Virus record (IMG/VR): IMGVR_UViG_3300039050_000036
Location: 1 to 25,959 of that record
Length of the DNA stretch: 25,959 nucleotides
Strand: one strand, 5' to 3'
Source: a virus
Shown here: positions 1 through 25,959 of the stretch, piece after piece
Numbering within the stretch: the first letter of the stretch is position 1
Layout: each line of letters begins with the position of its first letter
Notes under the pieces: generated by a model
The model's input: only the letters and a program-made list of their open reading frames with translations
Database searches by the model: none
Told to the model about the DNA's origin: nothing
Position numbers and translations under genes: made by a program

Positions 1-428
1 TGGTTACTTCATCACTTATCCGTGAGACCACAGGACTTGATTCACAGAACTACGGTTACAAGTTTGGACAAGAAGAAGAGACATACAACATCGTTGCAGC
101 TCATGGCTACTTCGGTCGTTTGATCTTCCAATATGCAAGTTTCAACAACAGCAGAAGTCTTCACTTCTTCCTAGCTGTATTCCCAGTTGTTTGTGTATGG
201 TTAACTTCAATGGGTATCTGCACAATGGCATTCAACCTTAACGGTTTCAACTTCAACCAGTCAGTTGTTGATGCAAACGGTAAGATTGTTCCTACATGGG
301 GTGACGTTCTTAACAGAGCAAACCTAGGTATGGAAGTAATGCACGAGCGTAACGCTCACAACTTCCCACTAGACTTAGCTGCTATTGACTCAACGTCGGT
401 AGCTCTAACTGCACCAACTATAGGATAA
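1..428 (+). CDS. psbA: Photosystem II D1 protein, 3' part of gene (5' end outside window)
   Basis: This is the C-terminal 141 residues of D1, the reaction-centre subunit that binds the plastoquinone QB and most of the manganese cluster in the thylakoid membrane. The frame opens at base 3; the first residue corresponds to about position 219 of standard D1. Visible landmarks are the QB pocket around Ser264, the non-haem-iron ligand His272 (in SRSLHFF), and the manganese ligands His332, Glu333, His337, Asp342 and Ala344 in [14 protein letters not shown]. About 15 residues follow LDLA, the usual C-terminal extension removed by the host CtpA protease. Cyanophages carry psbA to replace D1 that turns over in light during infection. 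The phage structural genes downstream show that this is a viral copy, not a host locus. The key C-terminal residues are intact, so it should be functional, but the N-terminal part cannot be checked here. Confidence 0.97.
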
Positions 429-430
429 TT

Positions 431-487
431 ATGCCAAAAGGTAAAGGTACTTACGGTACTAAAAAAGGGAGACCCCCTAAAAAATAA
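431..487 (+). CDS. 18-residue basic micro-ORF with AT-hook-like motif
   Basis: The ORF starts two bases after the psbA stop, with a weak AGGA at 422-425 as a possible ribosome binding site. The product is MPKGKGTYGTKKGRPPKK, strongly basic. Its end, KKGRPPKK, matches the AT-hook core (GRP flanked by basic residues), a motif that binds the minor groove of AT-rich DNA in other proteins. I recall similar GKGTYGxKxGRPPKK peptides in cyanophages and related marine phages, which supports a real gene, but I could not search for them. A DNA-binding or DNA-condensing role is inference from the motif alone. Confidence 0.6.
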   Translation: MPKGKGTYGTKKGRPPKK

Positions 488-530
488 TACCACGTCCGTT
501 CATCGCATTTGCGACGCATGTCATCTAGTC

Positions 531-566
531 ATGGAACGGGGACTAGGTATCGGAGATTACTCATGA
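531..566 (+). CDS. Possible 11-residue micro-ORF upstream of the YRG peptide
   Basis: A short frame, MERGLGIGDYS, ends in a TGA that overlaps the next ATG (ATGA, 563-566). The same frame has no stop from the psbA terminator to this point and would encode a CDACH stretch just upstream, but it has no normal start codon there. The stop-start overlap is the only real support for translation. It could equally be chance inside a non-coding element. Confidence 0.2.
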   Translation: MERGLGIGDYS

Positions 567-616
567 CAGTAACTTACGTATATCGTGGTATAGAGTACAC
601 AAAAACAACCAAGTAA
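563..616 (+). CDS. 17-residue micro-ORF with YRGxxY motif (DUF4278-like)
   Basis: The product is MTVTYVYRGIEYTKTTK. The LTYRGxxY-type motif is the hallmark of DUF4278, a short cyanobacterial family of unknown function, here reduced to little more than the motif. An in-frame ATG at 518 would add 15 residues (MSSSHGTGTRYRRLL). The 563 start is preferred because it overlaps the preceding stop as ATGA. The stop shares a base with the next ATG at 616 (TAATG), which suggests coupled translation. Function unknown. Confidence 0.5.
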   Translation: MTVTYVYRGIEYTKTTK

Positions 617-744
617 TGGAGTACAAACACCAGAGCGAAGGTGGATTTGGCGTTGCTTATCCAGTCCAATTTTCACCTAAGCCAGAAAAAAAGAAAGAAG
701 AAGAAAAAAAATCTGACGCACAGTTAGAGACTCCTTCTTACTAA
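616..744 (+). CDS. Small lysine/glutamate-rich hypothetical protein
   Basis: A 42-residue product begins MEYKHQSEGGFGVAYPVQFS and continues with a charged stretch of alternating Lys and Glu runs. The ATG overlaps the preceding stop (TAATG). There is no membrane segment or recognisable domain; the charged half is probably disordered or helical. It is the last small gene before the non-coding leader of the capsid gene. Support is the tight overlap and plausible composition, not recognised homology. Confidence 0.5.
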   Translation: MEYKHQSEGGFGVAYPVQFSPKPEKKKEEEKKSDAQLETPSY

Positions 745-746
745 CA

Positions 747-780
747 GCGTGGGGAGCACCTCAGAGTCGGACTCCCCCGC
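747..780 (+). other. Hairpin in the capsid-gene leader
   Basis: GCG (747-749), a bulged T, and GGGGAG (751-756) pair with CTCCCC (772-777) and CGC (778-780), giving a 9-bp G/C-rich stem with a 15-base loop. No T run follows, so it is not a standard terminator. It could be an RNA processing or stabilising structure between the small-gene transcript and the capsid message, as RNase III sites are in T7, but that is inference. Confidence 0.45.
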
Positions 781-901
781 CCTTGGCATTAGCCCTTACG
801 AGGATACCTTCTGCCGTCTAGACGGTGTGGATAGACACACAAAAAAAACTCGAGAAAAAATTTCAGTACTGAGAACGTAAAACAATACATTCTTATTAGA
901 A
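781..901. promoter_or_regulatory. Non-coding capsid-gene leader with palindromes
   Basis: No gene is visible in these 121 bases. They contain a perfect 12-bp palindrome, CCGTCTAGACGG (814-825), an A-rich tract around CTCGAG (about 839-860), and a 10-bp palindrome, TCAGTACTGA (863-872), about 30 bases before the capsid ATG. There is no Shine-Dalgarno sequence at that ATG. The position matches that of the strong late promoter before T7 gene 10, so a promoter or operator is plausible. I see no convincing sigma-70 -35/-10 pair and no T7 consensus promoter. Confidence 0.35.
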
Positions 902-2047
902 ATGGCTCATCAGTCAACAGGTAATAATACCTCATTAACCCGTCAGGGTCAATCAAACGCAACAGGCGACGCTAGAGCACTTTATTTAAAGTTGTTCAGT
1001 GGAGAGATGTTCAAAGGATTTGAGCACAACGCTATTGCTAGAGACTTGGTGATGAAGAGAACACTCAAGAATGGTAAGTCTTTACAGTTCATCTACACAG
1101 GACACACAACCGCTGAGTTCCATGTACCCGGAAGGTCAATACTTGGTAACAGCGACGGTGCACCTCCAGTAGCTGAGAAGACTATCACTGTTGATGATCT
1201 TTTAATCTCAAGTGCATTCGTTTATGAACTAGACGAAACATTAGCTCACTACGAGCTTAGAGGAGAGATCTCCAAGAAGATTGGATATGCTCTTGCTCAG
1301 AAGTATGACCGCTTAGTATTCAGAGCTATTGCTCGTGGTGCTAGGGCTGCTTCTCCTATCACAAAGTCTAACTTTGTTGAACCCGGTGGAACACAGATCA
1401 GAGTTGGTACAAACAACCAAGCATCTGACGCTTATGCTTCCGCTGCATTGATTAACGCATTCTACGATGCTGCTGCTGCTCTTGACGAAAAAGGAGTAAG
1501 TACAGATGGTAGAGTTGGTGTTCTAAACCCAAGACAGTACTACGAACTTATACAAGCTGTAGGTTCTAACGGTCTTGTAAACAGAGATGAGCAAGGTGAC
1601 TCATTACAGAAAGGAAACGGAATCATTGAGATTGCAGGCATCAAAATCTACAAGTCAATGAACATCCCATTCTTTAGTTCTTATGGTACTAAGTATGGTT
1701 CTGCTTCCGCTACAAACCCCGGTGTTACATCACCCGGAAACACAGGATCTTTCGTCGGCGAAGCTGTAGAAGATGCTGCTGCTGATGTAACTGGAATCAA
1801 CAACGAGTATGGTGAAGAGACAGAATTTGCTAACTCTTGTGGACTTATATTCCAGAAGGAAGGAGCTGGCGTTGTAGAAGCTATCGGACCACAGGTTCAG
1901 GTAACTTCAGGTGACGTTTCAGTTGTTTACCAAGGTGACGTAATCTTAGGTCGCCTAGCTATGGGTGCTGACTACCTAAACCCTGCTGCATGCGTCGAGC
2001 TTATTGCTGGTGCTGCTGTTGGTTCATCAGGTAACGCTGCATTCTAA
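902..2047 (+). CDS. Major capsid protein (T7 gp10-like)
   Basis: This 381-residue protein has the N-terminal pattern of T7-like cyanophage capsid proteins: a short polar arm, then GDARALYLKLFSGEMFKGFE, an IYTGHTTAEFHVPG segment near residue 65, and a DDLLISSAFVYELDE segment near 100. The family has the HK97 fold and forms the icosahedral shell. Length is close to that of other T7-like capsid proteins (about 345-375). The C-terminus has the conserved VVYQGDVILGRLAMGADYLNPAACVEL stretch in substance. It stands alone between a structured leader and a strong terminator, which would let it be expressed far more than the genes after it. I see no sign of a T7-style 10A/10B frameshift product. Confidence 0.95.
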   Translation: MAHQSTGNNTSLTRQGQSNATGDARALYLKLFSGEMFKGFEHNAIARDLVMKRTLKNGKSLQFIYTGHTTAEFHVPGRSILGNSDGAPPVAEKTITVDDLLISSAFVYELDETLAHYELRGEISKKIGYALAQKYDRLVFRAIARGARAASPITKSNFVEPGGTQIRVGTNNQASDAYASAALINAFYDAAAALDEKGVSTDGRVGVLNPRQYYELIQAVGSNGLVNRDEQGDSLQKGNGIIEIAGIKIYKSMNIPFFSSYGTKYGSASATNPGVTSPGNTGSFVGEAVEDAAADVTGINNEYGEETEFANSCGLIFQKEGAGVVEAIGPQVQVTSGDVSVVYQGDVILGRLAMGADYLNPAACVELIAGAAVGSSGNAAF

Positions 2048-2060
2048 TGCGTACATATAC

Positions 2061-2085
2061 GGAGGGCTTCGGTCCTCCTTTTTTT
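2061..2085 (+). terminator. Rho-independent terminator with UUCG loop
   Basis: GGAGGGC (2061-2067) pairs with GGTCCTCC (from 2071), with one G-T wobble, closing a cTTCGg tetraloop at 2067-2072. A run of seven T follows at 2079-2085. It lies 13 bases after the capsid stop, the same position as the T7 Tphi terminator after gene 10. The tail genes downstream have no separate promoter that I can see, so they are probably reached by read-through. Confidence 0.9.
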
Positions 2086-2095
2086 ATTTATAATT

Positions 2096-2722
2096 ATGCC
2101 TTTTCCAACCACAAATGCTACAAAAGAACTACCCGCTATAAATCAAATACTATCCACATGTGGGCAGGCTCCTGTAACCACCCTAGATCAAACCAACCCG
2201 GACGTTGCGATTGCTTATGATACGTTGTTACAGGTGACTCGTGAAGTTCAAGCTGAAGGCTGGACATTTAACAGTGAGTTTCACTACGAATTTACCCCTG
2301 ACAATAACAAGGAAGTTTTAATTCCAAACAACATACTACAAATTAAACTATCTAAGAATGCTGCTAACATGCAGTATGATGCTATACGTAGAAACGGTAA
2401 GCTATATGATAGAATACATCACAGATATACTTGGGACGATCATCTTGAAGGTCTCGAATGTGATGTCGTATGGGAATTTGATTGGGTAGATATACCAGAA
2501 CCAATACAAAACAGTATGGTATCAAGAGCAGCTACTATGGTGTCTCAGAGAATTGTAGGAGACCCAACACAGTACGAAATGCTACAACAACAAGAAGCGT
2601 ACGCTAGAGCACTAGCTATGGAGTACGAAACCAAACAAGGACAGTTTACTATATTTGGACATCCTTATGACAAAACTAATTCCTACCCAGCTTATCAACC
2701 CTTTCATGCTTTAATGAGATAA
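2096..2722 (+). CDS. Tail tubular protein A (T7 gp11-like)
   Basis: A 208-residue protein (T7 gp11 is 196) that forms the gatekeeper ring between portal and nozzle. The N-terminal half has the family pattern: AINQILSTCGQAPV, then an alternating segment ending in REVQAEGWTFN, followed by a PNNILQIKLS strand and a YDRIHHRYTWDDH region. It begins right after the capsid terminator with no Shine-Dalgarno sequence, and its stop overlaps the start of tail tubular protein B. The gene pair A-B in this order supports the call. Confidence 0.92.
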   Translation: MPFPTTNATKELPAINQILSTCGQAPVTTLDQTNPDVAIAYDTLLQVTREVQAEGWTFNSEFHYEFTPDNNKEVLIPNNILQIKLSKNAANMQYDAIRRNGKLYDRIHHRYTWDDHLEGLECDVVWEFDWVDIPEPIQNSMVSRAATMVSQRIVGDPTQYEMLQQQEAYARALAMEYETKQGQFTIFGHPYDKTNSYPAYQPFHALMR

Positions 2723-5352
2723 TGCCAGCAGTAACTCAACGAATTGACAACTACCTCGGTGGAGTATCTAGACAATCAGACGACAAGAAACTACCCGGTC
2801 AAGTCCGAGAGTGTCTAAATGGATACCCTGATCCTACCTTTGGTTTAACTAAAAGATCTGGATTTAAATGGATTAAAAACTTAGGTACAGGTACTACTTA
2901 TGATGGTGGTAAATGGTTCTATATTGCTAGAACTACTGACGAAAGATATATTGGAGTAATAACTCCTAAACCTAGTAGTGGTTATGGAAGTATAGCTATC
3001 TGGAATGTAGATGGTACTGCATGTACTGTCAATATGGATACAAGTACAACTGTAAATGCTGTAAACTATCTTACAGGATCTAGATTAAATTACTCTATAC
3101 TTACTGTACAAGATACTTCAGTTATTGTAAATAATTTACAGACTGCAAATAAAATACCTGATCCTACATTTATCGAAAAAACTCGAGCTACACTTATATT
3201 AAGTGAAACAGCTATAAATTCTACATATAGTGTAACTATAAATGCTGGAGGTGGTGCATCAGACCAGACATTTACTACAACTACAGGTGGTTCTGAAACT
3301 TATGATGGATTACTTACAACTTTAAAAAATGGTATTGATGCTTTCAGTGTATCAGGATTAACAGTTACCAAATATCAAGGCACACTTGAATTAAGTAGAG
3401 TAGTTAGTGGTACACGTACTGCATTTTCTATTACTGCTAAAGGTGGTGCATTAAACAACAAGCTAACTGTATTCCAAGATCAAGTAGATCACGTAGCACA
3501 GTTACCAATGCAATCTTTTCATAATCATGTAGTAAAAGTTATTAATACATCTTCTGATAAAGATACATACTTTGCTAAATTTGTAGCTGATGATGGTGTA
3601 TCAGGAATTGGATTCTGGGAAGAAACACTTGACCCTAGTAAATCAACAGGTCTAGACGGTGCTACAATGCCTCATGAGTTAGTTAACACAGCTCTTAACC
3701 AATTTACATTTAGACAGTTTACATGGGATCCTAGAATTGTAGGAGATGATGTAACAAACTCTCACCCCAGTTTCGTAGGTCATAAAATACAACAAGCATT
3801 CTTTCATAACAACAGACTAGGTTTCTTATCTAATGACAATGTGTCTATGAGTCAATCTGCAAAGTATTTTAATTTCTATCATACTTCAGCTCAGATAATT
3901 ACAGATGCAGACCCTATTGATATCAGCTCTTCTACTGTACGACCAGCTAACTTACACGCTATCGTACCTACAACCCAAGGTCTAGTGCTATTTAGTAAGA
4001 GTCAACAGTTCTTATTACGATCAGCAGATAGAGTGTTAACACCTTCAACTACTAACATTACTCCTATATCTAACTATGATGTAGACGAGCATATAGATCC
4101 AGTTGATATGGGTACAAACATAAACTTTATTAGTAAGACACCAAGTTACACACGTGTATTTGCGATGCTTACTAGAGGTCAGGATGAGAACCCACAGGTG
4201 CTTGACGTAGGACGTGTTGTAAACGAATGGATACCAGACTCTATTGATACTCTTATAGCTAGTCCTCAGAACCAGTTTATAGCTATGTCTGACCAGTCTA
4301 GTAATAAGATTTATTTTTATCGTACATATAGTGATGGTAAAGATACACTTGTACAGTCTTGGTTTAACTGGGAATTACCCGGAACAGTACAGTCTATCGC
4401 TATCGACACAGATGACTTACTAGCTGTTACAAAACAAGCTAACCAGTTTACATTATCTAAAGTAAGTCTAAGTCAGAGTCCAGAAGACGCTATTATTGTT
4501 AATAATGATGGACAAAAGATTAACCCCTGTATTGACTTATATGCTGCACCTACTTCTGTAGCTTATGATAGTACAAATAACTTTTCTAAATGTTATTTAC
4601 CTTGGAACAATGTTACAGGGTTAACTCCTGTATTAATTATTAAAGGTACTACAGCTACTGGACAGTTTATTGAATCTGGATTTAGTTTAGAACCTACACT
4701 TGCATCTGATGGTGGTGGTAATTATTTTAAAGTTAATTTTAAAGATCTTACCAGTGTAGCCAGTGATGTTGTTATAGGATGGAAATATGACTTTGATGTT
4801 ATATTACCTAAGACTTATTACTTCTTAGATGAGATGAATAAACGATCAGACTTTACAGCTAGTTTAACTATAGCTCGCATGAAATTCATTGTAGGATTAT
4901 CTGGAATTATGGGTTTCAAGCTTAAGTCTAAAGGAGTACGTCAAGGCTCAAGACAGTATACAGGAGATGGATCTACTACAGCATACAGCTGGAATGAAGA
5001 AGATTTATCATATACAGATACAGACCAGATAAAGGTCAAACTAGACGGTGTTGTAACTACAGCTTTTACAGTTACAAACGATACAACAATTACATTTAAC
5101 TCTGCACCCGGTAATGGTGTGGATATACTTATCTATTTAGATGAGTGGTATAATCTTAATGCTACTATCATAGCTGACCAATACTTAGCAAATGATATTC
5201 CTCTTGCAGGCTCTAAGACTTTTTCATTACCAATACATCAAAAAACAGACAACTTCCAATTAAGATTATTTAATGATTCTCCGTACCCTGTAGCATTAAA
5301 TTCAATGATGTGGGAGGGACATTACTCACCAAGATTTTATAGGAGAACTTAA
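2722..5352 (+). CDS. Tail tubular protein B / nozzle (T7 gp12-like)
   Basis: An 876-residue nozzle protein, longer than T7 gp12 (794). The N-terminus, with QRIDNYLGGVSRQSDDKKLP followed by a PDPTFGLTKRSG segment, is the family signature. A central beta-rich region includes the HNNRLGFLSNDNVSMSQS and FSKSQQFLLRSAD segments typical of this family. Residues 746-809 hold an extra domain (YTGDGSTTAY ... PGNGVDILIYLDEW) that resembles the first 70 residues of the tail fibre at 13198. The ATG overlaps the previous stop (TAATG). It is predicted to form the hexameric distal nozzle to which fibres attach. Confidence 0.93.
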   Translation: MPAVTQRIDNYLGGVSRQSDDKKLPGQVRECLNGYPDPTFGLTKRSGFKWIKNLGTGTTYDGGKWFYIARTTDERYIGVITPKPSSGYGSIAIWNVDGTACTVNMDTSTTVNAVNYLTGSRLNYSILTVQDTSVIVNNLQTANKIPDPTFIEKTRATLILSETAINSTYSVTINAGGGASDQTFTTTTGGSETYDGLLTTLKNGIDAFSVSGLTVTKYQGTLELSRVVSGTRTAFSITAKGGALNNKLTVFQDQVDHVAQLPMQSFHNHVVKVINTSSDKDTYFAKFVADDGVSGIGFWEETLDPSKSTGLDGATMPHELVNTALNQFTFRQFTWDPRIVGDDVTNSHPSFVGHKIQQAFFHNNRLGFLSNDNVSMSQSAKYFNFYHTSAQIITDADPIDISSSTVRPANLHAIVPTTQGLVLFSKSQQFLLRSADRVLTPSTTNITPISNYDVDEHIDPVDMGTNINFISKTPSYTRVFAMLTRGQDENPQVLDVGRVVNEWIPDSIDTLIASPQNQFIAMSDQSSNKIYFYRTYSDGKDTLVQSWFNWELPGTVQSIAIDTDDLLAVTKQANQFTLSKVSLSQSPEDAIIVNNDGQKINPCIDLYAAPTSVAYDSTNNFSKCYLPWNNVTGLTPVLIIKGTTATGQFIESGFSLEPTLASDGGGNYFKVNFKDLTSVASDVVIGWKYDFDVILPKTYYFLDEMNKRSDFTASLTIARMKFIVGLSGIMGFKLKSKGVRQGSRQYTGDGSTTAYSWNEEDLSYTDTDQIKVKLDGVVTTAFTVTNDTTITFNSAPGNGVDILIYLDEWYNLNATIIADQYLANDIPLAGSKTFSLPIHQKTDNFQLRLFNDSPYPVALNSMMWEGHYSPRFYRRT
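4957..5148 (+). other. Fibre-N-terminus-like domain inside tail tubular protein B
   Basis: Residues 746-809 read YTGDGSTTAYSWNEE, then a VKLDGV strand, a T-rich TITFNSAPGNG segment and IYLDEW. Residues 8-68 of the tail fibre show the same order: YTGNGSQTNYSFTF, VQVDAAVT, VQFNTAPANG and KILRDT. The alignment is by eye. The T7 gp17 N-terminal domain anchors the fibre to the tail. Confidence 0.65.
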
Positions 5353-5355
5353 CAA

Positions 5356-6327
5356 ATGATATTACCAATAATAGGTGGAGCTCTTTTAGGAGGATTAGGT
5401 GGAGCTGCTGTAGCTTCTGGTGGCTTTGCTTTAGCATCAACATCTGCTTTAGTAGGAGCTGGTATAGGAGCTTCCGTAGGTGGACAGATTCATGGTGGTC
5501 AACAAGCTGCCAAATCTGCACGTGAACAAGCCGAGCTATCGAATGATGCCACAGAACGTCGTTATGTTTACGACATGGAAAAGTGGGAACTTGATAAAGA
5601 AACTATCATAGCTAACAGAGACTTTGCTATAGAAGAGATAGCTACTAAAGCTCGTAACGAAGGTCGTATTGCTGACTATACTGATGCTATGAATGCTAAG
5701 AGATATCAGCGTGATTTACAGATACGTAACAGAGAGCAAGCTTCAAATGAAGCACAATTTCAGAGATCAGAAGACGTCTATACAAAACAATTAAGTCTAA
5801 ATGCTACTTCTTATCAAACAGGTTATGAAAGTGAAAGAAGAGCTTTAGAAGAAATATATACTGAACAAGCTTTTGATAAACAAGAAGCTTTCCTTGAGTC
5901 CTTATTAAAAGAAGGAGAGCTAAGAGCAAGAGGTATGAGTGGACGTACAGCTGCCAAAGGAGGTCAAGTTAATGCTGCTGATTTTGGTCGTCAAATAGCA
6001 CAGCTTAACGAAGGCTTTGCAAGTGCAGGCAGAAATGCAAGAGCTGTATTTGAAGAACTAGCTACGGACAAAGCTTCAGCAGATTTATCTGCATATGCTT
6101 CACGTATGCTTGACCCCGGTTTCTTACCAATGCCACAAGAAGCATTACCTACACCAAGAGCTGAGTTTCTTTATCCAAGAGAACTCGAAGACTTTGACTT
6201 TGGACCACAGCCAGTTAGAGGAGCTATGGCTTCTCCGAATGCTGCGGCACAAAGAGTTTGGGGTAGTACAATATCAGGTATTGCTGGTTCAGTCGGTAAC
6301 ATTGCTATGGGGTTCGTTAAAAATTAA
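5356..6327 (+). CDS. Internal virion protein B-like (T7 gp14 position)
   Basis: A 323-residue protein in the gp14 slot, longer than T7 gp14 (196). Residues 1-45 are a glycine/alanine-rich hydrophobic segment of glycine-zipper type (GGALLGGLGGAAVASGG, GAGIGASVGG), suited to inserting in the outer membrane. Residues 48-210 are a long charged coiled coil rich in Glu, Arg and Lys. The C-terminus has a second hydrophobic stretch (WGSTISGIAGSVGNIAMGF). In T7, gp14 leaves the capsid first and forms the outer-membrane pore for DNA entry. AGGAG at 5341-5345 lies 10 bases before the ATG. The assignment rests on position and architecture rather than clear sequence identity. Confidence 0.78.
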   Translation: MILPIIGGALLGGLGGAAVASGGFALASTSALVGAGIGASVGGQIHGGQQAAKSAREQAELSNDATERRYVYDMEKWELDKETIIANRDFAIEEIATKARNEGRIADYTDAMNAKRYQRDLQIRNREQASNEAQFQRSEDVYTKQLSLNATSYQTGYESERRALEEIYTEQAFDKQEAFLESLLKEGELRARGMSGRTAAKGGQVNAADFGRQIAQLNEGFASAGRNARAVFEELATDKASADLSAYASRMLDPGFLPMPQEALPTPRAEFLYPRELEDFDFGPQPVRGAMASPNAAAQRVWGSTISGIAGSVGNIAMGFVKN

Positions 6328-6329
6328 CA

Positions 6330-8915
6330 ATGGCTAAAATATCAAAATCACGGTATAAGTCCTACGGGCAGAAGCAAAGATTCCAAAATCGAGGTGACGT
6401 TCTCAGTGCCTCGATTGACAGAATCAGACAGCAACGTGAAATAGAAATCAATGGCTTAAAAACATTAGCCAATAATGAAGAGAAAAATGCACAACTTCAA
6501 ATCAGAGGACTTAGAGCTGCTAATGATTCTCAGATTGACAATATAAACAAGATTAATAACTTTGAAAATAAAGTTACTGCAAATAGAGCAAGTGCTATGG
6601 AAGTACGTGCTGAGAGAGAAATTGATGCTATCTTAGGACGAGCTAAAGAAGCTGAAAAACAGCAGAAGTTTTATGAAGATTTTGCATCTACTCATTCAGC
6701 AAACTATGCTAAACTTGCACAAGGTTTATATGGTCTTGCACGTAAGAAACAAGGTGAGAGACAACTAGATAAACTAGATCCAAACTATATTGTTGAAGCT
6801 GGTGAGATCTGGACTAAAAGTGAGAAGTCTATAGAGAAGAACGCTAACACAGAAATAACTAACAGTGATACTAAAACAAATCCTTTAGATCCTGTTACGA
6901 AAAAAGAGATAGCTGTTCAAACTCTTAGTAGTAATAGACATTATCATAATGGTGTACTACAGGATGTTAAAAATAGTAGAGCTGCTATTAGTTCAGTAAT
7001 ACAACGTAAAGCTTTTGTTGAAGAAAATGGTGAGAGAAAAAGTTTACTTACTCCATCATTAGCTGTTAAAACTTATAGAGAATATGGCGAGGAAATTCTT
7101 AGGCAAACAGGAATACCTCGTCATTCTGCAACTGGTAGAGAGATAATCAAAACACTCGAAACTTGGGGTAGAGATGTAGCGGAAGTTCGTTACAATGCTA
7201 ACCAAGCATTTACTGACCAAAACTCTATTATTAAAAAAGTAGAAATTATGGCTCATGAGATTAAACAAGCTCATGCAGCTGTTGATGACGAAGCAAAACA
7301 AGATCTATGGGATTATGTACAAACTTCCAACCAATCTCTTCACCATATTATACAAGGTGCTATCTATGAATCTAGTGATGGTAAGTTTGGTCTTAAGTCT
7401 TGGAATCCTCAGAAAGTAAACGCTGCTATCTTGGAGTATTTACATCCACATTTTAAAGATTTACCAGATGAAGAGCAATATGAAATCTTTGATAACATAT
7501 TAAACTTTAATGCTGATACAGGTAAACTTACCATGATGGGTAATGAGACTGTAGGTATGCTTACCAGATCTAAAGAGTTACAAGAAAAGTTAGTTGAACT
7601 ACAAGATCAAGCTAGAAAGCAAAGAGAAACAGATATTCAGAATAAACTGGATTCTGACAGACGGGACAAAGTAGCACCTTTCGATGCTGCTTGGGAAAAA
7701 GGAATAAATGGTGATTGGACTGAGTTCAATGCAATAAAAAATGACTACGTAAGAGTTCTTGAATCAGATTTACTTAAGAATACTCCTTATCAAACTGAAG
7801 GATATAACCGACTAAACTGGAACCCTAATGATTATGGTGAATTTAACACATATGGGAGTGCTTTAGGAGAGTATGTAGATGGTAATTTAGATACTACTTT
7901 AATTATTATATCAAACAATGCTGGTGGTAGAGAGATAGAAAGTGGCTACGCATATGATCCACGATTTAAAAAGATAAATAAAGCTGTACAAGTTATTAAT
8001 AGTCTTGATGGAGATGTCGGGGCAATAGATAAAGCAGCTCTTGATATATACAAATTGTCTTTTGGCAAGACAGCTTTTAAAGATTCTCTTATAAATGAAG
8101 CTGATCGTAGAGTCATTACAGCAATTAAACATCATCTTATGCGAGAAATACTAAATGATGATTCAGATGATCCAGCATTTAAAGTTTTTACAAACGCAAG
8201 AAATACAGTTTCAGCTGCTTTTGAACTTGGTATAGAAAAAGAGCAAGGAATATATGCTGCAACTGAAGCATCTAATGCAAACTGGACACCAGCTGTTATA
8301 GATGCTAATGGTAAAGTTATAAAGAAAGGAGGTTATGGTGATAAAGGTGAAGGCTCTTCCAGACCATCAGTTTTAAATAATTTCGTTTTTCATAACTTTG
8401 ATGATAGAATAGACTCTAGTGTAACATTAACTGCAAAGAATATATATGAAGAGTTTATTCAACCAAAATCTGCTAATCTAGCTGGTACTTTATCTAAAGA
8501 GTATTTACAACAAAATATTGAAGCTAATCTAAATGGTCCTAATTCTATTTTAAGTATTGATGAAAAAAATTTTATTGCATTAAATGCTTTTAGTGGAGAC
8601 GCTGATAATAGAGCTATTAATAGTAACTTAAAAGTATTAATAACAATGGCTAGAAAACTAAATCCTAGCTTAACTACAAAAGATGTTATGGATATGGTTG
8701 TAAATGGTATAGCTGCTAATCCACAAGGTGGTTACTCTCAATTAGAAGGTAAAACTTACCCGATGGGATTAGATGACATAACTAAAAAATTAACAGGTAA
8801 ATGTACAAAGAGTAATAGAAATAACTTTGCTCTTTGCTTTAATGCGTTGTTGAAACAAAATGGGGTCGATATCAACAAGCCATCATCAGATCAAATTCTT
8901 AACTTATATCAATGA
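6330..8915 (+). CDS. Internal virion protein C-like (T7 gp15 position)
   Basis: An 861-residue protein between the gp14-like and gp16-like genes (T7 gp15 is 747). The N-terminus is basic (AKISKSRYKSYGQKQRF), followed by helical, charged sequence rich in Ala, Glu, Lys and Asn to about residue 450, with no membrane segment. T7 gp15 forms a hexameric tube in the periplasm during ejection, and the predicted helical content fits. The C-terminal 100 residues carry the only cysteines near the end (KCTKSNRNNFALCF), possibly a disulphide. Its stop overlaps the next ATG (ATGA). Function is inferred from gene order. Confidence 0.75.
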   Translation: MAKISKSRYKSYGQKQRFQNRGDVLSASIDRIRQQREIEINGLKTLANNEEKNAQLQIRGLRAANDSQIDNINKINNFENKVTANRASAMEVRAEREIDAILGRAKEAEKQQKFYEDFASTHSANYAKLAQGLYGLARKKQGERQLDKLDPNYIVEAGEIWTKSEKSIEKNANTEITNSDTKTNPLDPVTKKEIAVQTLSSNRHYHNGVLQDVKNSRAAISSVIQRKAFVEENGERKSLLTPSLAVKTYREYGEEILRQTGIPRHSATGREIIKTLETWGRDVAEVRYNANQAFTDQNSIIKKVEIMAHEIKQAHAAVDDEAKQDLWDYVQTSNQSLHHIIQGAIYESSDGKFGLKSWNPQKVNAAILEYLHPHFKDLPDEEQYEIFDNILNFNADTGKLTMMGNETVGMLTRSKELQEKLVELQDQARKQRETDIQNKLDSDRRDKVAPFDAAWEKGINGDWTEFNAIKNDYVRVLESDLLKNTPYQTEGYNRLNWNPNDYGEFNTYGSALGEYVDGNLDTTLIIISNNAGGREIESGYAYDPRFKKINKAVQVINSLDGDVGAIDKAALDIYKLSFGKTAFKDSLINEADRRVITAIKHHLMREILNDDSDDPAFKVFTNARNTVSAAFELGIEKEQGIYAATEASNANWTPAVIDANGKVIKKGGYGDKGEGSSRPSVLNNFVFHNFDDRIDSSVTLTAKNIYEEFIQPKSANLAGTLSKEYLQQNIEANLNGPNSILSIDEKNFIALNAFSGDADNRAINSNLKVLITMARKLNPSLTTKDVMDMVVNGIAANPQGGYSQLEGKTYPMGLDDITKKLTGKCTKSNRNNFALCFNALLKQNGVDINKPSSDQILNLYQ

Positions 8916-11900
8916 ATGAAGAAGAACTACTAGAAGAAGAAGAACAGAATCAGGTAATAGAACCAGAAATAGCTTTTGACTACTCTGATTCAAATGAAGT
9001 ACAAAATATTACTACTGGTGGTAATTTCAATGCACCTTTTAAATCTAAAATAGGTAACAGTACAGTAGACTTGTCTGATAAAACTAACCAAGATAAAATG
9101 CTTGAAGAGTATGATACTTGGTGGAAGCATGGTTTAAACATGGGAATAGTTGCTGAAGATAAGAAAGAAGAACGTAATAAGATGAGAAATGATTGGTATT
9201 TAAAGTACCATAACATGGACTACGATACTTATTTAGGTGAAAAACAGAATGAACCTAAAGTAAGTATGTATGGCTCTTCTAATCCTATTGAAATATTAGG
9301 TGACACAATAGATGGATTACGTGCCCCCGGTATGGGAGCAGCTGATTTCGTTATGGATGCTGTTGGTCTGATGGGAGAGTGGGGTGACGAATTAGATGAT
9401 AGATGGGATGCTGCCACAAAGATGGATGATCCTGTACATCAACAGATTCGTACACTTTCTTCTGTTATTATTCCTTCATTGATAACCGGTTATGGTACTG
9501 CGTCTTTAATTGGTAAGATACCTAAGATGCCTGCATTAGTAAAAATGTTAACTACTGCTGGTGCTTGGACATTAGAATCTCAAATTGTAAGTGGTATTAG
9601 TGATACAAGTGAAGACCATAGTTTGTCTGGTGCACTGGTACAGATGTGGCCCGGGGTCTTTGACGTTGGCGGACGCTTACCATTACCAGAACAGTTCATA
9701 ACTTACGACGAAGATAGTCCTGAGATTAGACGAGAAAAGAATAGAAAGGAAGCAGCTGTATTATCGTTTGTTTCTACCATAGCTGGTGGTGCATTACAGA
9801 TGTACAGAGCAAAACTGATGGGTAAAGCTGCACCAGAAAAAATGGAATGGTTCATACCTAAAAATGAAGCAGCAGAACAGTACAAACAAACATCAATGTT
9901 TAAAGGTACTGATGAAAATACTTTAATCAAGATACAAGAAATACAAACAGCTTTATCAACTAAGAAGCTCAGTAAACAAAATGAGAATGTTTTAATTAAT
10001 GAGTTATTAGCTTTAGAAGATGACTTACGTAAGTTTAATACTTTAGATGGTTATGCTGACGAATCTAATATAAAATTAGCTGATGAAATTGAAGCAGCTA
10101 AACGAAGAAAGATTAAAAATCCAGATCAGCTTGAGTTAGACTTAGGTATTGATCCTGACCTAGATCCCGGACTTCTAGATCCCGCTTCTAAGACACGCCA
10201 GATCCCTCCTAGAGGCAATGTAGCCCGTAATATGGCTGATACTACCGCCATCAAGTTAGGCAACTCTACAGGCGATCCAGCACCTATTATAACAGAGGCT
10301 ATGAGAGAGAAGGGTATGATGGTAGGTGACAAGTCTCGTGACGTTGTTATGGGTATAGCTGAGTCTGCTAGAATGTCAGGTGATTTTGACGCTATAGTAG
10401 ATGGTTTTAGATATGATAACCAGCAAATGAACTCAGCAGCTTGGGGTATATTTCAAGATATTATATCTGCGGATAACGTTGAAGACGTAAGAAACTTATT
10501 CTTAAGTGATCGAGATGTTAAAAACATACTGTTTGGTACTTTTAAAGTTGACTATGTTAACGAAGAACAAGCTAGAGGTATCGCTTTTGCTATCAAATAC
10601 CTAACAGACAGATTCCTAGGCTATGATATAGCTACATCATCTGCTCGAGTTATGGATACATTAGGTAGAGAGATTAGTACTTTAGCTGGTGCTATACAAG
10701 ATTTTGCCCCAGACTGGTTAGATGATGATAGAGTTATAGGTGTCATACTGGACAAACTAAACTATCTTATGAATGAGTATTCATTGAATAAGTATATAGC
10801 TGGTTGGTCTTTACGTAATAAAAACTGGTTTAACGAAATACCAGCTGGTGATTTTGACACAGTTATAACACGTATTATAGATGAGTTTACAGTAGCTCAA
10901 AACTCTATACATGCTAAGAATAAGAAGTTTCTTCAAACTTTAAAAGGTTTAAAGCAGACTATGCCAGAAGCCCTTGAGCCTATGGTTGATGTGTTTAGAG
11001 CTACTGACGGTGACGTTAGTGACTTAGCTAAACTATATAAGTGGACTGAACAACAAGTCACACCTTGGGGTGCTCTTAAGAGTCCTAATCCTAAAGAAAT
11101 GAATTTATTTGCTAAAGGATTATGGGCTAACCATATGAACTTTATGTTATCAGGAGCAGCACCAATAAATGCTACAGTTGGTAATGCTTATAATATTATA
11201 ATCAAACCACTAACAAATACTCTAGGTGCTATTCCTTGGGCTATAGCTAGACGTGATGTAGATGCTGTGAAAAGACAAGCTTATTTCTTTGGTGCAGTAT
11301 TTGAAACAAACAGAAGAGCTTTGAAACATGCGTTTAAGACTATGAAACAAGCTCATAAAGATCCAACAGAATTACTAAAAGCATATAAGAAAGACTTTAA
11401 AATTCAAGAAGATAAAGTAGGTAACATACTCAGGAAGATGAAAACTGTCTATGAAAAAGACAATAACGTTGGTATGAATTTTCAGATAGACTTGGCACTT
11501 GGATTAAATGACATAGGTCGCATCCCTGCTGCACGTTATGGTAGTACTGGTTTAATGTTTCCTGACGGTTATGCTGCTGATATGATGGGTACATACTCTC
11601 GAAGAATGCAAGCTTATGATGAAGTCTTATATGAATATGGTGGTCTTGATATCCCTGATGGTCCAGCTAAACTTTTAGAAGCTGAACGAAGATTAGCTAA
11701 GAGTACATTTGACTCTAACGATATTCTTCAAGATCCTATTGCTAAAGCTCTTGCAGGGGAAGTACAGTTAAACTTAGATGATGGTGTTTCAAGGTGGATT
11801 AATCAAGCAATTACAGCATATCCAGCTCTTCGTTATCAATTAACATTCCCACGTACACAGGTTAACTGGGTTAAAGCAGCAGCTTCTTGGACTCCTATTA

Positions 11901-13192
11901 GTCTAATTCCCGGCATGAATAGATATGCTAAAACTATTTATGCAAAAACTGATGAACAGATAGCCGCAGCTCTACTAGAACATGGTATAGATCTAACTAA
12001 TACTCCAAACGCTAACGTTGTATTTCAACAGTTACAGCACGAGTACACAGGTAGATTAATGTTTACTGGCTTGTTATTTACGAGTGCATACAGCTATGCT
12101 ATGGCTGGTAACATTAGAGGTAATGGACATTATAACCAAGAAACAAGAAGAAAACATAGAGACTTATATGGCTACCAACCTAAAACTGTTAAGATTGGTG
12201 ATAAATGGTATAGCTATGAAGGTATACCCGGTGTAGAACAAACCTTAGCTATCTTAGGAGATATGGCATTATACTCTCATCTCTTAGGTCAACCTGTAGT
12301 AGAAGATATAGGTGGTAAATTAATGTGGACTCTTATGGCTTCATTTGGTCAGAATACACCTTTAACTAGCATTGAACCTATCATTGCTATTTTAAATGCT
12401 GACTTAAGTGGATTCCAAAGATTAGCTGCACAGATTACTAGATCATTCATCCCTATGTCTAGTGCATTAGGTGTCTTATCAAATGCTATTGATGGAGCTC
12501 AAAAGGATATTCAAGGAGAATACCTCGAGTATTTAATGAACAAGTTTCCTGTAGCTAAAAACTTCTTACCTGATAGTATTAATCCTTTAGGTGGTGGTAA
12601 TAATGGTGTACAAGAGCCAGATCCTAACGATCCTTTACAAGCTATAAATTGTGCTATAAATCCATTTGCTGTTTGTGCACAACCCGGTGGAGACATGTCA
12701 TACAAAACTCAAACTGGAGAAACTGTTACATTTGATGAAACAATGGATTTCTTAAGAATGATTAATTATACAGGTATATCTAGATTAAACATGGATTCTA
12801 CTGGATCTTATAAGTATGAGACTGTTGAACGTAACAAGATTCTATCTTATATGGCTGAAAGACAACCTTGGCAACGAATAGCTGAGATTATGGTACTACC
12901 TGAGACTCGCAGACAAATCAAGGAATTTAGACAGTACAAAGATATGCACATCTTAGGTAAGAATGAAAGAATAGAACTTAAACTAAAACTTTTACCTTTC
13001 TTCAGAAAGATTGATAAAATAGTTCGTGAAGAGCAAAAGCTTGCCGAGGATCGTTATAAAATAGGTGAAGATAATATTATAGATCAACAACGAGCTGATT
13101 TTGAAATGGAACAAGGTAACATTCAAGGAGCTGCTCAAATAGAAAAGCAAAACTTAGAAACACAAAAACTTTTACAGTACAATAACAACTAA
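8912..13192 (+). CDS. Internal virion protein D-like (T7 gp16 position)
   Basis: A 1426-residue protein in the gp16 slot (T7 gp16 is 1318). The N-terminus is very acidic (EEELLEEEEQNQ). Hydrophobic or amphipathic stretches appear at about residues 190-235 (SSVIIPSLITGYGTASLIG), 290 (VLSFVSTIAGGALQMY) and 1050 (RLMFTGLLFTSAYSYAMAG). T7 gp16 begins with a lytic transglycosylase domain; I do not see its catalytic E-S signature here, so the wall-cutting activity may be absent or diverged. The C-terminal 80 residues are a charged helix ending in a Gln/Asn-rich tail. An alternative ATG lies at 8916; 8912 is preferred because it overlaps the previous stop. Role inferred: inner-membrane part of the ejection channel. 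Confidence 0.8.
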   Translation: MNEEELLEEEEQNQVIEPEIAFDYSDSNEVQNITTGGNFNAPFKSKIGNSTVDLSDKTNQDKMLEEYDTWWKHGLNMGIVAEDKKEERNKMRNDWYLKYHNMDYDTYLGEKQNEPKVSMYGSSNPIEILGDTIDGLRAPGMGAADFVMDAVGLMGEWGDELDDRWDAATKMDDPVHQQIRTLSSVIIPSLITGYGTASLIGKIPKMPALVKMLTTAGAWTLESQIVSGISDTSEDHSLSGALVQMWPGVFDVGGRLPLPEQFITYDEDSPEIRREKNRKEAAVLSFVSTIAGGALQMYRAKLMGKAAPEKMEWFIPKNEAAEQYKQTSMFKGTDENTLIKIQEIQTALSTKKLSKQNENVLINELLALEDDLRKFNTLDGYADESNIKLADEIEAAKRRKIKNPDQLELDLGIDPDLDPGLLDPASKTRQIPPRGNVARNMADTTAIKLGNSTGDPAPIITEAMREKGMMVGDKSRDVVMGIAESARMSGDFDAIVDGFRYDNQQMNSAAWGIFQDIISADNVEDVRNLFLSDRDVKNILFGTFKVDYVNEEQARGIAFAIKYLTDRFLGYDIATSSARVMDTLGREISTLAGAIQDFAPDWLDDDRVIGVILDKLNYLMNEYSLNKYIAGWSLRNKNWFNEIPAGDFDTVITRIIDEFTVAQNSIHAKNKKFLQTLKGLKQTMPEALEPMVDVFRATDGDVSDLAKLYKWTEQQVTPWGALKSPNPKEMNLFAKGLWANHMNFMLSGAAPINATVGNAYNIIIKPLTNTLGAIPWAIARRDVDAVKRQAYFFGAVFETNRRALKHAFKTMKQAHKDPTELLKAYKKDFKIQEDKVGNILRKMKTVYEKDNNVGMNFQIDLALGLNDIGRIPAARYGSTGLMFPDGYAADMMGTYSRRMQAYDEVLYEYGGLDIPDGPAKLLEAERRLAKSTFDSNDILQDPIAKALAGEVQLNLDDGVSRWINQAITAYPALRYQLTFPRTQVNWVKAAASWTPISLIPGMNRYAKTIYAKTDEQIAAALLEHGIDLTNTPNANVVFQQLQHEYTGRLMFTGLLFTSAYSYAMAGNIRGNGHYNQETRRKHRDLYGYQPKTVKIGDKWYSYEGIPGVEQTLAILGDMALYSHLLGQPVVEDIGGKLMWTLMASFGQNTPLTSIEPIIAILNADLSGFQRLAAQITRSFIPMSSALGVLSNAIDGAQKDIQGEYLEYLMNKFPVAKNFLPDSINPLGGGNNGVQEPDPNDPLQAINCAINPFAVCAQPGGDMSYKTQTGETVTFDETMDFLRMINYTGISRLNMDSTGSYKYETVERNKILSYMAERQPWQRIAEIMVLPETRRQIKEFRQYKDMHILGKNERIELKLKLLPFFRKIDKIVREEQKLAEDRYKIGEDNIIDQQRADFEMEQGNIQGAAQIEKQNLETQKLLQYNNN

Positions 13193-13197
13193 TTAAT

Positions 13198-16100
13198 ATG
13201 GCTGTTACAGAAAATTCGTATACAGGTAATGGGTCTCAGACCAATTACTCTTTTACATTTCCATATCTAAAGTCAACCGACGTACAAGTACAGGTTGACG
13301 CAGCCGTGACTACTGCGTGGTCATTTGCCAACGCTACCACGGTACAATTTAATACTGCTCCCGCTAACGGAGCCAAAATCAAAATACTTAGAGATACGAA
13401 CGTCGATAGTCTAGCAGCCACCTTTTATGCTGGATCTTCAATTAAGTCAGAAGATCTTAATGATAACTATACTCAAAACTTATACAAAACTCAAGAGGTA
13501 GGAGCTAGGTTTTTCAGTAACACTGGTGGAACCATGACTGGAGACCTAACTCTTGCAGAGGACGTAGAGATAATTTTTGAGGGTGCTACAGATGACGCAC
13601 ACGAAACTAAGTTAACTGTAGCTGACCCTACAGCAGACAGAACAATTACTTTACCTAACGTAACTGGTACAGTAGTAACAACAGGAGACACAGGCACAGT
13701 TGCTACAGGTATGATAGCAGCTGATGCAGTTAACGGAACAAAGATAGCTGATGACTCTATTAACTCAGAGCACTATGTTGATGGTTCTATTGATACTCAG
13801 CATATAGCGGACTCACAAATTACAACTGCTAAGATAGCTGACAATAATGTTACAACTGCTAAAATAGTAGATGCAAATATAACAACAGCCAAGATTGCTG
13901 GTGATGCAGTTACACAAGCTAAAATACAAGCTGGTGCTGTAGGTAATACTAAACTAGCTAGTGATGCAGTGACTACAGTTAAGATTGCAGACAATCAGAT
14001 AACTACAGCAAAGATAGCTAATGATGCAGTTACAGCAGATAAGATAGCTAATACTTCAGTTACAGCTGGTTCATATTCTGCTGCTGACATTACAGTTGAT
14101 GCACAGGGTAGAGTTACAGCTGCATCTAGTGGAGCTATAGCTACAAGTGAAATAACTGACTCAGCAGTTAGTACAGCTAAGTTAGCAAACGATTCTGTTA
14201 CTACAGCAAAAATAGCTAACGATGCAGTCACAGCAGCTAAGATAGCTACTGATACAATAACACAAGGTGAACTGGCTAACAGCTCAGTCGGCTCAGGTGA
14301 ACTTGCTTCTAACTCTGTTATAACATCTAAAATTACAGATGCTAACGTAACAACAGTTAAAATTGCAGACTCTAACGTAACACTAGCCAAGTTAGCTAGT
14401 GATTTAAAACAGACATCTATATCTAATAGTGATGCTCAGTTACCAACATCTGGAGCTGTTGTCGACTATGTTGCTGCACAGATCGCACCTCTTGGTGGAT
14501 TAGAAGTTATAGCAACAGATGCAGCATTTCCAAATGCACAGCCTCAAGCTGGTGTAGTAATATCTATAGCAGATGCTGGAGGTTTAGTCGTAAATGGATC
14601 TGGTACATCAACTACAGGTAGAACTGTAGGCGGAAGTACAGTAACTATTAATAATATCAACTCTCAATTTAACAACACTACTGTTGATAATGGAGTAGCT
14701 ATGATGGTTAGTTCTACTGGCTCTGGTCAGATATACAACTATCATAAAGCAACACTTAAAGAAGCTGATTTACTTAGCCTTAGTGGTGATATAAATGATT
14801 TTGCTGAAAGATATAGAGTATCTAATACTGCACCTACTTCTTCTTTAGATGAAGGAGACTTGTGGTGGGATAGTGCTACAGATAAACTAAAGGTATATGA
14901 TGGTTCTTCATGGGACGAAGTAGCATCTAGTGGTGACTTTTATATAAATACAATATCTAGTTATACAGGAACAGGAGGTAATAGTGCAACATTTGACGGA
15001 ACAGCTTATAGGTTTGTCTTATCAAACCCCGGTTCTTCAGCTCAACAACATGTCGTATCAATCAATGGAGTCATTCAGAAACCTAATTCTGGAACCAGCC
15101 AACCCTCAGAGGGATTTGTTATTGATGGTTCTAGTATTATTTTCTCCAATGCTCCTGCTAGCGGCTCTGACTATTTCATCCTCACGCTCGGAACAACAGT
15201 AAGTATTGGTACACCAAGTGATGGTACAGTAACAGCTCCTAAGATTGCGAGTGGTGCTGTAACTACAGCTAAGATTGCAGATGATAATGTTACAGCAGCT
15301 AAGATATCTAATAACGAGGACTTTACTATTAACAGCGTAACTGTTGGTAAAGGTGCAAACTCTGTTGCTGGTAACACAGTTCTTGGAGAGAGTGCTTTAG
15401 ATGCTTCTGTTAGTGGAGTTGATAATACAGCCATTGGTAAAAATGCTTTAACAGCATTAACTTCGGGAGCAGATAACACTGGTGTTGGTAAAGCTTCATT
15501 AGCTGCTTTGACTACAGGAAGTCATAATACTGCAATCGGAACTGAATCTATGGATGCACTTTCTACAGGTTCACATAATACAGGATTAGGTAAAGCTGCT
15601 CTTGGGTCTTTAACTACAGCAGATAACAATACAGCAGTAGGTTCTGGTACTTTAGGTTTAAACACAACTGGAACTAACAATACAGCAGTTGGAAGAAGTG
15701 CTTTAGTAGAAAACACAACTGGAGCTTCAAACGTAGCAGTAGGTGCGTATACCTTAGATGCTAACACTACAGCTTCCGATAACACTGCTGTTGGAATGGG
15801 TGCATTAGGTTTAAACACAACTGGTGCAAGTAATGTTGCTGTTGGTAGAGGAGCATTAGACTCTAATACTACAGCTTCCAATAATACAGGTCTAGGTAAA
15901 GACGCTTTATATGCAAACACAACTGGAGGTACTAATACTGCTGTAGGAAAAGACTCTTTAGCGTCAAATACAACTGCTAGTGCCAATACTGCATGTGGTA
16001 AATCAGCATTACAATTAAACACGACAGGGGCAAATAACACTGCTGTAGGTAAAGATGCTCTTTATGCAAACACAACTGGTCTATCAAATACTGCGGTAGG

Positions 16101-17781
16101 AAAAAATGCTTTAATAGCAGCTACAACAGGAGGATATAATGTCGCCTTAGGTGCTGAAGCATTAGAGACTCAAACTAATGCTAATTATAACGTTGGTATT
16201 GGATATAGAGCTTTAAGACATACTACTGCGTCAGACAGTACCGCAGTTGGATATGCAGCATTAAAAGAAAACACAAGTGGAGCAGAAAACGTTGCAGTCG
16301 GAAAAAACGCTTTAGCTAATAATACTACAGGAGGTTCTAACAATGCTTTCGGTAGTGGAGCATTAGGTAACAATACTACAGGTAATAATAACACCGCCTT
16401 TGGTCATGCAGCTTTAGATGCTGCTGCAACCGCATCACACAATACTGCTGTTGGATATGTAGCCTTAAGTGATAACACCTCTGGAGCATATAACACTGCT
16501 GTAGGATCAACAGCTTTAGATGCTAATACTAATGGAGAAGAAAATACAGCAGTTGGTTATAACTCAATGGGAGCTAATACTACTGGAAATAATAATGCAG
16601 CCTTTGGTTTTGGAGCATTAAGAACAAATACAACTGGTGGAAGTAACACTGCAATAGGTAAAGTAGCTTTAGCTGCTAACACGTCTGCATCAAATAATAC
16701 TGCTGTAGGTAGTTCAGCTTTAGCATCAAACACAACTGGAAGTATGAATGTTGCTGTTGGTGTCGAGGCTTTAAGTTCAGTAACTACAGGAGAAAAAAAT
16801 ATAGCTATTGGTTATCGTGCTGGAGAAGCTATTACAGATTCGGAAGATAACGTAGCAGTTGGACAGCAAGCATTAGAAGAAACCACGACTGGTGATAGAA
16901 ATATAGGTATAGGTACAAGAGCTTTAGATAACAACACGACTGCTAGTGATAATATTGCTATTGGACATGAAGCTTTAAAATCGAACTCAAGTGGAGCCGA
17001 TAATGTAGCAGTTGGTGGATTTTCCCTAGATTCCAATACGACAGGAACAGATAATGTAGCTGTGGGTAAATCTGCGTTAGGAAAAAACACAACAGCAAGT
17101 GATAATACAGCAGTTGGAAGAGAGGCTTTACTGAATTGTACGACAGGAGGTAAAAACTCAGCCGTAGGTAGAGGTGCAATGACTGATTTAACAACTGGAA
17201 CTGGTAACTGTGCTATTGGAGAAAACGCTGCTGCTGATATAACCTCTGGTGCTAATAATGTAGCCGTTGGAATGGACGCTTTAAGGCTTGTTACTACCTC
17301 AAATGGTAATATTGGGATAGGTGAATCTGCTGGTAACAATATAACAACAGGTGCGGGTAATGTTTGTATTGGTACAGGTGCTAGTGCCACATCTGCAACT
17401 GCAGCTGGTGAATTTACACTTGGTAGTGTCAATATCAGTACTTTAAGATGTAATACTCAAACAATTAGTTCTCTATCAGATAAAAGAGATAAAACAAATG
17501 TTATAGATTTGCCTGAAAGCTTAGATTTTATTAATGCACTAAGACCTGTTAAATTTAAATGGGCTACTAGGGACGGTAATTCAAAAGATGATACTTTTGA
17601 ACATGGATTTATTGCACAAGATTTACAATCTGCACAAAAAGAAAATGAAGCAGATTATTTGAAATTAGTTATGGATAATAACCCTGATAGATTAGAAGCT
17701 AGTTATGGAAAATTAGTGCCAATTCTTGTCAACGCAATAAAAGAATTATCAACAAAAGTCACAGCCTTGGAGGGCAAATAA
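13198..17781 (+). CDS. Tail fibre with gp17-like anchor, YadA-type repeats and S74 chaperone
   Basis: A 1527-residue receptor-binding fibre. Residues 8-68 form a T7 gp17-like attachment domain, and KTQEVGARFFSNTGGTMTG follows at about 95-115. Residues 172-400 are decapeptide repeats of the type DAVTTAKIA. A middle part (about 430-680) holds a GDLWWDSATDKLKVYDG segment common in phage fibres. Residues 726-1404 are forty 17-residue repeats of the pattern NTAVGxxALxxNTTGxx, as in YadA-type left-handed beta-rolls. The end is a peptidase S74 intramolecular chaperone with the Ser-Lys dyad Ser1427 and Lys1432 in SDKRDK, then a GFIAQDLQ motif and a terminal coiled coil. Cleavage before Ser1427 would release a 101-residue chaperone after trimerisation. 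No Shine-Dalgarno sequence is seen. Confidence 0.93.
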   Translation: MAVTENSYTGNGSQTNYSFTFPYLKSTDVQVQVDAAVTTAWSFANATTVQFNTAPANGAKIKILRDTNVDSLAATFYAGSSIKSEDLNDNYTQNLYKTQEVGARFFSNTGGTMTGDLTLAEDVEIIFEGATDDAHETKLTVADPTADRTITLPNVTGTVVTTGDTGTVATGMIAADAVNGTKIADDSINSEHYVDGSIDTQHIADSQITTAKIADNNVTTAKIVDANITTAKIAGDAVTQAKIQAGAVGNTKLASDAVTTVKIADNQITTAKIANDAVTADKIANTSVTAGSYSAADITVDAQGRVTAASSGAIATSEITDSAVSTAKLANDSVTTAKIANDAVTAAKIATDTITQGELANSSVGSGELASNSVITSKITDANVTTVKIADSNVTLAKLASDLKQTSISNSDAQLPTSGAVVDYVAAQIAPLGGLEVIATDAAFPNAQPQAGVVISIADAGGLVVNGSGTSTTGRTVGGSTVTINNINSQFNNTTVDNGVAMMVSSTGSGQIYNYHKATLKEADLLSLSGDINDFAERYRVSNTAPTSSLDEGDLWWDSATDKLKVYDGSSWDEVASSGDFYINTISSYTGTGGNSATFDGTAYRFVLSNPGSSAQQHVVSINGVIQKPNSGTSQPSEGFVIDGSSIIFSNAPASGSDYFILTLGTTVSIGTPSDGTVTAPKIASGAVTTAKIADDNVTAAKISNNEDFTINSVTVGKGANSVAGNTVLGESALDASVSGVDNTAIGKNALTALTSGADNTGVGKASLAALTTGSHNTAIGTESMDALSTGSHNTGLGKAALGSLTTADNNTAVGSGTLGLNTTGTNNTAVGRSALVENTTGASNVAVGAYTLDANTTASDNTAVGMGALGLNTTGASNVAVGRGALDSNTTASNNTGLGKDALYANTTGGTNTAVGKDSLASNTTASANTACGKSALQLNTTGANNTAVGKDALYANTTGLSNTAVGKNALIAATTGGYNVALGAEALETQTNANYNVGIGYRALRHTTASDSTAVGYAALKENTSGAENVAVGKNALANNTTGGSNNAFGSGALGNNTTGNNNTAFGHAALDAAATASHNTAVGYVALSDNTSGAYNTAVGSTALDANTNGEENTAVGYNSMGANTTGNNNAAFGFGALRTNTTGGSNTAIGKVALAANTSASNNTAVGSSALASNTTGSMNVAVGVEALSSVTTGEKNIAIGYRAGEAITDSEDNVAVGQQALEETTTGDRNIGIGTRALDNNTTASDNIAIGHEALKSNSSGADNVAVGGFSLDSNTTGTDNVAVGKSALGKNTTASDNTAVGREALLNCTTGGKNSAVGRGAMTDLTTGTGNCAIGENAAADITSGANNVAVGMDALRLVTTSNGNIGIGESAGNNITTGAGNVCIGTGASATSATAAGEFTLGSVNISTLRCNTQTISSLSDKRDKTNVIDLPESLDFINALRPVKFKWATRDGNSKDDTFEHGFIAQDLQSAQKENEADYLKLVMDNNPDRLEASYGKLVPILVNAIKELSTKVTALEGK
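13711..14400 (+). repeat. Degenerate 30-bp coding repeats (decapeptide DAVTTAKIA type)
   Basis: A roughly 10-residue unit recurs about twenty times, for example DNNVTTAKIV, DANITTAKIA, GDAVTQAKIQ, NDAVTAAKIA. One interruption (about 14065-14150) holds ADITVDAQGRVTAASSG. Shorter relatives return at about 15220-15310. Such repeats occur in many phage fibres and probably form the shaft. Confidence 0.8.
15373..17409 (+). repeat. Forty 51-bp coding repeats (17-residue YadA-like units)
   Basis: Counted by eye, there are forty units of the form N-T-A-V-G-x-x-A-L-x-x-N-T-T-G-x-x. All are 17 residues except one unit of 16 near 16195-16240. The span is 679 residues. Units differ at the x positions and in codon choice, so the array is old and held by selection rather than recently expanded. 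The gene is in frame throughout, so this is not a CRISPR array. Confidence 0.9.
17769..17774 (+). promoter_or_regulatory. Strong Shine-Dalgarno for the small gene at 17782
   Basis: GGAGGG lies 7 bases before the ATG, inside the last codons of the fibre gene. Most genes in the window lack such a site, so this one stands out. Confidence 0.75.
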
Positions 17782-18036
17782 ATGGAAGAAAGAACAACCG
17801 ATGAAGTAGCAGCTATTTTTAAGGCTGCTGGAGATAGCGTAACAGTTATCAACACCGCTAAGACATCAGATGAAACTACTGATGAATACAACGCCAAAAT
17901 TAAGAGAAACGTTGAACACCTTGAGATAATCAAGGCATATAAAAAGTTAGATGGAACCACCTCCATCTGGACTTCTGAAAGTTTTACAGCTATAGATAAA
18001 GCAGTTGTTGACGGTAAGAAAGTCTACGGAGGCTAA
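17782..18036 (+). CDS. Small conserved-type protein between two fibres
   Basis: An 84-residue soluble protein without membrane segment or signal peptide. The first 45 residues look helical (TTDEVAAIFKAAGD, EYNAKIKRNVEHLEII), followed by KAYKKLDGTTSIWTSES and a short C-terminal helix ending KKVYGG. I recall similar proteins next to cyanophage fibre genes but know no function. Its place between two fibres and its own strong ribosome binding site suggest a fibre chaperone or connector, which is inference. Confidence 0.75.
   Translation: MEERTTDEVAAIFKAAGDSVTVINTAKTSDETTDEYNAKIKRNVEHLEIIKAYKKLDGTTSIWTSESFTAIDKAVVDGKKVYGG
18028..18032 (+). promoter_or_regulatory. Strong Shine-Dalgarno for the second fibre
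   Basis: GGAGG lies 7 bases before the ATG at 18040, overlapping the end of the upstream gene. Together with the site at 17769 it marks these two genes as the ones with canonical initiation signals. Confidence 0.75.
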
Positions 18037-18039
18037 TTA

Positions 18040-19509
18040 ATGGCATTAACAAAAGTTGATGATAGGGGTTTAAAGACTCCTATCGACCTCCAAGATAACG
18101 AGAAGATCCGCTTGGGAACAGGAAATGATTTAGAAATTTATCATGATGGAACGGACTCGATTCTTAAAGATACAAGAAATTCGGGTAATTTAAGAATACA
18201 CGCAGATAGTATTGGTTTTAATGATAAAGATGTAAGTGAAACAATGTTGCTTGCAACAGCAGATGGTTCAGTAGATCTATATTACAATGGTAGTAAAAAG
18301 TTTGAGACTACTGCTTCGGGTGTAGATGTAACTGGAAACTGCACTATCACTGGTAATTTTAGAGGTAACGATGGCGTAATGTTAAATCTCGGGAATAGTG
18401 ATGACCTACAGATTTATCATGATGGAGCAGATGACCGTATTGACTCTGGTTCTACAAACAGCATGATAATTGCAAGTAAATATTTGCGATTAATGAATCA
18501 AGCTGCTAATGAGACTATGGCAAAGTTTACTGAAAACGGAGCCGTAGAGTTAAATTACGACAACAGTAAAAAGTTTGAGACAACAAGCTCTGGTATTACT
18601 GTATCAGGAAGTGATACTACAGGTTCAATAATACAAGGTGATTTTCGATTAAAAACTGCTAGTGGAACACAACATATTGTATATGATGCTAGTAATTCAA
18701 GAATAAATTTTGCAGATAGTATTAATGCTACTTTTGGAGATGCAAATGATTTACAAATTTATCATGATGGTACGAACTCCATTATTAAAAACACACAGGA
18801 GGATCTATATATAGATTGTCAGAGTGATGATTTAATACTTAAAGCAGCAGATAATATTTTTATACAACCTGATAGTGGTGATAATGGTATAAATATTAAT
18901 GGTAATGGAGCCGTAGAACTATATTACGATAACAGTAAAAAATTTGAGACTCAAGATACCGGAGCAAAAGTTACTGGCACACTCTCTGTTACTGGTGCAA
19001 TATATACCGATAATGAGTTTAACATGACTGGTCAAGGTAATAAATTCATTGACACAGCTCATAAAGATCACTATTTATATTTCAGACGAATTAATGACGG
19101 AGACGGTGGACACGCTACTCATTGTACTGTAAATAGTTCTGGCGAATGGTCTGCAAATTTTAATGATACTTCTGATGAAAAATTAAAAGAAAATATTACT
19201 GCAATATCTGATGGAGCTATTAGTAAAGTTAAACAATTACGCCCAGTAAATTTTGATTGGAAAGAAACAGATAAATCTAATAATGTTAGTGGTTTTATAG
19301 CTCAAGAAATTAAAACAGTCTTACCAAATCTTGTATATGGCACTGAGTATGATCCAACAATTGTAGACGAGCAGTCACAACGTATAAAAAGTACAGGATA
19401 TTCAGTTAACACAATAGGTATCGTTGCACATTTAACTAAAGCCTTACAAGAAGCAATAACAAAAATTGAAACACTAGAAACTAAAGTCGCAGCATTAGAA
19501 GCTAAGTAA
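18040..19509 (+). CDS. Second tail fibre with S74 self-cleaving chaperone
   Basis: A 489-residue fibre-type protein. It has no gp17-like anchor. Two motifs alternate: DLQIYHDGxxSxI at about residues 30, 122 and 237, and AVELYYDNSKKFET at about 77, 168 and 291. Both are common in marine phage fibres. A peptidase S74 domain ends the protein, with the dyad Ser378 and Lys383 in SDEKLKENI, then LRPVNFDW, GFIAQEIK, and a closing coiled coil (ETLETKVAALEAK). Self-cleavage before Ser378 would free a 112-residue chaperone. Without an anchor it may attach to the long fibre or be a separate short fibre. It has a clear GGAGG site. The stop overlaps the next ATG. Confidence 0.88.
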   Translation: MALTKVDDRGLKTPIDLQDNEKIRLGTGNDLEIYHDGTDSILKDTRNSGNLRIHADSIGFNDKDVSETMLLATADGSVDLYYNGSKKFETTASGVDVTGNCTITGNFRGNDGVMLNLGNSDDLQIYHDGADDRIDSGSTNSMIIASKYLRLMNQAANETMAKFTENGAVELNYDNSKKFETTSSGITVSGSDTTGSIIQGDFRLKTASGTQHIVYDASNSRINFADSINATFGDANDLQIYHDGTNSIIKNTQEDLYIDCQSDDLILKAADNIFIQPDSGDNGININGNGAVELYYDNSKKFETQDTGAKVTGTLSVTGAIYTDNEFNMTGQGNKFIDTAHKDHYLYFRRINDGDGGHATHCTVNSSGEWSANFNDTSDEKLKENITAISDGAISKVKQLRPVNFDWKETDKSNNVSGFIAQEIKTVLPNLVYGTEYDPTIVDEQSQRIKSTGYSVNTIGIVAHLTKALQEAITKIETLETKVAALEAK

Positions 19510-19907
19510 TGGAAGTACCCACCATAGTATTACCTGATGCAGTACAGATAGAGACAGTTGAAATACCTTTACCTACAGCTGACGTACCTTATTATATTCC
19601 TATGGTTGTTCCACCCAGCGACCTTAGAGATCAAGAAGCTAAACCCGTCAAGACTGAGGAGAAACCACCCGAACCACCTACCTTAAAAATACCGTTTATT
19701 AAACAGCCAATACCACAACCTTCTACGGAAGTTATAGTAGTGGCAGCTACAACAGCAGTTACAGCTGTGGCAGCTACAACGGTTACACAGCCTTTAATTG
19801 AATGGCTACGTAAAAAAGTACAAAAATTCCTACAAGATAAGATCGCTAAATGGAGAAAAAACCGGAAGAACAAAAAGGACTCTTCAAACGAATCAAAGAA
19901 GGAATAG
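19509..19907 (+). CDS. Proline-rich protein with one membrane segment and basic tail
   Basis: A 132-residue protein in three parts: residues 1-75 rich in Pro and acidic residues (PPSDLRDQEAKPVKTEEKPPEPP); a hydrophobic Ala/Thr/Val segment at about 74-95 (EVIVVAATTAVTAVAATTV); and a strongly basic C-terminus (WLRKKVQ, KWRKNRKNKK). The charge pattern suggests an N-out, C-in membrane protein. The ATG overlaps the fibre stop (TAATG), and the last 58 bases overlap the next gene in another frame. I do not recognise the family. A role in lysis or envelope interaction is possible from its place beside a possible holin. Confidence 0.75.
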   Translation: MEVPTIVLPDAVQIETVEIPLPTADVPYYIPMVVPPSDLRDQEAKPVKTEEKPPEPPTLKIPFIKQPIPQPSTEVIVVAATTAVTAVAATTVTQPLIEWLRKKVQKFLQDKIAKWRKNRKNKKDSSNESKKE

Positions 19908-20131
19908 ACGATCATGAAGAACAGATGGTGGTATTGGGGGCGATGGTTCGTCTTGGTGTCGTTATCTGGTCTGGGTTTATCATAACCCTTAATTATGTCG
20001 AACTACCCATGGTTAAAAAGAGTCCCGGTGGGGATATAACATTCCCAGCTTCAATATTTACTGGAGCACTCGCCACTTTTGGCTTGTCCACTGGCAATGG
20101 TAAGAAACAAGAACAAAAACCTAAGACATGA
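19850..20131 (+). CDS. Small membrane protein, possible holin
   Basis: A 93-residue protein with a charged N-terminus, a hydrophobic segment at about residues 25-50 (MVVLGAMVRLGVVIWSGFII), a weaker one at about 64-80 (ITFPASIFTGALATFGL), and a Lys/Gln-rich end. Two membrane segments, charged tail, small size and the position after the fibres, where T7 has holin gene 17.5, fit a holin. The sequence is not like T7 gp17.5, and I see no lysozyme in the window, so this stays tentative. It overlaps the upstream gene by 58 bases, and its stop overlaps the next start (ATGA). Confidence 0.6.
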   Translation: MEKKPEEQKGLFKRIKEGIDDHEEQMVVLGAMVRLGVVIWSGFIITLNYVELPMVKKSPGGDITFPASIFTGALATFGLSTGNGKKQEQKPKT

Positions 20132-20490
20132 CTAAATGGATAATACTCTTAGCACTGTTGTCACCCACAGCCGCAAGAGCAAACACTGTAACGCCTCAGT
20201 TTACAACAGGGTCGATGCAGTCAACAACGACAACAAACCAAACTATAACAGAAACCATAGAACACGATATCAAAGGAGCCGAAGTAACAACATACAGTGG
20301 TACAAATATCGAAGTTGGTGGAACTGGTGGAATAGGGGCAACAACAGCAACTTACACACCAGTAGACGATGCAGTGGACTGGGATCTACAGATCACAACC
20401 AGAGAAGCAGGCACGATAGAAACAATATCAATCGAAAGAGAGATCGAAACAGATTCTACTACCAATACTTACTCTATCTTCTCGCAATAG
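20128..20490 (+). CDS. Secreted threonine-rich protein
   Basis: A 120-residue protein with a clear signal peptide: MTKWIILLALLSPTAARA, cut after ARA. The mature part is rich in Thr, Ser and Gly (TTTTNQTITETIEH, GGTGGIGATTATY), probably beta-structured and exported. There is no cysteine lipobox. I recall similar Thr-rich secreted proteins ending in a SxFSQ-type C-terminus in cyanophages, always followed by the family at 20427-20978. Function unknown. The start overlaps the previous stop (ATGA). Confidence 0.75.
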   Translation: MTKWIILLALLSPTAARANTVTPQFTTGSMQSTTTTNQTITETIEHDIKGAEVTTYSGTNIEVGGTGGIGATTATYTPVDDAVDWDLQITTREAGTIETISIEREIETDSTTNTYSIFSQ

Positions 20491-20978
20491 CGACACCTGT
20501 TTATGCTGAGGATACAAACGTCAGCAATCCTGTAGCTGCTGCTACCGGTAACGTAACTAATCAAGCTGTACAGTTCCAAAACAACGGAGCACAAAGCAGG
20601 CAGTATTTTGGTCCTAATATAAGCTGTAATGGAAGTACAATGACATTCCAGCCTTTTTATATGGGTAATCATACCAAACCACTGGATGAGTTTATGCAGC
20701 CTACAAGTTACACGTTAGCTGAGAACTGGGGATTTCAAATTAACTTTATGATTCCTCTAGATAAGTCAGGCTATCAACAATGCAAAGATATAGCAAAACG
20801 GTATGAAGAAAAGATGAGGCTTGAGTATGAACTTACAAGAGCCCATAAGTGTGCAGACTTACAAAAGAAAGGCTTTCAGATACGACCTAATACAGATATG
20901 TATATTCTGTGTCAGGATATAGTACCTATAGTCAAAGTCAAGCCACCTAAAAAAGAAAAGAAATTTAAATTATTCTAA
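20427..20978 (+). CDS. Exported-type conserved protein, start codon unclear
   Basis: The product has a signal-like segment (LLYLLAIATPVYA, cut before ED) and then a mature part of about 160 residues, including NPVAAATGNVTNQAVQFQNN, SCNGSTMTFQPFYMGN, a helix at ELTRAHKCADL and a basic end. I recall this family from both podo- and myovirus-type cyanophages. No ATG, GTG or TTG lies in frame just before the signal segment: the nearest options are ATC at 20427 or TTA at 20469. The frame is open back to an ATG at 20136, but that part overlaps the whole previous gene and looks like a shadow of its Thr/Asn-rich codons. A -1 frameshift from the previous gene or a sequence error are alternatives. The start given is a guess. 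Confidence 0.6.
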   Translation: MNRKRDRNRFYYQYLLYLLAIATPVYAEDTNVSNPVAAATGNVTNQAVQFQNNGAQSRQYFGPNISCNGSTMTFQPFYMGNHTKPLDEFMQPTSYTLAENWGFQINFMIPLDKSGYQQCKDIAKRYEEKMRLEYELTRAHKCADLQKKGFQIRPNTDMYILCQDIVPIVKVKPPKKEKKFKLF

Positions 20979-21142
20979 TGAGTACATTCACAGATGCACA
21001 TAAAACAGGTCAGCCACCTTTAGATGGTCCTAATGATCTGAAACCAGAAGTTAAGACTTCTTTCCTTATAGAAAAAGAAGGAAAACCAAAAACTAAAAAA
21101 ACAACTAAGAAAAAACAAATCGTAACACCCGGAGAAGAGTAA
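20978..21142 (+). CDS. Small basic hypothetical protein
   Basis: A 54-residue product beginning MSTFTDAHKTGQPPLDGPND and ending in a Lys/Thr-rich tail (KPKTKKTTKKKQIVTPGEE). The ATG overlaps the previous stop (TAATG) and its own stop overlaps the next ATG. No domain recognised; probably disordered. The double overlap is the main support. Confidence 0.6.
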   Translation: MSTFTDAHKTGQPPLDGPNDLKPEVKTSFLIEKEGKPKTKKTTKKKQIVTPGEE

Positions 21143-21300
21143 TGTTAGCATTAATTAAACCACTTGTACTAACAAGCTTGAAAAGCCCTAAGTTTAAGAA
21201 GTTTGTTGTTGACCTACTAGAAAAGCTAGTTGAGTCTACAGATAATGACTTAGATGACAGAGCACTACAAATCGTTAAAAAAGGACTAGACATCGAATGA
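21142..21300 (+). CDS. Small helical hypothetical protein
   Basis: A 52-residue product, beginning MLALIKPLVLTSLKSPKFKK, with helical amphipathic sequence (VVDLLEKLVEST, ALQIVKKGLD). I recall similar short proteins in this region of cyanophages. The first hydrophobic stretch is too short and interrupted for a sure membrane segment. It starts with TAATG and ends with ATGA. Function unknown. Confidence 0.6.
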   Translation: MLALIKPLVLTSLKSPKFKKFVVDLLEKLVESTDNDLDDRALQIVKKGLDIE

Positions 21301-21692
21301 CTTGGAGACCAACTCCCCCAAACCCCGCCGTTATTTCTGACGGCTTTAAAGAAATAGGTGCAGCGTATAAAGCGTCTGTTACCGATAATGACAGTTCAGC
21401 ATCCCCAGCAAGAACCTCTGGTAGTATTACTGTAGATTCTGATTATAAATGTATTGATTTAACAAATGATGGAAATAGTGCTGTATTATTTAGAATAGGT
21501 AATGCTACAAATAATGTGAGTCGTTCAACTTTTGATGGAGTTTTACCCACTGGCGAAAATGGAGGAGGAAAACGTATTAGATTACCTGCAGGGTTTGATG
21601 CTGCCCAAAACCGAATCAGTTTTATTACAGTTGCCACAGGTGCATCAGTTTCAGCGACTGTATATGTAACTGCATATAAAGAACTATCATGA
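21297..21692 (+). CDS. Small beta-rich hypothetical protein
   Basis: A 131-residue protein with no signal peptide or membrane segment. Alternating hydrophobic and polar residues (SGSITVDSDYKCIDLTNDGNSAVLFRIGN, in part; ISFITVATGASVSATVYVTAY) predict a beta sandwich. Such small beta proteins can decorate virions, but nothing proves it here. It is joined to its neighbours by ATGA overlaps at both ends and lies just before the small terminase. Confidence 0.7.
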   Translation: MTWRPTPPNPAVISDGFKEIGAAYKASVTDNDSSASPARTSGSITVDSDYKCIDLTNDGNSAVLFRIGNATNNVSRSTFDGVLPTGENGGGKRIRLPAGFDAAQNRISFITVATGASVSATVYVTAYKELS

Positions 21693-21955
21693 GCGAAACA
21701 AGAGTAATACCTAAGAAGGCCGGCGAGGAAAGCTTTAACGAGCTTCACTACCTTGTAACTGAAGAGTTCTTACGTTTAATAAAGAACGGAGAAGCAAAGA
21801 CTCAAGATTTAAAAGCAGCGTGTGATTGGCTTAAGACTAACGACATTACAGGTGTTGCTCTTGAGGGCAGTCCACTTGACAAACTAGCTTCAATTATACC
21901 GAAGGTAGATCCAGAATTAGTAAAGAGCAGACTCTATGGGAAGACCCGGACCTAA
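21689..21955 (+). CDS. Terminase small subunit (T7 gp18-like)
   Basis: An 88-residue protein, nearly the length of T7 gp18 (89). The segment FNELHYLVTEEFLRLIKNGE at about residues 16-35, then TQDLKAACDWLKTNDITG, matches the pattern of small terminases of T7-like cyanophages. It recognises the concatemeric DNA and regulates the large subunit at packaging. The start overlaps the preceding stop (ATGA), and the last 20 bases overlap the next gene. Confidence 0.85.
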   Translation: MSETRVIPKKAGEESFNELHYLVTEEFLRLIKNGEAKTQDLKAACDWLKTNDITGVALEGSPLDKLASIIPKVDPELVKSRLYGKTRT

Positions 21956-22205
21956 ACTTAGCAAGAATCCCGGTAAGACAGCAAAGTACTACCGAAGCAA
22001 TCCAGAAGCTAGGAAGAAACACAACGAAACAAATAAAAAGATTAACAACACAGATGCTAAACGAACATACAGGCGTGATTTAATGCGTATACGTAGGAAG
22101 CGTAAAGTTAGCCCACATGTGGATTTATCACATCAACCTGACGGCAGTGTTAAGCCTGAGTCAAGAAAAACAAACCGTGGAAGAGGCGGAGCAAGCAGAC
22201 GTTAA
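21936..22205 (+). CDS. Very basic small protein, GRPGPK type
   Basis: An 89-residue protein dominated by Arg and Lys. It begins MGRPGPKLSKNPGKTAKYYR and has a NPEARKKHNETNKKIN helix and a YRRDLMRIRRKRKV stretch, and it ends in a Ser/Arg/Gly-rich tail. I recall this family from many cyanophages with no known function. The charge suggests nucleic-acid binding. It is encoded between the small terminase and the HNH endonuclease, overlapping the former by 20 bases, so a packaging role is possible but unproven. Confidence 0.75.
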   Translation: MGRPGPKLSKNPGKTAKYYRSNPEARKKHNETNKKINNTDAKRTYRRDLMRIRRKRKVSPHVDLSHQPDGSVKPESRKTNRGRGGASRR

Positions 22206-22208
22206 TCT

Positions 22209-22535
22209 ATGACACCATTACTACCAAAACCTGATTACTATTTACACAATTTAATAACGATGACAAGTTCAGAATCTAAAAGGCTCTGGAGAAGAGCTAT
22301 CAAAGAGCACTTTAATTGTCAATGCGTTTATTGCGGAAAAACTTATGAATTACAACAACTTACTATTGACCATGTACACCCTAAATGTAAAGGGGGTAAA
22401 GACGTTGCAACGAATGTTGTATCCTGTTGTCAACGATGTAATCAGGACAAAGGTAGCAACCACTGGCTCGAGTGGATGAGAAATAGATTTGGAATGACAG
22501 ATCGAGAGCATGTAATCCTATCACATATTAATTGA
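22209..22535 (+). CDS. HNH endonuclease
   Basis: A 108-residue HNH nuclease with all key positions. Zinc cysteines are C39 and C42 (CVYC) and C74 and C77 (CQRC). The catalytic core is DHVHP at 54-58, followed by KGGKDVATN (N69) and NQDKG. HNH proteins beside terminase genes are known in other phages to help cut DNA during packaging; alternatively this could be a homing-type enzyme. A second in-frame ATG at 22260 would remove 17 residues before the domain. Its stop shares a base with the next ATG (TGATG). Confidence 0.9.
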   Translation: MTPLLPKPDYYLHNLITMTSSESKRLWRRAIKEHFNCQCVYCGKTYELQQLTIDHVHPKCKGGKDVATNVVSCCQRCNQDKGSNHWLEWMRNRFGMTDREHVILSHIN

Positions 22536-24037
22536 TGGAAAAAGAAATAGATTATGAGAAAATTATAGATGACGAGTATCAGTTTCCTGTCTTTAGTGAA
22601 GATCCTACAGAACAAAACAGATTAAATGTGAGACATGCTCTTAAAAAAGCTCAATCAGGTATGCAGTTATCTGATGCAGACTCTCAATTATTAATAAATA
22701 ACGGTTTAGATGATTTTGTTAGAGGTGGTCAGACACAGGCAGCTGGAGTAGATGCTATGCTTTTAGCTGCACCTTTTCTAGCTAAACCAGCTATATTAGG
22801 TGGTGCGATAACTGGAGTCGGAAACCTTATTAAAAAGTATCCAATGAAGTCCCTAGAAGTAGGTTTGACTGGACTTGGGGCTGCTGATTATAAAGATAAC
22901 CCACAAGATTTAGTATTAGAAACTTTAGGAATGAAGACTGATACTATGTTTACTGGTGGAAAAACACCGTCACCATTTAATCCTATAGCAACTAAAAAGC
23001 TAACTGAAATAATTGATGATGTATTTAGTCAGTCACCTTTTGCTCAGACTGCGGATGGTATAAACATACCTTTCTTTATGTCTAAATCAGATGAGGCAAA
23101 AGGTATATCTAAAAAAGGATTTAACCCTAATATAACTAAGAAAAATCTTGAATTATTTAATCAAATAGGTTGGACTGATACAGCTAAATTAGATATACAA
23201 GACATGTTATATGGTATTGATGATGCTGGAAAACCTTTAATGAGTCAGTATAAACGTAGAGTTTTAAAAGCTGGAATAGGTGATGAAACTTTTAACTGGA
23301 GTGCTTTTACTAAAAATAGAGATGAAGTTGTTAAAGATTTTTTAGATGGTTTACAAGATCTAAACATTGATCCTAAAACTATTCACGGACATCACATATC
23401 AGCATTACGTATTACATCTTCTTTATTTGATGGGCTATCACCAATACAACGTAAGAAACTGATAAAAATATTTCAACGAGAAGGTTTGCAATTAGGTAAT
23501 CACCCAGATAACTTAATGGCTTTACACAAAAGTACACACTTAGATGTAGTACACCCTTTCTTAGAACAACAGATAGGTAAATATGGTCAGCTATTAATTG
23601 ATCCAGCAAAGATCAAGAAAATGAATCCTAGGCAAAGAGAAGGGTTAGTTAAAAAGTTTGCTAAAATTATTAAACGATCAGAAGAAATTGCAATGGAAAA
23701 CACTCGAACATGGTTAGATGATGCTTTTGAAGGTCTGAGTCCAGACGCAGCTTTTGATGCTCGAATGGATATGTTAAATAAAGCGTTTGCTGACGATATA
23801 GCATTTAGAGAGCAACTTTTAAAAAGTGTTAAGTCAGAAGAACCTTTATTACCATACCAAGCTGAAGATGTAGAGATTCCTGTTACACCGAAAGCTAAGA
23901 AGAAACGGGTAACTTCTAAAGCTACTAAGTTTAAGAATTTATTAAAGAGGATCAAAACAAACAACCCTTCTTGGAAACAAATGACAATTTGGGAACTTAG
24001 TGATGATGCGTTAGATGCTTACAGAGAACTTTTTTAA
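22535..24037 (+). CDS. 500-residue protein with AHH-like His-Me-finger nuclease motif
   Basis: A 500-residue protein not recognised as a whole. The start is taken at ATG 22535, which overlaps the HNH stop (TGATG); a TTG at 22532 is possible. Residues about 68-95 are hydrophobic and glycine-rich (MLLAAPFLAKPAILGGAITGVG), perhaps a membrane-active segment. At 284-340 lies HGHHI, then GLQLGNHPDNLMALH with H331, and H335 and H340. This order (HH, then N-P-x-N-L, then spaced His) is the pattern of the AHH/HNH His-Me-finger nucleases often found in toxins. The C-terminus is Lys-rich and ends in acidic helix. Setting between HNH and large terminase suggests DNA processing in packaging or a nuclease carried in the virion. 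Function is inference. Confidence 0.7.
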   Translation: MEKEIDYEKIIDDEYQFPVFSEDPTEQNRLNVRHALKKAQSGMQLSDADSQLLINNGLDDFVRGGQTQAAGVDAMLLAAPFLAKPAILGGAITGVGNLIKKYPMKSLEVGLTGLGAADYKDNPQDLVLETLGMKTDTMFTGGKTPSPFNPIATKKLTEIIDDVFSQSPFAQTADGINIPFFMSKSDEAKGISKKGFNPNITKKNLELFNQIGWTDTAKLDIQDMLYGIDDAGKPLMSQYKRRVLKAGIGDETFNWSAFTKNRDEVVKDFLDGLQDLNIDPKTIHGHHISALRITSSLFDGLSPIQRKKLIKIFQREGLQLGNHPDNLMALHKSTHLDVVHPFLEQQIGKYGQLLIDPAKIKKMNPRQREGLVKKFAKIIKRSEEIAMENTRTWLDDAFEGLSPDAAFDARMDMLNKAFADDIAFREQLLKSVKSEEPLLPYQAEDVEIPVTPKAKKKRVTSKATKFKNLLKRIKTNNPSWKQMTIWELSDDALDAYRELF

Positions 24038-24040
24038 AAT

Positions 24041-25786
24041 ATGACGGATAATGAAATAGTAACCTCTCTAAAAGAAGATTTTAAGCTGTTCCTACAAGCA
24101 TTGTGGGATCAGTTAGGTCTTCCTTCACCTACTAGAGCTCAGTACGCTATTGCGGACTACTTACAGAACGGACCTAAGCGTTTACAGATACAAGCCTTCC
24201 GAGGAGTAGGAAAGTCTTGGATTACAGGTGCATTTGTACTCTGGACGCTTTTTAACGACAATGAAAGGAAAATAATGATTATATCTGCATCTAAAGAACG
24301 TGCAGATAACATGTCCATCTTTTTACAAAAAATTATCATTGAAACACCATGGCTAAGTCATCTACAACCGAAATCGGACGATTCTCGTTGGAGTCGCATC
24401 AGCTTCGACGTAAACTGTTCACCACACCAAGCTCCCAGCGTAAAGTCGGTGGGAATCACTGGACAGCTAACCGGAAGCCGAGCAGATCTCATGATTTTAG
24501 ACGACGTAGAGGTTCCGGGCAACAGTATGACGGAGCTTATGCGTGAGAAGTTACTTCAACTCTGCACAGAAGCCGAAGCAATCCTTACGCCGAAAGACGA
24601 TAGCCGTATTATGTATCTCGGGACTCCTCAGACTACTTTTACTATTTATCGTAAGCTGGCAGAGCGGAGCTATCGACCATTTGTTTGGCCGTCAAGATAT
24701 CCAAGAAAAGGAAAGCTTAGTCAATACGAAGGACTCCTAGCACCACAGATCCAAGAAGATCTGGATATGGGAGCTGATGAGTGGAGTGTAACAGATCCGG
24801 ATAGATTTAGCGAAGAAGACCTCATAGAAAGAGAAGCAGCTATGGGTCGGAGCAACTACATGCTTCAATTTCAACTAGACACAAGCTTAAGTGATGCAGA
24901 GAAATTCCCTCTTAAAATGGCTGACCTTGTGGTTACTAGCGTCAATCCTACTACTGCTCCTGATAACGTGGTCTGGTGTTCAGATCCAGCAAATGTTATA
25001 AAGGATGCACCAACTGTAGGCTTACCCGGGGACTATTTCTACAGTCCTATGCAACTACAGGGAGAATGGGGTCCATATGACGAAACAATATGCAGTGTAG
25101 ACCCCTCTGGAAGGGGTACAGACGAGACTGCAGCAGCCTTCTTATCTCAACGTAATGGTTTTCTATATCTACACGAAATGAGAGCCTACAGAGACGGCTA
25201 CAGCGACGATACACTACTCAACATACTCCGTGGTTGTCGCAAATACAAGGTAACTAAACTTGTAATAGAGACAAACTTTGGAGATGGTATAGTAAGTGAA
25301 CTTTTTAAGAAACATATTCAACAGACGGGACAATTCATTGACATTGAGGAGATTAGAGCGAATGTCAGGAAAGAGGATCGGATTATTGATGCTCTTGAAC
25401 CTGTCCTTAACCAGCATCGCCTTGTTGTTGATCGTGGGGTTATCGACTGGGACTATAGGAGTAACAAAGACGCTCCGCCTGAGAGTAGACTCCTCTACAT
25501 GCTCTTCTATCAGATGAGTAGGATGTGTCGGGAGAAAGGTGCAGTAAAGCACGACGATAGGTTGGATACACTTGCACAAGGTGTAAAATACTTTACCGAT
25601 GCGATGTCTATTAATGCTCATGATCAAATAAAACAAAGAAAAAGGGACGAATGGAACAGTTTACTGGATGATTTCCTTACATCTCCCACCAGATCTGCTA
25701 ATCATATCGTAATGGGTATGAATAAGGAGCAGAGAGACCAAGCAAGGGGTCTAGAAGGCAATTCAAGCGTACCTACATGGGTATAA
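24041..25786 (+). CDS. Terminase large subunit (T7 gp19-like)
   Basis: A 581-residue packaging motor (T7 gp19 is 586). Walker A is FRGVGKS at 53-59, Walker B is LMILDDVE at 150-157, and the coupling motif GTPQT is at 195-199. The C-terminal RNase H-like nuclease shows its acidic residues: D354 in VDPSGRG, E410 in VIETNFG, and HDDRLD at 504-509. It translocates DNA into the procapsid and cuts concatemers. It begins 3 bases after the preceding gene without a Shine-Dalgarno sequence. It is the last gene in the window; the small subunit is four genes upstream, not adjacent. Confidence 0.96.
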   Translation: MTDNEIVTSLKEDFKLFLQALWDQLGLPSPTRAQYAIADYLQNGPKRLQIQAFRGVGKSWITGAFVLWTLFNDNERKIMIISASKERADNMSIFLQKIIIETPWLSHLQPKSDDSRWSRISFDVNCSPHQAPSVKSVGITGQLTGSRADLMILDDVEVPGNSMTELMREKLLQLCTEAEAILTPKDDSRIMYLGTPQTTFTIYRKLAERSYRPFVWPSRYPRKGKLSQYEGLLAPQIQEDLDMGADEWSVTDPDRFSEEDLIEREAAMGRSNYMLQFQLDTSLSDAEKFPLKMADLVVTSVNPTTAPDNVVWCSDPANVIKDAPTVGLPGDYFYSPMQLQGEWGPYDETICSVDPSGRGTDETAAAFLSQRNGFLYLHEMRAYRDGYSDDTLLNILRGCRKYKVTKLVIETNFGDGIVSELFKKHIQQTGQFIDIEEIRANVRKEDRIIDALEPVLNQHRLVVDRGVIDWDYRSNKDAPPESRLLYMLFYQMSRMCREKGAVKHDDRLDTLAQGVKYFTDAMSINAHDQIKQRKRDEWNSLLDDFLTSPTRSANHIVMGMNKEQRDQARGLEGNSSVPTWV

Positions 25787-25838
25787 AAACCGATCCCTCA
25801 CGTATACAGGGGGAGAGAAGGGTGGACTCGACCCCTAT

Positions 25839-25860
25839 GAGGGAGACTAACATCTCCCTC
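25839..25860 (+). terminator. Candidate hairpin terminator after large terminase
   Basis: GAGGGAGA (25839-25846) pairs perfectly with TCTCCCTC (25853-25860) around a six-base loop. No T run follows (TACACTAATA), so it is weaker evidence for an intrinsic terminator than the one at 2061. It could be an RNA end-protecting or processing structure. Confidence 0.4.
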
Positions 25861-25873
25861 TACACTAATACCG

Positions 25874-25894
25874 GTTATCATATGAGTTGATAAC
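25874..25894. repeat. Inverted repeat GTTATCA-N7-TGATAAC
   Basis: Two perfect 7-base arms flank a 7-base spacer in a region without genes. The size fits a dimeric protein operator or a small hairpin; no partner is visible. Confidence 0.5.
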
Positions 25895-25923
25895 TCTTAA
25901 TACACCTACTCCCAACCACAGTT

Positions 25924-25956
25924 TTACAGTATTATACAGGAATATACAGACTGTAA
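25924..25956. repeat. Inverted repeat TTACAGT-N19-ACTGTAA
   Basis: Two 7-base arms lie 19 bases apart at the right edge, with TACAG repeated between them. The pattern may continue past the window. Confidence 0.4.
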
Positions 25957-25959
25957 GCC

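Follow-up and report, generated by a model that had tools for sequence, protein, structure and literature searches.

Forty 17-residue repeats in the tail fibre of a probable marine T7-like podovirus: likeness to YadA heads and exchange among relatives

A tail fibre gene in which forty units of 17 residues follow one another raises the question of what such an array builds, and how it changes from one phage to the next.

The fibre gene, its array and its flanks

The window, by which we mean the whole 25,959 bp stretch of viral DNA analysed, encoded a tail fibre of 1527 amino acids (13,198 bp–17,781 bp), an open reading frame that matched PHROG tail-fibre and tail-spike families; all features given in this section lie on the plus strand. 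The array occupied 15,373 bp–17,409 bp (residues 726–1404) and had the consensus NTAVGxxALxxNTTGxx. It ran in frame for 679 residues as 39 units of 17 residues and one of 16 (16,189 bp–16,236 bp; residues 998–1013), which is exactly the number, the off-length unit and the extent that a preliminary description had given. Self-identity of the array region at a lag of 17 was 0.467, compared to a mean of 0.109 and a maximum of 0.151 in 1000 shuffles, and this ruled out a chance origin of the periodicity. A 17-column unit profile detected 40 units in the fibre protein and 0.52 per shuffled copy (200 shuffles); as the profile was derived from these very units, this control addresses chance only. Columns 1, 3, 5, 8, 9 and 13–15 of the unit were strongly conserved and columns 6, 7, 10, 11, 16 and 17 were freely variable. 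The array matched three PHROG phage structural families, phrog_23837 (E 4e-157), phrog_4636 (E 2.3e-123) and phrog_6002 (E 5.3e-110). It was preceded by a conserved cap, NNEDFTINSVTVGKGANSVAG (15,310 bp–15,372 bp). Among the 118 loci that we examined, which were selected by fibre likeness and of which two are copies of window stretches, an identical or nearly identical cap block preceded the array in L084, L094, L097, L107, L109, L111 and L112.

On the N-terminal side, residues 6–101 (13,213 bp–13,500 bp) matched the T7-type anchor domain PF03906 (Pfam E 3.4e-16; 59.8 bits, cut-off 25.2). A stem built from TAKIAD-type repeats, each about 10 residues long, was read from the translation over approximately 13,675 bp–14,427 bp and contained a 30-nt tandem array (14,164 bp–14,248 bp). 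On the C-terminal side, the translation gave a 22-residue tip (17,410 bp–17,475 bp) between the array and the expected cleavage site, which was placed from the S74 family. Residues 1427–1527 (17,476 bp–17,778 bp) were recognised as an S74 intramolecular chaperone by both Pfam and Foldseek. The Peptidase_S74 match covered residues 1427–1481 (E 1.1e-11; 45.3 bits, cut-off 22), and Foldseek of a model of the fibre end (model B, see below) gave the MyRF chaperone 7dc3 as the top match (probability 1.00), with the endosialidase-type structures 3gw6 and 3gud also listed. When the S74 region was compared with the PDB by phmmer, in contrast, no S74 entry was recovered.

The expected catalytic serine, Ser1427 (17,476 bp–17,478 bp), and lysine, Lys1432 (17,491 bp–17,493 bp), were present in 28/28 aligned C-termini and correspond in spacing to S911 and K916, the catalytic pair described for endoNF (PMC8326128). 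These 28 sequences had been selected by an S74-like motif, so the invariance of the pair is a sign of consistency and not an independent test. The T7-type anchor and the chaperone, predicted to cleave itself, that the preliminary description had placed on either side of the array were borne out by PF03906, Peptidase_S74 and the intact Ser-Lys pair. In a Pfam scan of the fibre at E ≤ 1, PF03906 and S74 were the only domains found, and there was no C-terminal membrane beta-barrel anchor.

The explanation that we favour as a whole, with moderate confidence, is a trimeric fibre of a T7-like podovirus that carries a YadA-like roll, cuts itself with its S74 domain and exchanges its distal part. PF03906 would dock the fibre to the tail and the TAKIAD-repeat stem would run outward from it. 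The forty units would be stacked layers of a left-handed parallel beta-roll, each with 14 residues and about three extra ones around Asn-Thr-Thr. S74 would trimerise and fold the chain and then self-cleave before Ser1427. If cleavage is as in the S74 family, the mature fibre would terminate in the array and the 22-residue tip, so that either the side of the array or the tip would face the host. This distal part would be swapped between phages, as a module or as blocks of the array. At the rise of 4.8 Å per layer given for adhesin heads (PMC9543794, section 8), forty layers would come to about 19 nm, and the "very long" fibre of the preliminary description is long in a relative sense.

The fold of the array

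Two single-chain models were made. Model A consisted of 14 mid-array units (57 aligned segments) and had a mean pLDDT of 80.3, with the five models spanning 57.9–80.3. Model B consisted of residues 1201–1527, that is the last 12 units, the tip and the chaperone (28 aligned sequences), and had a mean pLDDT of 83.2, the array part being mostly at 77–92. Structural alignment of model B placed adhesin heads first, with Z scores of 17.8 (2.3 Å over 179 residues) and 17.5 for CbpF and 14.8 for BpaC (24% identity); YadA (14.3), AtaA (12.9) and BoaA (12.6) were interspersed with left-handed beta-helix enzymes at Z 10.8–14.7. Of these enzymes GlmU and LpxD, at 13–14.7, were so close to YadA that the roll is not singled out by Z alone. 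Foldseek against the PDB gave zero matches at E ≤ 0.001 for models A and B alike.

The canonical layer motif of YadA heads, GxNSVAIGAxSxAx, has 14 residues (PMC9543794). Its best placement on the unit put the first glycine on column 15, a fit equalled by 2/300 column-shuffled controls. The three extra residues of the unit scored nearly equally at any site after motif positions 8 to 14, and these sites include the place between layers, where loop insertions are reported for adhesin heads (PMC9543794, section 8).

Sequence profiles were less specific. The YadA_head profile PF05658 had no match in the window at E ≤ 1, a search that in control genomes gave matches in 4/14 and exceeded the cut-off in one, and it was absent from the best 25 of the 27 families listed for the 57 array segments. 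The left-handed beta-helix model LbH_EIF2B matched 26/57 of these segments in Pfam, all weakly. A search of NCBIfam gave no match, and comparison of the units with solved structures by sequence gave single matches at E 0.17 and 0.36, both unrelated. A solved-structure sequence relative of the array was rejected on these two matches. Membership of the YadA family by sequence was rejected on the lack of a YadA_head match, so the likeness is that of something that works like a YadA head and not that of a family member.

The same array could form a right-handed beta-solenoid shaft, as in P22-type tailspikes, instead of a YadA roll. Model A pointed in this direction, since it aligned best to the Sf6 tailspike (Z 16.3; 2.6 Å over 225 residues) and then, among others, to AlgE4, pertactin and the P22 tailspike; the tailspike matches are right-handed folds. 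Adhesin heads were absent from the best 50 matches listed for model A, which is not evidence against them. We nevertheless judge a right-handed shaft unlikely, as adhesin heads ranked first for model B, the YadA layer motif fitted the unit and the weak Pfam likeness of the repeats was to the left-handed LbH_EIF2B. The adhesin-head fold is itself described as left-handed (PMC9543794). Model B was preferred because of its natural C-terminal end, its slightly higher confidence, the higher identity of its matches (17–24% for adhesin heads, compared to 5–15% in model A) and its agreement with the motif. A YadA-like left-handed roll is accordingly the fold favoured by model B and the motif, the two models disagreeing on handedness, and the forty units probably stack into a rod resembling a bacterial adhesin head. 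Of the YadA likeness originally proposed, the beta-solenoid fold and the 14 + 3 fit of the motif stood, together with model B; against it were the missing YadA_head match and the right-handed model A.

Exchange and unit number among relatives

Fourteen stem relatives, chosen largely for their absence from the list of loci with arrays, were inspected and sorted into types by reading their translations. In 12 of them the fibre ended inside the locus, twice with an array (L082 and L097) and ten times with another end; the alternative ends included IYHDG repeats or a short tip. L003, L004, L005 and L107 had a stem-like sequence and then an array. The DNA of L083 was 90.6% identical to the window between 11,237 bp and 14,243 bp and then continued into a different distal part without the array. 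Units were detected in 0/4 podoviruses with related stems (P-SSP3, P-SSP2, S28-C3 and NATL2A-133). The distal part of the fibre is exchanged among relatives, as modules or as array blocks.

Alignment of nine array pairs (eight with the window, and HTVC111P/HTVC112P) in their best register gave 0.44–0.54 identity, compared to 0.40–0.47 over all unit pairs, and unit-to-unit correspondence between arrays was mostly lost. Traces of it survived, however: register 0 was best in 4/8 of the window pairs, and the first five units of the window had 0.58 and 0.62 identity to those of L084 and L097 respectively. L003 and L004 showed no trace of a register (0.49 against 0.47) despite flanks that were 81% and 69% identical. 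Identity between HTVC111P and HTVC112P, which share one isolation host, a SAR11 strain, was 87.5% ahead of the array and 69.4% over S74, but only 44% in the best register of the array, compared to 40% over all unit pairs.

Register was retained in four closer pairs, L111/L112, L041/L043, L054/L069 and L016/L030. Both ends of the array were nearly identical between L054 (3139 bp–4566 bp) and L069, and about 18 central units differed, with 28 units in each; a swap at a constant 28 units suggests a length constraint or a double crossover. L016 and L030 were identical from one unit onward, and their earlier units were no closer than unrelated ones. The pattern in these two pairs is one of block replacement. 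The mosaic junction of L046 was present in two contigs, and those of L052, L016 and L030 were each present in a single contig, so that assembly errors are possible for these three. In addition, the breaks of L046 and L052 were no more than 0.9 kb from the end of the locus sequence and L016 started within the array. This weakness of assembly does not apply to L054/L069, in which both flanks were present, or to the isolates HTVC111P and HTVC112P.

In five stem-sharing relatives with a complete array, 36 (L003), 41 (L004), 35 (L082), 31 (L097) and 30 (L107) units were detected, compared to 40 in the window; the L003 count was 37 before one stray early match was removed. L005, the sequence of which opened inside the stem, had 36 detected units. 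Degenerate layers are undercounted by this procedure, as seen in the gap-free pair L111/L112, which read 29 and 28; minor differences in unit number are accordingly unsafe.

The preliminary description had proposed that repeat number varies by recombination and alters reach or host range. Rapid change by slippage or unequal recombination, tuning the length of the fibre, would agree with the differing counts of the stem relatives and with L016/L030, in which the distal array was identical and the sequence before it was not. The window itself argued otherwise: DNA identity between units stayed at 0.54–0.57 whether they were neighbours or up to 11 units apart, and an exact repeat as long as the longest in the array (20 nt) arose in 45/200 synonymous shuffles, which together ruled out a recent repeat expansion there. 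L111/L112 (90% identical) and L041/L043 (97%) aligned without gaps, and L054/L069 swapped about 18 central units, each still having 28. Slippage or tuning of reach is weakly supported and we consider it very unlikely; exchange of blocks is better supported. What remained of the proposal is that unit numbers differ between stem relatives; they were unchanged in the near-identical pairs compared, and no recent duplication was seen. Block exchange bears also on whether the array is a spacer only, with receptor specificity conferred by the 22-residue tip or the second fibre (18,040 bp–19,509 bp) and unit number of little consequence. The freely variable unit positions, the presence of a second S74 fibre gene and the lack of the array in several stem relatives would fit a spacer, yet close relatives exchange array blocks while keeping the flanks. 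Moreover, when cyanophage S-TIM4 was put through experimental evolution, every population acquired mutations in a structural protein with a YadA domain, to which this fibre is likened by that domain (PMC6224464). We hold the spacer to be possible, at less than even weight.

A further reading, offered tentatively, is that the 17-residue units represent a separate subtype of left-handed beta-roll (14 residues plus a three-residue Asn-Thr-Thr ladder), which in many phages serves as a cassette for exchange in register. Since all layers would share the same frame and core, a fibre could take up blocks from another phage and stay intact, and the surface of the roll itself would be a recombinable surface for contact with the host. 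Tail fibres set the choice of bacterial host by a phage, and the in-frame exchange of array blocks is a concrete, testable route to reshuffled fibre surfaces.

Genome surroundings and known systems

Near the fibre gene were genes for capsid, tube, nozzle, terminase and the second S74 fibre. The nearest named nozzle proteins were from the uncultured marine phage S28-C3 and Synechococcus phages, the nearest named stems from Prochlorococcus and Synechococcus podoviruses, and the nearest named backbones and stems overall from marine podoviruses, mostly cyanophages. The phage is probably a marine T7-like podovirus and a cyanophage, and these nozzle and stem neighbours make a picocyanobacterial host likely. 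The product of the second fibre gene (plus strand) combined repeats of the IYHDG type with an S74 domain of its own; in the first fibre of some relatives, the IYHDG type takes the place of the 17-residue array.

Other observations concern the surrounding genes. Near its C-terminal end, the nozzle gene product (gene 2722 bp–5352 bp) contained a stretch of some 65 residues (4951 bp–5175 bp, plus strand) that resembled the fibre anchor (29/62 identical) and could, going by this resemblance, offer fibres a second place to dock. It was unmatched in 24 of the 25 phage records listed (out of 26), in which only the downstream part aligned; among those listed S28-C3 alone covered it, and a copy with 70% identity lay at the border of the L088 locus. 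A Glutamine-II riboswitch aptamer, RF01704 (494 bp–548 bp, plus strand; 53.4 bits, gathering score 33, E 1.7e-10), lay upstream of the major capsid gene (902 bp–2047 bp), with small ORFs at or after the aptamer (509 bp–616 bp and 616 bp–744 bp); a glutamine sensor before a phage capsid gene merits separate attention. An HNH endonuclease-like ORF (22,209 bp–22,535 bp, plus strand) was found a short distance upstream of the terminase gene, and an ORF of 501 amino acids with a TTG start (22,532 bp–24,037 bp, plus strand) adjoined the latter and had no PHROG match.

In a search of 50,697 phage records the array found matches in 110, and in 15 of these the match covered 80% or more of the array; the hosts of the matching phages were Gram-negative, Gram-positive and archaeal. 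The 118 loci contained 102 open frames with at least eight detected units, counting duplicates and the window's own copy, and the biggest array had 158 detected units (L032). With arrays so common and so long, forty units are unremarkable. In 2014 a fibre that combines an anchor, repeats, a YadA-like domain and S74 was reported for marine T7-like phages, the YadA part being poorly recruited from metagenomes (PMC3909814). YadA domains are also reported in virion proteins of cyanophages (PMC9146016) and in structural genes of pelagimyophages (PMC7029224). The literature searched, which included few subscription papers, yielded such YadA-domain phage proteins and no printed report of a 17-residue phage roll. 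The fibre is a further example of a published type and ordinary in itself; what stays of interest is that array blocks are exchanged in frame, and the 14 + 3 layer.

The pelagiphage fibres of Mizuno et al. (2014) share with this one a PF03906 N-terminus, repeats, a C-terminal YadA-like domain (3S6L) and S74; the likeness is one of description, and the account in PMC3909814 considered here states neither how long the unit is nor how many layers there are, and shows no structure. HTVC111P gp52, HTVC112P gp48 and Methylophilales phage Venkman gp55 also carried 17-residue arrays, in which 30, 29 and 32 units were detected, with an S74-type motif after the array as in the window. They were shorter (811, 756 and 730 amino acids), with no more than 122 residues before the array and no long stem. 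The S74 domains of endoNF (3gw6), MyRF (7dc3) and T5 pb1 have Ser and Lys five residues apart, as does this fibre, and what precedes S74 differs: a triple beta-helix in endoNF (PMC8326128), and the 17-residue array and 22-residue tip in the window. Bacterial adhesin heads (YadA 1p9h, BpaC 7o23, BoaA 3s6l, CbpF 9gh5) share the layer motif and, in model B, the fold. The BpaC head is described as 42 layers of 14 residues (PMC9543794), compared to 40 units here; adhesin layers have 14 residues (15 in UspA1), whereas 39/40 units of the window have 17. Adhesins are anchored by a membrane barrel and end in a C-terminal stalk and barrel, whereas the window fibre has a phage anchor and a C-terminal S74.
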